This document shows positions 1 to 64,000 of a DNA stretch of 64,000 nucleotides, piece by piece; position 1 is the stretch's first letter; every line of letters begins with the position of its first letter. The stretch is taken from contig NZ_NFLL01000001.1 of the NCBI RefSeq assembly GCF_002160895.1, forward strand, positions 1 to 64,000, read 5' to 3'. A program made the position numbers and the translations under genes. Origin of the DNA: Faecalibacterium sp. An122. GTDB taxonomy: Bacteria; Bacillota; Clostridia; Oscillospirales; Ruminococcaceae. The notes under the pieces were generated by a model that saw only the letters and a program-made list of their open reading frames with translations, was not told the DNA's origin and searched no databases.

Positions 1-1148
1 TGATTTTCCAGAAGTATGTATATGAAGGATATGGTGCAAAGCGAATTTGCAACTATCTGTACGAACATAACATCATGGGACGCAATGGCAAGAACATTCC
101 GAATGTGAGTATTGTTCGGATGATTCAAAACAAAAGCTATACCGGATACCTTATCAATGGCAATGTGGAAACTGCCTGCCCGGAACTGCGGATCATTGAA
201 CCGGATCTGTTCGAGCGGGCGCAGGAGGTGCGTCATGCCCGGAAGCGGGAAAAAGGTGCAAATCCCCTCAGCTACAGTTCTCAGGCACTTCTGTGCGGTA
301 TTGTTTTCTGTGCTCACTGCGGAAACCGGATGAGCCTTACCAGCAGTACCCGGAAGCGCATCCGCGCCGATGGTACTGTGATAAGAGAAAAGCGTATCCG
401 GTACAGCTGCAACTATAACGTCCGCCATCCTGGTCAGTGTGATGGCCAGTCTGGCTACGGCGTGATTACGCTGGACAACATTGTTGAGGGTGTTGTTCGG
501 ATGAAGTTCGCGGAAATCCGGGAATGCTCCAAAAGAAAACTCCTGGAAGAAATGCGAGGCAAAGAGCAAGAAAGAGTCAAACAGGAAATAAAGCGTCTTG
601 AGAAAGAACTGGAAACCAAACGCCAGGAACAGGATATGCTAAAAGCAGAGACCATCCGGGTCATCCAGGGCAAGAGTGCTTTGGACCGCGATACCCTAGC
701 TGAGATGATGGCAGAAACCAAAGCTGCCGTCATCAAGGCAGGGGAGGACCTCCAAAAAGCACAGGCCGAAGAGAAAGCATTACAGGAAGCAACCGAAAAA
801 ATGCGGAGAGACTGTGACGATTTGTTCACTTGGGCCAATGTCTACGATGGTGCAAATTTTAATCAGCGTCAGGCAATCCTGCATCAGTTTATCAAGCAAG
901 TTCGGGTCGGTCGAAACTATGAGGTTGAGATCGTTCTGAATGTGTCGCTGGAGGAATTTGAGGAATTTAAGGCTCATTCCATGGCCAGCAGCACCGGAAA
1001 ACGGGCGCAAAAGAACCTTAAACAAGCCCCTCAAAGGACTCCCACAGACTCGAAAAAGAGTATTGTCACATTAGACGAAGACAACGGGCTATCTTTGGAC
1101 CTTTTGCCCAATATTGTGGCTCACGCTTCGATATCCTATGGCGGCTAA
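1..1148 (+). CDS. Large serine recombinase, C-terminal part (5' end outside window)
   Basis: The reading frame is open from base 3, so the catalytic serine domain lies upstream of the window. What remains is the end of the 'recombinase' DNA-binding domain (VRMIQNKSYTGYL), a zinc beta-ribbon with Cys pairs (FCAHCGNRM, then YSCNY and GQCDG), a long charged coiled coil (about residues 155-255 counted from the ATG at 75) and a basic tail. This order is that of large serine integrases/transposon resolvases, which cut and rejoin att sites of integrative elements. Codon use is more AT-rich than in the neighbours, which fits a mobile element. The gene runs into the tRNA-Ala region, so this is probably one edge of an integrated element. 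The family is clear; the element type is not. Confidence 0.9.
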   Translation, partial: IFQKYVYEGYGAKRICNYLYEHNIMGRNGKNIPNVSIVRMIQNKSYTGYLINGNVETACPELRIIEPDLFERAQEVRHARKREKGANPLSYSSQALLCGIVFCAHCGNRMSLTSSTRKRIRADGTVIREKRIRYSCNYNVRHPGQCDGQSGYGVITLDNIVEGVVRMKFAEIRECSKRKLLEEMRGKEQERVKQEIKRLEKELETKRQEQDMLKAETIRVIQGKSALDRDTLAEMMAETKAAVIKAGEDLQKAQAEEKALQEATEKMRRDCDDLFTWANVYDGANFNQRQAILHQFIKQVRVGRNYEVEIVLNVSLEEFEEFKAHSMASSTGKRAQKNLKQAPQRTPTDSKKSIVTLDEDNGLSLDLLPNIVAHASISYGG

Positions 1149-1162
1149 TTTGTCTAGCAAAA

Positions 1163-1203
1163 AACGCAAAAAATAAGCCGCAGCGCCAAAAAACGCTGCG
1201 GCA
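1163..1203 (-). terminator. Intrinsic terminator after tRNA-Ala
   Basis: On the minus strand a 9-bp GC-rich stem (GCCGCAGCG/CGCTGCGGC) is followed by a run of T residues. It begins 4 nt after the encoded CCA end of the tRNA and would end its transcript. It also separates the tRNA from the recombinase gene on the other strand. Confidence 0.75.
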
Positions 1204-1206
1204 ATT

Positions 1207-1283
1207 TGGTGGACCTAATCGGGATCGAACCGACGACCTTACGGATGCGAACCGTACGCTCTCCCAGACTGAGCTATAGGCCC
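1207..1283 (-). tRNA. tRNA-Ala (anticodon CGC)
   Basis: The minus strand folds as a complete cloverleaf. The acceptor strands are GGGCCTA and TAGGTCC, giving a G3-U70 wobble, the identity element for alanyl-tRNA synthetase. The D arm is GCTC/GAGC, the anticodon loop is TTCGCAT with anticodon CGC (reads GCG), the T arm is GTCGG-TTCGATC-CCGAT, and the discriminator A is followed by an encoded CCA. The gene lies 58 bp beyond the recombinase stop codon. Its 5' 23 bases recur twice more immediately upstream (see the repeat entry). Confidence 0.95.
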
Positions 1284-1496
1284 ATAATTAAGCCCCCATC
1301 AACAGATGGGCAAGGATTTGAGACACAGGCCATAAGTGCAGGGGGCTGATTCAGGAATCGAATGCACTCCCAGACTGAGCTATAGGCCCATAAATAAGCC
1401 CCCATCAACAGATGGGCAAGGATTTGAGACACAGGCCATAAGTGCAGGGGGCTGATTCAGGAATCGAATGCACTCCCAGCTGAGCTATAGGCCCAT
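1261..1496. repeat. 106-bp tandem repeats carrying a truncated tRNA-Ala 5' end
   Basis: The segment starting CTCCCAGACTGAGC (5' part of the tRNA, seen on the plus strand) occurs at 1261, 1367 and 1473, a period of 106 bp. The first copy is inside the intact tRNA; the second and third lack the anticodon and T arms. Between them a nearly identical spacer contains a small hairpin (CCCATC/GATGGG) and the palindrome GATTCAGGAATC. The third copy has lost two bases (CCCAGCTG instead of CCCAGACTG). These look like tRNA fragments left by repeated unequal recombination or integration events, not functional tRNAs. Confidence 0.85.
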
Positions 1497-1559
1497 AACA
1501 GAAGCCCGATCAATCGGAACTCTGCGGCTTCACTACTATACCGCTTTTTGGGAGAGTTG

Positions 1560-2444
1560 TCAAGTGAATTCTGCCGGGAGGTCGAACTTGACGGTCTCCA
1601 TGCCGGGGATGCAGTTGAGCTCAAAAACAAGGGCAAACCAGAGGCGGCGCTGGGCGTGCAGAGCATCCTCCTCGCTGACGGAACGGAGGATGGGGGAGGA
1701 GTCGGTGCCGGATTTCGGCGGGATGGTCAGCAGGGCTTCGGTGCCGCTGCCCGAGGCGCGGGGACGCAGCTCCAGCGTCCAGCCGGTGAGTTTGCAGTAT
1801 TCCTGACACAGCAAAAGGCCGCTCTTGGTGGTGCCAAGGAAGCGGCTGCGATTGTTTTGCTGGCTGCGGAAACTGCCGTCGGGCAGACCGCAGCCGGTGT
1901 CGGCGATGGACAGCACCGCGCCGCCCGAACCGTCGTCACGAAGGGTCAGGGTGATGGTGCCGCCGTCGGGGGTACAGGCCCGCAGGGCATTGGAGAGAAG
2001 CTGCAGGCAGATGCAGGTCAGGTATCGGACGTCTGCATGGACGTAGAGCTCGGTCAGGCCGCCGCAGTCCAGCACCAGACGGGTGCCCAGGGCCTGCTGG
2101 ATCTGAGCCTGCTCCGAGCAAATGGCCGCAACAAAAGAACACAGTTCCACCGGCTCCCAATAGGGCTTTTCGGCGTGCTGCATGCAGTGGAGCAGGGCCA
2201 GCATGTTGCTCAGGTTCCGGTCCAGACGGCCGGTGGCAACAGCAAGATCCGACAAGGTCTGGCGCATCTCATGGGAGTCGGGGTCCTCTTTCTCCGAGAC
2301 AAAATGCGTCATGTACCGCTGGCACAGTTCAATCATTTCCAGCGAGCGCTGGCACTCGCTCTCAAAGGCATGGACAGGCAAGCGCTCCAAAAGCTCTTCT
2401 TGGGCGCCGGGTGTTAGCTCATACGGGCTGGAACTCTCGTTCAT
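1560..2444 (-). CDS. Soluble sensor histidine kinase
   Basis: This 294-residue protein has no membrane segment. A His-containing helical region (SHEMRQTLSDL) resembles a HisKA phosphoacceptor box. It is followed by an HATPase_c domain with N box (LLSNALRA), G1 box (DTGCGLPDG) and G2-like box (GTTKSGLLLC). The ATG at 2444 is chosen because AAGGAG lies 12 nt upstream and because earlier codons would run deeper into the preceding gene. It overlaps the Spo0A-like gene by 26 bp, implying translational coupling and a two-component pair. The signal is unknown and must be cytoplasmic or relayed. About 70 residues after the G2 box match no domain I can name. Confidence 0.8.
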   Translation of the reverse strand: MNESSSPYELTPGAQEELLERLPVHAFESECQRSLEMIELCQRYMTHFVSEKEDPDSHEMRQTLSDLAVATGRLDRNLSNMLALLHCMQHAEKPYWEPVELCSFVAAICSEQAQIQQALGTRLVLDCGGLTELYVHADVRYLTCICLQLLSNALRACTPDGGTITLTLRDDGSGGAVLSIADTGCGLPDGSFRSQQNNRSRFLGTTKSGLLLCQEYCKLTGWTLELRPRASGSGTEALLTIPPKSGTDSSPILRSVSEEDALHAQRRLWFALVFELNCIPGMETVKFDLPAEFT

Positions 2445-3252
2445 GGGTCTGCAGATCTCCTTCCGACAGGGGCTGTTCCGCCGGGTCCTGCGGCGGCATA
2501 AGCAGCTCATCCCTGACTGCATAGATGAATTTACCGGTGGTGAGGTGCTGGTGCGGGGAACAGTGCCGCCGCTTGAACGACTGCCAGGCGGGTTTGTTCA
2601 GCGCATTCAGGGAGCGAATCAGACGGCGGATGCCGCTGTCCACCGCCGTGACCGAGACCTTGTGCCGCTCGCCGACCACCATCAGGACATCCTTCCGTAT
2701 CGCAAAATGAGGGTCACACCGCAATGCCTGAGCAATGCATTCCCGCAGATACTGGGAGCCCAGCGCTCCCGGCGCTTCGCCCCAGCAGAGCAGCAGACGC
2801 ACCAGGGCGGCGTCGCTGTCGGTGGGAGCGGCCTGCGACTGAAGCATGGACTGCAGATCAAACAGCAGGCTGTTCAGGCTGGACAGCTTCATTTTGTGGA
2901 CGGTATCGGATTCCGGCTGCTGGCCGCCCTCCTCGCGGATGAACCTGCACAGTTCGTCCACGTCGCAGGCGGGAACCAGCAACAGCCACGGCCGGCAGTT
3001 GGGCGACATCTGCTGCAGCTGGCTGCAGAAGGCAGGCGCATCCATGTCGGACAGAGCGTTGTCCAGCAGGACCGCGCGGTAGGGAAAACCGCGCTCCAGT
3101 GCGGCCAACAGCTCTTTTCCCGACTGATAGATGTCGCAGCGAAATGCGTCCCGGTCCAGGCAGGAAATATAGTTCTGGCAGATGCGGAAAAACCGTGCGT
3201 CATAGCTGGCAATGGCAATCCGCAAACAGCCTCTGGAAGATTCATCGTTCAC
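2419..3252 (-). CDS. Spo0A-like response regulator
   Basis: This 277-residue protein has an N-terminal receiver fold (about 10-115) and a C-terminal helical domain (about 165-250) containing YLRECIAQAL and VDSGIRRLIRSL, which resembles the Spo0A DNA-binding domain. The receiver keeps a candidate phospho-Asp (AVLLDNALSDMD), but the acidic pair at its start is altered (IAIASYD) and no conserved Lys is obvious. Phosphorylation chemistry may therefore be weakened. The start is a GTG whose GTGA overlaps the stop of the 98-residue gene. It forms an operon with a histidine kinase. True Spo0A normally stands alone and drives sporulation; this looks like a repurposed paralogue. Confidence 0.75.
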   Translation of the reverse strand: MNDESSRGCLRIAIASYDARFFRICQNYISCLDRDAFRCDIYQSGKELLAALERGFPYRAVLLDNALSDMDAPAFCSQLQQMSPNCRPWLLLVPACDVDELCRFIREEGGQQPESDTVHKMKLSSLNSLLFDLQSMLQSQAAPTDSDAALVRLLLCWGEAPGALGSQYLRECIAQALRCDPHFAIRKDVLMVVGERHKVSVTAVDSGIRRLIRSLNALNKPAWQSFKRRHCSPHQHLTTGKFIYAVRDELLMPPQDPAEQPLSEGDLQTHEREFQPV

Positions 3253-3545
3253 CAAAGTCCCCCGCCCTTTCTGCAAAACTGTACAGCCGCGGGATAGCAC
3301 TCCGCCACCACATCCCGCCAGATTTCGGGCTGGACACAATTTTCGTACAGGTACTGCAAGATGGAATAGCAGCATTGGGGCGGCGCATCCAGGACCAGAC
3401 TGTCACTGCAGGCTGTTTCTCCGGTGCGGGACACCGTCAGCCGGCAGGCGCCGTCCGACTCATCCAGCGCATAGGTCAGCAAATAAGGCTGCTGCAGCAT
3501 CTCGATGGCAGAAAATTTCCTGGTCAATGGTGTATATGGTTTCAT
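3249..3545 (-). CDS. Small unknown protein heading the Spo0A-like operon
   Basis: This 98-residue soluble protein has no signal peptide and no recognisable catalytic motif. It begins with MKPYTPLTRKFSAI and contains YLLTYALDESDG, a beta-rich pattern, then a helical end (ILQYLYENCVQPEIWRDVV). The ATG is preceded by GGAGGAG. Size and pattern resemble small clostridial proteins of the DUF6514 type, but I am not certain of that assignment. It is the first gene of the kinase/regulator operon and its TGA overlaps the next GTG, so it is probably a partner or modulator of that system. Confidence 0.7.
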   Translation of the reverse strand: MKPYTPLTRKFSAIEMLQQPYLLTYALDESDGACRLTVSRTGETACSDSLVLDAPPQCCYSILQYLYENCVQPEIWRDVVAECYPAAVQFCRKGGGLW

Positions 3546-3618
3546 GGCTCATATTCTCCTCCTGCAAATACCCATTTTGGATTTACCGCACGATCAGGCG
3601 TGGCGAAGCTTTAATCCT

Positions 3619-3647
3619 ATTTTAATGAGACACCCGCCCTGATGCAA
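3619..3647 (-). promoter_or_regulatory. Sigma-A promoter of the Spo0A-like operon
   Basis: On the minus strand TTGCAT and TAAAAT are separated by exactly 17 bp, and the -10 box lies about 75 bp before the first ATG of the operon. The rest of the 3546-4008 intergenic region holds only the oppositely oriented promoter listed next; no gene is visible there. Confidence 0.55.
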
Positions 3648-3884
3648 TGCTAAAAATGCGGCAAAATGTGTCGTCAGGGGACGGATTGCGACGGAGAAGA
3701 AAAGATCTTCACAACATCTTAAGAATACCGCGGAAACCATCCGCGCGCAAGAGGATTTTGCAAAAATAGGGAAAACAAGTCTGGATTTGTCCGAATGAAG
3801 GGGCCAAAACGGGCGGCGTTCACAGAATATTTCCTTTTTCGCTATAGATAAACTGTTTTTTTCGTTTAAAATCAAGGTGGCTGA

Positions 3885-3913
3885 TTGCATCTAAGAGGAA
3901 AATACGGTATAAT
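3885..3913 (+). promoter_or_regulatory. Sigma-A promoter of the activase operon
   Basis: A perfect TATAAT at 3908-3913 follows a weak -35 (TTGCAT) after a 17-bp spacer, about 95 bp before the TTG start codon of the activase gene. Confidence 0.5.
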
Positions 3914-4008
3914 ATTAGTGTATGTGAACAAACAATACTGTTAGCTGTCAAACAAAAAAGAATGAAAGGCCCGTTTTCCCGGGCATTCCATTGCAGGAGG
4001 ATCAAAAC

Positions 4009-6978
4009 TTGAGAATTGGTCTTGATATAGGCAGCACGACCATCAAGTGTGCCGTGCTGGATGAACAGGAAAACTTGCTGTATTCGACGTATGAGCGTCA
4101 TTACAGCCACATTCTGGAGAAAGCACAGGAGCTTCTGCGCCGGATTGATGCAGAGCAGCTTCATGGCGCCAAGGCGCTGCTGAGCATTTCGGGCTCGGCG
4201 GGCATGGGCCTGGCCGACAGCTGCGGCGTGCCCTTTGTGCAGGAGGTATTTTCCACCCGGGTGGCGGTCAAGCGCTTTGTCCCTGAGACCGACTGCGTGA
4301 TCGAGCTGGGCGGCGAGGACGCCAAGATTCTGTTCCTCACCGGCGGCACCGAAGTGCGTATGAACGGCAGCTGTGCCGGCGGCACCGGCGCCTTCATCGA
4401 CCAGATGGCGACGCTGCTGAAGATGAGCGCCGACGAGATGAACCAGGCCGCCGAAAAGGCCCAGCGCACCTACACCATCGCCTCCCGGTGCGGCGTCTTT
4501 GCCAAGAGCGACGTCCAGCCCCTCATCAACCAGGGCGCCCGGGCGGAGGACATTGCCGCCAGCATTTATAAGGCCGTGGTCAGCCAGACCATTGCGGGCC
4601 TGGCCCAGGGCCGGCCCATCCAGGGAAATATCCTGTACCTGGGCGGCCCTCTGACCTTCAGCTCGGTGCTGCGCAGCAGCTTTGACGAGGCTCTGGGCGT
4701 CACCGGCACCTGCCCCCAAAACAGCCTGCTGTATGTGGCGCTGGGTGCGGCCCTGTACGCCGACAAGGAGTTCAACCTGTCGGAGGTGGCCAGCGAGCTG
4801 GACCGCTATGCGGCCACCGCCACCTATGCCAGCGAGCCGCCCCTCTTTGCCAACAAAGAGGAATATGAGGCCTTCCACGCCCGGCATATGTCCCACAGCG
4901 TGCCCTGCGTGCCCTTCGGGGTCCAGTGCGGTCGGGTACATATCGGCATCGACTCGGGCTCCACCACCGTCAAGCTGGTGGTGGTGGACGAGCAGAGCCG
5001 GATTCTGTACACCAACTACCAGCCCAACCTGGGCAACCCGCTGCCCCTGATCCAGGAGCAGCTGCTCAAGATTTATCACGCCCACCCCGGCCTGCAGGTG
5101 GGCAGCGTCACCACCACCGGCTACGGCGAGGACCTGGTCAAGAACGCCTTCCGCTGCGACTACGGCCTGGTGGAGACGGTGGCTCACTTCACCGCCGCCA
5201 AGTACTTTATGCCCGACGTGGATTTCATCATCGACATCGGCGGCCAGGATATGAAGTGCTTCAAGATCGAGGACGGCGCCATCAGCAATATCTTCCTGAA
5301 CGAGGCCTGTTCTTCGGGCTGCGGCAGCTTCCTGCAGACCTTCGCCCAGGCGCTGGGCTATGATGTCAAGCAGTTTGCCGCACTGGGCCTCTTTGCAGAC
5401 CGCCCGGTGGACCTGGGCAGCCGCTGCACCGTGTTCATGAACAGCTCGGTCAAGCAGGCCCAGAAGGACGGCGCCAGCATCGAGAACATCAGCGCCGGCC
5501 TGTCCATCAGCGTGGTCAAAAACGCCCTGTACAAGGTCATCCGCGCTTCCAGCCCCGAGGAGCTGGGCCGCAAGATCGTGGTTCAGGGCGGCACCTTCTA
5601 CAATGAGGCGGTTCTGCGGGCCTTTGAGAAGGAGATGGGGGTGGAGGTCATCCGTCCCGACATCGCCGGCCTGATGGGCGCCTATGGCGCGGCCCTCTAC
5701 GGCCTGCGCCGCACCGCCAAGTCGGGCCGGGCCCAGTCCTCGGTGATGAGCCAGGAAGAACTGGAAAACTTCACCCAGAAGGTGGCCAACGTCAAGTGCG
5801 GCGGCTGCGGCAACAACTGCCAGCTGACCATCAACACCTTCGCCGACGGCCGCAAGTACATTTCGGGCAACCGCTGCGACAAGCCCGTCACCGGCAAAGG
5901 GGAGGACAACACCCTCAACCTCTACGCCTACAAGCAGGAGCTGCTGGCCGGCTATAAGCCGGTGCCCGGCAAGCGGGGTTCCATCGGCATTCCTCTGTGC
6001 CTGAACTTCTATGAGCTGCTGCCTTTCTGGCACACCTTCTGGACCAAGCTGGGCTTTACCGTCCATATCAGCCCGGTGTCCAGCCGGGGCCTGTATCTGG
6101 CCGGACAGGCCACCATCCCCAGCGACACCGCCTGCTTCCCGGCCAAGCTCAGCCACGGCCATATCAAGGCCCTGTCGGCCATGCAGCTGGACGCCATCTT
6201 CTATCCCTGCCTGACCTACAACATCGACGAGGGCCTGGGCGACAACCACTACAACTGCCCGGTGGTGGCCTATTACCCCGAAGTTCTGCTGGGCAACTGC
6301 CCCGAGCTGGAGGGCAAGAAGTTCATCTGCGACTATGTGGGCATTCATCGTCCCAAGGACTTTGTGCATAAGATGGCCAAGGAGATCCTGCCCAAGTACT
6401 TCGGCGGCATCTCCCAGCGGGAGGTCCAGCAGGCCGCCGATGCGGCCTACGCCGAGTACGCCTCCCACATGGCCAAGATTCGTGCCAAGGGCGGCCAGAT
6501 CATCGACGAGGCCCGCCGCCAGGGCAAGCGGATTATCGTGCTGGCAGGCCGTCCCTACCATGTGGACCCCGAGGTCAACCATGGCATCGACCGTCTGATC
6601 GTCCGCCACAATGCGGCGGTGGTCACCGAGGACAGCATTTCGGACCGGGTGGAGAAGTTCCCCACCAGCGTCCTGAACCAGTGGACCTACCACAGCCGCC
6701 TGTACGCCGCCGCCAAGTACTGCACCACCCAGCCCGATATGGACCTGGTGCAGCTGGTGTCCTTCGGCTGCGGCGTGGACGCCATCACCACCGACGAAAC
6801 CCGTGAGATCCTGCAGGAGGGCGGCAAGCTGTACACCCAGCTCAAGATCGACGAGATCACCAACCTGGGCGCAGTGAATATCCGGCTGCGGAGCCTGTTT
6901 GCCGCTCTGGACGAGCGGGATGAACTGGCCCGGGAAAAGGCCGAGGCCAAGGCGGAACAGCCCGCTGCGGACCGCTGA
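4009..6978 (+). CDS. Double-domain 2-hydroxyacyl-CoA dehydratase activase-related protein
   Basis: This protein of about 989 residues fuses two BadF/BadG/BcrA-type ATPase domains. Each has a phosphate-binding start (GLDIGSTTIK; HIGIDSGSTTVK) and its own cysteine pair of the bridging [4Fe-4S] type (NGSCAGGTGAF with SRCGVF; NEACSSGCGSF with SRCTVF). A third part has CGGCGNNC and GNRCDK and resembles the DUF2229 region of this family. Single-domain activases use ATP to push an electron onto a 2-hydroxyacyl-CoA dehydratase. The role of the long fused form is not established. The TTG start is chosen because AGGAGG lies 8 nt upstream. The next gene encodes the dehydratase-like partner 15 bp downstream. 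Confidence 0.88.
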   Translation: MRIGLDIGSTTIKCAVLDEQENLLYSTYERHYSHILEKAQELLRRIDAEQLHGAKALLSISGSAGMGLADSCGVPFVQEVFSTRVAVKRFVPETDCVIELGGEDAKILFLTGGTEVRMNGSCAGGTGAFIDQMATLLKMSADEMNQAAEKAQRTYTIASRCGVFAKSDVQPLINQGARAEDIAASIYKAVVSQTIAGLAQGRPIQGNILYLGGPLTFSSVLRSSFDEALGVTGTCPQNSLLYVALGAALYADKEFNLSEVASELDRYAATATYASEPPLFANKEEYEAFHARHMSHSVPCVPFGVQCGRVHIGIDSGSTTVKLVVVDEQSRILYTNYQPNLGNPLPLIQEQLLKIYHAHPGLQVGSVTTTGYGEDLVKNAFRCDYGLVETVAHFTAAKYFMPDVDFIIDIGGQDMKCFKIEDGAISNIFLNEACSSGCGSFLQTFAQALGYDVKQFAALGLFADRPVDLGSRCTVFMNSSVKQAQKDGASIENISAGLSISVVKNALYKVIRASSPEELGRKIVVQGGTFYNEAVLRAFEKEMGVEVIRPDIAGLMGAYGAALYGLRRTAKSGRAQSSVMSQEELENFTQKVANVKCGGCGNNCQLTINTFADGRKYISGNRCDKPVTGKGEDNTLNLYAYKQELLAGYKPVPGKRGSIGIPLCLNFYELLPFWHTFWTKLGFTVHISPVSSRGLYLAGQATIPSDTACFPAKLSHGHIKALSAMQLDAIFYPCLTYNIDEGLGDNHYNCPVVAYYPEVLLGNCPELEGKKFICDYVGIHRPKDFVHKMAKEILPKYFGGISQREVQQAADAAYAEYASHMAKIRAKGGQIIDEARRQGKRIIVLAGRPYHVDPEVNHGIDRLIVRHNAAVVTEDSISDRVEKFPTSVLNQWTYHSRLYAAAKYCTTQPDMDLVQLVSFGCGVDAITTDETREILQEGGKLYTQLKIDEITNLGAVNIRLRSLFAALDERDELAREKAEAKAEQPAADR

Positions 6979-6993
6979 ACATAGGAGGCAACC

Positions 6994-8319
6994 GTGGAAT
7001 ACAATTATCCCAAATTCACCAAGGAGATGAAGGCCACCCACACCATCCTCATCCCCAATATGGCGGTGACCCAGTTCCGGCTGCTGAAATACGCGCTGGA
7101 GCACGAGGGCTATAAGTGTGAGATTCTGGGCAACTGCGGCAGCGCCGTGGCGCAGCTGGGCCTGAAGTACGTGCACAACGACACCTGTTATCCGGCGCTG
7201 CTGGTCATCGGCCAGTTCATCGACGCCCTGAACAGCGGCAAGTATGACCTGGACCACACCGCCCTGCTGATTACCCAGACCGGCGGCGGCTGCCGCGCCT
7301 CCAACTACATCCACCTGCTGCGCAAGGCCCTGGTCAAGGCGGGCTATCCCCAGATCCCGGTGGCCAGCCTGAACTTTTCCGGCCTGGAGAAGGACAGCGG
7401 CTTCCAGATGGACCTGCCCCTGCTGCGTCAGGCGGTGGCCTGCGTGTTCTATGGCGATATGCTGAGCGCCCTGCGCAACCAGGTGGCGCCCTATGAGAAT
7501 GTGCCGGGCCAGGCCGACCGTCTGGTGGATACCTGGATCGGCCGTCTGGGCCGGGCTCTGCTGGCCGGCAAGAGCTATACCGCCCGGGAGATGAAGCACA
7601 CCTTCCCCCTGATCGCCAAGGAGTTTGCCGCCATTCCGGTGACCCGGGTGCCCCGGGTCAAGGTGGGCGTCGTGGGCGAGATCTACGTCAAATACAGCCC
7701 CCTGGGCAACAACGACCTGCAGAAGTTCCTGGAATCGGAGGGCTGTGAGGTCAACTTCCCGGGCCTGATGGGCTTCTGCCAGTACTGCATCTTCAACATG
7801 GGCGAGGACCACGTCCTCTATGGCGGCAAGCTGGCCACCAAGTTCACCACCGACCGTCTGCTGGACTGGCTGGACGGCATCGAGCGGGCCATGCTGAAGG
7901 CCATGTCTTCCGCCGGCTTCTACGCCCCCGGCCCCTTCAAGGAGCTGATCGAGAAGCCCGAGGGCGTCATTTCTCTGGGCGCCAAGATGGGCGAGGGCTG
8001 GCTGCTGACCGCCGAGATGATCGAGCTGGTTCAGGGCGGCTATCCCAACATCGTCTGCGCCCAGCCCTTCGGCTGCCTGCCCAACCACATTGTGGGCAAG
8101 GGCATGGTGAACAAGATCCGGGCCCTGTACCCGGTGGCCAACATCACCCCCATCGACTATGACCCCAGCGCCACCAAGGTCAACCAGGAAAACCGCATCA
8201 AGCTGATGCTGGCGGTGGCCAAGGAGCGCCTGGAAAATCCTGCCCCCGCCCAGCCCCTCACCGCAGAGGAGATCGCCGGCGGCGCCCCCACCGTGGGCCG
8301 CCACCCCATGACCGTCTGA
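6994..8319 (+). CDS. 2-hydroxyacyl-CoA dehydratase-like protein (activase partner)
   Basis: This 441-residue protein follows the activase by 15 bp and starts with GTG after GGAGG. Conserved family blocks include FRLLKYALEHEGY, YVHNDTCYPALL, QTGGGCRASNY, GEIYVKYSPLGN and QPFGCLPNHI. Several cysteines (HNDTCYP, GGGCRAS, FCQYCIFN, FGCLPNH) could bind an iron-sulfur cluster. It belongs to the dehydratase-related proteins that usually sit beside the long activase. No CoA-transferase or 2-hydroxyacid dehydrogenase lies nearby, so a substrate cannot be inferred. The two genes form one transcription unit ending at the terminator after 8350. Confidence 0.85.
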   Translation: MEYNYPKFTKEMKATHTILIPNMAVTQFRLLKYALEHEGYKCEILGNCGSAVAQLGLKYVHNDTCYPALLVIGQFIDALNSGKYDLDHTALLITQTGGGCRASNYIHLLRKALVKAGYPQIPVASLNFSGLEKDSGFQMDLPLLRQAVACVFYGDMLSALRNQVAPYENVPGQADRLVDTWIGRLGRALLAGKSYTAREMKHTFPLIAKEFAAIPVTRVPRVKVGVVGEIYVKYSPLGNNDLQKFLESEGCEVNFPGLMGFCQYCIFNMGEDHVLYGGKLATKFTTDRLLDWLDGIERAMLKAMSSAGFYAPGPFKELIEKPEGVISLGAKMGEGWLLTAEMIELVQGGYPNIVCAQPFGCLPNHIVGKGMVNKIRALYPVANITPIDYDPSATKVNQENRIKLMLAVAKERLENPAPAQPLTAEEIAGGAPTVGRHPMTV

Positions 8320-8349
8320 TAAGGCAGGGAACACCCCTATAAACAACCA

Positions 8350-8388
8350 AAGCCCCGCACAGCTTTTCAGGCTGCGCGGGGCTTTTTG
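8350..8388. terminator. Bidirectional terminator between convergent genes
   Basis: The arms AGCCCCGC and GCGGGGCT flank a short loop, with T residues after the stem on the plus strand and a shorter T-rich tail on the minus strand. It serves the dehydratase operon and the phosphofructokinase gene that converge here. Confidence 0.85.
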
Positions 8389-8404
8389 GTTTATGGGTAA
8401 AGGG

Positions 8405-9628
8405 TTACTTCATGTAGATGTGGTGGGGCAGGCCGGCAATGTACAGCGGGGTCAGCTCGGCCTGGATCAGGGGACGTGCGTACTCCAGGAATTCATGGGT
8501 CATCTGGGTGTGGTTTTCGTTCATCCAGCTGAGGGGGACTTTCTTCTCCAGGTTGGCCACTTCGCTGATGGGGTGCAGCTCGGTGGTGCACTGGTAGGGA
8601 TTGTTGGAAATCCGCTTCAGAGCCACCATCTGGCCGGTGACGCCCTCAAAGGCGGCCTTGGCAGCAGCGCCGCCCACCTGGTAGGCCTCGGTGATGTCGG
8701 TGCGGCTGGTCAGATGGCCGGCGCAGCGCTGCAGGGTGGACAGCTCGATGCAGCGGGTCTTGGTGTCCAGGGAGCGGGCCACCGTGTTGGCCAGGAACCG
8801 GGCGGTGCCGGTCAGGGCCTTGTGACCGAAGGCGTCCACCGCATGGACGTCGTCGGCCAGCTCACAGACGTAGCGGCCGTCCTCCAGCTTGACGCCTTCC
8901 GAGACGGCGATGACGATGCTGGGCTTCTTCTCCTGCATGGCCCGGACCTTCTCAATGAATCGGTCCACGTGGAAGGGCACTTCGGGCAGGCAGATCATGT
9001 CCACGCCCTCGCAGTCGTCGCCCTTGGCCAGGGCGGCGGCAGCGGTCAGCCAGCCGGCGTTGCGGCCCATGATTTCCACGATGGTCACGTACTTGGTGCC
9101 GTAGACGGTGGCGTCCCGGATGATTTCCTTCATCACCACGCCGATGTACTTGGCGGCGGAGCCATAGCCGGGGGTGTGGTCGGTGACCATCAGGTCGTTG
9201 TCGATGGTCTTGGGCACGCCCATAAACCGGATGTCGCTGCCGGTCCGTGCGCCGTAGTCAGCCAGCTTGCCGATGGTGTCCATCGAGTCGTTGCCGCCGA
9301 TGTAGAAGAAATAGCCGATGTCCAGCTTTTCCAGGATGTCGAACAGCTTTTTGTAGACGGCCTCGTCGGCGTGCCAGTCGGGCAGCTTGTAGCGGCAGCT
9401 GCCCAGGAAGCTGGACGGAGTCCGCTTGAGCAGCTCGATGTCCAGGTCATCCTTCAGGATGGTGTTCAGGTCCACCACCCGCTCCTCCAGCAGGCCGGCC
9501 ACACCGTTGCACATTCCATAGACGATTTCCGCGCCGCGGTTTTTGCAGCTCTCAAAGACACCGGCCAAACTCGCGTTGATGACGGACGTGGGACCGCCGG
9601 ACTGGCCGACGATTGCGTTTTTACCCAT
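8405..9628 (-). CDS. 6-phosphofructokinase, pyrophosphate-dependent type (copy 1)
   Basis: This 407-residue enzyme would phosphorylate fructose 6-phosphate in glycolysis. It opens with IVGQSGGPTSVINASL and has GGNDSMDT at the phosphoryl-donor site and PKTIDND in place of PGTIDND. The Asp in GGNDS and the Lys in PKTIDND are the residues that mark pyrophosphate-using enzymes, so PPi is the likely donor and the reaction reversible. MGRNAGW and the sugar-binding region ending PYQCTTELH are also present. A close paralogue of equal length lies immediately upstream in the same orientation, a tandem duplication. Donor use is inferred from motifs only. Confidence 0.92.
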   Translation of the reverse strand: MGKNAIVGQSGGPTSVINASLAGVFESCKNRGAEIVYGMCNGVAGLLEERVVDLNTILKDDLDIELLKRTPSSFLGSCRYKLPDWHADEAVYKKLFDILEKLDIGYFFYIGGNDSMDTIGKLADYGARTGSDIRFMGVPKTIDNDLMVTDHTPGYGSAAKYIGVVMKEIIRDATVYGTKYVTIVEIMGRNAGWLTAAAALAKGDDCEGVDMICLPEVPFHVDRFIEKVRAMQEKKPSIVIAVSEGVKLEDGRYVCELADDVHAVDAFGHKALTGTARFLANTVARSLDTKTRCIELSTLQRCAGHLTSRTDITEAYQVGGAAAKAAFEGVTGQMVALKRISNNPYQCTTELHPISEVANLEKKVPLSWMNENHTQMTHEFLEYARPLIQAELTPLYIAGLPHHIYMK

Positions 9629-9747
9629 GATCTTTTTCTCCTTTACAGTACGTCTTGTGTTGGCTCTATCTTGACTGCACAGGGGAAACCCTGGCAGGGA
9701 AGAACGTGGGGGCCGGCCATCCGGGGCGGCGGAAAACAGCGGAAAAT

Positions 9748-10971
9748 TTACAGGTGGACGTGGCGGGGAGTGCCGTTCACATAGATGGGGGTCAGCTCGT
9801 CCAGAATCAGGGGACGGGCGTACTCCTCAAAGCTCTCGGTCACATGCATGCCGTCGGGGGCGATCCAGTCCAGGGGAACCTTCTTTTCCTGGTTGGCCAC
9901 CTGCTGCACGTCCACCGACTCGGTGACGCACTGGTAGGGATAACCGCTCATCCGCTTGAGGGCGATCATCCGGCCGCTCTCGCCCGCAAAGGCAGCGGCG
10001 GCAGCGGCGCCGCCCACGGCATAGGCCTCGGTGACGTCGGTGCGGCTGGCCAGATGGCTGGCGCAGCGCTGCAGGGTCGAGAACTCAATGGCCCGGCTCT
10101 TGCAGCCCAGATGGGTGTGGATCAGCTCGGACAGGTAACGGCTGGTGCCGCTCAGAATGGCCTTGTGGCCGAAGGCGTCCAGCTGGCCGGCGGTGGAGAC
10201 CAGGTCGCACAGATAGGTGCCGTCGGCGGTGCGGACGCCCTCGCTGGCGGCGATGATGACGTTGGATTTCCGGCTCTGCAGCTCGTCCACCCGGGCCAGG
10301 AACTTCTCCTGGTCAAAGGGAACCTCGGGCAGCAGGATCAGGTCGGGACCTTCGCAGTCCTCGCCGGCGGCCAGGCAGGCCGCACCGGCCAGCCAGCCGG
10401 CATGGCGGCCCATGATCTCGGCCACCGTGACGCTGCGGATATCGTACACCGAGGAGTCCCGGATGACTTCCTTCAGGATGGTGGCGATGTACTTGGCGGC
10501 GGAGCCGTAGCCGGGGGTGTGATCGGTCAGGCACAGGTCGTTGTCAATGGTCTTGGGCACGCCGATGAACCGCACAGGGCTGCCCACCCGCTGGCCGTAG
10601 CGGCTGAGCTTGGCGATGGTGTCCATCGAATCGTTGCCGCCGATGTAAAAAACGGCGCAGATGTCAAATTTCTCAAAGAAGGTGAACAGCTGCACAAAGG
10701 GCACACTGTCTACATCGGGGTCGGGCAGCTTGTAGCGGCAACTGCCCAGGAAGCTGGACGGGGTCCGCTTGAGCAGCTCAATGCTCATCCGGTCCCCCAG
10801 AACAATGTCCAGGTCCACGATTTCCTCTTTCAGCAGGCCCTCGATGCCGTACTTCATGCCGTAGACTTTGTCGGCGCCCAGGCTGCGGGCCGTCTTATAG
10901 ACACCGGCAAGGCTGGAATTGATGACGGCGGTGGGGCCGCCGGACTGGCCGACGATCACGTTTTTGCTCAT
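9748..10971 (-). CDS. 6-phosphofructokinase, pyrophosphate-dependent type (copy 2)
   Basis: This 407-residue paralogue of the downstream gene has the same diagnostic GGNDSMDT and PKTIDND motifs and MGRHAGW. The ATG at 10971 (MSKNVIV) is preceded by AAGGAG at good spacing; the longer upstream reading frame has no ribosome site and is rejected. It is first in the pair and has its own promoter, with 119 bp to the second gene and no obvious terminator between, so co-transcription is likely. The two copies differ most in the middle (the 100s) and at the C-terminus, which may reflect different regulation or partner binding. Confidence 0.92.
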   Translation of the reverse strand: MSKNVIVGQSGGPTAVINSSLAGVYKTARSLGADKVYGMKYGIEGLLKEEIVDLDIVLGDRMSIELLKRTPSSFLGSCRYKLPDPDVDSVPFVQLFTFFEKFDICAVFYIGGNDSMDTIAKLSRYGQRVGSPVRFIGVPKTIDNDLCLTDHTPGYGSAAKYIATILKEVIRDSSVYDIRSVTVAEIMGRHAGWLAGAACLAAGEDCEGPDLILLPEVPFDQEKFLARVDELQSRKSNVIIAASEGVRTADGTYLCDLVSTAGQLDAFGHKAILSGTSRYLSELIHTHLGCKSRAIEFSTLQRCASHLASRTDVTEAYAVGGAAAAAAFAGESGRMIALKRMSGYPYQCVTESVDVQQVANQEKKVPLDWIAPDGMHVTESFEEYARPLILDELTPIYVNGTPRHVHL

Positions 10972-11128
10972 AATTCGCTCCTTCTTATCATGGGTGGATG
11001 GTTTGACCGGGGCGGGCCCTGCACTGCGCCGCCCTGGGCGGGGACGTTGAAACCGATGAAATCCACACAAAAAACAATTTCACTGTGAAATCGCTTGATG
11101 CAGGTTGCCGGAATTTCGTCCCAACCCT

Positions 11129-11157
11129 ATTGTAACCGTTTTGCGTGTTGTATGCAA
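11129..11157 (-). promoter_or_regulatory. Promoter of the phosphofructokinase pair
   Basis: On the minus strand TTGCAT, a 17-bp spacer and TACAAT lie about 160 bp before the first phosphofructokinase ATG. The remaining leader contains no recognisable element. Confidence 0.6.
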
Positions 11158-11169
11158 GACCTAAGTTGG

Positions 11170-11198
11170 TTGCAGAGAGAAAAATTTTATGATAGAAT
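11170..11198 (+). promoter_or_regulatory. Promoter of the SGNH hydrolase gene
   Basis: TTGCAG and TAGAAT are separated by 17 bp on the plus strand, back to back with the phosphofructokinase promoter and about 145 bp before the GTG start. Confidence 0.45.
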
Positions 11199-11343
11199 CA
11201 GTACATTCCTACTTTGACGCAGGAATTTTCTTTCCGGGCCGTCCTGCCGGGAGGGCAGGGGCGGTCCGAGAACGTTTTTCCGGGGACGGCGCAGAGCCGC
11301 CGGGCCGGAATTTTTGCCGGAAAGGGGGCACAGGAGACAGCCG

Positions 11344-12348
11344 GTGCAGACGGCGCTCCTGAGAAAACAAATGGGCATTTCGCATGAGTACAACCACGCA
11401 TACCGCCGGGCGCGGCAGCGGGGCAAATATACCAAGCTGAAGGTGGCGGCCAGCGTGGCGGCCATCCTGGTGCTGTCCCTGGGCATCACCGCCATCCTCG
11501 AGACCGCCGAACAGGAGAACAGCGCTGCCTCGGAAATCCTGCCCAGCGGCACGGTGGAGGGCATCCTGGCGCCGCTGCCCATGCAGCCCGGCGAAGCCGG
11601 GGGCCAGGCAGGGGGACAGATCCTGAACTTTGGCCCGGTGCGCCAGACCGCCGGCGCCTATACCGTCAAGGCCTATGACAGCAGCGTCATCCGCCAGCCG
11701 GCGGTGGGCCAGGTGGACCTGAGCTACTTTGCCGATGCGGCTTTCCTGGGTGACAGCCTGACGGTGGGCTTCACCGACTACGACATCAACCTGTCGGGGG
11801 CGCTCATCTGCGGCTATATCGGCGCGGGCCCCGATACCATCGTCAACCGCATGACGGTGAATCACATGACTCGCGGGGATGAGGTGGCGCTGGACGTGCT
11901 GGCGGCCGCCCAGCCCAAAAAGCTGTATATCCTGCTGGGCACCAACACCCTGACCTCGGTGGGCGCTGAGGAGAAATTCCTGACCTACTACGGGGCCATG
12001 CTGGACACCCTGCGGGAGACGCTGGGGGAGGATTGCATTATCTATGTGCAATCCATCCCGCCGGTGCGGCCCGAGGCGGTGACCGACCGGCCCGGCCTGG
12101 CCAGCGACAACCTGCGGGCGGTCAATGAACAGCTGGCGCTGCTGGCCGACAGCAAGGGCTGCGTCTATCTGGACCTGTGGGAGGCTCTGGCCGACGGCGA
12201 GGGCAACCTGAAAGAGGTCTGCGCCGCGCCGGACGGTGTGCACCTGTCGGCGGGCAATGGATACGGCGCCTGGGTCAACTACCTGCGCAGCCACACCCTC
12301 TATGCCGCGGACAATCCCTGGACCGCCGGCAGCACCTACGCACAGTAA
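11344..12348 (+). CDS. Membrane-anchored SGNH/GDSL hydrolase
   Basis: This protein of about 334 residues has a basic N-terminus, one membrane segment (VAASVAAILVLSLGITAIL) and an extracellular SGNH hydrolase domain. The nucleophile block is AFLGDSLTVGF, the Gly block AGPDTIVNRM, the Asn block LLGTNTLTS, and the catalytic Asp/His block DGVHLSAGNGY. Such enzymes remove acyl groups from cell-wall or surface glycans or lipids; the substrate here is unknown. GTG at 11344 is chosen because AGGAG lies 7 nt upstream; the ATG at 11371 is the alternative. It stands alone between its own promoter and terminator. Confidence 0.85.
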   Translation: MQTALLRKQMGISHEYNHAYRRARQRGKYTKLKVAASVAAILVLSLGITAILETAEQENSAASEILPSGTVEGILAPLPMQPGEAGGQAGGQILNFGPVRQTAGAYTVKAYDSSVIRQPAVGQVDLSYFADAAFLGDSLTVGFTDYDINLSGALICGYIGAGPDTIVNRMTVNHMTRGDEVALDVLAAAQPKKLYILLGTNTLTSVGAEEKFLTYYGAMLDTLRETLGEDCIIYVQSIPPVRPEAVTDRPGLASDNLRAVNEQLALLADSKGCVYLDLWEALADGEGNLKEVCAAPDGVHLSAGNGYGAWVNYLRSHTLYAADNPWTAGSTYAQ

Positions 12349-12366
12349 CCGGTTTTCTCCGGCTTC

Positions 12367-12406
12367 ACCCACCCGTCCGTTTTGGACCGGGTGGGTTTTG
12401 TTGTTT
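12367..12406 (+). terminator. Terminator of the SGNH hydrolase gene
   Basis: The arms ACCCACCCGTCC and GGACCGGGTGGGT form a strong stem followed by TTTTGTTGTTT, 18 bp after the stop codon. Confidence 0.85.
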
Positions 12407-12418
12407 GGGCGGCCGGGC

Positions 12419-12453
12419 ATAAAAACACCGGGTTCCCTCGGTGGGGAACCCGG
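12419..12453 (-). terminator. Terminator of typA
   Basis: On the minus strand CCGGGTTCCC and GGGAACCCGG form a 10-bp stem with a 5-nt loop followed by TGTTTTTAT, about 30 bp after the typA stop. Confidence 0.85.
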
Positions 12454-12483
12454 CGTTGGATAGCGGGGTGAAAAAGCCGGAGC

Positions 12484-14307
12484 TTACTTGTTCTTGCTGC
12501 GGGCCTTCATGCGCTGCTCGTGGTTCAGGATCTGCTTGCGGATGCGCAGGCTCTTGGGGGTGACCTCCAGCAGCTCATCGGGAGCCAGGAACTCCAGGCA
12601 GCCCTCCAGGCTCAGGCGGCTGATGGGCACCAGACGCAGGGCGTCGTCTGAGCCGGAAGCACGGGTGTTGGTCAGGTGCTTGGTCTTGCAGACGTTGACG
12701 TCCACATCCTCGCCGGTGGGGGTGTAGCCGATGACCATGCCCTCGTAGACCTTCTCGCCGGGTCCGATCAGCAGGGTGCCGCGCTGCTGTGCGTTGAACA
12801 GGCCGTAGGTGACCGAGTCGCCAGTCTCAAAGCTGACCAGAGAACCGGTGGAGCGGTTGGGGATCATGCCGGCCCACAGATCATAGCCGTCAAAGATCTG
12901 GTTGATGACGCCCTCGCCGTGGGTATCGGTGAGGAACTGGTTGCGGTAGCCGAACAGGCCGCGGCTGGGCATACGGAACACCAGACGGACGCGGGTGTCG
13001 CCCAGGGGATCCATCTGCTGCAGGATGGCCTTGCGCTGGCCCAGACCGGTCATGACAGCGCCCTGGTACTGGGTGGGCACGTCGATGACCACCTGCTCCA
13101 TGGGCTCGTAGGTTTTGCCGTCGATGACCTTGGTCAGAACGTGCGGGGGAGAGACCTGCAGCTCATAGCCTTCGCGGCGCATGGTCTCGATCAGGATGGA
13201 CAGATGCATCTCGCCGCGGCCCATGACCCGGAAGGAGTCGGTGGTGGCGGAGTCCTCCACCTTCAGAGCCACGTCCTTCAGCAGCTCGCGCTGCAGACGG
13301 TCGCGGATCTGGCGGCTGGTGACGTACTTGCCCTCACGGCCGGCCAGGGGGCTGTCGTTGACCGAGAAGGTCATCTCGACGGTGGGGTCGTTGATCTTGA
13401 CGAAGGGCAGGGGCTCCACCTTGGAGGGAGCGCACAGGGTGTTGCCGATGGTGACATCGGGCAGGCCCGAGAAGGCCACGATGTCGCCGGCGGTGATGTT
13501 GTCGCAGGGGACGCGGCCGTTGGCCTGGAAGTCATACAGCTTGGTCAGACGGCCCTTCATGCTGACGGAGGGGTCATGCCAGTCGCAGACCACCACTTCC
13601 TCACCCACGCGGCAGGTGCCGTTCTGGATGCGGCCGATGCCGATGCGGCCCACGAAGTCGTTGTAGTCAATGGAGGACACCAGCATCTGGAAGGGAGCCT
13701 CGGGGTCGCCTTCGGGGGGCTGGATGGTGCTCAGCAGGGTATCGAACAGGGGGATCAGATCGGTGCCAGGGACGTTGGGGTCCAGGCTGGCGGTGCCGGC
13801 GCGGCCGCAGCAGTACAGAATGGGGCACTCCAGCTGCTCGTCGGAAGCGCCCAGGTCCATCAGCAGGTACAGAACCTCGTCCACAACCTCCTGGATGCGG
13901 GCGTCGGGGCGGTCGATCTTGTTGATGGCCACCACCAGGCTCAGGTTCTGCTGCAGAGCCTTCTGAAGAACAAAGCGGGTCTGGGGCATGCAGCCCTCGG
14001 CGGCGTCCACCAGCAGCAGAACGCCGTTGACCATCTTCAGAACGCGCTCCACCTCGCCGCCGAAGTCGGCGTGGCCCGGGGTGTCGACGATGTTGATCTT
14101 GACGCCCTTGTAGTTGCAGGAGCAGTTCTTGGCCAGAATGGTGATGCCGCGCTCACGCTCGATGTCGCCGCTGTCCATGACGCGCTCGGCCACGACCTGG
14201 TTGTCGCGGAATGCGCCGCTCTGGCGAAGCATGGCGTCCACCAGGGTGGTCTTGCCATGGTCAACGTGAGCGATGATGGCTACGTTGCGCAAATCGTTAC
14301 GAATCAT
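12484..14307 (-). CDS. typA: Ribosome-associated GTPase TypA/BipA
   Basis: This 607-residue translational GTPase of normal family length binds 70S ribosomes and supports ribosome assembly and stress growth. G motifs are clear: [12 protein letters not shown] (G1), [10 protein letters not shown] (G3) and NKIDRPDA (G4), followed by the EF-G-like domains II, III and V and the BipA-specific C-terminal domain ending in a Lys/Arg-rich tail. It is a single-gene unit with a textbook promoter about 150 bp upstream and a terminator behind it. The intervening leader contains a large, nearly perfect hairpin (separate entry) that may control its expression. Confidence 0.97.
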
Positions 14308-14350
14308 AAAATCAAACCTCTCTATTTTGCATCGCGATATGCCGTCAGAA

Positions 14351-14421
14351 TGGATCTGATAAGCCGGCAGCCCGGCGGCCTGTAAATCAGGGAAAACCCT
14401 GCTGCGGACTTGTCAGATCCA
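14351..14421 (-). promoter_or_regulatory. Long hairpin in the typA leader
   Basis: The typA leader contains arms TGGATCTGACAAG and CTTATCAGATCCA (12 of 13 pairs) enclosing about 45 nt with smaller stems (CAGGG/CCCTG and GCCGGC-type repeats). There is no T tract, so it is not a simple terminator. It lies between the promoter and the typA ribosome-binding site and may be a cis-acting regulatory RNA. No match to a named class is recognised. Confidence 0.5.
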
Positions 14422-14457
14422 TCCTCTAAAAGGTGATGAAAGGACTTCAACCATACA

Positions 14458-14486
14458 AGTTTAAAACATAGCGGGGACTTTGTCAA
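14458..14486 (-). promoter_or_regulatory. typA promoter
   Basis: On the minus strand a perfect TTGACA is followed after 17 bp by TAAACT. Transcription would start near 14450, giving a leader of about 145 nt. Confidence 0.75.
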
Positions 14487-14640
14487 GATTATCTAAAATA
14501 AACTTCGTGGTTTCGGCGTTTTGACGGAATACGGGTCGTATTTTGGGCGGAAAAGAAAGACAACCTTGTGGTACAATAATACTAAAATACCACAAAGAAA
14601 GCTGTCCCGGTCCTCCGGGGCGGTATGGAGGTACATAACG

Positions 14641-16251
14641 ATGAAGCTCACGTTTTTAGGTGCGAACCATGAGGTAACGGGCAGCTGCACCCTGCTGGAG
14701 ACGGGTGGGCTGCATTTCCTGATTGACTGCGGCATGGAGCAGGGCAAAGATGTCTATGAGAACCAGCCCCTGCCGCTGGGACCGGGGGAGATCGACGGGG
14801 TATTGCTGACCCATGCCCACATTGACCACAGCGGCCACCTGCCGCTGCTGGCCAAACAGGGCTACCGAGGCAAGATTTATGCCACCCGGCCCACCTGCCA
14901 GCTCTGTGATATTATGCTGCGCGATTCGGCCCATATCCAGGAGTCGGAAGCGGAGTGGAAGAACCGCAAAAACGCCCGTGCCGGCATCCCGCCGGTGGAG
15001 CCGGACTACACCGTCCGGGATGCAGAGGAAGCCATCCGCCTGTTTGAAGGCGTGGACTACAACAAGCGGGTGGAGATTGCGCCGGGGGTGGAGGTGCGGT
15101 TCACCGATGTGGGCCACCTGCTGGGCTCGGCCAGTATCGAGATCTGGGTCACCGAAGGGGAACAGACCACCAAACTGGTCTTTTCGGGCGACATCGGCAA
15201 CCTGCACCAGCCGATTCTGCGGGACCCCACCTATCTGACCGAGGCGGACTATGTCATCATGGAGTCCACCTACGGCAACCGGAACCATCCGCCCCGCCCC
15301 GACTACATCGGCCAGCTGGCCGCCATCCTGCAGCGGACTTTTGACCGGGGCGGCAACGTGGTGATTCCCAGCTTTGCGGTGGGCCGCACCCAGGAGCTGC
15401 TGTACTTCCTGCGGGAGATCAAGGAGAAAAAGCTGGTGACCGGCCACGGGAATTTCCCGGTGTACGTGGACAGCCCCCTGGCCATCGAGGCCACCCGGAT
15501 TTTCCGGGACACCGACGCCAGCTGCTTTGACGACGAGACCCGGGCCCTTCTGGCATCGGGCATCGACCCCATCACCTTTGCGGGACTGCGGGTCAGCGTC
15601 ACCAGCGACGAGTCCCGGGAGATCAACGCCGACCTGACCCCCAAAGTCATCCTGTCGGCCAGCGGCATGTGCGACGCAGGCCGCATCCGCCATCACCTGA
15701 AACACAACCTCTGGCGCAAAGAGTGCACCATCCTGTTTGTGGGCTATCAGGCGGTGGGCACCCTGGGCCGGGCCCTTCTGGAGGGCATCGAAGGGGTCAA
15801 GCTGTTCGGCGAGGAGATCGAAGTCCAGGCCGAGATTGCCCAGATCGGAGGCATGTCCGGCCACGCCGACCGGGAAGGCCTGCTGAAATGGGTGAACTCC
15901 TTTGAACCCAAGCCCCGGCGGGTCTTTGTCAACCACGGCGACGACGCGGTGGAGGACGAGTTTGTCAACACCCTGCAGAGCCTGGGCTATACCGCCTGCG
16001 CCCCCTACAATGGGGCCCAGTGGGCTCTGGGTGCCGACGGGGCCGTCTGCCTCAGCGAGGGCAGCCGGGAACGCACCGTCGCCCGGGCCTCGACGCCCAC
16101 CCTCAGCCGGGCGGCCGCGGTCTATCAGCGGCTGGTCAGCGCCGGCCGCCGCCTGATGCGGGTCATCGAACACAACGAGGGCGGCGCCAACAAGGACCTG
16201 GCCAAGTTTGCCGACCAGATCAACGCCCTGTGCGACAAGTGGGACCGCTGA
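14641..16251 (+). CDS. MBL-fold beta-CASP RNA metallohydrolase
   Basis: This 536-residue protein is a CPSF/YSH1-type ribonuclease of the metallo-beta-lactamase superfamily. Zinc motifs are LLTHAHIDHSG, DVGHLLGS and FSGDIGN. The beta-CASP part follows with SASGMCDAGRIRHHL, GGMSGHADREGL and FVNHGDD. The ATG at 14641 has GGAGG upstream; the longer frame to 14521 has no ribosome site. Relatives trim or degrade RNA in the cytoplasm. A C-terminal helical extension of about 80 residues follows the fold. Not part of an operon: a terminator lies 55 bp downstream. Confidence 0.9.
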   Translation: MKLTFLGANHEVTGSCTLLETGGLHFLIDCGMEQGKDVYENQPLPLGPGEIDGVLLTHAHIDHSGHLPLLAKQGYRGKIYATRPTCQLCDIMLRDSAHIQESEAEWKNRKNARAGIPPVEPDYTVRDAEEAIRLFEGVDYNKRVEIAPGVEVRFTDVGHLLGSASIEIWVTEGEQTTKLVFSGDIGNLHQPILRDPTYLTEADYVIMESTYGNRNHPPRPDYIGQLAAILQRTFDRGGNVVIPSFAVGRTQELLYFLREIKEKKLVTGHGNFPVYVDSPLAIEATRIFRDTDASCFDDETRALLASGIDPITFAGLRVSVTSDESREINADLTPKVILSASGMCDAGRIRHHLKHNLWRKECTILFVGYQAVGTLGRALLEGIEGVKLFGEEIEVQAEIAQIGGMSGHADREGLLKWVNSFEPKPRRVFVNHGDDAVEDEFVNTLQSLGYTACAPYNGAQWALGADGAVCLSEGSRERTVARASTPTLSRAAAVYQRLVSAGRRLMRVIEHNEGGANKDLAKFADQINALCDKWDR

Positions 16252-16303
16252 CCGTACAGAGAGCCCGGCGGGCCTGACCGCCTGCCATGGCAGCAGATAA
16301 ACC

Positions 16304-16346
16304 AAAACCGTGCGCTTCCGGAGAACCGGGGGCGCACGGTTTTCTG
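16304..16346. terminator. Bidirectional terminator between the metallohydrolase and nucleotidase genes
   Basis: Perfect 10-bp arms AACCGTGCGC and GCGCACGGTT carry T-rich tails on both strands (TTTTCTGTT and TTTTGGTTT). It serves the two convergent genes. Confidence 0.85.
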
Positions 16347-16363
16347 TTGATGGGGAAGCCAGC

Positions 16364-16954
16364 TCAGCGGATGTGGGTCAGCTCGTCCAGGTTCTGGGTA
16401 TAGCAGGGGAGACAGTGCTCCATGAACCAGTCGGCCTCGGGGCAGTGCATCTCTTTCAGGGACTTTTTCTGCTGGGCCAGGGCGGCGTCAAACTCGTGGT
16501 TGCCGCTGCGGGTCTCCTCCAGACACTTGATGAGGGCCGACAGCCGGTCGGCCGCCTTGAGCAGCTTCCGCTCGGGGGCGGTGAGCAGGTCCCCGGTGAT
16601 GTAGGGGGTGATTTCCTCCTCCAGCTCGGGGGGCAGCATGGAGGCCATGGCGGCAGCGCTCTCCCGCTCAATGGCCTTGTAGGCGTCCCGCAGCACGTCG
16701 CTGCGGTACTTGACCGGGGTGGGCATGTCTCCGGTGATGATCTCGGAGGCGTCATGGTAGAGGGCCGCCACCGTCACCGTCTTGGGCCGGCAGGGGGTGC
16801 CGGTGTACCGCCGGGCAATCAGACAGAGGGTGTGGGCGATGAGGGCGGTGTCGCAGGTGTGCTCGCTGAGGGACTCAGCCCGGACCGAGTGCATCAGGCT
16901 CCAGCGGGTAATGTACTTCATGCGGGCCAGCAGCGCATTGAAGGGGTAGATCAT
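16364..16954 (-). CDS. YfbR-like 5'-deoxynucleotidase (HD domain)
   Basis: This 196-residue cytoplasmic HD-domain phosphohydrolase would dephosphorylate deoxynucleoside monophosphates. The metal and substrate motifs are in family order: SLSEHTCD, the HD pair in ALYHDASEII, TGDMPTPVKY, and the distal Asp in KAADRLSALIKCLEE. Length matches YfbR (about 200). It starts at 16954 with GGAGG-like bases upstream and ends in the shared terminator. It likely helps balance dNTP pools; no neighbouring gene explains a special role. Confidence 0.87.
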   Translation of the reverse strand: MIYPFNALLARMKYITRWSLMHSVRAESLSEHTCDTALIAHTLCLIARRYTGTPCRPKTVTVAALYHDASEIITGDMPTPVKYRSDVLRDAYKAIERESAAAMASMLPPELEEEITPYITGDLLTAPERKLLKAADRLSALIKCLEETRSGNHEFDAALAQQKKSLKEMHCPEADWFMEHCLPCYTQNLDELTHIR

Positions 16955-17148
16955 AGACAGAAAACCTCCCGGCCGGCGGCGCGGCGCAGTGCCGCCGGTT
17001 TTTTGATACCAAAATACCTTTGCCGGGCCCTCTTGTCAAGACAAGGGCCAAACTTCGCCCTTTTCTTGACCGGGCAAACATGCTATACTATCGTTTGATA
17101 ACCGCTCCTCCGGGGCGGGAACCTTCCGGCAGAGAAAAGAGGAAAGCT

Positions 17149-19545
17149 ATGGACTTTGCAAATCTGTCCCGGCGCCCGGTTCTGGGGCGACAGCGGGACC
17201 GCTTCTGGCTGACGGTGGGGCTGTGCGCTCTGACGGCCGCGCTGATTTTCCTTCCGTTCCAGATCGTGGACGGCGGCTTTTTCCATTATGCAGGCGACTT
17301 CAACGGCCAGCAGATTGGCTTTTACCGCTATATGAACGGCTTTGTCAAGGGCAACGGCTACCCCGACGGCCTGACCTCCGTCAACGGCCAGCAGCTGCCC
17401 ACCAACACCTTCTCCTGGGCCACCGACCTGGGCAGCGGCGTGATGAATGCCTATTCGTTCTACCTGTACGGTTCGCCCTTCTTCTGGCTGTCCACCCTGT
17501 TCCCCCAGAGCTGGCTGCCCTACCTGATGTGCCCGCTGCTGGTGCTCAAGTTTGCGGTGGCGGGCGGCGGCGCCTATCTCTACCTTCGCCGCTACGTGAA
17601 AAACCTGGACTATGCGGTGCTGGGCGCCTGCCTGTACACCTTCTCCGGGTTCGGCATCTACAACATCTTTTTCAACCACTTTATTGATGTGCTGGCCCTG
17701 TTCCCCTGGATGCTCTGGGCCCTGGATGAGTGCATCTACAACCGCAGACATGGGCTGTTCGCCTTCTTTGTGGCCATCAACCTGCTGAACAACTACTTTT
17801 TCTTTGTGGGGCAGGTGGTGTTCCTCATCATCTACTTTGTCTGCAAGGTGACCACCGGGGAAATCAAGCTGACCCCCCGGCTGTTCGCCACCCTGGCCTT
17901 TGAGAGCCTGCTGGGTGTGGCCATGGGATGCCTGCTGGTGTGGCCGGCCTTCCTGTCTCTGATGCAGAACCCCCGCACCACCGACGTGTCCTCGGGCTGG
18001 GGCTTTTTGACCTATTCCAAGGTGCAGCAGTATTTCGCCATCCTGTTCAGCTGGCTGCTGCCCCCCGACTCGCCCTATATCGTCTCCATCTGGTCGGAGG
18101 GAACCATCAAGTGGACCAGCATGACCGCTTACCTGCCCCTGTGCAGCCTGGCGGGTGTGCTGGCCTACTGGCGGGCGCGGCAGGGAGACAGCCGGAAGCG
18201 GATTGTGGCGGTCTGCGCCATTTTCGCCCTGGTGCCGGTGCTGAACAGCGCTTTCTATGCCTTCAATGCCAGCTACTACGCCCGGTGGTACTATATGCCG
18301 GTGCTGATTCTGGCGGCCATGACCATCAACGCCTGGGAGGACCCCGACACCGACCTGGAACGCCCCATCGGGGTCATTGCCTGGCTGATGATGGCAACCC
18401 TGGCCTTCGCCCTGGTGCCGGTGAACAATGGGGAAGACGGCTGGAGCATCGGCGTACTGGAGAACCCCGACCAGTACCTGGCAGTCCTGGGCTTTGGCCT
18501 GGTGGGCCTGGTGATTTACCGCTGGGTGGTGCAGGACCGGGCCCACGAGGGCCGGTTCCGCCAGCGGATGCTGGCCGCCGTGCTGGCCTTCAGCTGCGTG
18601 TTCGGGTGCGTCCATATCGGCATCGGCAAGTTTGGCCAGTGGACCTACGACAGCGACCTGGTGGACCAGTATCAGGCCTCTCTGGACCTGCAGGAGGCCT
18701 TCCCTGAGGGGGACTGGCGGGTGGACACCTACAACGCCCACGACAATCTGGGCCTCTGGATGGACAAGAGCTGCCTGCAGTTCTTTGACAGTACGGTGGC
18801 TCCCAGCATCCTCAGCTTTTACTCCTCCCTGGGCTTCACCCGGGACGTTCGCAGCAACCCCGACGTCTATTATTATGCCCTGCGGGGGCTGCTGAGCGTC
18901 CGGTTTACGGTGATGCCGGAGGACCAGCGGGCCAACTTTGAGGAGGCCGTGGGCCAGGGCTGGACCTACTGGGACACCGTCTCGGGCATGGCGGTCTATG
19001 AAAACGACAACTATCTGCCCATGGGCTTCACCTACGACTACTACGTCAACCAGGATATTCTGGACGAGATGACCACCCAGGACGCCTGCGGCCTGCTGCT
19101 GCGGGCCATCGCCCTGTCGGAGGAGGACATCGAAAAATACGGCCAGTACCTGACCCCGGCCACCGATCACGTCCTGACCGACTTCTCCTATGAGCGGTAC
19201 GTCCAGGACGTGGCCGAACGGCGGGAGACGGCCTGCAGCGATTTCGTGATGACCAATTCCGGCTTCAGCGCCGAGATCCAGCTGGACCGGGAGAATCTGG
19301 TGTTCTTCTCGGTGCCCTACGACGACGGCTTTACCGCCTACGTCAACGGCCAGGAGGCCGAAATCCTCCGGGTGGACAACGGAATGATGGCGGTTCTCTG
19401 TCCCGCCGGGTGGAGCAATATCGACTTTGTCTATTCGCCGGCCGGGCTGTCCCTGAGCCGGACGGTGACTCTGATTGCCATTCCCATCTGGCTGATTTAT
19501 ACCGGCTGGTTCTTCTGGGAGCGGAGAAAGAGCCGCAAGCACTGA
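17149..19545 (+). CDS. YfhO family polytopic membrane protein
   Basis: This 798-residue protein has about 13 hydrophobic segments. It opens with a short cytoplasmic tail and first TM (LTVGLCALTAALIFLPF), then a conserved outside loop with GDFNGQQIGFYRYMNG and TDLGSGVMNAYSFYLYG. A large extracellular beta-rich domain follows the TM core (about 500-770), and a final TM ends in RRKSRKH. YfhO relatives are GT-C-fold proteins linked to glycosylation of lipoteichoic acid or other envelope polymers. The ATG at 17149 with AGAGGAAAG upstream is the only start giving a normal first TM. It is a single-gene unit. Confidence 0.85.
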   Translation: MDFANLSRRPVLGRQRDRFWLTVGLCALTAALIFLPFQIVDGGFFHYAGDFNGQQIGFYRYMNGFVKGNGYPDGLTSVNGQQLPTNTFSWATDLGSGVMNAYSFYLYGSPFFWLSTLFPQSWLPYLMCPLLVLKFAVAGGGAYLYLRRYVKNLDYAVLGACLYTFSGFGIYNIFFNHFIDVLALFPWMLWALDECIYNRRHGLFAFFVAINLLNNYFFFVGQVVFLIIYFVCKVTTGEIKLTPRLFATLAFESLLGVAMGCLLVWPAFLSLMQNPRTTDVSSGWGFLTYSKVQQYFAILFSWLLPPDSPYIVSIWSEGTIKWTSMTAYLPLCSLAGVLAYWRARQGDSRKRIVAVCAIFALVPVLNSAFYAFNASYYARWYYMPVLILAAMTINAWEDPDTDLERPIGVIAWLMMATLAFALVPVNNGEDGWSIGVLENPDQYLAVLGFGLVGLVIYRWVVQDRAHEGRFRQRMLAAVLAFSCVFGCVHIGIGKFGQWTYDSDLVDQYQASLDLQEAFPEGDWRVDTYNAHDNLGLWMDKSCLQFFDSTVAPSILSFYSSLGFTRDVRSNPDVYYYALRGLLSVRFTVMPEDQRANFEEAVGQGWTYWDTVSGMAVYENDNYLPMGFTYDYYVNQDILDEMTTQDACGLLLRAIALSEEDIEKYGQYLTPATDHVLTDFSYERYVQDVAERRETACSDFVMTNSGFSAEIQLDRENLVFFSVPYDDGFTAYVNGQEAEILRVDNGMMAVLCPAGWSNIDFVYSPAGLSLSRTVTLIAIPIWLIYTGWFFWERRKSRKH

Positions 19546-19563
19546 TTTTTCTTCACAAAACAA

Positions 19564-19608
19564 ACGGGCGGCCCCCTGCGGCAAAATGCAGGAGGCCGCC
19601 TGTTTTTA
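19564..19608. terminator. Terminator between YfhO and MATE genes
   Basis: GC-rich arms (ACGGGCGGCC and GGCCGCCTGT, with CTGC/GCAG inside) are followed by TTTTTA on the plus strand and by T-rich sequence on the minus strand. The two genes converge here. Confidence 0.8.
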
Positions 19609-19623
19609 TAGGGAGGCAGCGGG

Positions 19624-20946
19624 TCACCCGGCGGCGCGCCTGGAGCCAACCCGAAGGAGGACGGTGGCCAGCAGGAAGCCGAAGGGCGCGCTGAAGAAAG
19701 ATGCCATGTAGAAGCCGCTGTACCCCAGCGCCGGCACCAGCAGGACGCAGGCCACCAGATCGGAGGCAGTGCCGCCGATGTTGGAGGCCAGATACAGACC
19801 CATCTGCTGGCGGCCCCGGAGGCTGGCCTCCTGCAGGTGTTTCATGGCGGTGAAGGTGTAGACGATGGACTGGCGGCTGAGGAGCAGGGCGCCGTAGCCG
19901 ATGGCGTCCAGATCGTTGGTGAAGAGCCGCAGCAGCGGCCGGGCCAGCAGGATGCAGCTGACCGAGACCGCCAGGGCATAGACCAGCATCATGCCCCGGG
20001 CCTGACGCACGCCGTCCTGAACCCGGTCGTCCTGGTGGGCGGCGGTGTTCTGGGCGATGAAAAAGACCAGGGCCTGGGTGAAACCAAAGACCGGCATCAG
20101 CAGCAGGGTGGACATCTTGCTGGCGCAGGAGAAGCCGGCGATGGCGGTCACGCCGATGCCGCCCAGCAGGCTCTGCTTGACCATGCTGCTGACCGGCCCG
20201 CTGGCCTGCTGGATGGCGTTGGGGGCGGACAGGCGGAAGACATCCCAGCAGTACTGGCGCTCCAGCATGGAAAAGCGGAAAGGCCCCGTCAGCAGGGTGC
20301 GGCGGAGATACCACAGGATGAACACGCAGCCCACCACCTGGGAAAAGGCGGTGGCCCCGGCGGCGCCCACCACCCCGAAGGGGCCCACCAGAGCCAGGTC
20401 CAGCAGGACGTTCAGCACCGAGGTGCCCAGCACCGCAAACAGCGGTGTTTTGGAGTTGCCGCAGCCCATGATGAGCTGCTTGGACAGGTCGTAGATCATC
20501 AGGAAGGGCATGCCCGCCATATAAAAGCGGATGTAGGCCGCCGCCTGAGGCAGGATCTCGGCGGGGGTGTGGATCAGCCGCAGCAGCCATTCGGCGCTGC
20601 CCAGGCCGGCAGCGGTAAGGATCAGGCCGATGACCCCGTCAATGAACAGCAGATTGTAGATGATGGCCGACAGCTGGTCGGGGGAGGAGGTGGGCCGCCG
20701 GGCGGCCAGCAGCAGGCCGCCGCCCAGTTCCATTCCGCCGGAAATAAACATAAAGACCATCAGGGCGGTGGAGGCGTTGGAGACGGCGGCCAGGGCGTTG
20801 GCGTCCAGACACAGGCCGATGATCATGGTGTCGGCCACCGTGTAGAGCTGGGTGGCCACCATGGTCAGGATCACCGGCCCGGCAAAGCGAAGCAGAGCGG
20901 GACGTACCGGCCCGGCCAGAAGATCGCGGTTGGATGCAGCAGACAT
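19624..20946 (-). CDS. MATE family efflux transporter
   Basis: This 440-residue membrane protein has the MATE layout of two six-helix halves. It begins MSAASNRDLLAGPVRPALLRFAGPVILTM and shows the family pattern around TVADTMIIG, while the second half starts near CWDVFRLSAPNAIQQASG. MATE pumps export cationic drugs or metabolites using Na+ or H+. It is divergent from a MerR-type regulator 91 bp away, and its promoter has a 19-bp spacer with a central dyad. The pump is therefore most likely switched on by that regulator when it binds a ligand. Confidence 0.92.
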   Translation of the reverse strand: MSAASNRDLLAGPVRPALLRFAGPVILTMVATQLYTVADTMIIGLCLDANALAAVSNASTALMVFMFISGGMELGGGLLLAARRPTSSPDQLSAIIYNLLFIDGVIGLILTAAGLGSAEWLLRLIHTPAEILPQAAAYIRFYMAGMPFLMIYDLSKQLIMGCGNSKTPLFAVLGTSVLNVLLDLALVGPFGVVGAAGATAFSQVVGCVFILWYLRRTLLTGPFRFSMLERQYCWDVFRLSAPNAIQQASGPVSSMVKQSLLGGIGVTAIAGFSCASKMSTLLLMPVFGFTQALVFFIAQNTAAHQDDRVQDGVRQARGMMLVYALAVSVSCILLARPLLRLFTNDLDAIGYGALLLSRQSIVYTFTAMKHLQEASLRGRQQMGLYLASNIGGTASDLVACVLLVPALGYSGFYMASFFSAPFGFLLATVLLRVGSRRAAG

Positions 20947-20997
20947 AATGGATTCCCTCCGGTTGCAAAATGTGGGGATTTCTGATATCCTGAGCCT

Positions 20998-21028
20998 ATC
21001 ATAAACTATCCAGCAGCTGGACAGTCAA
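20998..21028 (-). promoter_or_regulatory. MerR-type promoter/operator for the MATE gene
   Basis: On the minus strand TTGACT and TATGAT are separated by 19 bp, too far for normal RNA polymerase contact. The spacer is almost wholly a dyad (CTGTCCAGC-T-GCTGGATAG). This is the classic arrangement at which a MerR-family activator untwists DNA to realign the boxes. The regulator gene begins 10 bp away on the other strand, so the site may also repress its own gene. Confidence 0.8.
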
Positions 21029-21037
21029 GGGGGAAAT

Positions 21038-21808
21038 ATGAAAGAGAGCTATCTGCAGGCGGCGGCTTTTGCCGCCCTGGCCGGGGTCAACAAAAAGACT
21101 CTGCACTACTACGATGAAATCGGGCTGTTCCGCCCGGCCTATGTGAACGAAAAAGGCTATCGGTTTTATACGCCCTTCCAGCTGGACCGCCTGGCCCTCA
21201 TCATCACCCTGCGGGACCTGGGGGTGCCGCTGCAGGTGATCCGGGAGTATCTGGGGGAGGGGGATTTGGAGCGGCTGGACCAGATTTTCACCGCCCAGCG
21301 GGAGGAGCTGGACCGGCGAATCGCCCAGCTGGAATCCCGCCGGGCGCTGCTGGAATCCCTCCAGGCCACCAACCGGGATTTTCTCGCGTGGTGCGACAAG
21401 GGCCCCCAGCGCCTTTACCGGCCGGAGGAGCGGATGGCCGTCCTGATGACCCACGAGGAGATGGAGCGGGGAAGCAATATCATCGTCAATTACCTGACCG
21501 ACGGCCCCGGCACCGGGATGTGTGCCGAGGGAGAGAGGCGCTTTCTCTATCAGAAACAGAAAGACGGCCCCATCCGGGTGGAGGCGGGCGACTATCTGTG
21601 CCTGTATGAGACCACCAGCGGGCCGGTGTGCTGGGAGTGGCTGGACAGCCGCCGGAAGCTGCTGCGGGAAGAAGCGGCGGCCCATGGCTGGCAGCTGGAG
21701 GACCGCGCCCTGGTGGAATTCGACGATTTGGCCGCCGCCCAGGAGGCGCCCCGGTCCATTCGGATGCGTATATGTGAAGAGAACTCAACTGAAATTAATC
21801 ACAGGTAA
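21038..21808 (+). CDS. MerR family transcriptional regulator with ligand-binding C-terminus
   Basis: This 256-residue protein has an N-terminal winged helix of MerR type (AALAGVNKKTLHYYDEIGLFRP, wing NEKGYRFYT) and a dimerisation coiled coil (about 75-115). The C-terminal domain of about 140 residues resembles GyrI/BltR-type effector domains (DYLCLYETTSGP). The family binds drugs or metabolites and activates a transporter gene. Its start ATG follows GGGGGAAAT. The divergent MATE gene and the shared 19-bp-spacer operator make that pump the obvious target. The inducer cannot be read from sequence. Confidence 0.88.
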   Translation: MKESYLQAAAFAALAGVNKKTLHYYDEIGLFRPAYVNEKGYRFYTPFQLDRLALIITLRDLGVPLQVIREYLGEGDLERLDQIFTAQREELDRRIAQLESRRALLESLQATNRDFLAWCDKGPQRLYRPEERMAVLMTHEEMERGSNIIVNYLTDGPGTGMCAEGERRFLYQKQKDGPIRVEAGDYLCLYETTSGPVCWEWLDSRRKLLREEAAAHGWQLEDRALVEFDDLAAAQEAPRSIRMRICEENSTEINHR

Positions 21809-21819
21809 AAATTTGTATC

Positions 21820-21847
21820 TTGACTTTACGCCGTTAAAGTGTATAAT
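21820..21847 (+). promoter_or_regulatory. Promoter of the trp T-box transcript
   Basis: TTGACT and a perfect TATAAT are separated by 16 bp. Transcription would start a few bases before stem I of the T-box leader. Confidence 0.75.
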
Positions 21848-21854
21848 GCAATCA

Positions 21855-22132
21855 AACCGATGAGGCGAAAGAGACTCTGGTTGGTGCTCCTTCAGAGAGC
21901 CCGGAATGATGGGAACGGGTGGTGCACGACAGAAGTTATGGGTCGCCGAGGGCCGGGCGAACGGGCGATAAACCCCAGTAGCTTAGGACGGGTGTCTCCC
22001 GTTACAGGGCAGGGGAGTGTTGGCTCCCCGTGAGAGGCTCTGCATGGAAGCAGAGCAAGCAAGGTGGCACCGCAGAATCGTTTTAACCGATCCTGTCCTT
22101 GTGGTCGAACACAGGGACGGGTCGTTTTGTTT
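21855..22132 (+). promoter_or_regulatory. T-box riboswitch, tryptophan-specific
   Basis: The T-box core AGGTGGCACCGC lies at 22062-22073. Stem I is closed by GGCGA (21864-21868) and TCGCC (21943-21947). Aligned by structure with the Met T-box in this window, the specifier codon is TGG at 21939-21941, reading tRNA-Trp. The bulge TGGC would pair with a GCCA end, matching the G discriminator of bacterial tRNA-Trp. A terminator (arms starting CGATCCTGTCC at 22088, T tract after 22122) competes with the antiterminator. Uncharged tRNA-Trp should let transcription continue into trpXYZ. Confidence 0.9.
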
Positions 22133-22137
22133 TAAGA

Positions 22138-22174
22138 GGCCCGTTCCGCAGACAAGGCGGAGCGGGCCTTTTGT
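22138..22174 (+). terminator. Second intrinsic terminator behind the T-box
   Basis: The arms GGCCCGTTCCGC (22138-22149) and GCGGAGCGGGCC (22157-22168) form a 12-bp stem with one G-U pair and a 7-nt loop, followed by TTTTGT. It lies 5 nt after the T-box terminator and 41 bp before trpX, so reading into trpX must pass two terminators. Confidence 0.8.
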
Positions 22175-22214
22175 ATACCGCTCCCAGCCTTCACCCACGA
22201 AAGGAGCTTATACC

Positions 22215-23297
22215 ATGAAACACAGCAAGATGATTTCCCGCCGCAGCTTCCTCCAGGCCGCCGTCTATTCCACCGCTGCCCTGTCCGCCCTGGCCCTGAC
22301 CGGCTGCGGCGCATCCTCCAGCGGGTCCTCTGCAGCCGCAGGGACTTCTTCGGCCGCCGCTTCGGGCGACGTGTACAAGGTGGGCATTGTCAACTATGTG
22401 GATGACGCCTCCCTGAATCAGATTGTGGCCTCTCTGGAGGCCCGGCTGGATGCAGTGGGCGCGGAGCGCGGCGTGACCTTCAACTATGCGGACTACTACT
22501 CCAACGCCCAGGCGGACCAGTCCAACCTGAACCAGATCGGCGCCGACCTGGTGGCAGACGACGTGGACGTGATCGTGGCGGTGGCCACTCCCTCGGCCAC
22601 CACCATGCTGGCCGCCGTGGAGGACACCGATATTCCCGTCATCTACTCGGCCGTCACCGACCCGGTGGGCGCCGGCTTTGACGGGCTGGACAACATCACC
22701 GGTACCTCCGACGCCCTGGACACCAACGCCATCATGAACCTGATCCTGGCAGTCAACCCCGATATCACCCAGATCGGCCTGCTGTATGACCTGGGCCAGG
22801 ATTCCTCCACCCAGGCCATCGCCGACGCCAAGGCGTTCTGCGATGCCAACGACATCTCCTACATCGAAAAGAACGGCACCAACACCGCCGAGGTCCAGAT
22901 GGCTGTGGAAGCCCTGGCCGCCAGCGGGGTGAAAGTGGTGTTCACCCCCACCGACAATACCATCATGACCGCCGAGCTGGCCATCTATGAGACCATGATC
23001 GAGGCGGGCATCCAGCACTACACCGGTGCAGACAGCTTCGCGCTGAACGGCGCATTCATGGGCTACGGCGTGGATTACGTCCAGCTGGGCGAGGCCACCG
23101 CCGACATGGTGGTGGAGCTGCTGTGCGACGGCAAGAGCATCGCGGAGATGCCTTACCGCACCTTTGACAACGGCACCGCCACCCTCAACACCGAGACCTG
23201 CGAGGCCCTGGGCCTGGATGTGGAGGCCGTCAAGGCGGCCTTTGAGCCCTACTGCACCAGCGTGGAGGAGATTACCACCGCTGAGGAGTTTGCCTGA
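22215..23297 (+). CDS. trpX: Tryptophan ABC transporter substrate-binding lipoprotein (TrpX-like)
   Basis: This 360-residue secreted lipoprotein has a signal with a lipobox (LALTGC, Cys about residue 31) and a preceding RRSFLQ, then a Ser/Ala linker and a two-lobed type I binding-protein fold. Blocks such as VGIVNYVDDASLNQIV, VATPSATTMLAA and IPVIYSAVTDPVGAG are those of the ABC_sub_bind family to which TrpX belongs. The ATG has AAAGGAG upstream. It heads an operon with a permease and an ATPase, behind a Trp T-box, which is the best evidence that the ligand is tryptophan or a precursor. Confidence 0.88.
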   Translation: MKHSKMISRRSFLQAAVYSTAALSALALTGCGASSSGSSAAAGTSSAAASGDVYKVGIVNYVDDASLNQIVASLEARLDAVGAERGVTFNYADYYSNAQADQSNLNQIGADLVADDVDVIVAVATPSATTMLAAVEDTDIPVIYSAVTDPVGAGFDGLDNITGTSDALDTNAIMNLILAVNPDITQIGLLYDLGQDSSTQAIADAKAFCDANDISYIEKNGTNTAEVQMAVEALAASGVKVVFTPTDNTIMTAELAIYETMIEAGIQHYTGADSFALNGAFMGYGVDYVQLGEATADMVVELLCDGKSIAEMPYRTFDNGTATLNTETCEALGLDVEAVKAAFEPYCTSVEEITTAEEFA

Positions 23298-23343
23298 TCC
23301 GGCCTCTGTGCCGGGAATCTGAGTGAGGGAGTTTTGAACAAAC

Positions 23344-24294
23344 ATGCTGGCTAGTATTTTTTCCGTCAACGTCCTGCAGTCAGCGCTGGAACTGGGCTGT
23401 ATTTACGCCCTGGTGGCCCTGGCGCTGTTTCTGAGCTATTCCATCCTGAACATCGCGGACCTGTCCACCGACGGCTGCTTTACACTGGGCTGCGCCGTCT
23501 GCTGCCAGGTGGCCGTCACCGGACACCCCTTCCTGGCCCTCTTTGCCGCCATGGCGGCCGGGGTGCTGTCCGGCTTCATCACAGCCTTTCTCCAAACCAA
23601 GCTGGGGGTGGAGAGCATCATGGCCGGCATCATCGTCAACACCGGCCTGTACACCATCAACCTGGCAGTGATGGGCTTCTCGTCCAACATGAGCCTGGTG
23701 AAGGTGGACACGGTCTTTTCCCTCGCCAAAGGGGCGCTGGCCTTTGCAGGCGGCTGGTATCAGCTGCTGCTGGCGGCGATTGTCATTGCCGTCGCCTGCG
23801 CCCTGATGATCTGGTTCTTGGGCACCCGGCTGGGCCTGTCCATTCGGGCCACCGGCGACAATTCCGCCATGGTCCGGGCTTCCAGCATCGACCCGTCCTA
23901 CACCATCATGGTGGGCCTGTGCATTTCGGGCAGCCTGACCGCCCTGTCGGGCGCTCTGCTGGCCCAGTACCAGAAGAGCTGTGACATCAATGTGGGCACC
24001 GGCATGGTGACCATCGCCCTGGCTTCGCTGATCATCGGCGAGACCCTGCTGGGCAAGCGGACCATGGTCTGCCGGGTGCTGGGCGTGGTCTTTGGCAGCT
24101 GCCTGTACCGCTTTATCGTGGCGGTGGCCCTGCGATTTAATGTCCCCGCCGCAGCCATGAAACTGGTGTCCGCCCTGATCGTGGCGGTGGCCATCTCGAT
24201 GCCCGCCATCCGCCAGAAGATCGCCTTTGAAAAGCGCAAACAGGAGGCCCGGGTCCGTCACGCCCAGACCCACGGCAAAAAGGAGGCAGTCTGA
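23344..24294 (+). CDS. trpY: ABC transporter permease (TrpY-like)
   Basis: This 316-residue membrane protein has about eight to nine hydrophobic segments and the LivH-like permease pattern (SYSILNIADLSTDGCFTLG near the N-terminus, GTRLGLSIRATGDNSAMVRA in the cytoplasmic loop). It forms the membrane channel for the substrate delivered by TrpX. It starts 46 bp after trpX and its TGA overlaps the next ATG by one base, so the permease and ATPase are translated together. Substrate is inferred from the upstream Trp T-box. Confidence 0.88.
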   Translation: MLASIFSVNVLQSALELGCIYALVALALFLSYSILNIADLSTDGCFTLGCAVCCQVAVTGHPFLALFAAMAAGVLSGFITAFLQTKLGVESIMAGIIVNTGLYTINLAVMGFSSNMSLVKVDTVFSLAKGALAFAGGWYQLLLAAIVIAVACALMIWFLGTRLGLSIRATGDNSAMVRASSIDPSYTIMVGLCISGSLTALSGALLAQYQKSCDINVGTGMVTIALASLIIGETLLGKRTMVCRVLGVVFGSCLYRFIVAVALRFNVPAAAMKLVSALIVAVAISMPAIRQKIAFEKRKQEARVRHAQTHGKKEAV

Positions 24295-25115
24295 TGCGGA
24301 TGCTGGAAATGAAGGGTGTCCGGAAAACCTTTAATCCGGGCACCGTCAACGAAAAAGTCGCTCTGGCCGGCGTAGATCTGGCCCTGGAAAAAGGCGATTT
24401 CGCCACCATCGTGGGTTCCAACGGCGCCGGCAAATCCACCCTGTTCAACGCCATCACCGGCGGGTTCATCGCCGACGAGGGCTGCATCCTCCTGGGCGGG
24501 GAGGACATCACCTTCACCCCCGAGTTCCGGCGCAGCAAGGTGATCGGCCACCTGTTCCAGGACCCCCTCAAGGGCACCGCCCCCAACATGACCATCGAGG
24601 AAAACCTGGCCCTGGCCTATCTGCGGGCGGGCACCGCCCAGCGGGCCTATTTCTCCCGCATCTCCCGCAAGGATAAAGAGTTCTTCCGGGAGCGGCTGTC
24701 CCTGCTGGGGATGGGCCTGGAAGACCGGATGAAACAGCCGGTGGGCCTTTTGTCGGGCGGCCAGCGCCAGGCCCTGACCCTGCTGATGGCTACCCTGGTG
24801 ACCCCCAAGCTGCTGCTGCTGGACGAACACACGGCGGCCCTGGACCCGGCCACCGCCGACAAGGTCCTGGAAATGACCCGCAGCATTGTGGCCGAAAAGC
24901 AGATCACCTGCCTGATGGTGACCCACAATATGCACCAGGCCCTGGAGCTGGGCAACCGCACCCTGATGATGAACGGCGGACGGATCGTCTTTGACGTTCA
25001 GGGCGAGGAGCGCAGCAAGATGACGGTGGATGACCTGCTGGAACGCTTCCGCCAGAGCGCCGGCGAGGAGCTGGACAACGACCGCATCCTGCTGAGCAAG
25101 GTGGAAAAGCAGTAA
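24294..25115 (+). CDS. trpZ: ABC transporter ATP-binding protein (TrpZ-like)
   Basis: This 273-residue ATPase has Walker A GSNGAGKST, Q-loop in HLFQDPLKG, signature LLSGGQRQAL, Walker B KLLLLDEHTAALDP and switch His in VTHNMHQAL. It drives uptake through the adjacent permease. The C-terminal part (about 225-273) is a short extension typical of LivG/F-type ATPases. It ends the T-box-controlled operon; a strong terminator follows 12 bp later. Confidence 0.92.
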   Translation: MRMLEMKGVRKTFNPGTVNEKVALAGVDLALEKGDFATIVGSNGAGKSTLFNAITGGFIADEGCILLGGEDITFTPEFRRSKVIGHLFQDPLKGTAPNMTIEENLALAYLRAGTAQRAYFSRISRKDKEFFRERLSLLGMGLEDRMKQPVGLLSGGQRQALTLLMATLVTPKLLLLDEHTAALDPATADKVLEMTRSIVAEKQITCLMVTHNMHQALELGNRTLMMNGGRIVFDVQGEERSKMTVDDLLERFRQSAGEELDNDRILLSKVEKQ

Positions 25116-25127
25116 ATACAGAAACAA

Positions 25128-25187
25128 AATTCCCCGGCGAGTGCCCCCGCAGAAAAGCGGGCGGATCATTCGCCGGGGAATTTTTGT
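25128..25187. terminator. Terminator between trpZ and the small unknown gene
   Basis: Arms AATTCCCCGGCGA and TCGCCGGGGAATT, with an inner stem CCCGC/GCGGG, are followed by TTTTTG on the plus strand. The symmetric A/T ends mean it can act on both strands for the convergent genes. Confidence 0.85.
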
Positions 25188-25196
25188 TTGGACAGC

Positions 25197-25430
25197 TTAC
25201 TTCACGTACTCGATGGTGTACTCGAAGCCGTACTCCTCCTGGAGCTTCTTGACCTCGGGCTCACAGTCCTCGATGAAGGTGGGAGCGTAGACCGAAGCGC
25301 CGTTGTGGGCCTTCTTGTAGTCCTCGACGATCTGGGTCAGCTTGGCCCAGCCTTCGCTGGCCTTGGCCTGATCGACGCTGTCGGGGAAGTTGATGATGAA
25401 TTCGCGATGCTGCGGAATACGAGCTTTCAT
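25197..25430 (-). CDS. Small unknown soluble protein
   Basis: This 77-residue acidic protein starts MKARIPQHREFIINFP and has a helical middle (SEGWAKLTQIVEDYKKAHN) and a C-terminal EYGFEYTIEYVK. The ATG has AAGGAG just upstream; the longer frame has no ribosome site and overlaps tatD. There is no signal peptide, membrane segment or metal motif. It lies 71 bp after tatD with no terminator between, so it is probably the last gene of the metG operon. I do not recognise the family. Confidence 0.75.
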   Translation of the reverse strand: MKARIPQHREFIINFPDSVDQAKASEGWAKLTQIVEDYKKAHNGASVYAPTFIEDCEPEVKKLQEEYGFEYTIEYVK

Positions 25431-25501
25431 AAGACAATCTCCTTTGTTTCTGACAATGAAATACATCAGCAGCCGGCGGGCCGGCCGCGGGTCAGTGGGT
25501 T

Positions 25502-26335
25502 TCAGTCCAGGCCAAAGACCTGGCGGGCGTTGGCGGCGGTCCGGGCAAAGACCTCCTCGGGGGCAACCCCCTTGCGCTGGGCGATATAGTCGCCCACATA
25601 GGCGATGAGGGAGCTGTCGCACCGGGTGCCCCGGACCGGCTCGGGAGCCATATAGGGGCAGTCGGTTTCCAGCAGGAGGGCGTCCAGCGGCAGGGCGTCG
25701 ATGACCTTGGCGGCCCGCTTGGCCCCCCGGAAGGTAGCCGCTCCGCCCAGACCGATCCGGATGCCCTGCTTCACCAGCCAGAGGGCGTCCTCGGCGCTGC
25801 CGGAATAGCAGTGGAGGATCCCCTTGGGCTGGTACTTTTTCAGCAGGGCGTAGACGTCGGCGTGGGCCTCCCGGTCGTGGACCACGATGGGCTTGTCCAG
25901 CTCCAGAGCCAGACGGATTTCCGCCTCAAAGAGGGCCAGCTGGGCGTCTTTGGGCACCGGCCAGTGGTAGTCCAGGCCGCATTCGCCCACGGCTACCACC
26001 TTGGGGTCGTCGTAGTAGGGGGCCAGGGCCCGCATTTCCGCAGCCCAGTCCCCGCCGTAAACCGAAATGGTGGGGGCAGGGGGCTGATCGCCGCAGCGGT
26101 CGGCGGGCAGAAGGCTTTCGGGGTGAATGCCGATGGCAGCGTAAACCCAGGGATAGCGGTGGGCCAGTTCCAGGCACCGGGGGGCGTCCCCCGAGTGGGT
26201 GGCCTGTTCACAGATCCCCACCACGCCTTTGGCGGGCAGGCTGTCCATCAGGTCGTAACGGTCGGCGTTGAAGGCGCCGGAGGAATAGTGTGCGTGGGTG
26301 TCAAAGATGGGCCCGGCAGAGGGATAAACGCTCAT
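25502..26335 (-). CDS. TatD family metal-dependent hydrolase
   Basis: This 277-residue TIM-barrel hydrolase has the metal-binding set in order: FDTHAHYSS, GECGLDYHW, IVVHDREAH, LHCYSG and LETDCPYMAP. TatD proteins act as 3'-exonucleases or D-aminoacyl-tRNA deacylase-like enzymes. The start overlaps the EamA gene stop in an ATGA, with GGGAAAGGAGG as ribosome site, so it is translationally coupled. Its place downstream of metG is a common arrangement in Firmicutes. Confidence 0.92.
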   Translation of the reverse strand: MSVYPSAGPIFDTHAHYSSGAFNADRYDLMDSLPAKGVVGICEQATHSGDAPRCLELAHRYPWVYAAIGIHPESLLPADRCGDQPPAPTISVYGGDWAAEMRALAPYYDDPKVVAVGECGLDYHWPVPKDAQLALFEAEIRLALELDKPIVVHDREAHADVYALLKKYQPKGILHCYSGSAEDALWLVKQGIRIGLGGAATFRGAKRAAKVIDALPLDALLLETDCPYMAPEPVRGTRCDSSLIAYVGDYIAQRKGVAPEEVFARTAANARQVFGLD

Positions 26336-27285
26336 GCCCTGGCCTCCTTTCCCTTGCGGTTGACCAGCCAGATGCCCACACAGACCAGCACCAGAGCGGC
26401 CAGATACTGCCACTCAAACAGGGGCTCGCCGTTCAGCAGGGCGGACAACAGGACGTTCACCACCGGGTTCACCAGACCAAAGACGCTGATCCGGCTGACG
26501 GGGTTGTTCTTCATCAGGAGGGCCCACAGCACGTACCCGGCCCCCGACACGAAGGCCAGATACAGCAGCACCGGGACGCCCATGGGGCTCTGGGGATGGA
26601 GGGAACCGCCCATGGCCAGGCCCAGCACCAGCAGGGCCAGACCGCCCACACCCAGGTTGAGGAAGCAGACCATAAAGCTGTCGGCCTTCTTGGTGACCGA
26701 CTTGTTCCAGGGGCCCGAGACGGTGAAAATCACGGTGGCGGCCATCATGCAGAAGATGCCCCAGCCGCTGCCGCTGCCGTGGTTGCCGATGGTGGCTACC
26801 AGCACGCCGGCAAAGCCCACGGCACAGCCCGCCGCCTTGGCGGGGGTCATCCGGTCGGACTGGTAGAGGAAATGGGCCAGAATCACGCCCAGAAAGCTCT
26901 GGGTGCTGTTGAGGATGCCGCCGAAGGCGCCGGTCAGCAGGGCCACGGCTGCATAGTAGAAAGCGTACTGGGTGGTGGTTTGCCACAGGCCCAGCGCGCA
27001 GCACTCAACCAGAACCTTGCCCTTGGGCAGGGAGGGCAGACGCCCTTCCAACAGGGCGCCGGCCAGCAGAACCAGCAGGCTGCCCAGCATGAACCGCACC
27101 CCTGCAAAGCAGAGGATGGAGGCGGTGTCGGCGGAGTCGATGGCGAAGAGCCGGTATCCCATCTTGATGAAGGGGAAGGCTGAGCCCCAGAAACAGTTGC
27201 AGAGGAAGGCAAAGATCACAGCAAAGACCGGTGTGGCGAACAGTGCGTCCAGCTTGGCAGTGCGTGAGGTTTTGTCAGTCAGCAA
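26332..27285 (-). CDS. EamA/DMT family transporter
   Basis: This 317-residue protein has about ten hydrophobic helices in two EamA repeats: FAVIFAFLCNCFWGSAFPFIK starts the first and GWGIFCMMAATVIFTVSGPW the second. DMT exporters move amino acids, purines or sugars out of the cell. It starts with TTG after GGAGG, 15 bp behind metG, and overlaps tatD by 4 nt. Because it is under the methionine-sensing T-box, a role in methionine or related metabolite transport is possible but unproven. Confidence 0.88.
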   Translation of the reverse strand: MLTDKTSRTAKLDALFATPVFAVIFAFLCNCFWGSAFPFIKMGYRLFAIDSADTASILCFAGVRFMLGSLLVLLAGALLEGRLPSLPKGKVLVECCALGLWQTTTQYAFYYAAVALLTGAFGGILNSTQSFLGVILAHFLYQSDRMTPAKAAGCAVGFAGVLVATIGNHGSGSGWGIFCMMAATVIFTVSGPWNKSVTKKADSFMVCFLNLGVGGLALLVLGLAMGGSLHPQSPMGVPVLLYLAFVSGAGYVLWALLMKNNPVSRISVFGLVNPVVNVLLSALLNGEPLFEWQYLAALVLVCVGIWLVNRKGKEARA

Positions 27286-27299
27286 GATGGGCCCTCCTC

Positions 27300-29294
27300 T
27301 TAGTGGATGCGGCTGCCGGCGGGAGCTTCATCGGGATAGAAGGCGATGGTGCAGCCGCCGTCGGCGGTGTCGGCTGCCACGATCATGCCCTCGCTGACAT
27401 ACTTGCCCTTCATCATGGGACGGGGGGCCAGGTTGGCCACAATGCCCACCTTCTTGCCGATCAGGTCCTCGGGGCTGTACCACTTGGCGATACCCGAGAG
27501 GATGCAGCGCTCCCGCTCGCCGTCAAAGACGGTCAGGTGCAGCAGCTTCTTGCTCTCCTTGATGGTTTCGCAGGCCCGGATCTCAGCCACACGCATTTCT
27601 ACCTTGCAGAAGTCGTCGAAGTCGATCTCAGCCTCGTGCTCGATGACGGCGGCAGGCTGGTCGGCCTTGGCGGCGGCTGCCTCCTTGGCTTCCTTGGCCT
27701 TCTGGGCGGCCTCGGCCTCAGCCTTGCGCTTTTCGTCCTCTGCCTTCAGGTGAGCGATTTCCTTGGCCACGTCGATGCGGGGGAACAGGGGATCGCCCTT
27801 GTGGACGGTGTAGCTCTCCTGGAGACCGTAGGCGGCCTGGTCCAGCTGGAGCTGGTCAGCCGACAGGCCCAGCTGCTCCATCATTTTGGGCGCAGTGGAG
27901 GGCAGATAAGCATTCAGCAGGATGGCGCAGACCCGCAGGGCCTCGCACAGGTGATACAGGACGCAGCTCAGACGGCCCTCGTTGGCGGGGTCCTTGGCCA
28001 GGGCCCAGGGGGCGGTCTCGTCGATATACTTGTTGGCGCGCTGGACCACAGCGAAGATCTCGGTCAGAGCCTGGGGAATGGTCAGGTTGTCCATGTCCTC
28101 GGCCACCTTGGCGGGCAGAGCGTTGATCATCTGCTCCAGCTCGGCGTCCAGAGGATCGGAGGAGATCGACTTGGCCACCGTGCCGCCGAAGTACTTCTCG
28201 CACATGGCCACGGTGCGGCTGAGCAGGTTGCCCAGGTCGTTGGCCAGATCGCTGTTGATGCGGTTGATCAGGGCCTCGTTGGTGAACATGCCGTCGTTGC
28301 CGAAGGGGATCTCACGCAGCAGGAAGTAGCGGATGGCGTCCACGCCGTAACGGTCGCAGAGGATGACGGGGTCCACCACGTTGCCCACCGACTTGGACAT
28401 CTTGCCGCCGTTCATCAGCAGCCAGCCGTGGCCAAAGACGCGCTTGGGCAGGGGCAGATCCAGAGCCATCAGCATGGCCGGCCACAGGATGGTGTGGAAA
28501 CGCAGGATTTCCTTGCCCACCATGTGGAGGTCTGCGGGCCAGAATTTGTCGTAGTCGTGGTAGGTGTCGTTGCCGTAGCCCAGAGCTGAAATATAGTTGC
28601 TCAGAGCGTCCACCCAGACATACATGGTGTGCTTGGGGTCAAAGGGAACGGGGATGCCCCACTTGACCGAAGTACGGGAGACGCAGGTGTCCTGCAGGCC
28701 CTGCTTGATGAAGGCGATCATCTCATTTTTGCGGCTCTCGGGCTGGATGAACTGGGGGTTCTCCTCGTACAGCTTGAGCAGACGGTCGGCATACTTGCCG
28801 GTGCGGAAGAAGTAGGCTTCCTCGTGGGCGTCGTAGACCTCACGGCCGCAGTCGGGGCACTTGCCGTCCACCAGCTGGCTGTCGGTCCAGAAGCTCTCGC
28901 AGGGCTTGCAGTAGTGGCCCACATACTCGCCCTTGTAGATGTCACCCTGCTCGTACAGCTTGGTGAAAATCTTCTGGCAGGACTCCATGTGGTAGTCGTC
29001 GGTGGTGCGGATAAAGCGGTCGTAGCTGACGTCCAGCAGCTTCCACAGATCCTTGACGGTGGCCACAATCTGGTCCACGTACTCCTTGGGCTGCATGCCG
29101 GCCGAAGCGGCCTTGTCCTCGATCTTCTGGCCGTGCTCATCGGTGCCGGTCAGGAACATCACATCGTACCCCTGCATCCGCTTGAAGCGGGCCAGTGCGT
29201 CACAGGCCACGGTGGTGTAGCTGTGGCCGATGTGCAGCTTGTCGCTGGGGTAGTAGATGGGGGTGGTGATGTAGAACTTTTTCTGTTCAGACAT
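27300..29294 (-). CDS. metG: Methionyl-tRNA synthetase
   Basis: This 664-residue class I synthetase charges tRNA-Met. It has the HIGH motif in KLHIGHSYTT, a zinc knuckle (CKPCESF and CPDCGREV), KMSKS in GGKMSKSVGN, and a C-terminal EMAP/Trbp111-like tRNA-binding domain from about residue 560 (DFCKVEMRVAEIRAC). A Lys/Ala-rich linker (about 515-550) joins the two parts. A T-box leader with a Met specifier precedes it. It heads an operon with EamA, tatD and the 77-residue gene. Confidence 0.97.
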   Translation of the reverse strand: MSEQKKFYITTPIYYPSDKLHIGHSYTTVACDALARFKRMQGYDVMFLTGTDEHGQKIEDKAASAGMQPKEYVDQIVATVKDLWKLLDVSYDRFIRTTDDYHMESCQKIFTKLYEQGDIYKGEYVGHYCKPCESFWTDSQLVDGKCPDCGREVYDAHEEAYFFRTGKYADRLLKLYEENPQFIQPESRKNEMIAFIKQGLQDTCVSRTSVKWGIPVPFDPKHTMYVWVDALSNYISALGYGNDTYHDYDKFWPADLHMVGKEILRFHTILWPAMLMALDLPLPKRVFGHGWLLMNGGKMSKSVGNVVDPVILCDRYGVDAIRYFLLREIPFGNDGMFTNEALINRINSDLANDLGNLLSRTVAMCEKYFGGTVAKSISSDPLDAELEQMINALPAKVAEDMDNLTIPQALTEIFAVVQRANKYIDETAPWALAKDPANEGRLSCVLYHLCEALRVCAILLNAYLPSTAPKMMEQLGLSADQLQLDQAAYGLQESYTVHKGDPLFPRIDVAKEIAHLKAEDEKRKAEAEAAQKAKEAKEAAAAKADQPAAVIEHEAEIDFDDFCKVEMRVAEIRACETIKESKKLLHLTVFDGERERCILSGIAKWYSPEDLIGKKVGIVANLAPRPMMKGKYVSEGMIVAADTADGGCTIAFYPDEAPAGSRIH

Positions 29295-29363
29295 GGTTTT
29301 GATTCTCCCTTTCCCGTTGGAACCTGCCCGCCGGCGGCGTGCAGGCCCGTTGCGTGTACATTA

Positions 29364-29676
29364 AAGGAAGTAAAAACTCCCGTCCTCGCGAGGGCCTTTG
29401 CCCAGCAAGGACGGGAGCAGAATACTTCCGTGGTACCACCTTGGTTCGCCGGCTCCTCGCGGGGCGCGGCCTCGATGCTGCATCCCGGCCCAAAGGGCGG
29501 GTACAGCCGGACGCTGTAACGGGCGCACCCGGCACAGGCTCAGGGAATCCGTTTGCCTGTGCGGCTCCGAGACCATCTTCGGCGCCCCGATGCCTGCCCG
29601 GTTCCACCGCCGCGGGCTCTCTGAAAGGATCACTGGACGCGTACTCTTCTCTTCACAGCCGATTGTGTATCATGGC
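29364..29676 (-). promoter_or_regulatory. T-box riboswitch, methionine-specific
   Basis: On the minus strand the T-box core AGGTGGTACCACGG lies at about 29429-29441. Its TGGT bulge suits the A discriminator of tRNA-Met. In stem I (closed by GAGA/TCTC) the 3' specifier loop CGAAGATGG holds specifier ATG at plus coordinates 29574-29576. The AGAGAG distal-loop element is present. The terminator has arms CTCCCGTCC and GGACGGGAG followed by TTTTT at 29364-29416. It controls metG. Confidence 0.92.
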
Positions 29677-29677
29677 T

Positions 29678-29706
29678 ATTATAGGAGAAGCGGGGCCGTT
29701 TGTCAA
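29678..29706 (-). promoter_or_regulatory. metG promoter
   Basis: Perfect TTGACA and TATAAT boxes are separated by 17 bp on the minus strand, immediately before the T-box stem I. Confidence 0.85.
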
Positions 29707-29849
29707 CAGGGGATTTCCCCGGCGGGGTCATCTGCCTTTCCGGCAGGGCGGGGAGAGCCCCTGCCCCGGACCACCGGAAACCATTTCTATACCGGCGGCG
29801 CCGGTCAGAGGTTGGCTTCAACGAATTGCAGCAGGTTTTCGGCGAGGGC

Positions 29850-30299
29850 TTAGATTTGGTCCAGCAGGGCACCTCCGTCCGAGAGATTGGCCGGCTCCTT
29901 CAGCGGGGCGCGCAGGATGTAGTCGGTTTGGGCGGGGCTGCTGGTCAGCTCGAAGGGGAGGGGCTGATCCTTCCACACATCGTAATAGTGGGCCTGATAC
30001 CGCCGATTGAACCCGGAAACCCACACCTGAAACTGAAAATCCCGGTGGACGAACACCACCGCCACTTTCAGTCCTTTTTCCTTGAGCTCTGGGCTGGTGA
30101 ACTGGAAATAGGAGAAGTCCATGCTGTTTTCGGTGATGCTGCCCTGAAACTTGTATTCCGGCATCCTCTTTTCGAGCTCCACGCGAACCCAGCGGAACAG
30201 GCGGATGAATTCCCGGTAGCAGGCGATCAGCCGGGTGGTTTGGAGCAGTTCCTGGTATTCGAGCAGCAAGCCTGCGTCAAAGTGCATGGTCTCGTCCAT
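29850..30299 (-). CDS. DUF7000-like protein, possibly truncated by a stop codon
   Basis: This 149-residue soluble protein has the pattern LLEYQELLQTTRLIACYREFI, SITENSMDFSYFQFTSPELKEKGLK and VVFVHRDFQFQVWVSGFNR, which I associate with DUF7000, a family of unknown function. The ATG at 30299 has AAAGGAC upstream. The TAA at 29850-29852 follows ALLDQI, but the same frame stays open for 14 more codons (reading ALAENLLQFVEANL) to a TGA at 29805. That is a plausible natural C-terminus, so this may be a recent nonsense change or an assembly error. Confidence 0.7.
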   Translation of the reverse strand: MDETMHFDAGLLLEYQELLQTTRLIACYREFIRLFRWVRVELEKRMPEYKFQGSITENSMDFSYFQFTSPELKEKGLKVAVVFVHRDFQFQVWVSGFNRRYQAHYYDVWKDQPLPFELTSSPAQTDYILRAPLKEPANLSDGGALLDQI

Positions 30300-30402
30300 G
30301 GTTGTTCTCAGTCCTTTTCTCTCTTGTGGGACCGGCCGGGGGCCGGCGTCAGCTTCGGATACGGCCTCTCTGCCAAAGGCAGAGGGCAGGGAAGCCCGGA
30401 CA

Positions 30403-30454
30403 AAACAAAAAAACCTGGCGGATGAGAGCGGTTGCAAGCCTCTCATCCGCCAGG
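30403..30454 (-). terminator. Intrinsic terminator of the large non-coding RNA
   Basis: On the minus strand the arms CCTGGCGGATGAGAG and CTCTCATCCGCCAGG form a perfect 15-bp stem followed by TTTTTTTGTTTTG. No protein gene lies upstream of it on this strand until argS, which has its own terminator at 31675-31706. It must therefore end a non-coding transcript. Confidence 0.9.
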
Positions 30455-30690
30455 ATACTTACTTCTTCGGAGTCATAGCCTCTTTGCCTCACATTTACCT
30501 ATTTTTCGGAGTTGACCTTGCCTTTCATAAGATTGTTGGCCTTTCCTTATGCTTAGGAAATGATAGGGTAGGGGATCGCCGATTTAACTAGTACATTGGT
30601 TTCAAGCCTCATCCGAATCGTTGGATTGCGTCTTACGAAGCATCTTCATAGAAACACATTCTTTCGATTGAATCACTCCAGGGGACAAGT

Positions 30691-30798
30691 TACCTAAATC
30701 ATTGGAGTACTCCCTCCGTGTTACTCAAATATCTGCATCCATACAGGGACTTTCATGGGGGATCATCCTCTCGGGGGTGCTGATTTATTTGAATGACC
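30691..30798 (-). repeat. Duplicated RNA domain, 3' copy
   Basis: The copy resembles 31195-31298. On the RNA strand both contain ATTCAAATA, then a variable loop region with ATGAAAG, then TATTTGARTA and a conserved tail with GGAG, ACTCCAATGATTTA. In this copy the closing stem carries TATTTGAGT, turning a U-A pair into U-G, which keeps pairing. Confidence 0.8.
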
Positions 30799-31194
30799 GT
30801 TGTTCGGATAGGGGAATTATTCAGCTTTGAAAGATTACCTCAAGGGCTTCTGTTGGTTTTCAGATCTTCTAGGGAAGGGTGTTTTGCAATCGTTACGGCA
30901 TCCAGTGCATTTTGCTTCGATCCGGGGAGGCTTTGTTGGGGCACATCGCCGCCAATCAAGCCAATGGATCTTTTTCCTGTCTGCAATTTCCAGATGGATT
31001 CAGACTCTGAACAGCGGCTCTTACTGGAACCACCTTTTTCAGTTTCCGTCTCCTCCAAATTGACACCTTACAGGGAAGAGGTCTGCCTTCCGACTATGCT
31101 TCCGGCACTTTTGATCGATCGAATGCAGGTCCAGCCTTGATTTGCTGTGCATCCTTGCCAATCTGAGGGTTTGCGCCTGCCTTGAGGCCACGAC

Positions 31195-31298
31195 TACTTA
31201 AATCATTGGAGTAGCTCCTTCCGTGCTATTCAAATACAGGTATCCGTAAAAAGGCTTTCATCATATGAATCACTTCCTGCGGATCTATTTGAATCGCC
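31195..31298 (-). repeat. Duplicated RNA domain, 5' copy
   Basis: The counterpart of 30691-30798. The stem ATTCAAATA/TATTTGAAT is perfect here (plus coordinates 31228-31236 and 31286-31294). The tail GGAGCTACTCCAATGATTTAAGTA matches the other copy at most positions, while the apical part has diverged. Confidence 0.8.
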
Positions 31299-31557
31299 AA
31301 GGGACTTTCTCGACAGACTGTTCGTAAATCGCTTAATATATGCTAAAGACTTCGCTTTAAATCTCTTAGATTTTTACTAAATGCGGGGGAAACATCCCGT
31401 ACTGGTAAGCGGCTTTTCGCTTTTCAGCAATTCCCGACAGTCTGTCCGAACTGTGCGGGTGTCGTATCAACCATCGGTCTTCGCTCCTTTCTCCTTTTAA
31501 GTCAGCGGGATTGGATCACCTTTGATCCTCTGCTGTACTTTCTTGGTTTCTGGCTAT

Positions 31558-31586
31558 ATTATATCCGAAAGGGTGGCCGCTGTCCA
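31558..31586 (-). promoter_or_regulatory. Promoter of the large non-coding RNA
   Basis: On the minus strand TGGACA and a perfect TATAAT are separated by 17 bp. It lies about 90 bp beyond the argS terminator, so it defines a separate transcription unit. Confidence 0.75.
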
Positions 31587-31674
31587 TTCGCAGAATCCAC
31601 AAGGAATATCTTGTGATTTTGTATAGTTTTGATTTTGCTTGTGGATAAACCGTTGTATAAAGTGTGAACAGACC

Positions 31675-31706
31675 AAAACAAAAATTCCCGCACACGAAGT
31701 GCGGGG
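31675..31706 (-). terminator. argS terminator
   Basis: On the minus strand the stem CCCCGCAC/GTGCGGG with a TTCGT-type loop is followed by AATTTTTGTTTTGG, 8 bp after the argS stop. Confidence 0.85.
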
Positions 31707-31713
31707 AAAGAGC

Positions 31714-33528
31714 TTACATCTTGTCGGGAACGTTGATCTTGAACATGGTCAGCACGTTGCGGATCACGTTGCGCACGCCGATGCACAGGGCGATGCGGGC
31801 CTGCTGCAGGGCAGGATCAGCGCCCTGGATGCGGCAGCTGCCGTAGAACCGGTGGAAGGCGCTGGCCAGGTCGATGACAAAGCGGTTGATCCGGCTGGGA
31901 TCGTACTTTTCTGCGGCCATGACGATTTCCTGGGGGAAGGCGGCCAGCATCCGGATCAGATCCAGCTCGGCGGGATCGGTCAGCAGGGTGGCGTCGGTGT
32001 TCTCTGCGCCCAGGAACTCCACGCCCTCGCTCTCCAGCTTGCGCAAAATAGAGCAAATGCGGGCGTGAGCGTACTGGACGTAGTAGACCGGGTTGTCGTT
32101 GTCGGTCTTGACGGCCTGGTCCAGATCGAAGTCGATGCTGCTGCCGGCCTCGTGCATATTAAAGAGGAAGCGGGCGCTGTCGATGGGCACCTCCTCCAGC
32201 AGGTCGGTCAGGGTGATGGCGTTGCCGGTGCGCTTGGACATGCGGACGGGCTGGCCGTTCTGCATCAGGTTGACCATCTGCATCAGAACCACGTCCAGAC
32301 GGCTGCCGTCCAGGCCGATGGCATCCATGGCACCCTTCATGCGGGCCACATGGCCGTGGTGGTCGGCGCCCCAGACGTCGATGGCCTTGTCAAAGTTGCG
32401 GTCGGCCAGCTTGTTGTAGTGGTAGGCGATGTCGGCGGCAAAGTAGGTGGGGATGCCGTTGGCGCGGACCAGGACTTCGTCCTTGTCCTCCTCGGCGCCG
32501 TCGTCGGTCTTTTTCTTGTTGGCAGCGCCGTACTTGGCGGCATACTGGGCGCTGCGGTACATGATGGCGCCGTCCTCGGCCTTGTAGCAGGCGCCCTTCT
32601 CCAGCAGCTGGTTCACCACGTTCATGACAGCGCCCGAGTTGTGCAGGGTACTCTCAGGGAACCAGACGTCGTACTGGATGCGGTACTTGCCCAGGTCGGT
32701 CTTGAGGGCGGCGATGTTCTTGGGCAGGGCGTAGCCCACCAGAGCGTCCTTCAGGGCGGCAAAAGCCTCGCTCTCATAGAGAGCCTCGTCCTTCAGGCCG
32801 CGGCAGGGAACGGCGTACTTGTCGCCCTCTTTGGCTGCGAACTCCAGAGCCAGCAGGGTGATGTCGCCGCCCTGGTAGCACTCCTTGGGCAGGGGATACT
32901 CGTTCTCCTCGTAGTAGTGCTGCAGGTAGCGGATGGCCAGGCTCTTGCCGAACTTCTGGATCTGGTTGCCGGCGTCGTTGATATAGAACTCACGGGTGAC
33001 GTCGTAGCCGGCCCACTCCAGAACAGCGGACAGGCAGTCGCCCAGAGCACCGCCGCGGGCGTTGCCCATGTGCATGGGGCCGGTGGGGTTGGCGGAAACG
33101 AATTCCACGTTGTAGCGCTTGCCCTGGCCGTAATCGGTCCGGCCATAGCGGGGGTTGGAGCAGGCAGCCAGGGCCACGCCAGCCCAGAAGGCGGGAGCCA
33201 GGAACAGGTTGATGAAGCCGGGGCCGGCGGTCTCGGCCTTGGTGAAGCAGCTGTCCGACAGAGAGGGCAGGTGGCTCAGAATGGCCTCGGCGATCATCTT
33301 GGGGGCCTTGTGCCAGGTGCGGGCGCCGGCCATGGCGATGTTGGAGGCAATGTCGCCGTTCTTGGTGTCGGCGGGAACCTCCACGATGAAGGCGGGCAGC
33401 TCGGCGGCGGGCAGGTCGCCGGCCTCCATGGCGGCCTGCGCAGCCTGAGTCAGCAGGTCGCGGGCCTGGGCCAGAGCGGCCTGGCGGGGGTTGTAATTCT
33501 CAAAAGCGGGGTAAGTTGCATTGCTCAT
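31714..33528 (-). CDS. argS: Arginyl-tRNA synthetase
   Basis: This 604-residue class I synthetase charges tRNA-Arg. An N-terminal Add1-like domain with GDIASNIAM is followed by the HIGH variant NPTGPMHMGNARGG, the catalytic core with RMSKRTGNA in the KMSK position, and a DALR anticodon-binding domain ending FKINVPDKM. The ATG at 33528 (MSNATYP) has AAAGGA upstream. It lies 72 bp after the DUF1934 gene with no terminator between, so it is the last gene of the ddl-murI operon. Confidence 0.96.
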   Translation of the reverse strand: MSNATYPAFENYNPRQAALAQARDLLTQAAQAAMEAGDLPAAELPAFIVEVPADTKNGDIASNIAMAGARTWHKAPKMIAEAILSHLPSLSDSCFTKAETAGPGFINLFLAPAFWAGVALAACSNPRYGRTDYGQGKRYNVEFVSANPTGPMHMGNARGGALGDCLSAVLEWAGYDVTREFYINDAGNQIQKFGKSLAIRYLQHYYEENEYPLPKECYQGGDITLLALEFAAKEGDKYAVPCRGLKDEALYESEAFAALKDALVGYALPKNIAALKTDLGKYRIQYDVWFPESTLHNSGAVMNVVNQLLEKGACYKAEDGAIMYRSAQYAAKYGAANKKKTDDGAEEDKDEVLVRANGIPTYFAADIAYHYNKLADRNFDKAIDVWGADHHGHVARMKGAMDAIGLDGSRLDVVLMQMVNLMQNGQPVRMSKRTGNAITLTDLLEEVPIDSARFLFNMHEAGSSIDFDLDQAVKTDNDNPVYYVQYAHARICSILRKLESEGVEFLGAENTDATLLTDPAELDLIRMLAAFPQEIVMAAEKYDPSRINRFVIDLASAFHRFYGSCRIQGADPALQQARIALCIGVRNVIRNVLTMFKINVPDKM

Positions 33529-33600
33529 AGGGTAATGATTCCTTTCTCTTGGTCCAATCAAAACAGGCGGCGGGGTGCGGCAGAAACCGCGCCGGGCTCC

Positions 33601-34044
33601 TCAGTTGACATGGGTGACGGTGACTTCCAGGGAGTTTTTGCTGATGAGGGTGGAGACGTCCCCGTCCAGCAGATAGCTGAACCGGGCTACGCCGCCCTTG
33701 GCGTTCAGGCCGCACTCGATGCTGTCGGCCGTCACCCCCAGGGTGACCGAGCCGTAGCCGGTCTCGTAGTGGCAGAGGTTGCGCCGGCCCTTTTCGATGA
33801 TGAGCTGGCTGCTCTGGGGCCCGAAGCGCAGCATGGCCACCCGGCTGGAATCGGCCGCCAGCTTGAGGGTGGTGACACAGCCCTCATAGCCGGTGGTCTC
33901 GGTCTCCCGGTAGGTGATATAGTAGCTGCCCTCCCGCATGGTGAAGCTGCCGCGGGTCATCAGCTCCACCTGCTCGGTTTCGCCGTCCTGCTCGATTTGA
34001 CTTTTAATCCGAATAATATAGTTTTCCTTTAAGGCTTTGCTCAC
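33601..34044 (-). CDS. DUF1934 (YwiB-like) protein
   Basis: This 147-residue beta-barrel (calycin-like) protein has the pattern IKSQIEQDGETEQVELMTRG, EGSYYITYRETETTG, VAMLRFGP and LDGDVSTLISKNSLEV, which matches DUF1934/YwiB, a family often found next to argS in Firmicutes. The start is a GTG at 34044 with GAGGA overlapping the murI stop region 13 bp before. Longer forms would run into murI. No enzymatic motif is visible and the function is unknown. Confidence 0.85.
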   Translation of the reverse strand: MSKALKENYIIRIKSQIEQDGETEQVELMTRGSFTMREGSYYITYRETETTGYEGCVTTLKLAADSSRVAMLRFGPQSSQLIIEKGRRNLCHYETGYGSVTLGVTADSIECGLNAKGGVARFSYLLDGDVSTLISKNSLEVTVTHVN

Positions 34045-34057
34045 GGTGTTGATGTCC

Positions 34058-34882
34058 TCAGTATTTGTCGATGCAGATTTGTTCCGCGGTGCCGCCCCGG
34101 TATTCGCCCAGGAACAGGTCGGCGGTCTGGACGAAGCTGTCGGGCACATCGCTCACAAAGAAATGGGTGGTGCCCTGGGTGCGGTTGGCCCGCAGACCCT
34201 TGCTGCTGAGCAGCTGGCTCAGATCGTCGGCGGCGGCGCTGCCCGGGTCGATGAGGGTGACCGAGGGCCCCATGTACTCGCCGATCATCCCGGCCAGCAG
34301 GGGGTAATGGGTGCAGCCCAGCACCAGGGTGTCCACCCCGGCGGCCCGGATCTCTTCCAGATACTGGGCGATGACCAGGCGGGTTACCTGCTGGCGGTCG
34401 GGGGCGGAGCCGTCCACATAGCCGCTCTCCACCAGGGGAACAAAGAGGGGACAGGGCCGTGCGGTGATCTCCGCGCCCGGCACCAGACGCCGCAGCAGCT
34501 GTTCGTAGCTGTGGGAGCGGATGGTGGCCGCAGTGCCGATGACGCCGATCTTCCGGCTGCGGGTGGCGCGGGCCGCCCGGCGGGCCGCCGCCGTCACCAC
34601 CCCCAGATAGGGGACGGGGAGCTGGGCGGCTTCCTCGGCGGGATAGGTGCTGGAAACAGTGCCGCAGGCCGCCATGATGCACTTGACGTTCTGGGACAGC
34701 AGAAACGCGATGTCCTGGCGTGCATACTGCAGGATGGTTTCATGGCTGCGGCTGCCGTAGGGCACCCGGCCGGTGTCGCCGAAATAGACGATGTCCTCGC
34801 CGGGGAGCTGCTTGCGCAGTTCCCGCACGCCGGTCAGACCGCCCAGACCGCTGTCAAAGACGCCGATGGGGCGGTTATCCAT
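34058..34882 (-). CDS. murI: Glutamate racemase
   Basis: This 274-residue enzyme makes D-glutamate for peptidoglycan. It has the opening PIGVFDSGLGGLTGVREL and YFGDTGRVPYGSRS, the first catalytic Cys in MAACGTVSS and the second in LGCTHYPLL. The first block usually reads ACNTA or ACNTVS; here Asn is replaced by Gly, a small departure next to the active Cys. The start overlaps the ddl stop by 8 bp, so the two D-amino-acid enzymes are co-translated. Confidence 0.92.
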   Translation of the reverse strand: MDNRPIGVFDSGLGGLTGVRELRKQLPGEDIVYFGDTGRVPYGSRSHETILQYARQDIAFLLSQNVKCIMAACGTVSSTYPAEEAAQLPVPYLGVVTAAARRAARATRSRKIGVIGTAATIRSHSYEQLLRRLVPGAEITARPCPLFVPLVESGYVDGSAPDRQQVTRLVIAQYLEEIRAAGVDTLVLGCTHYPLLAGMIGEYMGPSVTLIDPGSAAADDLSQLLSSKGLRANRTQGTTHFFVSDVPDSFVQTADLFLGEYRGGTAEQICIDKY

Positions 34883-35984
34883 GGTGGGCCACCGCCCTTT
34901 CCATGGCAAGGGCAACAAGGCGGTCGATGAGCTGGGGCAGGGGAGTGCCCTCATGCTCCATCAGTTTCGGATACATACTAATAGAGGTAAAGCCGGGGAA
35001 GGTGTTGATCTCGTTGATCAGCACCCGGCCGGTGCCGCGCTCTACAAAGAAGTCGCAGCGGGCCAGGCCCTCGCAGCCCACGGCGGTGTAAGCCCGGGCG
35101 GCGTAGTCCTTGACTTCGTCCAGCTTCTCCTCCGACAGGCGGGCCGGGATCAGGGTCTCGCTGACGCCGTTCTTGTACTTGTCGTCGTAGGTGTAGAACT
35201 CGGCGCCGGCCAGAATCTCGCCGGGACGGGTGGAGAAGGCGGGCTCGGAACCGATGACAGCGCACTCCACTTCCTGGCCGTCCACAAAGGACTCGAACAC
35301 CACCTTGCGGTCGTTTTCCAGGGCCAGCTTGATGGCGTCGGCCAGCTCAGCCGCATTGGATGCCTTGCTGATGCCCACGCTGGAGCCGGCGTTGGCCGGC
35401 TTGACAAAGATGGGCCAGCCCAGCTTTTCCTCCAGGGCGGCGCGGATGCCGTCGGGGTCGGCCTCCAGCTGGGCCCTGGTGTAGGCGGCCCAGGCACAGT
35501 GGGGGATGCCGTTGGCGGCAAAGAGGGCGTTGGCCACAGCCTTATCCATGCAGACGGCGCTGGCCAGAACGCCGCAGCCCACATAGGGGATGCCAGCCAG
35601 CTCCAGCAGGCCCTGGACGGTGCCGTCCTCACCCCACAGGCCGTGGAGCGCCGGGATCACCACGTCTATGTGGAGCTTCTCCACATGGCCGGCGGGGGTG
35701 AACAGGATGGCGCCGTGGTCGGCGCGGTCGGGGCTGATGGCACAGGGCATGTTGCCGGGCAGTTCCTCCCAGCTTCCGTCGGCCATCTGGGCCGAGGAAG
35801 CCTCGGTGTACAGCCATCGGCCGTCCTTGGTGATGCCGATCTTGATCAGCTCATACTTTTCAGGGTCCATATTGTCTGCGAACGTGCCGGCCGATACACG
35901 GCTGACCTCGTGCTCGCTGGACAGGCCGCCGAACAGCAGTGCTACGCACAGCGGATGGGCGGCGGAATTCTCCTCGGAATACAT
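34875..35984 (-). CDS. ddl: D-alanine--D-alanine ligase
   Basis: This 369-residue ATP-grasp enzyme joins two D-alanines for peptidoglycan precursors. It has LLFGGLSSEHEVS, GLWGEDGTVQG, the ATP-grasp lysine region FVKPANAGSSVGISK, the loop YTYDDKYKNG and the metal site INEINTFPGFTSISMYP. The Tyr in the DDKY loop is the D-Ala:D-Ala type and not the D-Ala:D-Lac (VanA) type. ATG at 35984 is chosen because GGAGG lies 12 nt upstream; ATG 35993 is possible. It heads the ddl-murI-DUF1934-argS operon. Confidence 0.95.
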   Translation of the reverse strand: MYSEENSAAHPLCVALLFGGLSSEHEVSRVSAGTFADNMDPEKYELIKIGITKDGRWLYTEASSAQMADGSWEELPGNMPCAISPDRADHGAILFTPAGHVEKLHIDVVIPALHGLWGEDGTVQGLLELAGIPYVGCGVLASAVCMDKAVANALFAANGIPHCAWAAYTRAQLEADPDGIRAALEEKLGWPIFVKPANAGSSVGISKASNAAELADAIKLALENDRKVVFESFVDGQEVECAVIGSEPAFSTRPGEILAGAEFYTYDDKYKNGVSETLIPARLSEEKLDEVKDYAARAYTAVGCEGLARCDFFVERGTGRVLINEINTFPGFTSISMYPKLMEHEGTPLPQLIDRLVALAMERAVAHHG

Positions 35985-36051
35985 GATTCGCATTCCCTCC
36001 TCTATCTTAATAGAAGCCCCCGGGCGGGGGCGTTCAATCATAATTACACCC

Positions 36052-36080
36052 ATCATACCATAAAAATGCGCCGGTTTCCA
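36052..36080 (-). promoter_or_regulatory. Promoter of the ddl operon
   Basis: On the minus strand TGGAAA and TATGAT are 17 bp apart and about 70 bp before the ddl start. Between 36081 and 36217 I see no further gene or signal. Confidence 0.55.
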
Positions 36081-36217
36081 TACACAACGGCAAAATGCCG
36101 CACCAAAAAGATGAAAAACCCCACTTGATAAAACAGGCCGGACCGGCGTAACGGGGCAAAAAAGCGGTCATTTTGCCGCCGGCGTGAAAAAAATCCGAAA
36201 GATGGGCAAAATACCGC

Positions 36218-36246
36218 TTGACGCGGCGGGAAAAGAGTGCTAAAAT
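36218..36246 (+). promoter_or_regulatory. Promoter of rpmG-secE-nusG
   Basis: TTGACG and TAAAAT with a 17-bp spacer lie about 100 bp before rpmG. The short leader contains no clear terminator. Confidence 0.7.
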
Positions 36247-36348
36247 GATATCACCTCTTTTGCGGGATTATTTAGTGCGCCCCTTTTTGGGACGCCGCCC
36301 GGCGAACGAGGGAGGTTCAATAACCGTTATATATGGAGGTGTCAACAA

Positions 36349-36498
36349 ATGACAGTGAAAATCACTCTGGCCTGCACCGAGTGCAAGCAGCGCAACTACA
36401 ACACCACGAAGAACAAGAAGAACAATCCTGACCGCCTGGAGATGAAGAAGTACTGCCGCTTCTGCAAGAAGCACACGGTTCATCGCGAGACCAAGTAA
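36349..36498 (+). CDS. rpmG: Ribosomal protein bL33
   Basis: This 49-residue basic protein ([17 protein letters not shown]...) of the large ribosomal subunit was found directly from sequence. It has two CxxC knuckles (CTEC and CRFC), so it is the zinc-binding form of L33. The ATG follows GGAGGTGTCAACAA. It is 15 bp from secE, and the order rpmG-secE-nusG is standard in Firmicutes. Confidence 0.96.
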
Positions 36499-36513
36499 GA
36501 AAGGCGGAGCACA

Positions 36514-36765
36514 ATGGCAGACAAAACCGATAAGAAGCCGGGCTTTGTGGCCAGAGCTAAGAACGCCGTGAAGAACTTTTTCACCGGAGTGGCCAAGTTC
36601 TTCCGCGATACCAAAAGCGAGCTGAAGAAGGTCGTATGGCCCAGCAGGGAAGAGACCAAGAAGAACACGATCGTGGTGCTGGTGGTGGTTATCATCGCCG
36701 CCGTGGTCCTGTTTGCATTGGACGCCGTGTTCGGCGGCATCCTGGGCCTTGTCATCGGAGGCTGA
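36514..36765 (+). CDS. secE: Preprotein translocase subunit SecE
   Basis: This 83-residue single-span SecE has a Lys-rich cytoplasmic helix, the conserved amphipathic stretch FFRDTKSELKKVVWPSREE, and one membrane helix (TIVVLVVVIIAAVVLFALDAV). It clamps SecY in the translocon. It lies between rpmG and nusG in the usual cluster. Confidence 0.95.
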   Translation: MADKTDKKPGFVARAKNAVKNFFTGVAKFFRDTKSELKKVVWPSREETKKNTIVVLVVVIIAAVVLFALDAVFGGILGLVIGG

Positions 36766-36799
36766 CCAAATCTTGTATGGAAACGGAGGCTGACCCATA

Positions 36800-37330
36800 A
36801 TGGAAGACCAGTCGAATGAAGCTTTGTGGTATGTCGTGCATACCTATTCCGGCTACGAAAACAAAGTCGCGACCGATCTTGCAAAGATGGTGGAAAACCG
36901 CCGCCTGCAGGATCTGATCTGCGAGATCCGGGTTCCCACCGAGATGGTGCCCGAGATCAAAGACGGCAAGGAGCGGATGGTCGAGCACAAGCTGTTCCCC
37001 GGCTATGTGCTGGTCAAGATGGTTATGAACGACGATACTTGGTATGTGGTCCGCAACACCCGCGGCTGCACCGGTTTCGTCGGTCCTGCTTCCAAGCCGG
37101 TCCCCCTGACCGCTGAGGAAGTGGAAAAGATGGGCGTAGAGGCCAAGGCCCCGCTGACGGTGGATTTCGCCGCAGGGGACAGTGTCCAGATTACGTCCGG
37201 TCCTCTGGAAGGCTTTATGGGCGTTGTAGAGGAAATCAACACCGAGACCTTCAAGGTGAAGCTCAAGGTGAACATGTTCGGCCGGGAGACCCCCGCAGAG
37301 GTGGACATCGCCCAGGTCGAGCGGCTGTAA
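36800..37330 (+). CDS. nusG: Transcription elongation/termination factor NusG
   Basis: This 176-residue protein has the NGN domain (LWYVVHTYSGYENKVA, FPGYVLVKM, RNTRGCTGFVG) and a C-terminal KOW domain (GDSVQITSGPLEGFMGVVEEI). It binds RNA polymerase and links it to Rho or the ribosome. It follows secE by 34 bp and precedes the ribosomal protein genes. Confidence 0.97.
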   Translation: MEDQSNEALWYVVHTYSGYENKVATDLAKMVENRRLQDLICEIRVPTEMVPEIKDGKERMVEHKLFPGYVLVKMVMNDDTWYVVRNTRGCTGFVGPASKPVPLTAEEVEKMGVEAKAPLTVDFAAGDSVQITSGPLEGFMGVVEEINTETFKVKLKVNMFGRETPAEVDIAQVERL

Positions 37331-37383
37331 CAAGCCGCGAACGCGTACAAATCATCAAGGTAAGACCGCGTGCGGTTCTTATA

Positions 37384-37444
37384 GAGCGTGCCTGCTGAGG
37401 CATGCTCGTGGGAGGTTCGCAGACAGCGGGCCGCAACTCACCAC
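37384..37444 (+). promoter_or_regulatory. Structured leader before rplK
   Basis: Two adjacent hairpins lie between nusG and rplK: GAGCGTGCCT/AGGCATGCTC (one G-U pair, 4-nt loop) at 37384-37407, and GTGGGAG/CTCACCAC at 37408-37444. Their position suggests an autoregulatory ribosomal-protein leader or an RNA processing site. The class is not certain. Confidence 0.5.
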
Positions 37445-37467
37445 AGATTTTTGGAGGTGCATTTATC

Positions 37468-37893
37468 ATGGCACAGAAAGTAACTGGCTACATTAAGCTG
37501 CAGATCGAGGCCGGCAAGGCAACCCCGGCTCCTCCTGTTGGTCCCGCCCTGGGCCAGAAGGGCGTCAACATCATGGCCTTCACCAAGGAGTTCAACGAGC
37601 GTACCAAGAACCAGATGGGTTATGTCATCCCCGTCGTCATCACCGTGTATGCTGACCGCTCCTTCAGCTTCATCACCAAGACTCCCCCGGCTGCCGTTCT
37701 GATCAAGAAGGCCGCCGGCCTGTCCACCGCTTCCGGCAAGCCCAACAAGGAAAAGGTCGCTTCCCTGACCGCCGCTCAGGTGGAAGAGATTGCAAAGACC
37801 AAGATGCCCGACCTGAATGCTGCTTCTCTGGAAGCTGCATGCAGCATGATCCGCGGCACCTGCCGCAGCATGGGCGTCACAGTCGAAGGCTGA
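37468..37893 (+). CDS. rplK: Ribosomal protein uL11
   Basis: This 141-residue protein ([12 protein letters not shown]) has the N-terminal thiostrepton-loop region ([20 protein letters not shown]) and the rRNA-binding C-terminus ([16 protein letters not shown]). It forms the GTPase-associated stalk base. The ATG at 37468 follows GGAGG; the longer frame is rejected. Confidence 0.97.
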
Positions 37894-37947
37894 GACATAA
37901 ACAGTGGGAGGGCGCTGCGCCCGCAAGACCACATAGGAGGATAAACA

Positions 37948-38640
37948 ATGAAACACGGCAAGCACTATGTCGACGCTGCCAAGCAGGTCGATTCTACCAA
38001 ACTGTACGATGTGAACGAGGCGCTGGAGCTGGCCTGCAAGATCGCTTCCGCCAAGTTTGATGAGACCGTTGAGCTGCACGTCCGCCTGGGCGTTGATGGC
38101 CGTCACGCTGACCAGCAGGTCCGCGGCGCCGTCGTTCTGCCCAACGGCACCGGCAAGACCGTCCGCGTCTGCGCTATCGCCAAGGGCCCCGCAGCTTCTG
38201 CTGCTGAGGCTGCCGGCGCTGATATCGTCGGTGATGACGATCTGATCGCAAAGATCCAGGGCGGCTTCATGGATTTCGACGTCGTGGTCACCACCCCCGA
38301 CATGATGGGCAAGGTTGGCCGCCTCGGTAAGATCCTCGGACCTCGCGGCCTGATGCCCAACCCCAAGGCTGGCACCGTGACCCCCGACCTGGGCAAGGCT
38401 GTTAAGGAAGCCAAGGCCGGTAAGATCGAGTACCGCCTGGACAAGCAGAACATCATCCATGTCCCCGTGGGCAAGGCATCTTTCGGCGCCGAGAAGCTGT
38501 ACACCAACCTCGACACCGTTATGGACGCTATTGCCAAGGCTAAGCCCGCCGCCGCCAAGGGCACTTACTTCAAGAGCGCTACCATCGCCACCACCATGGG
38601 CCCTGGCATCCGTCTCAACACCCTGAAGTACGGTGTCTGA
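37948..38640 (+). CDS. rplA: Ribosomal protein uL1
   Basis: This 230-residue protein has [20 protein letters not shown] and [20 protein letters not shown], the signature of L1. It forms the mobile L1 stalk at the ribosomal E site and can repress its own mRNA. It lies 54 bp after rplK and is followed by a new promoter. Confidence 0.97.
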
Positions 38641-38667
38641 TTTTTCTGAAAAAATTCAGAAAAACAC

Positions 38668-38696
38668 TTGACAAAACCACGTTCGCGTGGTAAGAT
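38668..38696 (+). promoter_or_regulatory. Promoter of rplJ-rplL
   Basis: Perfect TTGACA, a 17-bp spacer and TAAGAT lie just after rplA. The spacer itself contains a CCACG/CGTGG hairpin. Confidence 0.8.
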
Positions 38697-38780
38697 ATTC
38701 ATGCTGTTTTTAAGACAGCAGGCGCTGGAGTCCAGTGTAAAGTGTATCCGCCTGCCGAGAAACGCGTAACGTTGTTTTAT

Positions 38781-38822
38781 GCCTCTCTCTCGGCCTGTGT
38801 GCGCGGGAGAGAGGCTTTTTTC
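38781..38822 (+). terminator. Attenuator in the L10 leader
   Basis: The arms GCCTCTCTC and GAGAGAGGC are followed by TTTTTTCT, between the promoter and rplJ. Upstream leader sequence (38700-38780) can form alternative stems. This is the expected place for L10-leader control, where ribosomal protein binding decides between termination and read-through. Confidence 0.75.
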
Positions 38823-38868
38823 TATGACTCCGGCTTCCGATGTAGTTTTGAAACGAGGTGAAACCGAA

Positions 38869-39384
38869 ATGCCCAGTGCAAAGATTCTTTCTGAAAAGCA
38901 GGCTTATGTCGCTGATCTGAAGGCAAAGTTTGAGAATGCGGTTTCCGGCTGTGTGGTTGCTTACGGCGGTATCAACGTCGAGAATGACACCAAGCTGCGT
39001 AAGGAGCTGCGTGAGGCTGGCGTTGAGTATATGGTTGTCAAGAACACCATGCTCCGTCTGGCTGTCAAGGGTACCTCCATCGAGGGCCTGTCCGAGAACT
39101 TTACCGGTGACACTGCCGTCGCATTTGCCAACGCTGAGGACCCCATGGCTGCTGCCCGCATCCTGTGCAAGTACCAGGACGGCGACCGTTCCAAGAAGTT
39201 CGTCGTCAAGGGCGGCTTCATGGAGGGCAAGGTGCTGAGCGCTGCTGAGACCAACGCCATCGCCAAGCTGCCCGGCCGCGAAGGCATGCTGTCCATGTTC
39301 GCCGGCGCACTCACCAGCACCCTGTCCGGTCTGGCTGTTGCTATGCAGGCTTACGTCGACAAGCAGGAGGAGCCCGCTGCCTAA
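38869..39384 (+). CDS. rplJ: Ribosomal protein uL10
   Basis: This 171-residue protein (MPSAKILSEKQ) forms the base that carries L7/L12 dimers on the ribosome stalk. The rRNA-binding N-terminal domain (YMVVKNTMLRLAVKG) and a C-terminal L12-binding helix (LTSTLSGLAVAMQAYVDK) are visible. The ATG at 38869 follows GAGGTG; the frame from 38779 would start inside the attenuator and is rejected. Confidence 0.96.
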   Translation: MPSAKILSEKQAYVADLKAKFENAVSGCVVAYGGINVENDTKLRKELREAGVEYMVVKNTMLRLAVKGTSIEGLSENFTGDTAVAFANAEDPMAAARILCKYQDGDRSKKFVVKGGFMEGKVLSAAETNAIAKLPGREGMLSMFAGALTSTLSGLAVAMQAYVDKQEEPAA

Positions 39385-39472
39385 GATGGCGCCGGCTGCT
39401 GCCTGACCCAAACTGTTTTTCGATACCACAACTACCGAAACAAAAATTAACTGAAATTGGAGGGTTATTACC

Positions 39473-39847
39473 ATGGCTTCTGAGAAGATTACTGCCATTA
39501 TCGAGTCCGTTAAGGGCCTGTCCGTCCTGGAGCTGAAGGAGCTCATCGACGCTTACTGCGAGGAGTTCGGTGTTTCTGCTGTTGCTGCTGCTGCTCCCGC
39601 TGCTGCCGCTGCTGCTGCTCCCGCTGAGGAGGAGAAGACCGAGTTCGACGTCATCCTGGCTGAGGCTGGCGCTACCAAGATGCAGGTCATCAAGATCGTC
39701 AAGGAGATCACCGGTCTGGGCCTGAAGGAGGCCAAGGCTATCGTTGACGGCGCTCCCAAGGCTGTCAAGGAGAAGGCTTCCAAGGCTGACGCTGAGGACA
39801 TCAAGAAGAAGCTGGAAGAGGCTGGCGCTAAGGTCGAGATTAAGTAA
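39473..39847 (+). CDS. rplL: Ribosomal protein bL12 (L7/L12)
   Basis: This 124-residue stalk protein has an N-terminal dimer helix, an Ala-rich hinge (about 35-50) and the C-terminal domain with [20 protein letters not shown] and [17 protein letters not shown], which recruits translation factors. A terminator follows at 39873, so rpoB, which often comes next, is not in this unit. Confidence 0.97.
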
Positions 39848-39872
39848 TTTCACCTCAAACCAAACACTTCGG

Positions 39873-39908
39873 ACAGGGGGTTCCCGCACAGGGAGCCCCC
39901 TGTTTTTT
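39873..39908 (+). terminator. Terminator of rplJ-rplL
   Basis: The stem ACAGGGGG/CCCCCTGT with an inner TTCCC/GGGA is followed by TTTTTTGT. Confidence 0.85.
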
Positions 39909-39939
39909 GTGCGCTTTTCCAGGCCGCCCCAAAATCCTC

Positions 39940-39968
39940 TTGACAAAGCAGAGATAAAATGATATGAT
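39940..39968 (+). promoter_or_regulatory. Promoter of the SPFH operon
   Basis: Perfect TTGACA and TATGAT with a 17-bp spacer lie about 55 bp before the SPFH gene. Confidence 0.8.
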
Positions 39969-40021
39969 TTTGATATCAACAAGATACAAATCACTCGGGA
40001 TACGTCAGGAGGTTGATGGAT

Positions 40022-41044
40022 ATGAGTGAGAAGATTCTGCAAACCAAAAAGAACGGCATGCTGGTTCTGCTGCTGATCCTGTTGGGGTATGTGGTGGCCA
40101 TTGCGGCGGTCGTGGCCGATGCCCTGGCCGGTGTGCCGGGCATTCTGGGCGGCGTAGTGATGGCTCTGGCCATTCTGTACATGGTCGTGGGCCTGTTCCT
40201 GCTGCCGGGCCTGAAGGTTCTGAAGCCCCAGGAAGCCCTGGTGCTGACCCTGTTCGGCAACTACATCGGCACCCTGAAAGGGGAGGGCTTCTACTGGGTC
40301 AATCCCTTCTGCACCGCCGTCAACCCCGCTGCCGGCACCCATCTGAGCCAGAGCGGCGACGTGCAGCGCAGCCTGGTGAAGACAGAGGGCGGCAATCAGC
40401 AGGTCCAGATCAATGTGGGCGAGCTGAACTCCAAGAAGATTTCCCTCAAGCGGATGACCCTGAACAACGCCCGCCAGAAGATCAATGACTGCCTGGGCAA
40501 CCCGGTGGAAATCGGCATTGCCGTCATCTGGCAGGTGAAGGACACCGCCAAGGCTGTCTTTAACGTGGACAACTACAAGGAATACCTCTCCCTGCAGTGC
40601 GACAGCGCCCTGCGGAACGTGGTGCGGATTTATCCCTACGACGTGGCCCCCAACGTGGATACCACCGGCGACGGCAAGCCCGATGACGGCAGCCTGCGGG
40701 GTTCCAGCGAGGTGGTGGCCCGCCGCATCAAGGAAGAAATCCAGGAAAAGGTGGAGGACGCCGGCCTGGAGATCGTGGACGCCCGGATCACCTACCTGGC
40801 CTACGCCCCCGAGATTGCAGCCGTGATGCTGCAGCGCCAGCAGGCCTCGGCCATCATCGACGCCCGCAAGATGATTGTGGACGGCGCCGTGGGCATGGTG
40901 GAAATGGCTCTGGAACGCCTGAACGAGAACAAAGTGGTGGAACTGGACGATGAGCGCAAGGCGGCTATGGTCTCGAATCTGCTGGTTGTCCTGTGCGGCA
41001 ACCACGATGCACAGCCCATCGTCAACTCGGGCAGCCTGTACTGA
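40022..41044 (+). CDS. SPFH/band 7 domain membrane protein
   Basis: This 340-residue protein has two N-terminal membrane helices (about 12-60) and then an SPFH domain ([29 protein letters not shown]) and a coiled-coil tail with [26 protein letters not shown] proteins form large ring or cage assemblies around membrane proteins or proteases. ATG 40022 is chosen, 9 nt after AGGAGG; ATG 40016 is too close to it. It overlaps the next small gene by one base. Confidence 0.9.
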
Positions 41045-41244
41045 TGGCTGAGCCGAAAAAACAGATTCCGCTGCGTCTGTCCGCGAAGTTGTACGACGCC
41101 ATCGCCGCCTGGGCAGAGGACGACTTCCGGTCGGTCAACGGGCAGATTGAATACCTCTTGACCGAGTGTGTCCGCCAGCGGAAAAAGAACGGCAAATATG
41201 TGTCGGAGGAGCTGGACGTTCCCCCCGAACTGGATATCAAATAA
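41044..41244 (+). CDS. Small ribbon-helix-helix (Arc-like) protein
   Basis: This 66-residue basic protein has [20 protein letters not shown] and [18 protein letters not shown], matching the Arc-type ribbon-helix-helix: one beta strand, two helices, normally a DNA-binding dimer. It has no good ribosome site of its own and starts on the TGATG overlap with the SPFH gene, so it depends on re-initiation. Pairing of SPFH and a small Arc-like protein suggests a functional link, perhaps not transcriptional. Confidence 0.85.
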
Positions 41245-41251
41245 GCGCAGC

Positions 41252-41289
41252 AAAAAGGCCCGTCGTGCGGATGCACGGCGGGCTTTTGG
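41252..41289. terminator. Terminator between the SPFH operon and the Dac-like gene
   Basis: The stem AGGCCCGTCGTGC/GCACGGCGGGCT is followed by TTTTGG on the plus strand and by TTTTTGC on the minus strand. It serves both converging units. Confidence 0.8.
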
Positions 41290-41312
41290 GTTTGGCTGGA
41301 AAGAGAGGCGGC

Positions 41313-42662
41313 TCAGTGGCGGCGGATGTGGCTTCCGCCCCAGCTGCGCTGTTCCCGGATGGTGTTCTGCACCCACCAGATGCCGTAGATGGCCAGCGCA
41401 ATGGCGCTCAGGGCCAGGACGACTTTCAGGTACAGACTGCCCAGGAAGGCCTGGAACTGGGCGATGGCGAACAGAATCGGGTTGCGGTTCACATCCTGTC
41501 CGGCAATAAGATCCACCACGCCGATGGTCTCACCGGCCAGCTTGATCTCCACCGTGCCGATCAGGTCGCCCTGCTTCACCGGCGCGGCCACCGACTCGGG
41601 CAGATGGAAGAACTTCTGGGTCACCGAACTGTCCGAGGAGGAGGGGAGAATGGTCATCATCTGGTCGGCCGGATAGAGCAGCAGGGTGTCGGTCTCGGAG
41701 GAATACTTCACCGGGATCTCGGCCAGGGCCTGGTCGGGGTCCAGCGCCGCCTGGACCGAGAAGCTGCTGTATACCCAGTCGATGAGCTGGGTGGTCTCGT
41801 AGAGGGCGGGACGCCGGTTGGAATAACCGTAGGTGTCCACCGTGTCGGGACTGCCCATCACGCAGAAAATATAGGTTTCTCCCTCGCTGGAAGCCCAGGA
41901 GACGTAGCTCTGGGTGCCGGAGTCGTTCTTGTAGGCCATGACGTCGCACATGCCGCCCTTCATGGCCGAGCGGTAGAATTTGCCGCCGCTGGATTTGTTC
42001 AGGGCCACGTTCTGGTTGGTCAGGATGAAGGATTTGGAGTGTTTTTCCTTGGCGGGCATCTCAAAGGTGGCCGACCCGGCGATCTCCACAAAGGCGTCAA
42101 AACCCATCAGATACCGTAGAATCAGGTACATGTCCACCGCGGTGGTCACGTTGCCCGAATCCAGCCCGCAGGCGTCGGTCCAGGTGCTGTTGGTGGCGCC
42201 GATCTGCTGAGACAGGCTGTTCATCTGGCTCACCCAGCCGGACAGGTCGTTCCCCGACAGCTGATAGGCCATGCCCATGGCGGCGTCGTTGGCGTTGCGC
42301 AGCAGCATGGCGTAGAGCGCCTCCCGCAGGGTAAAGGTCTCGCCCGAGCGCATGTCGGCGTTGTCGGTGCCGTAGACGTAGTCCGAGATGGCGAAAGGCA
42401 TCTGGAACGTGCGGGTGTCCAGCTCGTCGCCGTAGTTGGTCAGTACCAGAGCCGCACACATCAGCTTGGTGAGGCCCCCGGCCTGGACCTGGGCGGTGCT
42501 GTCTTTTTCGTAGACGATGATGTTGGTGTCGGTGTTGACGATGTAAGCGCTTTGGGCCTGCACTTCGTATACCGGACTGGGATCAAAGAGTGCGCTGGCC
42601 GGCATCACAAAGCAGCTGACCGTCAGAATCAGGGCAGAAAAAAGTGTAAAAAGTCGTTTCAT
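41313..42662 (-). CDS. D,D-carboxypeptidase (DacF/PBP5)-like protein with degenerate active site
   Basis: This 449-residue exported protein has a signal peptide (MKRLFTLFSALILTVSCFVMPASA), a penicillin-binding-protein domain of DacF type, a beta-rich C-terminal domain and a final membrane anchor (VVLALSAIALAIYGIWWV). The family cuts the terminal D-Ala from peptidoglycan. All three active-site motifs are changed: SxxK reads GLTK (in QAGGLTKLMCA), SxN reads NAN (in LLRNANDAAM) and KTG reads KGG (in SAMKGGMCD). The fold markers around them are intact, so this looks like an inactive binding or scaffold protein. Confidence 0.85.
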   Translation of the reverse strand: MKRLFTLFSALILTVSCFVMPASALFDPSPVYEVQAQSAYIVNTDTNIIVYEKDSTAQVQAGGLTKLMCAALVLTNYGDELDTRTFQMPFAISDYVYGTDNADMRSGETFTLREALYAMLLRNANDAAMGMAYQLSGNDLSGWVSQMNSLSQQIGATNSTWTDACGLDSGNVTTAVDMYLILRYLMGFDAFVEIAGSATFEMPAKEKHSKSFILTNQNVALNKSSGGKFYRSAMKGGMCDVMAYKNDSGTQSYVSWASSEGETYIFCVMGSPDTVDTYGYSNRRPALYETTQLIDWVYSSFSVQAALDPDQALAEIPVKYSSETDTLLLYPADQMMTILPSSSDSSVTQKFFHLPESVAAPVKQGDLIGTVEIKLAGETIGVVDLIAGQDVNRNPILFAIAQFQAFLGSLYLKVVLALSAIALAIYGIWWVQNTIREQRSWGGSHIRRH

Positions 42663-42878
42663 GTGGACAATTCCCTCAGAACGCGATACAATAAAAGGGT
42701 TGATAAAAGATGTGGGGCGGTGCATCGTGGGTCCGGGCCGCGTGTGCCGGAGGGATGCAGGGCGCATGGTGCGCAGAAACCGGCAGATTTTGTCGGAAAA
42801 AGCCCCTGAAGGGAACCCGCGCCGTCCGCCCGGGGCGGAGGACGGGATTTCCCGCTTTGTGTGCACAAGCACGCTTCT

Positions 42879-42907
42879 ATAATAACAGGTTTGCGGGTGG
42901 GTGACAA
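42879..42907 (-). promoter_or_regulatory. Promoter of the Dac-like gene
   Basis: On the minus strand TTGTCA and TATTAT are separated by 17 bp. It overlaps a plus-strand TATAAT at 42878 that may serve the phosphoesterase gene. The leader to the Dac-like gene is over 200 nt and shows no named element. Confidence 0.6.
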
Positions 42908-42948
42908 GGGCTAGCTGCCCCACTTTCACAAACCAGAGGGAGACATGG

Positions 42949-43641
42949 ATGATCTATATTACAGGCGATACCCATGGCGAGCTGGACCGCTTCAAGGGCA
43001 AGGAGCTGCGCCATCTGGGGAAAAACGATTTCCTCTTTATTCTGGGGGACTTTGGCTTTTTGTGGGACGACAGCAAGGAGGAGCGCGCCCGGCTGGACTG
43101 GCTGCGCAAGCGGCCCTATACCATCCTGTTCCTGGACGGCACCCACGAGAATTATGACCTGCTGGACGCCTACCCGGTGGAGGAGAAGTTCGGCGGCCGG
43201 GTTCAGCCCATCGGCGGGAACGTCTACCATGTCTGCCGCGGCAGCATTCTGGAGCTGGAGGGCCTGAGTTACCTGTGCTTTGGCGGCGGCGAAAGCCCCG
43301 ACAAGGAGGAGCGGGAAGCCGGCGTCAACTGGTGGGCCCGGGAGATGCCCTCAGAGGAGGAATATGCCCGGTGTGAGGCCAACGTGGCGGCCCACAATCA
43401 TCATGTACAGTATGTGCTGACCCATGATGCCCCAAGCAGATTTTTGGATTTCACCATCCTGGCCCCGGGGGAGAACAACCAGCTTCACGGCTTTTTTGAC
43501 AAGCTGGTCCGGGAGATGACCTATGATAACTGGCTGTTTGGCTGCTATCACCGGGATACCCAGCTTTCCCCCAAGGTCCGGTGCGTCTTTCACGATGTCA
43601 TTTCCATCGGAGAAAAGCGCAGCTGGTGGAAGCGGAAGTGA
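42949..43641 (+). CDS. Calcineurin-like metallophosphoesterase
   Basis: This 230-residue cytoplasmic enzyme has the phosphoesterase motif series YITGDTHGELD, LGDFGFLWDD, DGTHENYD, VLTHDAP and GCYHRDTQ, which bind two metal ions. It opens with a GDTHGE site like the small prophage and clostridial members that cut phosphomonoesters or cyclic nucleotides. The ATG at 42949 is in frame with the first motif and follows AGGGAG. Its substrate is unknown; a terminator isolates it. Confidence 0.87.
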   Translation: MIYITGDTHGELDRFKGKELRHLGKNDFLFILGDFGFLWDDSKEERARLDWLRKRPYTILFLDGTHENYDLLDAYPVEEKFGGRVQPIGGNVYHVCRGSILELEGLSYLCFGGGESPDKEEREAGVNWWAREMPSEEEYARCEANVAAHNHHVQYVLTHDAPSRFLDFTILAPGENNQLHGFFDKLVREMTYDNWLFGCYHRDTQLSPKVRCVFHDVISIGEKRSWWKRK

Positions 43642-43677
43642 CCCCTTTCCCGGCCCAAAATCCACACAACCCAAAAC

Positions 43678-43724
43678 AAGACCGCTGCACCGAGCCCCCG
43701 GGGGCTTGTGCAGCGGTCTTTTTG
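43678..43724. terminator. Bidirectional terminator between phosphoesterase and MurR-like genes
   Basis: The arms AAGACCGCTGCAC and GTGCAGCGGTCTT form a long stem with a T run on both strands. Confidence 0.88.
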
Positions 43725-43731
43725 CGTGACG

Positions 43732-44595
43732 TCAGGGGGCGGAGTCCTCCGGTTCGCCGGGCTTGTAGATGTGGGTGCGGGTGAGGGCGCGGAGGGTGTC
43801 CTCGTAGTGGAGGCGGGCGTAGGCGGTATAAAGGATGTCGATGACGTTCAGCTGGGCAATGCGGGAGGACATGGCGCCGTTGCGGAACAGGGACTCGTTG
43901 GCGGCAATGTACAGATTGTAGTCGGCCAGCTCCGCCACCCGGGAGGGGGAATAGCGGGTGATGGCAATGATGGGGGTACCGTTTTTCTTGAGGGCTTCCA
44001 TGCAGGTGATCACCTCGACGGTCTGGCCGGAGTAGGAAAAGGCGATGGCCACGTCCTGCGGGGTGGCGTTTTGGGCTGAGATAAGCTGGGCGTGCCAGTC
44101 GTCAACGATGAGACAGGGTTTGTTCAGCCGGAGGAACTTCAAATAGGTATCGTGGGCCACGCAGAGGGAGGACCCCAGACCGAACAAAAGGACGCTGCGG
44201 CACTGGTCCAGCAGATGGGCGCACTGCTCCACCGTCTCGGGGGAGAGAAGCTTCTGGGAATCGGTGAGGGACTGGATGTTCTTCTGGGTCACCTTATAGA
44301 CAATGTCCCGGATGTCGTCCTCGGCGGTGATTTCCTGCTCCGAGTGGCGGCCCTTGTCGCCCAGGGCCGCCAGTTCCCCCACCAGGGCGTGGCGCAGTTC
44401 CTTGTAGCCGTCAAAGCCCACCGACCGGCAGACCCGCACCACGCTGGAAGGGGAGGTGAAGGTGCGCTGGGCCAGTTCACGGACGGTGAGGAGGGTGGCT
44501 TCCTCGGGATTCTCGGTGATGTAGCGGGCGATCTGCTGTTCGGCTGCGCTGAGGGAGGGGCTGGCCTCCCGCAGGCGGAGCAATGCGTTTTTCAT
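43732..44595 (-). CDS. MurR/RpiR family transcriptional regulator
   Basis: This 287-residue protein has an N-terminal HTH (LAQRTFTSPSSVVRVCRSVGFDG) and a C-terminal SIS sugar-phosphate domain (VLLFGLGSSLCVAHD, AIAFSYSGQTVEVI). MurR senses N-acetylmuramic acid 6-phosphate. It is divergent from murQ, and a palindrome overlaps the murQ start site, so it most likely regulates MurNAc use. The ATG at 44595 has GGAGG; longer forms are rejected. Confidence 0.88.
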   Translation of the reverse strand: MKNALLRLREASPSLSAAEQQIARYITENPEEATLLTVRELAQRTFTSPSSVVRVCRSVGFDGYKELRHALVGELAALGDKGRHSEQEITAEDDIRDIVYKVTQKNIQSLTDSQKLLSPETVEQCAHLLDQCRSVLLFGLGSSLCVAHDTYLKFLRLNKPCLIVDDWHAQLISAQNATPQDVAIAFSYSGQTVEVITCMEALKKNGTPIIAITRYSPSRVAELADYNLYIAANESLFRNGAMSSRIAQLNVIDILYTAYARLHYEDTLRALTRTHIYKPGEPEDSAP

Positions 44596-44723
44596 AACAG
44601 GCCTCCGGATGGGTGCGGTTTTCCGCATTCTTGGTGTGTTTGTATAAAAGTTTTCATGGGTTCCGCATGGATTTTCAAAAACATTCCTTTTCTGAAACAT
44701 TATACCACAACTTCGCAAAAATG

Positions 44724-44766
44724 TGGACATTTTGTTTTAAAAAATCTATAATGCACTTGTAAGTGC
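44724..44766 (+). promoter_or_regulatory. murQ promoter with overlapping palindrome
   Basis: TGGACA and TATAAT are 17 bp apart (44724-44752). The perfect inverted repeat GCACTT-GT-AAGTGC (44753-44766) covers the expected start of transcription, a good position for a repressor such as the divergent MurR-like protein. Confidence 0.7.
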
Positions 44767-44814
44767 TTTTCACGCCAGTGAAGCCAAACACAGAGAAAGG
44801 CCGGGTAGTGAGTT

Positions 44815-45714
44815 ATGGAATTGAATCTGAACGAAATGACGACCGAGCGGCGCAATCCCCGCACCATGCAGCTGGATATGATGTCCGAGCTGGAGATCGT
44901 CACAGCAATGAACGATGAAGACGCCCGGGTGCCCCTGGCGATTGCCAAGAAGCTGCCCGAGATCGCGCAGGCCGCCCGGTGGGCGGTGGAGGCCTTTGAG
45001 CAGGGCGGCCGGCTGTTCTATATGGGCGCCGGCACCAGCGGCCGGCTGGGCGTTCTGGATGCAGCCGAGTGCCCTCCCACCTTTGGCGTGGACCCGGGCA
45101 TGGTGGTGGGCCTGATCGCCGGCGGCGAAGAGGCCTTCATCAAGGCGGTGGAAGGCGCAGAGGACAGCGTCCAGCTGGCCGAGGATGACCTGCGCAGCCA
45201 CAACCTGACCAGCAAGGACTTTGTGGTGGGCATTGCGGCATCGGGCCGCACCCCCTATGTGCTGGGCGGCCTGGCATATGCCAGGAGCGTGGGCTGCCGG
45301 ACGGCGGCCATCGCCTGCAACCCCGGCAGCGCCGTGGGCAAGGCGGCGGACCTGGCCATCGAGGTGGAGGTCGGCCCCGAAGTGCTGACCGGCTCCACCC
45401 GTCTGAAGTCGGGCACCGCCCAGAAACTGATTCTGAATATGATCTCCACCACCTCTATGGTGCGGACGGGCAAGGCCTACCAGAACCTGATGGTGGACGT
45501 GATGCAGACCAATGAGAAGCTGCACACCCGCGCAGAAAATATTGTGATGGACGCCACCGGCGTGGAACGGGCCGAGGCGCGGGCCGCCATTGATGCGGCG
45601 GGCGGAAGCGTCAAGTGCGCCATCACCATGCTGCTGGCAAACTGCACCGCAGCCGAGGCCCAGAGCCGCCTGGATGCGGCAAACGGCCACGTGCGCACGG
45701 CCATCGGCCTGTAA
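44815..45714 (+). CDS. murQ: N-acetylmuramic acid 6-phosphate etherase
   Basis: This 299-residue SIS-domain lyase removes D-lactate from MurNAc-6P to give GlcNAc-6P, a cell-wall recycling step. It has the family blocks [48 protein letters not shown] and [15 protein letters not shown], and a C-terminal UBA-like helix set. It is the first gene of an operon with a PTS transporter and MupG-like and HAD genes. Confidence 0.97.
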
Positions 45715-45779
45715 GGTTGGACCTGGCGGCGCAAGCCGCAAAGTCATATACGCAAGATTTGGACAAGGAGGAACAAGCA

Positions 45780-47222
45780 ATGACCAATGAGGAACTGGTA
45801 CGCCAATCGCTGGAAAAGCTGGGCGGCAGAAGCAACGTCATTTCGGCAACCAACTGCATGACGCGGCTTCGCATCGAGGTCAAGGACGACAGCAAGATCA
45901 ATGAGGACGCCATCAAGAAGATCGAGGGTGTTCTGGGTCTGGTCCATGACCGTCCCGGCTACGTCGAGATCGTGGTTGGCCCCGGTAAGTGCCGCAAGTG
46001 CGCCGACATCTGCCGCCAGATGGGGATTCCCGCGGCTGGCAGCACCGATACCCAGAATGACTGGCAGGCCAACAAGGCCGCCGTCAAGGCAGGGCAGAAG
46101 CAGAGCAAGGTCAAGTCCATGCTCAAGACCTTCGGCGACATCTTTGTGCCCCTGCTGCCCGGCGTCATCGCCGCCGGCCTGTGCTCGGGTCTGGCCACCC
46201 TGCTGACCCAGGTGATGCCCAACTATGCCGAGAGCTCGTTCTGGAGCGTCGTCTACAACATGTTGGCCCTCATCAATGCGTCTTTCCTGAGCTACCTGAC
46301 CGCCTGGGCAGGCTACCGCGCCGCCGAGAAGTTCGGCGCCACCCCCATCCTGGGCGGCATGCTGGGCATGATTACCGGCCTGGGCAACATCGACGCCATC
46401 TCCAAGATCCTCGGCCTGTACGATGAGGTTCAGCCTCTGGACTCCATCCTCCGCGCCGGCCGCGGCGGCGTTCTGGCCGCAGTCATCGGTGTGTGGTGCC
46501 TGAGCTATGTGGAGCGCTTCATCCGCAAGCATATGCCCGAGTCTCTGGACATCATGTTCACCCCGCTGCTCACCCTGATTATCTGCCTGATCCCCTACAT
46601 CTTCGTCATCATGCCCATCACCGGCTACATTTCCACCGCTCTGTGCTGGATTGTGCAGCAGGTCTGCATGAGCAGCAATCTGTTCGTCCGCATCATCGCC
46701 GGCTACATCTCCACCGCTCTGTTCCTGCCCATGGTGGCCATGGGTATGCACCACGGTCTGGTGGCTCTGTACTCGGTCCAGCTTGAGACCCTCGGTTACG
46801 TCACCCTGTATCCGGCTCTGGCCATGGCCGGCGCCGGTCAGGTGGGTGCAGCCGTTGCCATCTACCTCAAGGCCAAGAAGGTGGGCAACACCCGCATGAA
46901 GGAAGTCATCACCGGCGCTCTGCCCGCAGGCGTCCTGGGCGTTGGCGAGCCCCTGATCTACGGTGTCACCCTTCCCATGGGCCGTCCCTTCATCACGGCA
47001 GGCCTGGGCGCCGGCTTCGGCGGTGCCTTCGTCATGGCCATGCAGGTTGCTGCAACCACTTGGGGTCCCTCCGGTCTGCTGGCCATCTTCGTGATGACCG
47101 CCGGCCCCGCAGGCGCCACCACCAGCGTCCTGTGCTATGTTGTTGGCCTGCTCATCAGCTACGTCATGGGCTTCCTGGTCACCAATGCTCTGGTGAAGCC
47201 TGAGGAGGTTGCCGATGCCTGA
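45780..47222 (+). CDS. PTS EIIBC, N-acetylmuramic acid type
   Basis: This 480-residue protein has an N-terminal EIIB domain with phosphocysteine in SATNCMTRLRI, then an EIIC domain of the glucose superfamily with about ten membrane helices (GDIFVPLLPGVIAAGL, GMHHGLVALY, GVGEPLIYGVTLPMGRPF). It lacks an EIIA domain and must borrow a general one. Next to murQ and a MupG-like gene, the imported sugar is most likely MurNAc or a MurNAc disaccharide, phosphorylated on entry. Its end overlaps the next gene by 8 bp. Confidence 0.92.
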   Translation: MTNEELVRQSLEKLGGRSNVISATNCMTRLRIEVKDDSKINEDAIKKIEGVLGLVHDRPGYVEIVVGPGKCRKCADICRQMGIPAAGSTDTQNDWQANKAAVKAGQKQSKVKSMLKTFGDIFVPLLPGVIAAGLCSGLATLLTQVMPNYAESSFWSVVYNMLALINASFLSYLTAWAGYRAAEKFGATPILGGMLGMITGLGNIDAISKILGLYDEVQPLDSILRAGRGGVLAAVIGVWCLSYVERFIRKHMPESLDIMFTPLLTLIICLIPYIFVIMPITGYISTALCWIVQQVCMSSNLFVRIIAGYISTALFLPMVAMGMHHGLVALYSVQLETLGYVTLYPALAMAGAGQVGAAVAIYLKAKKVGNTRMKEVITGALPAGVLGVGEPLIYGVTLPMGRPFITAGLGAGFGGAFVMAMQVAATTWGPSGLLAIFVMTAGPAGATTSVLCYVVGLLISYVMGFLVTNALVKPEEVADA

Positions 47223-48276
47223 TTTTCTCGGACGGTCGGTTTACCTGACAGAGTTTGAGAAACAGAAAGCACCGCTTGCCGCTGGTTCGGCAGGCGGTGC
47301 GCCTGTTTTCATCTCTTTGCACATCGGCGAGGAATTCGCACCCGATTACCCCGACCGGGTCCGGGCGATGTGCAGCTGGCTGCGGGAACATGGCTGGCGG
47401 ATTCTGGCCGACGTGTCGGAACAGACCGCCATCCAGTTTGGCTGCAGCGATATCCTCCAGCTGGCCCGGGATCTGGGCCTGTGGGGCCTGCGTCTGGACG
47501 ACGGCTTTACCCTGGAAGAAGCCTGCAGCCTGGCGGCCCGGATGCCCATTGCGGTGAATGCCTCCACCGTCACCCCGGAGGAGGCCGCCGCCCTGGCTGC
47601 CGCCGGCCCCGAGGTGATCGCTATTCACAACTTTTACCCCCGCCCCGAGACCGGTCTGGACCCGGAGTTCCTGCAGGAGAGCACCCGGATGCTTCAGGCT
47701 GCCGGGCTGAAGGTCTATGCGTTCATCCCCGGGGATGAACAGCTGCGGGGGCCCCTCCATGAGGGCCTGCCCACCCTGGAAGCCCACCGGGGCGCGGCTC
47801 CGCTGGCGGCCTTTGCCGACCTGGCGGTCCACTACGGCCTGGAAGGCATTTTCGCCGGGGACCCGGGTGTCAGCAGCTATGAGCTGGAACAGATTGCCAG
47901 CTTCTGCGCCGATGGAGTCCTGCCGGTGCCGGTTCACCTGAAAGCGGGGCAGGAGGGCCTGTACGGCCAGATCTTTACCTGCCGCCCCGATTCCCCCAGC
48001 TGGCTGGTGCGGTATCAGGAGTCCCGCAAATACGCCCGCCAGGGCGGTCTGGTGGAGCCGGCGGACTGCGCCGCCCGGCCCCGCGGCACCATCACCATGG
48101 ACAATCTCCGGTATGGCCGCTATTCGGGGGAGATCCAGCTCATGCGTCAGGATCTGCCCGCCGACGAGCGGGTCAATGTGATCGGCCGGGTGGACCCGCG
48201 GTATCTCCTGCTGGTGGACTGCATCCGGCGGGGCAGCCGCTTTAAGATGGTCCGTCCGCCCCGTGAGGAGGAATAA
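47215..48276 (+). CDS. DUF871/MupG-like 6-phospho-N-acetylmuramidase
   Basis: This 353-residue protein is a TIM barrel (VFISLHIGEEF, LRLDDGFTLEE, VIAIHNFYPRPETGLDPEF) with a C-terminal beta domain (RGTITMDNLRYGRYSGEIQ, NVIGRVDPRYLLLVDCI). MupG proteins hydrolyse MurNAc-6P-GlcNAc made by the PTS. ATG 47215 follows GGAGG, inside the end of the PTS gene, so the two are coupled. It closes the chemical gap between the imported disaccharide and murQ. Confidence 0.85.
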   Translation: MPDFLGRSVYLTEFEKQKAPLAAGSAGGAPVFISLHIGEEFAPDYPDRVRAMCSWLREHGWRILADVSEQTAIQFGCSDILQLARDLGLWGLRLDDGFTLEEACSLAARMPIAVNASTVTPEEAAALAAAGPEVIAIHNFYPRPETGLDPEFLQESTRMLQAAGLKVYAFIPGDEQLRGPLHEGLPTLEAHRGAAPLAAFADLAVHYGLEGIFAGDPGVSSYELEQIASFCADGVLPVPVHLKAGQEGLYGQIFTCRPDSPSWLVRYQESRKYARQGGLVEPADCAARPRGTITMDNLRYGRYSGEIQLMRQDLPADERVNVIGRVDPRYLLLVDCIRRGSRFKMVRPPREEE

Positions 48277-48278
48277 CC

Positions 48279-49106
48279 ATGGTACATTACAAATTGCTGG
48301 CCTTTGACCTGGACGGCACCGCTCTGGGCAGCGACCCCAACGTGTTCTCGGAGGGTTTGCCCGAAGCCGCCGCCCAGGCCGCAGCGGCGGGATGCATTGT
48401 GGCGGCGGCTACCGGCCGTCCCGCCGGATGCCTGCCGGCAGACGTGGAGAAAAAGCCCGACTGGCTCAGCTGGCTGGTGCTCTACGATGGGGCCCAGATT
48501 CGGAACGCCCGGACCGGCGAGTGCATTTGGAGCAAGCCTTTTTCCACCGAGGCGCTGGCGCAGGTGCAGCAGGCCGCTGCCCGGCTGGGGCTGCCGGTGG
48601 AGTACATCGACCGGGACAGCCGCTACCACATGACCGCCAGGGACTGGCAGGCCCTGAATGAATCCAGCGTCTCCCAGTTCCACAAGGGGGTTCTGGCCCG
48701 GCTGGGCTGCCCGCTGGAAGGTTCTGCCGCGGATCTGGCCGAGCTGGAAATTTTGAAGATCAATATGCCCGTCGCCCCGCCGGATCTCCGGGAAGCTTTC
48801 CGGACGGCCGTGGGGGAGGGGGTCTTGGTGCTGGACTGCGGCCCCGGCGGTCTGGAACTGACCGCCCCCGGCGCAGGCAAACAGACCGCAGTGGCCTTTC
48901 TGGCCGGGAAGCTGGGTCTGGGGATGGAGGACGTGATGGCGCTGGGGGACAGCGGCAATGATGCGGCCCTCCTGTCCAGCGCAGGGCTGGGCGTGGCCAT
49001 GGACAACGCCCCCGACGATGTCAAGGCTGCGGCCAAGGTCGTAACCGGCCGCAACACCGAGGGCGGCGCCGCAGAGGCGATTCGCCGCTGGCTTCTGGCG
49101 GAATAA
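48279..49106 (+). CDS. HAD-IIB (Cof-type) phosphatase
   Basis: This 275-residue haloacid-dehalogenase hydrolase has motif I (LLAFDLDGTALG), motif II in VAAATGRPAG, a Cof-type cap, Lys of motif III near GAGKQTAVAFL, and motif IV (VMALGDSGNDAALL). It follows the MupG-like gene by 2 bp, so it is part of the MurNAc operon and may release phosphate from a sugar-phosphate that accumulates. The substrate is unproven. Confidence 0.9.
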   Translation: MVHYKLLAFDLDGTALGSDPNVFSEGLPEAAAQAAAAGCIVAAATGRPAGCLPADVEKKPDWLSWLVLYDGAQIRNARTGECIWSKPFSTEALAQVQQAAARLGLPVEYIDRDSRYHMTARDWQALNESSVSQFHKGVLARLGCPLEGSAADLAELEILKINMPVAPPDLREAFRTAVGEGVLVLDCGPGGLELTAPGAGKQTAVAFLAGKLGLGMEDVMALGDSGNDAALLSSAGLGVAMDNAPDDVKAAAKVVTGRNTEGGAAEAIRRWLLAE

Positions 49107-49116
49107 CACAATCAAA

Positions 49117-49157
49117 CAAAAAGGCCTGCCGCTTTGGATTGCGGCAGGCCTTTTTTG
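49117..49157 (+). terminator. Terminator of the MurNAc operon
   Basis: The arms AAAGGCCTGCCGC and GCGGCAGGCCTTT are followed by TTTGG, just after the HAD gene. Confidence 0.88.
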
Positions 49158-49196
49158 GTCTTTTTGCATGATTTATGGAACAAATAGCGGAAATGC

Positions 49197-49225
49197 TTGT
49201 AATTTATGTGAAAATCTGATAGGAT
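49197..49225 (+). promoter_or_regulatory. Promoter of the CmpB-type gene
   Basis: TTGTAA and TAGGAT with a 17-bp spacer lie about 58 bp before the ATG. Confidence 0.5.
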
Positions 49226-49282
49226 GGGGCCATGCGCTACAGAAGGCGCATACAATGGAAAGCATGAAAAAAGGAGGCTTTC

Positions 49283-50563
49283 ATGGAGTTTTTATGGTAT
49301 GATCTGGCGCTTTTGTACATGGTTTATTCCTTTCTGGGCTGGATCGGCGAGACGCTGGTCTCGATCGCCCGGGGCAGAGGCTTTGTAAAGCGCGGCTTTG
49401 CCGCAGGACCTTTTTGCTATGTCTACGGCTTTGCTGCCGTCATCATGACCATCGGCTTTGCCGATCTGCGGTCCTCGCTACTGTTCCTGTTTGTGGGCTG
49501 TGCGCTGACCTCCACCATGGTGGAGTGGACCGCCGCCAAAATCCTGGAGCGGCTCCATCACCGCACCTGGTGGGATTACTCCCATCACCGCTTCAACATT
49601 GACGGCTACGTCTGCCTGCCTTACTCGCTGCTGTGGGGCGTGCTGGGCTGCATCGCCCTGCTGTGGGGCAATCAGCTGCTGCTGTCTCTGTTCCATCTGC
49701 TGCCGGTCTGGCTGATGAAAACCCTGGCCTGGGTGCTGGGCGTGCTGGCTGTGCTGGATCAGCTGGGCAGTGTGGCCATTCTGGCCCACCATCCCACCCG
49801 TCTGGAAGGGCTGAACCGTGAGCTGGAAAGCCGGTCCCGGAACCTGTACGACCGGATCAGCCAGTGGATGGAGCACCGCATCGAGGGCGCTTACCCCCAT
49901 GTGGCCGAGAAGGCCGCCCGCGCCGAGACGGGCATGAGCCTGTCGGATGTGGTTTGGCTGTTCACGGTGGGCTCTCTGGTGGGCGACATCGTGGAGACCA
50001 TCTTCTGCCGCCTGAGCGCCGGCATCTGGATGAGCCGTTCCAGCCTGGTCTGGGGCCCCTTCAGCGTGGTGTGGGGCGCCGCCCTGGTGATGGCTTCCGC
50101 CCTGCTGCCCCGGAAAAAGGACGGCACCGGGCGGACCTCCAGCGAGCTGTTCGTTCTGGGCACCGTCATGGGCGGCGCATATGAGTACATCTGCAGCGCC
50201 CTGGGTGAGCTGGTGTTCGGCGTGGTGTTCTGGGATTACAGCAAGATCCCCTTTAACCTGGGAGGCCGCATCAACCTGCTGTACTGCTTCTTCTGGGGCT
50301 TTGCGGCGGTGGCCTGGGTCAAGCTGTGCTACCCCTATGTGTCCCGCGGAATCGACTGGATTCGCCGCCACGCTGGCCGCTGGCTGACGGTGGTTGTGGG
50401 CGTCTTTATGGTGGTGAATATGTGCATTTCGGCGCTGGCCCTGATCCGCAGCGATGCCCGCGGCAACGGCGTTCCGCCGGCCAACAGCCTGGATCTGTTC
50501 CTGGATGAACACTTCCACGACGAGCGAATGGCGCAGGTCTATCCCAACATGATCGACCGATAA
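49283..50563 (+). CDS. Membrane protein with two CmpB-type domains
   Basis: This 426-residue protein has about ten membrane helices. Two homologous halves each carry the pattern of the 'putative ABC-transporter type IV' (CmpB) family: GWIGETL, RGFAAGPFCYVYG, WWDYSHHRFNIDGYVCL in the first; DIVETIF, LVWGPFSVVWG, FWDYSKIPFNLGGRINLL in the second. The usual protein has one domain, so this is an internal duplication. The function of the family is not established, and no ABC ATPase lies nearby. It is a single-gene unit. Confidence 0.82.
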   Translation: MEFLWYDLALLYMVYSFLGWIGETLVSIARGRGFVKRGFAAGPFCYVYGFAAVIMTIGFADLRSSLLFLFVGCALTSTMVEWTAAKILERLHHRTWWDYSHHRFNIDGYVCLPYSLLWGVLGCIALLWGNQLLLSLFHLLPVWLMKTLAWVLGVLAVLDQLGSVAILAHHPTRLEGLNRELESRSRNLYDRISQWMEHRIEGAYPHVAEKAARAETGMSLSDVVWLFTVGSLVGDIVETIFCRLSAGIWMSRSSLVWGPFSVVWGAALVMASALLPRKKDGTGRTSSELFVLGTVMGGAYEYICSALGELVFGVVFWDYSKIPFNLGGRINLLYCFFWGFAAVAWVKLCYPYVSRGIDWIRRHAGRWLTVVVGVFMVVNMCISALALIRSDARGNGVPPANSLDLFLDEHFHDERMAQVYPNMIDR

Positions 50564-50574
50564 ACAATACAACA

Positions 50575-50625
50575 AAAAAGCAACCCGGACCTTCTGGTTT
50601 TCCAGTTGGGTCCGGGTTGTTTTGT
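50575..50625. terminator. Bidirectional terminator between CmpB-type and AI-2E genes
   Basis: The arms CAACCCGGACC and GGTCCGGGTTG enclose an inner CTGG/CCAG stem, with T-rich tails on both strands. Confidence 0.88.
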
Positions 50626-50633
50626 TGGATGGG

Positions 50634-51884
50634 TTATGTTGCGGGGTGGTCAGAGGAATCGGGGGCAGGACTCTCAGGGGCGGCCGGGTCATCCGGGTTG
50701 CCGAAGGCGTCGTGATAGACTTTCAGCTTGTCGTTCTGACCGTTCCGGTTGAGGCCCCAGAGGGCGAATTTCCGCACCAGATCGTACAGCACCGCAAAGA
50801 GGGGAACACCCACGATCATGCCCACAAAGCCCCACAGGCCGCCGAACAGCAGGATGGAGAACAGCACCCAGAAACTGGACAGGCCGGTGGTGTTGCCCAG
50901 AATCTTGGGGCCGATGACGTTGCCGTCCAGCTGCTGCAGGATGAAGATGAATCCCACAAACCAGAGGGCCTTGATGGGGTCGGTGATGAGGATCAGCAGG
51001 GTGGTGGGCACCGCGCCGATGAAGGGACCGAAGAAGGGGATGACGTTGGTGACGCCGATGATGACCGACACCAGCAGGGCGCTGGGGAAGCCCACAATGA
51101 CGCAGACGATATAGCACAGCACGCCGATGATGGCCGAGTCCACAATCTTGCCGATGATGAATCCGCCGAAGGTGCGGTCAATATAGGCGATCTCCTCCAG
51201 AATCAGGTCGGCCCAGTGGGGGCGGAAGATGCTGTAGAGCAGCAGTTTGCCCTGGGCCGCAAACCGTTTGCGGGTGGAGAGGAAGTACACCGCCGCGATG
51301 ACGCCGATCAGGACGTTTTTCAGAACCACCAGGACGTTCAGCACGCTGACGCCCACGCCGCTGACAATCTGGCGGATAGAGGGCATCACCGAGGTGCGCA
51401 GCCAGGAGGTGAAGGTGTCCCGCAGGGTGTCGTAGGAGTCGTTCAGGAAGCGGTACACCGCCTCGTTGTCCGCAAAGAACCGGGTCAGCCAGGCCATGAA
51501 CAGGTCCAGCTGGGACTGGAAGTTGGTGGACAGGGTGATGATGCTGTTGATGAGCTGCGGAATGATCAGCATGAACAGGGCATACACCACCAGCAGACCG
51601 AACAGGACGCTGGCCGCCACGGCGATGCCGTCCACCGTCTTGCGGTAGCGGGCCGGCAGGTACCGGTTGAGGAGGTCCTCAATCCGGTTGCAGAAAGGCC
51701 GCAGCAGATAGGCGATCACGCCGCCGTAGATGAAGGGCATCAGAATGCCGGTCAGCAGCGAAATGCCTTTTTGCAGGCCGTTGAAGCGGTAGAACAGGAA
51801 GAAAAGTGCGATGCTCAGGCCAATGGCGCCAAAGCCGGCCAGCATGCCATAGATATAGGGTTTCAGATGGGGTTTTTTATCCAC
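50634..51884 (-). CDS. AI-2E family transporter
   Basis: This 416-residue protein has about eight hydrophobic segments and the family core GVIAYLLRPFCNRIEDLL, VTNVIPFFGPFIGAVP and VIGPKILGNTTGLSSFWVLF. Members of the AI-2E/PerM family move small metabolites or act as Na+(Li+)/H+ antiporters. It starts with GTG 48 bp after but with no T-tract terminator between, so it may be read with the CoA-transferase. The acidic tail is Pro/Ser-rich. Confidence 0.9.
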   Translation of the reverse strand: MDKKPHLKPYIYGMLAGFGAIGLSIALFFLFYRFNGLQKGISLLTGILMPFIYGGVIAYLLRPFCNRIEDLLNRYLPARYRKTVDGIAVAASVLFGLLVVYALFMLIIPQLINSIITLSTNFQSQLDLFMAWLTRFFADNEAVYRFLNDSYDTLRDTFTSWLRTSVMPSIRQIVSGVGVSVLNVLVVLKNVLIGVIAAVYFLSTRKRFAAQGKLLLYSIFRPHWADLILEEIAYIDRTFGGFIIGKIVDSAIIGVLCYIVCVIVGFPSALLVSVIIGVTNVIPFFGPFIGAVPTTLLILITDPIKALWFVGFIFILQQLDGNVIGPKILGNTTGLSSFWVLFSILLFGGLWGFVGMIVGVPLFAVLYDLVRKFALWGLNRNGQNDKLKVYHDAFGNPDDPAAPESPAPDSSDHPAT

Positions 51885-51932
51885 GAATCAATCTCTTTCC
51901 CCCTGCCGCGGCAGGGATGTTGGGGTGCATCA

Positions 51933-53279
51933 TCAGCGCTTGTTGCTGCGGCGCCAGATGTGCATGTTGGCGGCGTCGGCGATCAGCTGCTCCCGGAAAT
52001 CGGGGTGAGCCAGGCTGATGATGGCCTCTGCCTTCTGCCAGGTGGTCAGACCCTTGAGGTTGACGCAGCCGTACTCGGTGCACAGATAGTGGATGTTGGC
52101 ACGGGTATCGGTGACAATGCTGCCGTTGGCCAGGGTGGGGCAGATGCGGCTCTCCATCTGGCCGGTCTTGCGGTTCTTGAAGGTGGAGGACAGGCAGATG
52201 AAGCTCTTGCCGCCGTTGGACAGGTAAGCGCCCAGGACAAAGTCCAGCTGGCCGCCTGCGCCCGAAATGTTGCGGATGCCGGCGCTCTCGGCGTTGACCT
52301 GACCGAACAGGTCCACATCCACGGCGTTGTTGATGGAGATGAAGTTATCCAGCGCGGCGATGGTCCGCACGTCGTTGGTGTAATCCACCGGGGCAGACAT
52401 GCACTCGGGGTTGTCGTTGAGGTAGTCGTACATCTTCTGGGTGCCGGCGCCGAAGGCATACACCTGGCGGCCCTTGTCGATCTGCTTGCGGCTGCCGTTG
52501 ATCTTGCCGGCCTTGGCGATGTCCACAAAGCCGTCCACGTACATCTCAGTGTGGACGCCCAGGTCCTTCAGGTCGCTCTGAGCGATCAGGCTGCCGATGG
52601 CGTTGGGCATGCCGCCGATGCCCAGCTGCAGGCAGGCGCCGTTGGGAATCTGGGGAACGATCAGGTTGGCCACGGCCAGATCCACCTCAGAGGCGGGGCC
52701 TGCGGCGGCCATCTGACCCAGGGGCGGGTTGTCGCCCTCCACAATGCCGGTCACCTGGTCGATGTGGATGCCGTTCTGGAAGCCGCCCAGGCAGCGGGGC
52801 ATATTCTTGTTGACCTCAACGATGATCACCTCGGCCTTTTCGCAGACGGCGGCCAGATGGCTGGCCGAGGGGCCGAAGTTGAAGTAGCCGTGTTCATCCA
52901 TGGGCGCAACCTGGAAGACGGCCACGTTGACGGGGTCCTTGCTCTCGCGGTAGTAGCGGGGCAGCTCGGAATAGCGGATGGGGGAGTAGAAGGAGAAGCC
53001 CTGGGCCACCGCCTTCCGCTCGATGCCGCCCATGTGCCAGCTGTTCCAGGTCATGTGGGCAGCGGGGTCCTCAATCTGGAAGATGGCAGGAACCCACATC
53101 AGGATGCCGCCGCGGAAATTGACGTCCTCCAGCTGGGGCAGACGCTTGGCCAGGGCGGCGTCCACGGCCACCGTGGTGTTCACGGCCCAGCCATAGTCCA
53201 CCCAGTCGCCGCTCTTGACCATGGCGGCTGCGGCGTCGGCGGTAATGAGCTTGCGCTGATATTCAGTCCTGTAGTCCAT
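51933..53279 (-). CDS. but: Butyryl-CoA:acetate CoA-transferase
   Basis: This 448-residue family I CoA-transferase has [30 protein letters not shown], the presumed catalytic Glu in [10 protein letters not shown], and the C-terminal [15 protein letters not shown] and [12 protein letters not shown] blocks. 4-hydroxybutyrate CoA-transferases are close relatives. Length, sequence style and the nearby butyrate operon make the butyrate enzyme most likely: it swaps CoA from butyryl-CoA to acetate as the last step of butyrate formation. It is transcribed alone from a promoter about 310 bp upstream. Confidence 0.88.
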
Positions 53280-53588
53280 TCTTAGATCATCCTTTCCTGG
53301 GGGTCTGAGAAGCCCCGGCCGCGGCCGGAATCGCCAGGCTTATTATAAATAGGAAAGCAGGCGCTTCCGGTTTGGCGGCCGCTCCCTGCCTGAAAGGATT
53401 GGCAGGCTGGGGCTCCCAAATCCATCCCATTTCAACGTATGCGGTGTCGGTTCCAAACTCAAAGAAAGTTAAAAGGAAGTACATACTCTGCACACCCGTT
53501 CATCACATCCGGGTGATACAGTAACCTTGTGACAGGTCAGAAGGGAAGGCCGGCAAGGTTGTGCAGCCCAGCATTCCCTACACTGATA
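53280..53588 (-). other. Long leader of but
   Basis: Between the but promoter and its ATG lie about 300 nt without a credible gene. They contain a hairpin CACCCG/CGGGTG near 53497-53518 and GC-rich stems nearer the gene (GGCCGCGGCC). A 68-codon frame at 53287-53493 has no ribosome site and is not called. No riboswitch class is recognised. Confidence 0.45.
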
Positions 53589-53617
53589 GTTATAACATTA
53601 ACGATGTCGAGAATCAA
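53589..53617 (-). promoter_or_regulatory. but promoter
   Basis: On the minus strand TTGATT, 17 bp and TATAAC. The region 53618-53974 on the other side, before coaD, is AT-rich at first and contains a plus-strand TTGACA (53734-53739) without a convincing -10; I see no gene in it. Confidence 0.6.
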
Positions 53618-53974
53618 TAGAAAATCACAAAAAAACTCCCTCTTAGCAAAATGTACAAAAACTTGAGAGAATGTTTTCAATTGTTTGGGTCAAGAGAGCC
53701 GAAAAAATGCTCCAAACTACTTGATAAACTTTTGACAATGTGGTTTACTAAGTGTGTCAGGAGGCGCGGGACGCCGCCTTGGACCCAAAGTCGTTACGAA
53801 ATTAACGACCGGGTGCGCCTGAAACATCAAAACGCCTGCCCCGGGGCCGTGCGCCGAGCCAAAAGCCCGGCGGGCCAGGGGAGAGCAGCCGACGGCTGCA
53901 AAGGGCGTGCTTGAGATCGTGCGCCGGGCCGCCGCAGGCAGCCGGGCGCGGAAAACAGGGAGGCAGTAGTTTCC

Positions 53975-54478
53975 ATGGCAATCGCCATTTATCCCGGTTC
54001 TTTTGACCCGGTTACCCGTGGACATCTGGATATCATCAAGCGGGCAGCCAAGATCAACGACAAATTGATCGTCGCGGTGCTCATCAACAGCGCCAAGCGC
54101 CCCCTCTTCACCATTGAGGAGCGGGTGGAGCTCTTGACCGAGTGCTGCAAGGGCATTCCCAATGTCACCGTTCAGAGCTTCGACGGCCTGACGGTGGATT
54201 TCGCCCGGAAGTGCCACGCCACCGTCATGGTGCGGGGGCTGCGGGCGGTCACCGACTTTGAGAATGAGATCCAGCTGGCCCAGACCAATCACGCTTTGAT
54301 GCCCGGCATCGAGACAGTGTTCCTCTCCACCAGCATCAAGTGGAGTTACCTGTCCTCGACCATCGTCAAGGAAGCGGCACGGTACGGCAGCGACATCAGC
54401 AAATTCGTCACCCCCAACGTCGAAAAGGCGGTGCGGGAAAAGATGGAGGCGCTGCGGACCGCCGGCCAGCAGCCGTAA
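53975..54478 (+). CDS. coaD: Phosphopantetheine adenylyltransferase
   Basis: This 167-residue enzyme makes dephospho-CoA, the fourth step of CoA synthesis. It has the nucleotidyltransferase motif [16 protein letters not shown] and the C-terminal [12 protein letters not shown] with the conserved Ser/Thr. The ATG follows GGGAGG. It lies 111 bp before thl in the same direction, with no clear terminator between, so some co-transcription with the CoA-dependent butyrate operon is possible. Confidence 0.95.
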
Positions 54479-54589
54479 CAAGCAAAAGTCCCCGCGGGCG
54501 TATCCCAAAGGGTTTTTGATAGAAGGTTTTATCTGCTGCAAAAAACAAACAAAACCACACATTTCATGCGAAACAGGAGGCAATTCAAC

Positions 54590-55777
54590 ATGAAAAAGAT
54601 CGTTATCGCATCTGCATGCCGCACCGCCATTGGTAAGTTTGGCGGCACCCTGTCCAACGTCCCCGCTGCCGAGCTGGGCGCTGTGGTCATCAAGGAAGCT
54701 CTCCAGCGCGCCAACGTCAAGCCCGAGCAGGTTGACCAGGTCTACATGGGCTGTGTCATCCAGGCTGGCCAGGGCCAGAACGTTGCCCGTCAGGCTTCTC
54801 TGAAGGCTGGCCTGCCCGTTGAGGTCCCCGCTGTGACCGTCAACGTGGTCTGCGGCTCCGGTCTGGAGTGCGTGAACATGGCAGCCCGCATGATCGAGGC
54901 CGGCGATGCTGACATCGTGGTTGCAGGCGGCACCGAGAACATGGATATGGCTCCCTTCGCAATGATGAAGGCCCGCTACGGCTACCGCATGGGTTCTCCC
55001 ATGGGCAAGAGCGAGCTGGTGGACACCATGGTCAACGACGCTCTGTGGGATGTGTTCAACAACTACCACATGGGCATCACCGCTGAGAACGTTGCAGATC
55101 AGTGGAACCTGAGCCGTGAGGACCTGGACAACTTCGCTTACAACAGCCAGCTGAAGGCTGACGCTGCCATCAAGAGCGGCGCATTCAAGGACGAGATCGT
55201 CCCCGTCGTCATCAAGAACAAGAAGGGCGACATCATCTTCGATACCGATGAAGGCCCCCGTCTGAGCGCTCCCGAAGTTCTGGCCAAGCTGAAGCCCGCC
55301 TTCAAGAAGGACGGCAAGGTCACCGCCGGCAACGCTTCCGCCATCAACGACGGCGCAGCTGCTGTCGTGGTCATGAGCGAGGAGAAGGCCAAGGAGCTGG
55401 GCATCACCCCGATGGCTACCTGGGTTGCAGGCGCTCTGGGCGGCGTGGATCCCTCCATCATGGGTGTGGGCCCCGTTGCAGCTACCAAGAAGGTTATGGC
55501 CAAGGCTGGCCTGACCGTCGCCGATATGGACCTGATCGAGGCCAACGAGGCTTTCGCTTCCCAGTCTCTGGCTGTGGCTCACGACCTGGGCTTTGACATG
55601 GAGAAGGTCAACGTCAACGGCGGCGCCATCGCTCTGGGCCACCCCGTCGGCGCTTCCGGCTGCCGCATCCTGGTCACCCTGCTGTACGCCATGAAGCATC
55701 GCGGCGCCAAGAAGGGCCTGGCCACCCTGTGCATCGGCGGCGGCATGGGCTGCGCCACCATCGTCGAGATGGACTAA
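54590..55777 (+). CDS. thl: Acetyl-CoA C-acetyltransferase (thiolase)
   Basis: This 395-residue thiolase condenses two acetyl-CoA to acetoacetyl-CoA, the first step of butyrate formation. Catalytic residues are clear: Cys in [12 protein letters not shown], His in [12 protein letters not shown] and Cys in [10 protein letters not shown], with NGGAIALG before the His block. The ATG has AGGAGG upstream. It is the first gene of thl-crt-hbd-bcd-etfB-etfA. Confidence 0.96.
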
Positions 55778-55806
55778 TCCATCCGGCCTGCTGAATTGAT
55801 TTGATC

Positions 55807-55851
55807 CGGGCGCGCCGGCGCGGGAACCTCCCCGCGCCGGCAGCGCGCCCG
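55807..55851 (+). other. GC-rich intercistronic hairpin between thl and crt
   Basis: The arms GGGCGCG-CCGGCGCGGG and CCCGCGCCGG-GCGCGCCC form a very stable hairpin with no T tract. It is better placed to stabilise the thl mRNA end or mark a processing site than to stop transcription. Confidence 0.6.
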
Positions 55852-55877
55852 CCTTTGATAGGCTGAAAGGAAACACT

Positions 55878-56663
55878 ATGGCTTTTGTAAAGACTGAAGT
55901 GCAGGGCGCTGTCGAGATCATTACCATCGACCGTCCCAAGGCACTGAACGCACTGAACCCCGAGGTTCTGGCTGATCTGAAGGCCGCTTTTGAGGCTGTG
56001 GATCAGAACACCATCCGCTGCATCGTCCTGACCGGCGAAGGGGATAAGAGCTTCGTGGCCGGCGCCGACATCGGCTCCATGAGCACCATGACCAAGGCAG
56101 AAGGCGAGGCCTTCGGCAAGCTGGGCAACGACATCTTCCTGATGATCGAGAACTTCCCCATCCCCGTCATCGCAGCCGTCAATGGCTTCGCTCTGGGCGG
56201 CGGCAATGAGCTGGCCATGAGCTGCGACATTCGCCTGTGCTCCGACAACGCCGTCTTCGGCCAGCCCGAAGTGGGCCTGGGCATCACCCCGGGCTTCGGC
56301 GGCACCCAGCGCCTGGCCCGTCTGGTGGGCCTGGGCATGGCCAAGCAGCTGGTCTACTCGGCTCTGAACATCAAGGCCGACGAGGCTCTGCGGATCGGTC
56401 TGGTGAACGCTGTGTATCCCCAGGCTGAGCTGATGGAGAACGCCCTGAAGCTGGCCGGCAAGATCGCCAAGAACGCCCCCATCGCAGTCCGCAACTGCAA
56501 GAAGGCCATGAACGAGGGCATTTCGCTGCCCATCGAGAAGGCCGTCGAGGTGGAGGAGAAGCTGTTCGGCGACTGCTTCGAGACCCACGATCAGGTGGAG
56601 GGCATGGCTTGCTTCCTCTCCCGCGAGAAACCCAAGCCCAAGGCTGTCTTTACCAACAACTAA
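55878..56663 (+). CDS. crt: 3-hydroxybutyryl-CoA dehydratase (crotonase)
   Basis: This 261-residue enoyl-CoA hydratase makes crotonyl-CoA from 3-hydroxybutyryl-CoA. It has the oxyanion block KSFVAGADIGSM and GGGNELAMSCDIRL, and the catalytic Glu region GQPEVGLGITPGFGGTQRL. Length is normal. It lies 100 bp after thl and 52 bp before hbd. Confidence 0.95.
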   Translation: MAFVKTEVQGAVEIITIDRPKALNALNPEVLADLKAAFEAVDQNTIRCIVLTGEGDKSFVAGADIGSMSTMTKAEGEAFGKLGNDIFLMIENFPIPVIAAVNGFALGGGNELAMSCDIRLCSDNAVFGQPEVGLGITPGFGGTQRLARLVGLGMAKQLVYSALNIKADEALRIGLVNAVYPQAELMENALKLAGKIAKNAPIAVRNCKKAMNEGISLPIEKAVEVEEKLFGDCFETHDQVEGMACFLSREKPKPKAVFTNN

Positions 56664-56715
56664 GTATTTGCAATCCATTCAATTATAATTCAGATTATAA
56701 AAAGGAGAAATTGCT

Positions 56716-57588
56716 ATGAAAATCGGCGTTATCGGCGCTGGCACCATGGGCCAGGGCATCGCAAAGGCATTTGCTCAGGTTGAGGGCAACACCGTTGCTC
56801 TGTGCGATATCAAGCAGGAGTGGGCTGAGAATGGCAAGGCCAAGATCGCCAAGGGCTATGACCGTCTGGTCGCCAAGGGCAAGATGACCAAGGCCAAGGC
56901 TGACGAGATCTGCGCAGCCATCACCCCGGGCGTCAAGGAAGATCTGTGCGCTGACTGCGATCTGATCGTTGAGGCCGCTTTCGAGGATATGAAGGTCAAG
57001 CAGGACACCTTCGCAGCTCTGGACAAGATCTGCAAGCCCGAGTGCATCTTCGCTTCCAACACCTCGTCCCTGTCCATCACCGAGATCGGCAAGGGCCTGA
57101 GCCGTCCTCTGGTGGGTATGCACTTCTTCAACCCCGCCGACCGCATGAAGCTGATCGAGGTCATCGCTGGCTGCAACACCCCCAACGAGACCGTTGAGAA
57201 GATCAAGGAGATCTCTGTTGCCATCGGCAAGCAGCCGGTTCAGGTCAACGAGGCTGCCGGCTTCGTGGTCAACCGCATCCTGATCCCCATGATCAACGAG
57301 GCTGCCTTCATCAAGATGGAGGGCGTTTCGGACATCGAGGGCATCGACGCCGCTATGAAGCTGGGCGCCAACCACCCCATGGGACCCCTGGAGCTGGGCG
57401 ACTTCATTGGCCTGGATATCTGCCTGGCCATCATGGACGTCCTGTACAAGGAGACCGGCGACTCCAAGTATCGTGCATGCCCCCTGCTGCGCAAGATGGT
57501 TCGCGGCGGCAACCTGGGCTGCAAGGCCGGCAAGGGCTTCTATGTCTACAACGCTGACCGCACCAAGACCCCGGTCGACAAGCTGTAA
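56716..57588 (+). CDS. hbd: 3-hydroxybutyryl-CoA dehydrogenase
   Basis: This 290-residue NAD(P)-dependent enzyme reduces acetoacetyl-CoA. It has the dinucleotide motif IGVIGAGTMGQGIA, the catalytic block GMHFFNPADRMKLIEVI and the dimer domain with GFVVNRILIPMINEA. AAAGGAG precedes the ATG. A strong hairpin with a short T run follows, so bcd-etfBA may be expressed at a different level. Confidence 0.96.
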   Translation: MKIGVIGAGTMGQGIAKAFAQVEGNTVALCDIKQEWAENGKAKIAKGYDRLVAKGKMTKAKADEICAAITPGVKEDLCADCDLIVEAAFEDMKVKQDTFAALDKICKPECIFASNTSSLSITEIGKGLSRPLVGMHFFNPADRMKLIEVIAGCNTPNETVEKIKEISVAIGKQPVQVNEAAGFVVNRILIPMINEAAFIKMEGVSDIEGIDAAMKLGANHPMGPLELGDFIGLDICLAIMDVLYKETGDSKYRACPLLRKMVRGGNLGCKAGKGFYVYNADRTKTPVDKL

Positions 57589-57621
57589 GATGCCGCAAGG
57601 GGTAATCCGGGCGTAACGGGT

Positions 57622-57662
57622 CGCTCCCCGCAGGTGAATAGCTCCTGCGGGGAGCGGTTTTG
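57622..57662 (+). terminator. Internal terminator or attenuator between hbd and bcd
   Basis: A perfect 13-bp stem (CGCTCCCCGCAGG and CCTGCGGGGAGCG, 9-nt loop) is followed by GTTTTG. The T run is short, so read-through is likely and the hairpin may set the ratio of upstream to downstream genes. Confidence 0.65.
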
Positions 57663-57704
57663 CCCGGCCCCATAATACTATGATTTCCAAGGGAGGAAGC
57701 AGTG

Positions 57705-58874
<1,170 letters not shown>

Positions 58875-58890
58875 GGAGGGCAATGTTACA

Positions 58891-59685
58891 ATGAAAGCGA
58901 TTGTTTGTGTCAAGCAGGTTCCCGATACCTCCGGCAAGGTTGCAGTCAAGCCGGACGGAACCCTCGACCGTGCCTCTATGGCAACCATCACCAACCCCGA
59001 TGACCTGAACGCCCTGGAGGCCGCCCTCAAGCTGAAGGACGCCACCGGCTGCGAAGTCGTCGTCGTGACCATGGGCCCCCCGCCGGCCGAAGGCATGCTG
59101 CGCGAGCTGCTGGCCCGCGGCGCTGACCGTGCCGTTCTGGTTTCGGGCCGTGAGTTCGGCGGTTCCGATACCTTCGCCACCAGCCAGATCCTGGCTGCTG
59201 CCGTCAACAAGATTGGCGTCGGCCCCGAGGATATCGTCTTCTGCGGCCGTCAGGCCATCGACGGCGATACCGCCCAGGTCGGTCCCCAGATCGCTGAGAA
59301 GCTGCACCTGCCTCAGGTCACCTACGCTGCCGACATCCAGAAGGATGGCGACACCCTGGTGGTCAAGCGCATGCTGGAAGACGGCTACATGATGATCCGG
59401 GTCAAGACTCCCTGCCTGATCACCTGCATCAAGGAGCTGAACCAGCCCCGTTACATGAACATCAACGGCATCTTCACCTGCTACGACAAGCCGATGGAAG
59501 TCTTTGACTACGAGGCTCTGAAAGATGATCCCCTGATCGAGGTGGACACCATCGGTCTGAAGGGCTCGCCCACCAACGTCTTTAAGTCCTTCACTCCTCC
59601 CCAGAAGGGTGCAGGCACCATGCTCACCGGTGACGACGTGGCTGCTCAGCTGGCGTCTGTCCTGGCCGGCAAGCATCTGATCTGA
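58891..59685 (+). CDS. etfB: Electron transfer flavoprotein subunit beta
   Basis: This 264-residue subunit has VCVKQVPDTSGKVAV, LNALEAALKLKD, VFCGRQAIDGDTAQVGPQIAEKL and PCLITCIKELNQPRYM. With EtfA it carries electrons from NADH to Bcd and, in butyrate producers, to ferredoxin. It lies 16 bp after bcd and 19 bp before etfA, a tight group. Confidence 0.96.
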   Translation: MKAIVCVKQVPDTSGKVAVKPDGTLDRASMATITNPDDLNALEAALKLKDATGCEVVVVTMGPPPAEGMLRELLARGADRAVLVSGREFGGSDTFATSQILAAAVNKIGVGPEDIVFCGRQAIDGDTAQVGPQIAEKLHLPQVTYAADIQKDGDTLVVKRMLEDGYMMIRVKTPCLITCIKELNQPRYMNINGIFTCYDKPMEVFDYEALKDDPLIEVDTIGLKGSPTNVFKSFTPPQKGAGTMLTGDDVAAQLASVLAGKHLI

Positions 59686-59704
59686 CGAAAGGAGCAGGAT
59701 TACA

Positions 59705-60799
59705 ATGGCTGATTTTAACGAATACAAGGGCGTGTGGGTCTTCTGCGAGCAGCGGCAGGGCACACTGATGTCCACCGACTTCGAGCTGGTGAGCGAGGCC
59801 CGCAAGCTGGCCGACGAGCTGGGCTGCGAAGTCACTGGCTTGCTGCTGGGCGATCAGGTTGAGTCCATCGCCAAGGAGCTGGGCGGCTACGGCGCTGACA
59901 AGGTCATCGTCTGCGAGAGCCCGCTGCTCAAGGATTACACCACCGACGCATACGCCAAGGTCGTCTGCGACATGGTCAACGAGTTCAAGCCTGAGGTTCT
60001 GCTGATCGGCGCAACCAACATCGGCCGTGACCTCGGCCCCCGCTGCGCAGCCCGTCTGCACACCGGTCTGACCGCCGACGCCACCCACCTGGACATCGAC
60101 ACCAAGAAGTACGTGGAATTCCTGGCTGAGAGCTCCACCATCGACCTGTCCAAGCAGACCTTTGACTACGAGGACCGCAACCTGAAGATGACCCGTCCTG
60201 CATTCGGCGGTCACCTGATGGCTACCATTATCTGCCCCCGGTTCCGTCCCCAGATGTCCACCGTCCGTCCCGGCGTCATGAAGAAGGCCCCCTTCGATCA
60301 GGCCAAGGCTGATGCCTGCCAGATCGTCAAGCCCGCTTTCAGCCTGACCACCGACGACATCAAGACCGAGGTCCTGAGCGTGGAGAAGGCCGCCACCAAG
60401 CTGGTTGACCTGATCGGCGCAGACGTCATTGTCTCTGTGGGCCGCGGCATCTCCAAGGACGTGGAGAAGGGCATTGCTCTGGCCGAGCAGCTGGCTGCTG
60501 CTCTGGGCGGCGGCGTTGTGGGTGCTTCCCGTGCCGTCACCGACGCAGGCTGGATGAGCGCTGACCACCAGGTTGGCCAGACCGGCAAGACCGTCCATCC
60601 CAAGATCTACGTCGCTCTGGGTATCTCCGGCGCCATCCAGCACGTGGCTGGCATGCAGGATTCCGAGCTGATCATTGCCGTGAACAAGAACGAGACCGCC
60701 CCCATCTTCGGCGTCGCTGATTACGGCATCGTGGGCGACCTGTTCAAGGTCGTGCCCGATCTGATCAAGGAGATCGAGGCTGCCAAGGCTGCAAAGTAA
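59705..60799 (+). CDS. etfA: Electron transfer flavoprotein subunit alpha
   Basis: This 364-residue subunit ends with the FAD-binding domain: SVGRGISKDVEKGIALAE, VGASRAVTDAGWMSADHQVG, LGISGAIQHVAGMQDSE and VNKNETAPIFGVADYGIVGD. It is the last gene of the butyrate operon. No N-terminal ferredoxin-like extension is seen, as expected for the form that works with Bcd. Confidence 0.96.
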   Translation: MADFNEYKGVWVFCEQRQGTLMSTDFELVSEARKLADELGCEVTGLLLGDQVESIAKELGGYGADKVIVCESPLLKDYTTDAYAKVVCDMVNEFKPEVLLIGATNIGRDLGPRCAARLHTGLTADATHLDIDTKKYVEFLAESSTIDLSKQTFDYEDRNLKMTRPAFGGHLMATIICPRFRPQMSTVRPGVMKKAPFDQAKADACQIVKPAFSLTTDDIKTEVLSVEKAATKLVDLIGADVIVSVGRGISKDVEKGIALAEQLAAALGGGVVGASRAVTDAGWMSADHQVGQTGKTVHPKIYVALGISGAIQHVAGMQDSELIIAVNKNETAPIFGVADYGIVGDLFKVVPDLIKEIEAAKAAK

Positions 60800-60838
60800 G
60801 TCTACTTTACACCTAAAACGCTCGTAAAATCGTAACAA

Positions 60839-60869
60839 AGCGCTCTGCCTTCGGGCGGGGCGCTTTTTG
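60839..60869 (+). terminator. Terminator of the butyrate operon
   Basis: The stem AGCGCTCTGCC/GGCGGGGCGCT closes a TTCG loop and is followed by TTTTTGC. Confidence 0.88.
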
Positions 60870-61032
60870 CGTGCCGGGACATCCGATGAGGCGGGAAAGA
60901 TCCTGTGGCATCAGAAGAGTAGGTAAATGCACTTTTTGGAGGCCAGCGGTTTGCCGGCCAAGGCCGCTTGAAAACCGTATTTTGGACGCTCCGCCTTTGG
61001 ACCGAGCATTTTTTGCGCCTGGATGTGCGCCC

Positions 61033-61060
61033 TTGCGCAAATGTCGATTTATGCTATACT
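61033..61060 (+). promoter_or_regulatory. Promoter of the YigZ-like gene
   Basis: TTGCGC and TATACT are separated by 16 bp, about 30 bp before the TTG start. Between the butyrate terminator and this site no gene is visible. Confidence 0.5.
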
Positions 61061-61091
61061 CTAATAAAGACATAAAGGGGAGGACCGAATT

Positions 61092-61712
61092 TTGGAAGAA
61101 TACCGCACCATCCGGGGCACCGCATCCGGGGAATATGAGGAGAAGAAGAGCCGCTTTCTGGCGGCTGCTGCCCACGTCGAGAGCGAAGAGGAGGCCGTGG
61201 CCTTTCTGGAACAGATCCGGGCGGCCAACCGGACCGCACGCCACAACGTCTACGCCTATAAACTCCGGGCCGGCAACCGGGAGCGCTATTCCGATGACGG
61301 CGAGCCTGCCAAGACTGCCGGCACCCCGGTGCTGGAAGTCATCGGCCACAGCGGCCTGACCGATTTGATCGTGGTGGTAACCCGGTATTTCGGCGGGATT
61401 CTGCTGGGGACCGGCGGCCTGGTTCGGGCCTACACCAGCGCGGCGTCCAGCGCATTGGAAGCCGCCGAAAAGGTGACGGTTCAGCCGGTGGTCCGTCTCT
61501 CCACCACGGTGGACTATTCCCTGTATGAGCGGGTGACCCTTCTGGTGGCCGCCGCCGGGGGCCGCCTGGCTGATCCGGAGTTTACCGACCGGGTGTCCCT
61601 GCAGTGGCAGATGCGGGCCGGCACCCAGGGAGAACTGCTGGAACAGCTGCGGGAGCTGACCCGCGGACAGGGGAAAGTGGAGGTGTCCGAGCCCTTCTAC
61701 GGGCCGGTCTGA
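61092..61712 (+). CDS. YigZ/IMPACT family protein
   Basis: This 206-residue protein has the UPF0029/YigZ pattern: EKKSRFLAAAAHVES, TARHNVYAYKLR, YSDDGEPAKTAGTPVLEVI and VVVTRYFGGILLGTGGLVRAY, with a C-terminal ferredoxin-like domain. Relatives bind ribosomes or nucleic acids; the precise role is unsettled. It starts with TTG after GGGAGG. It is a separate unit before the dGTPase gene. Confidence 0.9.
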   Translation: MEEYRTIRGTASGEYEEKKSRFLAAAAHVESEEEAVAFLEQIRAANRTARHNVYAYKLRAGNRERYSDDGEPAKTAGTPVLEVIGHSGLTDLIVVVTRYFGGILLGTGGLVRAYTSAASSALEAAEKVTVQPVVRLSTTVDYSLYERVTLLVAAAGGRLADPEFTDRVSLQWQMRAGTQGELLEQLRELTRGQGKVEVSEPFYGPV

Positions 61713-61822
61713 ATTGGAAAATTTTTCCATATTCCAGAATTCTTCCCCTTGTGACATGTCCTCTGTGCTAGAATAACCAAGGCGGACCTTGGGCCCGTGA
61801 TGTTGAAAGTGAGGTATAGCCT

Positions 61823-62824
61823 ATGGATGTACGTCTGCGAACCGAAGAAATTGAGCGCCTGACCTTTGCGTCCTGGGCCAGTTTTTCCGATCAGAGCCGC
61901 GGCCGGGCCCGGCCCGAGCCCCAGGACCCCATCCGTCCCGTCTATCAGCGGGACCGGGACCGCATCATCCACTGCAAGGCGTTCCGCCGCCTCAAGCAGA
62001 AAACCCAGGTCTTTCTCTCGCCGGAGGGGGACCTGTACCGCACCCGCCTGACCCATACCCTGGAAGTTTCCCAGATTGCCCGTACCATTGCCCGGGCCCT
62101 CCGCCTCAACGAGGACCTCACCGAGGCCATCGCACTGGCCCACGATCTGGGGCATACCCCCTTTGGCCATGCAGGGGAGCGGGCGCTGAACCGGCTTCAT
62201 CCCGGGGGCTTCAAGCACTATGAGCAGAGCCTGCGGGTGGTGGACCGCCTGGAAAAGGACGGCAGCGGCCTGAACCTGACCTGGGAGGTCCGCAACGGCA
62301 TCGTCACCCACACCAAGGGAACATGGGCGGCTACGCCGGAAGGACGGATTGTCCGGATGGCCGATCAGATCGCCTATGTCAACCACGACATCGAGGATGC
62401 GGTGCGGGCCGGGGTCCTGGACCCCGCCGTCCTGCCCAGAGAAGCCACCGACGTGCTGGGTCAGACCAAGTCGGCGCGGATTACCGCCATGATCAACAGC
62501 ATCCTGCTTCATACCGAGCCGGGGACCATCCAGGCCGGTCCGGTGGAGGATGAGGCATTCCGGGTGCTGAAGGCCTTCATGTACAGCACCGTCTACGTGG
62601 ACAAGGTGGCCAAGCACGAGGAACAGAAGGTGGAAAAGGTCATCGAGTCGCTGTATGGGCACTATATGGCCCACACCGAACAGATGTCCACCCTCTATCA
62701 GCAGATTGCAGAGGAGGAAGGGGACGACCGGGCGGTGGCTGACTATATCAGCGGGATGAGCGATGATTTTGCCATCCGCGCCTTTGAGGAGCTCTATGTG
62801 CCCAAGCGCTGGCATGTGCTGTAA
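61823..62824 (+). CDS. dgt: dGTP triphosphohydrolase-like HD protein
   Basis: This 333-residue cytoplasmic HD-domain enzyme has RDRIIHCKAFRRLKQKTQVF, RTRLTHTLEVSQIARTI, ALAHDLGHTPFGHAGE and RMADQIAYVNHDIEDA, the metal and substrate set of dGTPases. It would hydrolyse dNTPs to nucleosides and triphosphate. It lies 58 bp before dnaG with no terminator between; the dgt-dnaG pairing is common in Firmicutes and links dNTP control to replication. Confidence 0.94.
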   Translation: MDVRLRTEEIERLTFASWASFSDQSRGRARPEPQDPIRPVYQRDRDRIIHCKAFRRLKQKTQVFLSPEGDLYRTRLTHTLEVSQIARTIARALRLNEDLTEAIALAHDLGHTPFGHAGERALNRLHPGGFKHYEQSLRVVDRLEKDGSGLNLTWEVRNGIVTHTKGTWAATPEGRIVRMADQIAYVNHDIEDAVRAGVLDPAVLPREATDVLGQTKSARITAMINSILLHTEPGTIQAGPVEDEAFRVLKAFMYSTVYVDKVAKHEEQKVEKVIESLYGHYMAHTEQMSTLYQQIAEEEGDDRAVADYISGMSDDFAIRAFEELYVPKRWHVL

Positions 62825-62881
62825 GGGCCGACGGCAGAATGACCGGGAAAACAAAAATCAGATGTTAGGGAAGTTCATTGC

Positions 62882-64000
62882 ATGATATCGCACGAATACG
62901 TTGAAGAGCTGATCCGCCGCAACGACGTTGTGGATGTGGTGGGCAGTTATGTTCAGCTCAAGCACAAAGGCCGGCTGTACAGCGGGCTGTGTCCCTTCCA
63001 CAACGAAAAGACGCCGTCCTTTTACGTCTACCCCGAAACCCAGAGCTTCTACTGCTTTGGCTGCGGGGCGGGCGGCGACGTCATTACCTTTGTAAAAAAG
63101 ATCAGCTCCCTCAGTTATCCCGAGGCGGTCAAGCTGCTGGCCGAGCGGTCCGGCATGCCCGAGCCGGAGGAGGACGACGGCACCGGCCGGATGCGCAGCC
63201 GGATTCTTTCCATGAACAAGGAGGCGGCCCGGTTCTTCCATGCCTGCCTGAATTCCAGTGTGGACGAGGCCGCTCAGGCCCGGGCCTACTGGCGGCGGCG
63301 TGGTCTGGATGACCGGACCATTGCCCGGTTCGGCCTGGGCTATGCCCCCAACGATGGACAGGCTTTGTACCACCATCTGCGGGACAAGGGCTATACCCAG
63401 GCGGAAATGGATGCCAGCGGCCTGTTCAAGCGGAGCCAGTCGGGGCGGATCTACTGCCTGTTCTGGCGGCGGGTCATCACCCCCATCTTTGATCTGCGTG
63501 GGAACGTGATCGCCTTTGGCGGCCGCGTTCTGGATGACTCCAAACCCAAGTACGTCAACAGCCCCGAGACGCTGGTGTATCACAAGTCGGAGACGGTGTT
63601 CGCCCTCCAGATCGCCAAAAAGAGCGCCTCCCGGCGGTATGTCCTCTGCGAGGGCTACATGGATGTCATCAGCATGCAGCAGGCGGGGGTGGACACGGCG
63701 GTCTGCGCCTGCGGCACCGCCCTGACCCAGGCCCAGGTCCGTCTGCTCAGCGAATACGCCGACGAGGTGATTCTGAGCTACGACTCGGACGAGGCGGGCC
63801 AGAAGGCCACCCTGCGCTCCCTGGAATTGTTCCGCAACAGTCCGGTTCAGGTGGGGGTGCTGAACATCCCCAACGCCAAGGACCCCGACGAGTACATCAA
63901 GAAGTTTGGCGCTGAGCGGTTCCGCCAGCTGCTGGACGGCGCCGGCAACGCGCTGGATTTCCGGCTGGCCCGCGCCCGGGCCAAGTATGACCTGTCCCAG
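62882..64000 (+). CDS. dnaG: DNA primase, N-terminal part (3' end outside window)
   Basis: 373 codons are visible and the frame is open to the last base. The N-terminal CHC2 zinc finger (CPFHNEKTPSF, YCFGCGAGGDVI) is followed by the primase core and the Toprim domain with ALCEGYMDVI-type motif (YVLCEGYMDVISMQQAGV), CGTALT and the acidic site ILSYDSDEAGQKA. It makes RNA primers for replication. The helicase-binding C-terminus lies beyond the window. Confidence 0.97.
   Translation, partial: MISHEYVEELIRRNDVVDVVGSYVQLKHKGRLYSGLCPFHNEKTPSFYVYPETQSFYCFGCGAGGDVITFVKKISSLSYPEAVKLLAERSGMPEPEEDDGTGRMRSRILSMNKEAARFFHACLNSSVDEAAQARAYWRRRGLDDRTIARFGLGYAPNDGQALYHHLRDKGYTQAEMDASGLFKRSQSGRIYCLFWRRVITPIFDLRGNVIAFGGRVLDDSKPKYVNSPETLVYHKSETVFALQIAKKSASRRYVLCEGYMDVISMQQAGVDTAVCACGTALTQAQVRLLSEYADEVILSYDSDEAGQKATLRSLELFRNSPVQVGVLNIPNAKDPDEYIKKFGAERFRQLLDGAGNALDFRLARARAKYDLSQ

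Follow-up and report, generated by a model that had tools for sequence, protein, structure and literature searches.

The minus strand at positions 31592-30401 carries what we predict to be a self-contained transcription unit, and its RNA is very probably a translated one that holds a string of mini-ORFs. The unit lies in the window, by which we mean the whole 64,000-nt stretch of the Faecalibacterium sp. An122 genome that was analysed. The original prediction had seen no usable frame on the transcribed strand, and this was refuted: nine short ORFs (sORFs) led by a Shine-Dalgarno (SD) sequence are present and conserved in relatives. A long ORF is indeed absent there, the longest one wholly inside being 72 aa with a TTG start. 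In RNA order the nine sORFs have 16, 12, 2, 11, 2, 15, 2, 9 and 5 codons, and three of them (C1, C2 and E) consist of a start codon, one codon and a stop (start-X-stop). In the window, sORF A comes first and is followed by pairs made of a longer sORF and a very short one 5-22 nt further on. Comparison among relatives supports the predicted promoter and terminator and part of the fold, and speaks for selection on the start and stop of translation; it also suggests that binding ribosomes may be the RNA's own job. The features are as follows, each peptide being followed by a stop codon.

31558-31592, minus strand: conserved promoter, TGCGAATGGACA-17-TATAAT, with a conserved extended -35 box
31513-31528, minus strand: hairpin H1, GGATCA-AAGG-TGATCC, with both-side changes in 2 of 5 pairs among 16 short-form relatives
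31424-31474, minus strand: sORF A, 16 codons, MVDTTPAQFGQTVGNC, SD AAAGGAG
31437-31446, minus strand: long-range helix LR1, 5' strand, within sORF A
31384-31399, minus strand: hairpin H2, CGGG...CCCG, with no both-side change seen
31312-31321, minus strand: long-range helix LR1, 3' strand
31225-31294, minus strand: hairpin around the SD and sORF B1, ATTCAAATA / TATTTGAAT
31226-31264, minus strand: sORF B1, 12 codons, MMKAFLRIPVFE
31198-31206, minus strand: sORF C1, start-X-stop, ATG ATT TAA (MI), SD AAGGAG
30757-31197, minus strand: 441-nt spacer from C1 to B2, in the 8 long-form genomes examined
30721-30794, minus strand: sORF B hairpin, second copy
30721-30756, minus strand: sORF B2, 11 codons, MKVPVWMQIFE
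30694-30702, minus strand: sORF C2, start-X-stop, ATG ATT TAG (MI)
30602-30649, minus strand: sORF D, 15 codons, MKMLRKTQSNDSDEA, weak SD
30588-30596, minus strand: sORF E, start-X-stop, ATG TAC TAG (MY)
30499-30528, minus strand: sORF F, 9 codons, MKGKVNSEK
30459-30476, minus strand: sORF G, 5 codons, MTPKK
30401-30454, minus strand: intrinsic terminator, 15-bp stem and T tract
29850-30446, minus strand: DUF7000 gene, between the RNA and metG in the window

The borders of the unit agreed with the original prediction. The promoter TGGACA-17-TATAAT matches the consensus at 11 of 12 positions, and the pattern TGCGAATRGACA-N15-19-TATAMTA has a single occurrence in the own genome. The unit starts beyond argS, as had been stated, with argS ending at 31714 and a terminator-like hairpin at 31705-31687. 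At the other end, the perfect 15-bp terminator has its arms at 30414-30428 and 30440-30454, followed by a T-rich stretch, and 7 of its 15 pairs show both-side changes among the short-form relatives. The RNA unit has a G+C of about 0.4-0.5, compared with about 0.6 for the genes on either side. Immediately 5' of the RNA promoter, at 31595-31646 of the window, we observed an imperfect inverted repeat, TTATCCACAAG / CTTGTGGAT, which resembles DnaA boxes. A TTGTGnA-like stretch ahead of TCTGCGAAT is found again in many relatives.

We then considered whether the RNA belongs to a catalogued family. The proposed check against Rfam covariance models was run with Rfam 15. At the gathering score no family matched within the RNA, the sole match in the whole window being a tRNA elsewhere, and the weak matches obtained in the RNA region with E up to 10 were not credible. 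The models for tmRNA, 6S, OLE, ROOL, GOLLD and HEARO all stayed below their gathering scores on the RNA, so that the suggested kinship with the last four did not hold up. The T-box model found no match inside the unit, and in 20 further loci, either homologous or belonging to a family f14 described at the end, Rfam matches were confined to the flanking DNA.

The results of homologue searches showed that the unit is widespread in its genus and extends beyond it. Of 100 genomes searched at the DNA level, the own one among them, 30 matched, one (L031 in G053) probably by chance. Within Faecalibacterium, 28 of 31 genomes matched, own included, as did all 22 near-complete congeners (at least 90% complete, at most 5% contaminated); the unit is conserved in Gemmiger and six further genera as well. 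An exact-pattern scan of named genomes confirmed that the congeners are Faecalibacterium and added Gemmiger (G. formicilis and others) and an uncultured Subdoligranulum. It returned 36 stretches, comprising 19 from Faecalibacterium, 8 from Gemmiger, 1 from Subdoligranulum according to its title, and 8 others that were judged to be chance from their taxa, L103 alone of these having been read. Mini-ORF arrays were read in Gemmiger. The RNA thus occurs in Faecalibacterium prausnitzii and Gemmiger, which are common gut commensals. BLASTN found no match for the relative L013 among phage records, nor for the window RNA among plasmid records.

More distant relatives were sought with a sequence model covering the SD together with the first ORF; of 396 genomes of the family, 60 passed at E<=0.01. 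We counted 28 of these as real, namely 7 in Faecalibacterium and 21 loci in six other genera; L083 and L086 look like parts of protein genes, that is, chance matches, and 30 weaker matches lay outside the inspected set. In all 21 loci of the six other genera an A-like ORF is accompanied by one or more SD-led start-X-stop ORFs, and the Gemmiger A peptide is present in none of them. An order-wide search with model R3 matched 16 of 394 genomes at E<=0.001. Six of these matches were RNAs of this kind already found; when the start regions of the remaining ten were read, nine looked like ordinary gene starts and one (L138) led to the f14 unit. The genus-wide pattern GAGG-N3-12-CRATGTACTRR, searched in 31 genomes, gave 21 matches in 16 genomes, of which 11 lie in the RNA and 2 in a g92-like stretch of G013; the other 8 are comparable to the reversed control (12), so no second locus was seen. 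Contig C103 of G013, a Faecalibacterium assembly, carries g92-type start-X-stop motifs, perhaps through contamination. In genus g13, the sORF A model gave paired matches about 0.8 kb apart (G042:C5 at 13286 and 14072; G198:C32 at 2878 and 2049), which are possibly tandem RNA copies.

The predicted length of 1.15 kb holds for the window and is not typical of its nearest relatives. Among the 24 closest RNAs, including that of the window, 16 measure 625-645 nt and 8 measure 1103-1147 nt, lengths that rest on end-points set by us. The long form has the module of sORFs B and C twice, in copies about 505 nt apart. The 441-nt spacer between them includes the 5' arm of the second B hairpin, and no convincing conserved SD-led ORF was found in it in the eight long-form genomes. 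The window's 1.15 kb reflects a duplicated module plus this spacer. In L027 a larger block, B-C-D-E, has a second copy, which we took for an independent duplication.

The order of parts was unchanged in the Faecalibacterium homologues read. Of the 28 Faecalibacterium homologues, 26 have a 16-codon sORF A, sORF F has 9 codons in 17 of 28 and 7 codons in the other 11, and the 32 copies of sORF B, picked by their TTT-GAR end, have 10-12 codons; in these three tallies the ORFs were picked by script within length limits. The lengths of F, B and A vary by whole codons, and indels in F and B spare the frame and the stop. The start of sORF D is homologous in relatives and its stop has no single aligned place, a 2-nt indel shifting it in L011 and L012. 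sORF E is retained as start-X-stop in 18 of the 24 closest RNAs and is not two codons long in 6, and C1, C2 and E are identical in all 8 long-form genomes. sORF G, whose stop lies 4 nt ahead of the terminator stem in the window, reads MTPKK in 16 of the 17 homologues chosen for alignment and MTPIG in the remaining one. In Gemmiger, read by eye and not placed on the tree, 1 of 9 loci no longer has the stop of sORF C, and sORF E has 3-4 codons in all 6 loci where it was recognised.

Chance is a poor explanation of these tiny ORFs. SD-preceded start-X-stop ORFs numbered 66 on the RNA strand and 0 on the opposite strand of 29 RNAs (28 from Faecalibacterium and 1 from genus g13), the 66 not being independent events because the RNAs are related. 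The three in the window compare with a shuffle mean of 0.205 (P 0.001). When seven RNAs were shuffled individually, four others gave 0 of 1000, L028 gave 0.007 and L030 gave 0.072, which is not significant. At tree-mapped stop positions (TAA, TAG, TGA), parsimony gave 15 stop-to-stop changes versus 2 losses, in a count made without long-form rows and without Gemmiger, which is not on the tree. With two ninths of changes expected to preserve a stop the binomial P is 1.4e-8, and with 44% it is 2e-4. The second codon of start-X-stop ORFs depends on the lineage (Tyr, Ile, Phe, Trp, Cys, Asn), with start and stop constant. Among the loci read, TAC is the commonest second codon and TAT never occurs, indicating that the nucleotides are under constraint too. 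These comparisons indicate that start-X-stop ORFs are under selection, which seems to favour ribosomes starting and stopping more than it favours the peptides.

We next assessed the fold. The tetraloop hairpin H1 is present at 31513-31528, with its pairing read by eye, and the perfect 10-bp long-range helix that had been predicted was found between 31312-31321 and 31437-31446. Compensatory changes support the latter (G-C to C-G in 2 sequences, A-U to G-C in 8), and one of the 10 pairs is missing from 8 of the 16 relatives. The covariation set comprised 52 pairs in seven helices and 16 short-form relatives, in which 97.5% of cells are paired. Both-side changes occur in 13 of the 52 pairs, a number reached by 0 of 500 shuffles, and the covariation score is 0.169 for the chosen helices versus 0.029-0.056 when these are slid, a result that leans towards the chosen helices because some of them were selected with RNAalifold on the same alignment. 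The count of further pair types was unremarkable (75 of 500 shuffles), and the RNAalifold covariation term is small, at -1.56 of -104.8 kcal/mol. Compensatory changes were seen in H1, LR1, the helix at the SD of sORF E and the terminator, and not in H2 or the B hairpin; in the B hairpin all cells are paired and changes are one-sided only. The 5' strand of LR1 lies inside sORF A and the 3' strand of the B hairpin is the end of sORF B, so that translation would have to open these helices; the overlap itself is visible in the sequence. The prediction of a structured RNA therefore stands in that the fold partly covaries and the unit is conserved across genera, and its label of non-coding falls with the conserved SD-led tiny ORFs.

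We propose, at a little short of an even chance, that the RNA is a folded string of tiny ORFs on which ribosome loading shields the RNA and tunes its fold and level, and that it acts in trans. The RNA would be transcribed as an independent folded unit, and ribosomes would load at every mini-ORF, add 2 to 16 residues and depart; on start-X-stop ORFs they could bind and leave without any purpose for a peptide. With residues drifting between starts and stops that stay in place, and with most ORF lengths preserved, the product would be ribosome loading and not a peptide. The loaded ribosomes most likely protect the long RNA against nucleases or early termination, and they would compete with the helices that overlap ORFs, namely LR1 through sORF A and the B hairpin at the end of sORF B. 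The efficiency of translation initiation would in this way be read out in the level and fold of the RNA, which would itself act in trans on a putative target. Protection of this kind has precedents: in Bacillus, long untranslated RNA can be stabilised by a strong SD that need not have a start codon (PMC3997798), and the ribosome site of a mini-ORF protects an E. coli mRNA (PMC8708949). Ribosome cladding leaves the 441-nt stretch of the window without a convincing SD-led ORF unexplained. Somewhat more tentatively still, the RNA may represent a new bacterial class, ribosome-clad, built of repeated mini-ORF modules and serving as a trans-acting gauge of translation initiation.

The main rival to this ribosome-clad reading is a brake of the lambda bar type, in which the two-codon ORFs release dipeptidyl-tRNAs (fMet-Tyr, -Ile, -Phe and -Trp are proposed), sequester these tRNAs along with initiation complexes, and thereby reduce the rate of protein synthesis in trans. 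C1, C2 and E do have the sequence of bar-type minigenes, an SD followed by AUG, one codon and a stop, and several such ORFs sit on a single RNA. Inhibition by the lambda bar minigene via peptidyl-tRNA has been reported (titles cited in PMC8012679), and an excerpt of PMC10192219 describes dipeptidyl-tRNA drop-off in E. coli as frequent, with Met-Phe above Met-Ile. However, the second codons vary (Tyr, Ile, Phe, Trp, Cys and Asn and, in the f14 unit, Gly), the longer sORFs of 5-16 codons are conserved as well, and the two-codon minigene of axe-txe acts in cis and without toxicity (PMC8708949); we consider such a brake unlikely, at about one chance in five. We regard as less likely again a polycistronic message for functional micro-peptides such as the 16-mer A, the 5-mer G and others, for example as signals. 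The EPxQ-like core of A is kept in many loci of other genera and, like MTPKK of G (16 of 17 aligned), is conserved beyond the expectation of pure drift. Against this, the residues of B, D and F diverge widely among homologues, two-codon ORFs yield dipeptides only, and the variable columns per codon position (A 9, 7, 9; B 11, 11, 13; F 9, 8, 6) show no third-position excess, an evenness that argues against strong residue selection in A, B and F, with low power in ORFs this short. The MTPKK segment is conserved at the nucleotide level, and this, together with the covariation in some helices, would also fit a purely structural non-coding RNA whose ORFs are by-products of SD-like purine motifs. 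That explanation is scarcely credible, as 15 of 17 inferred stop-codon changes yield another stop, the frame is kept despite indels in F and B, and start-X-stop ORFs with different codons recur in several lineages.

The gene neighbourhood bears on a further alternative, in which the RNA is a leader or attenuator of downstream metG. metG often follows the RNA on the same strand, as it does in the window clade, in further Faecalibacterium loci and in the regions examined from g9, g26 and g92, and the last sORF of the window ends close to the terminator stem, which gives the attenuator-like arrangement of a small ORF (G) beside an intrinsic terminator; a constant downstream gene was not found. 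The window's metG has its own 12/12 promoter and a T-box leader at 29665-29404 (minus strand), which scores 90.8 bits with the Rfam T-box model, just under the gathering score of 93, so that a gathering-score scan misses it. A search of the RNA-metG interval in 12 loci gave a promoter-like site of 11 or 12 of 12 in 8 loci and one of only 8-9 of 12 in the other four. The DUF7000 gene intervenes in the window, metG is convergent in 5 of the 6 Gemmiger loci where it was seen, and it was not found within the fetched regions of g13 (1) and g143 (2). The leader reading is thus very improbable overall, and for the window RNA we rejected it on account of the separate metG promoter and T-box. The distance, orientation and intervening genes of metG vary among loci, and with this variable neighbourhood and the separate promoter and T-box the RNA seems to stand alone. 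argS was seen upstream of the RNA in the window clade, in L027 and L028, in g9, g13 and Gemmiger, and at one locus of g26 and one of g92; a general link to argS was rejected, since argS is absent from the wider g26 region L170 and the g92 regions L171 and L172. In Faecalibacterium sp. I4-3-84 the RNA is near ATP-synthase-like genes, recognised by eye, and adjoins a DUF2798 gene.

Returning to the ribosome-clad RNA, we compared it with known systems. Lambda bar, axe-txe mg2, LEE1 and the ycbK leader likewise contain AUG-X-stop, and there too translation is thought to matter over the product; unlike these, the window RNA has several such ORFs alternating with ORFs of 5-16 codons, in a structured unit that stands alone, ends in its own terminator and contains no main gene. 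With OLE, ROOL, GOLLD and HEARO it shares the nature of a long structured RNA unit, but it has no Rfam match and is lined with conserved mini-ORFs. Like the STAB-SD 5' stabilisers of Bacillus mRNAs, its strong ribosome sites could protect a long RNA, but here many sites and short ORFs are spread along the length and a long coding region is absent. Leader-peptide attenuators and T-box leaders resemble it in a tiny ORF abutting a terminator and in aminoacyl-tRNA synthetase gene neighbours, whereas the RNA has no constant downstream gene and the window's metG is separately equipped. Dual-function sRNAs also combine an RNA with a small ORF, whereas the window RNA has nine, down to two codons.

To our knowledge, minimal start-X-stop ORFs are familiar mainly from lambda and a few leaders. 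We found no description of such a mini-ORF RNA in the literature, subscription papers and preprints being outside the scope of the search; PMC4052509, considered in part as related literature, was not relevant. Ordinary ORF finding and Rfam miss the RNA because its ORFs are too short and it is uncatalogued. According to an excerpt of PMC8040213, Fremin and Bhatt listed 3161 candidates of 27-219 bp, so pieces of the RNA could be among them. If the proposed reading is true, the boundary between coding and non-coding RNA would be blurred, translation would serve as a structural and regulatory device in which peptides matter little, and the start-X-stop ORF would become a testable recurrent element.

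Finally, the f14 unit, shorter and likewise stand-alone, is a possible cousin of the RNA with a similar layout. A DNA query from one unit, a few hundred nt long, matched 15 of 150 genomes of this other family. The first ORF after the promoter is start-X-stop in 13 of 15 loci (L142-L156), a sample biased because the query held that ORF; its middle codon is Tyr (TAC), Asn (AAC) or Gly (GGC), and its stop codon is variable. By script, the last ORF, adjacent to the terminator, is of the M(V/T)EIQ type in 6 of 12. At their far end the f14 units tend to have a short ORF right next to a C-rich terminator.
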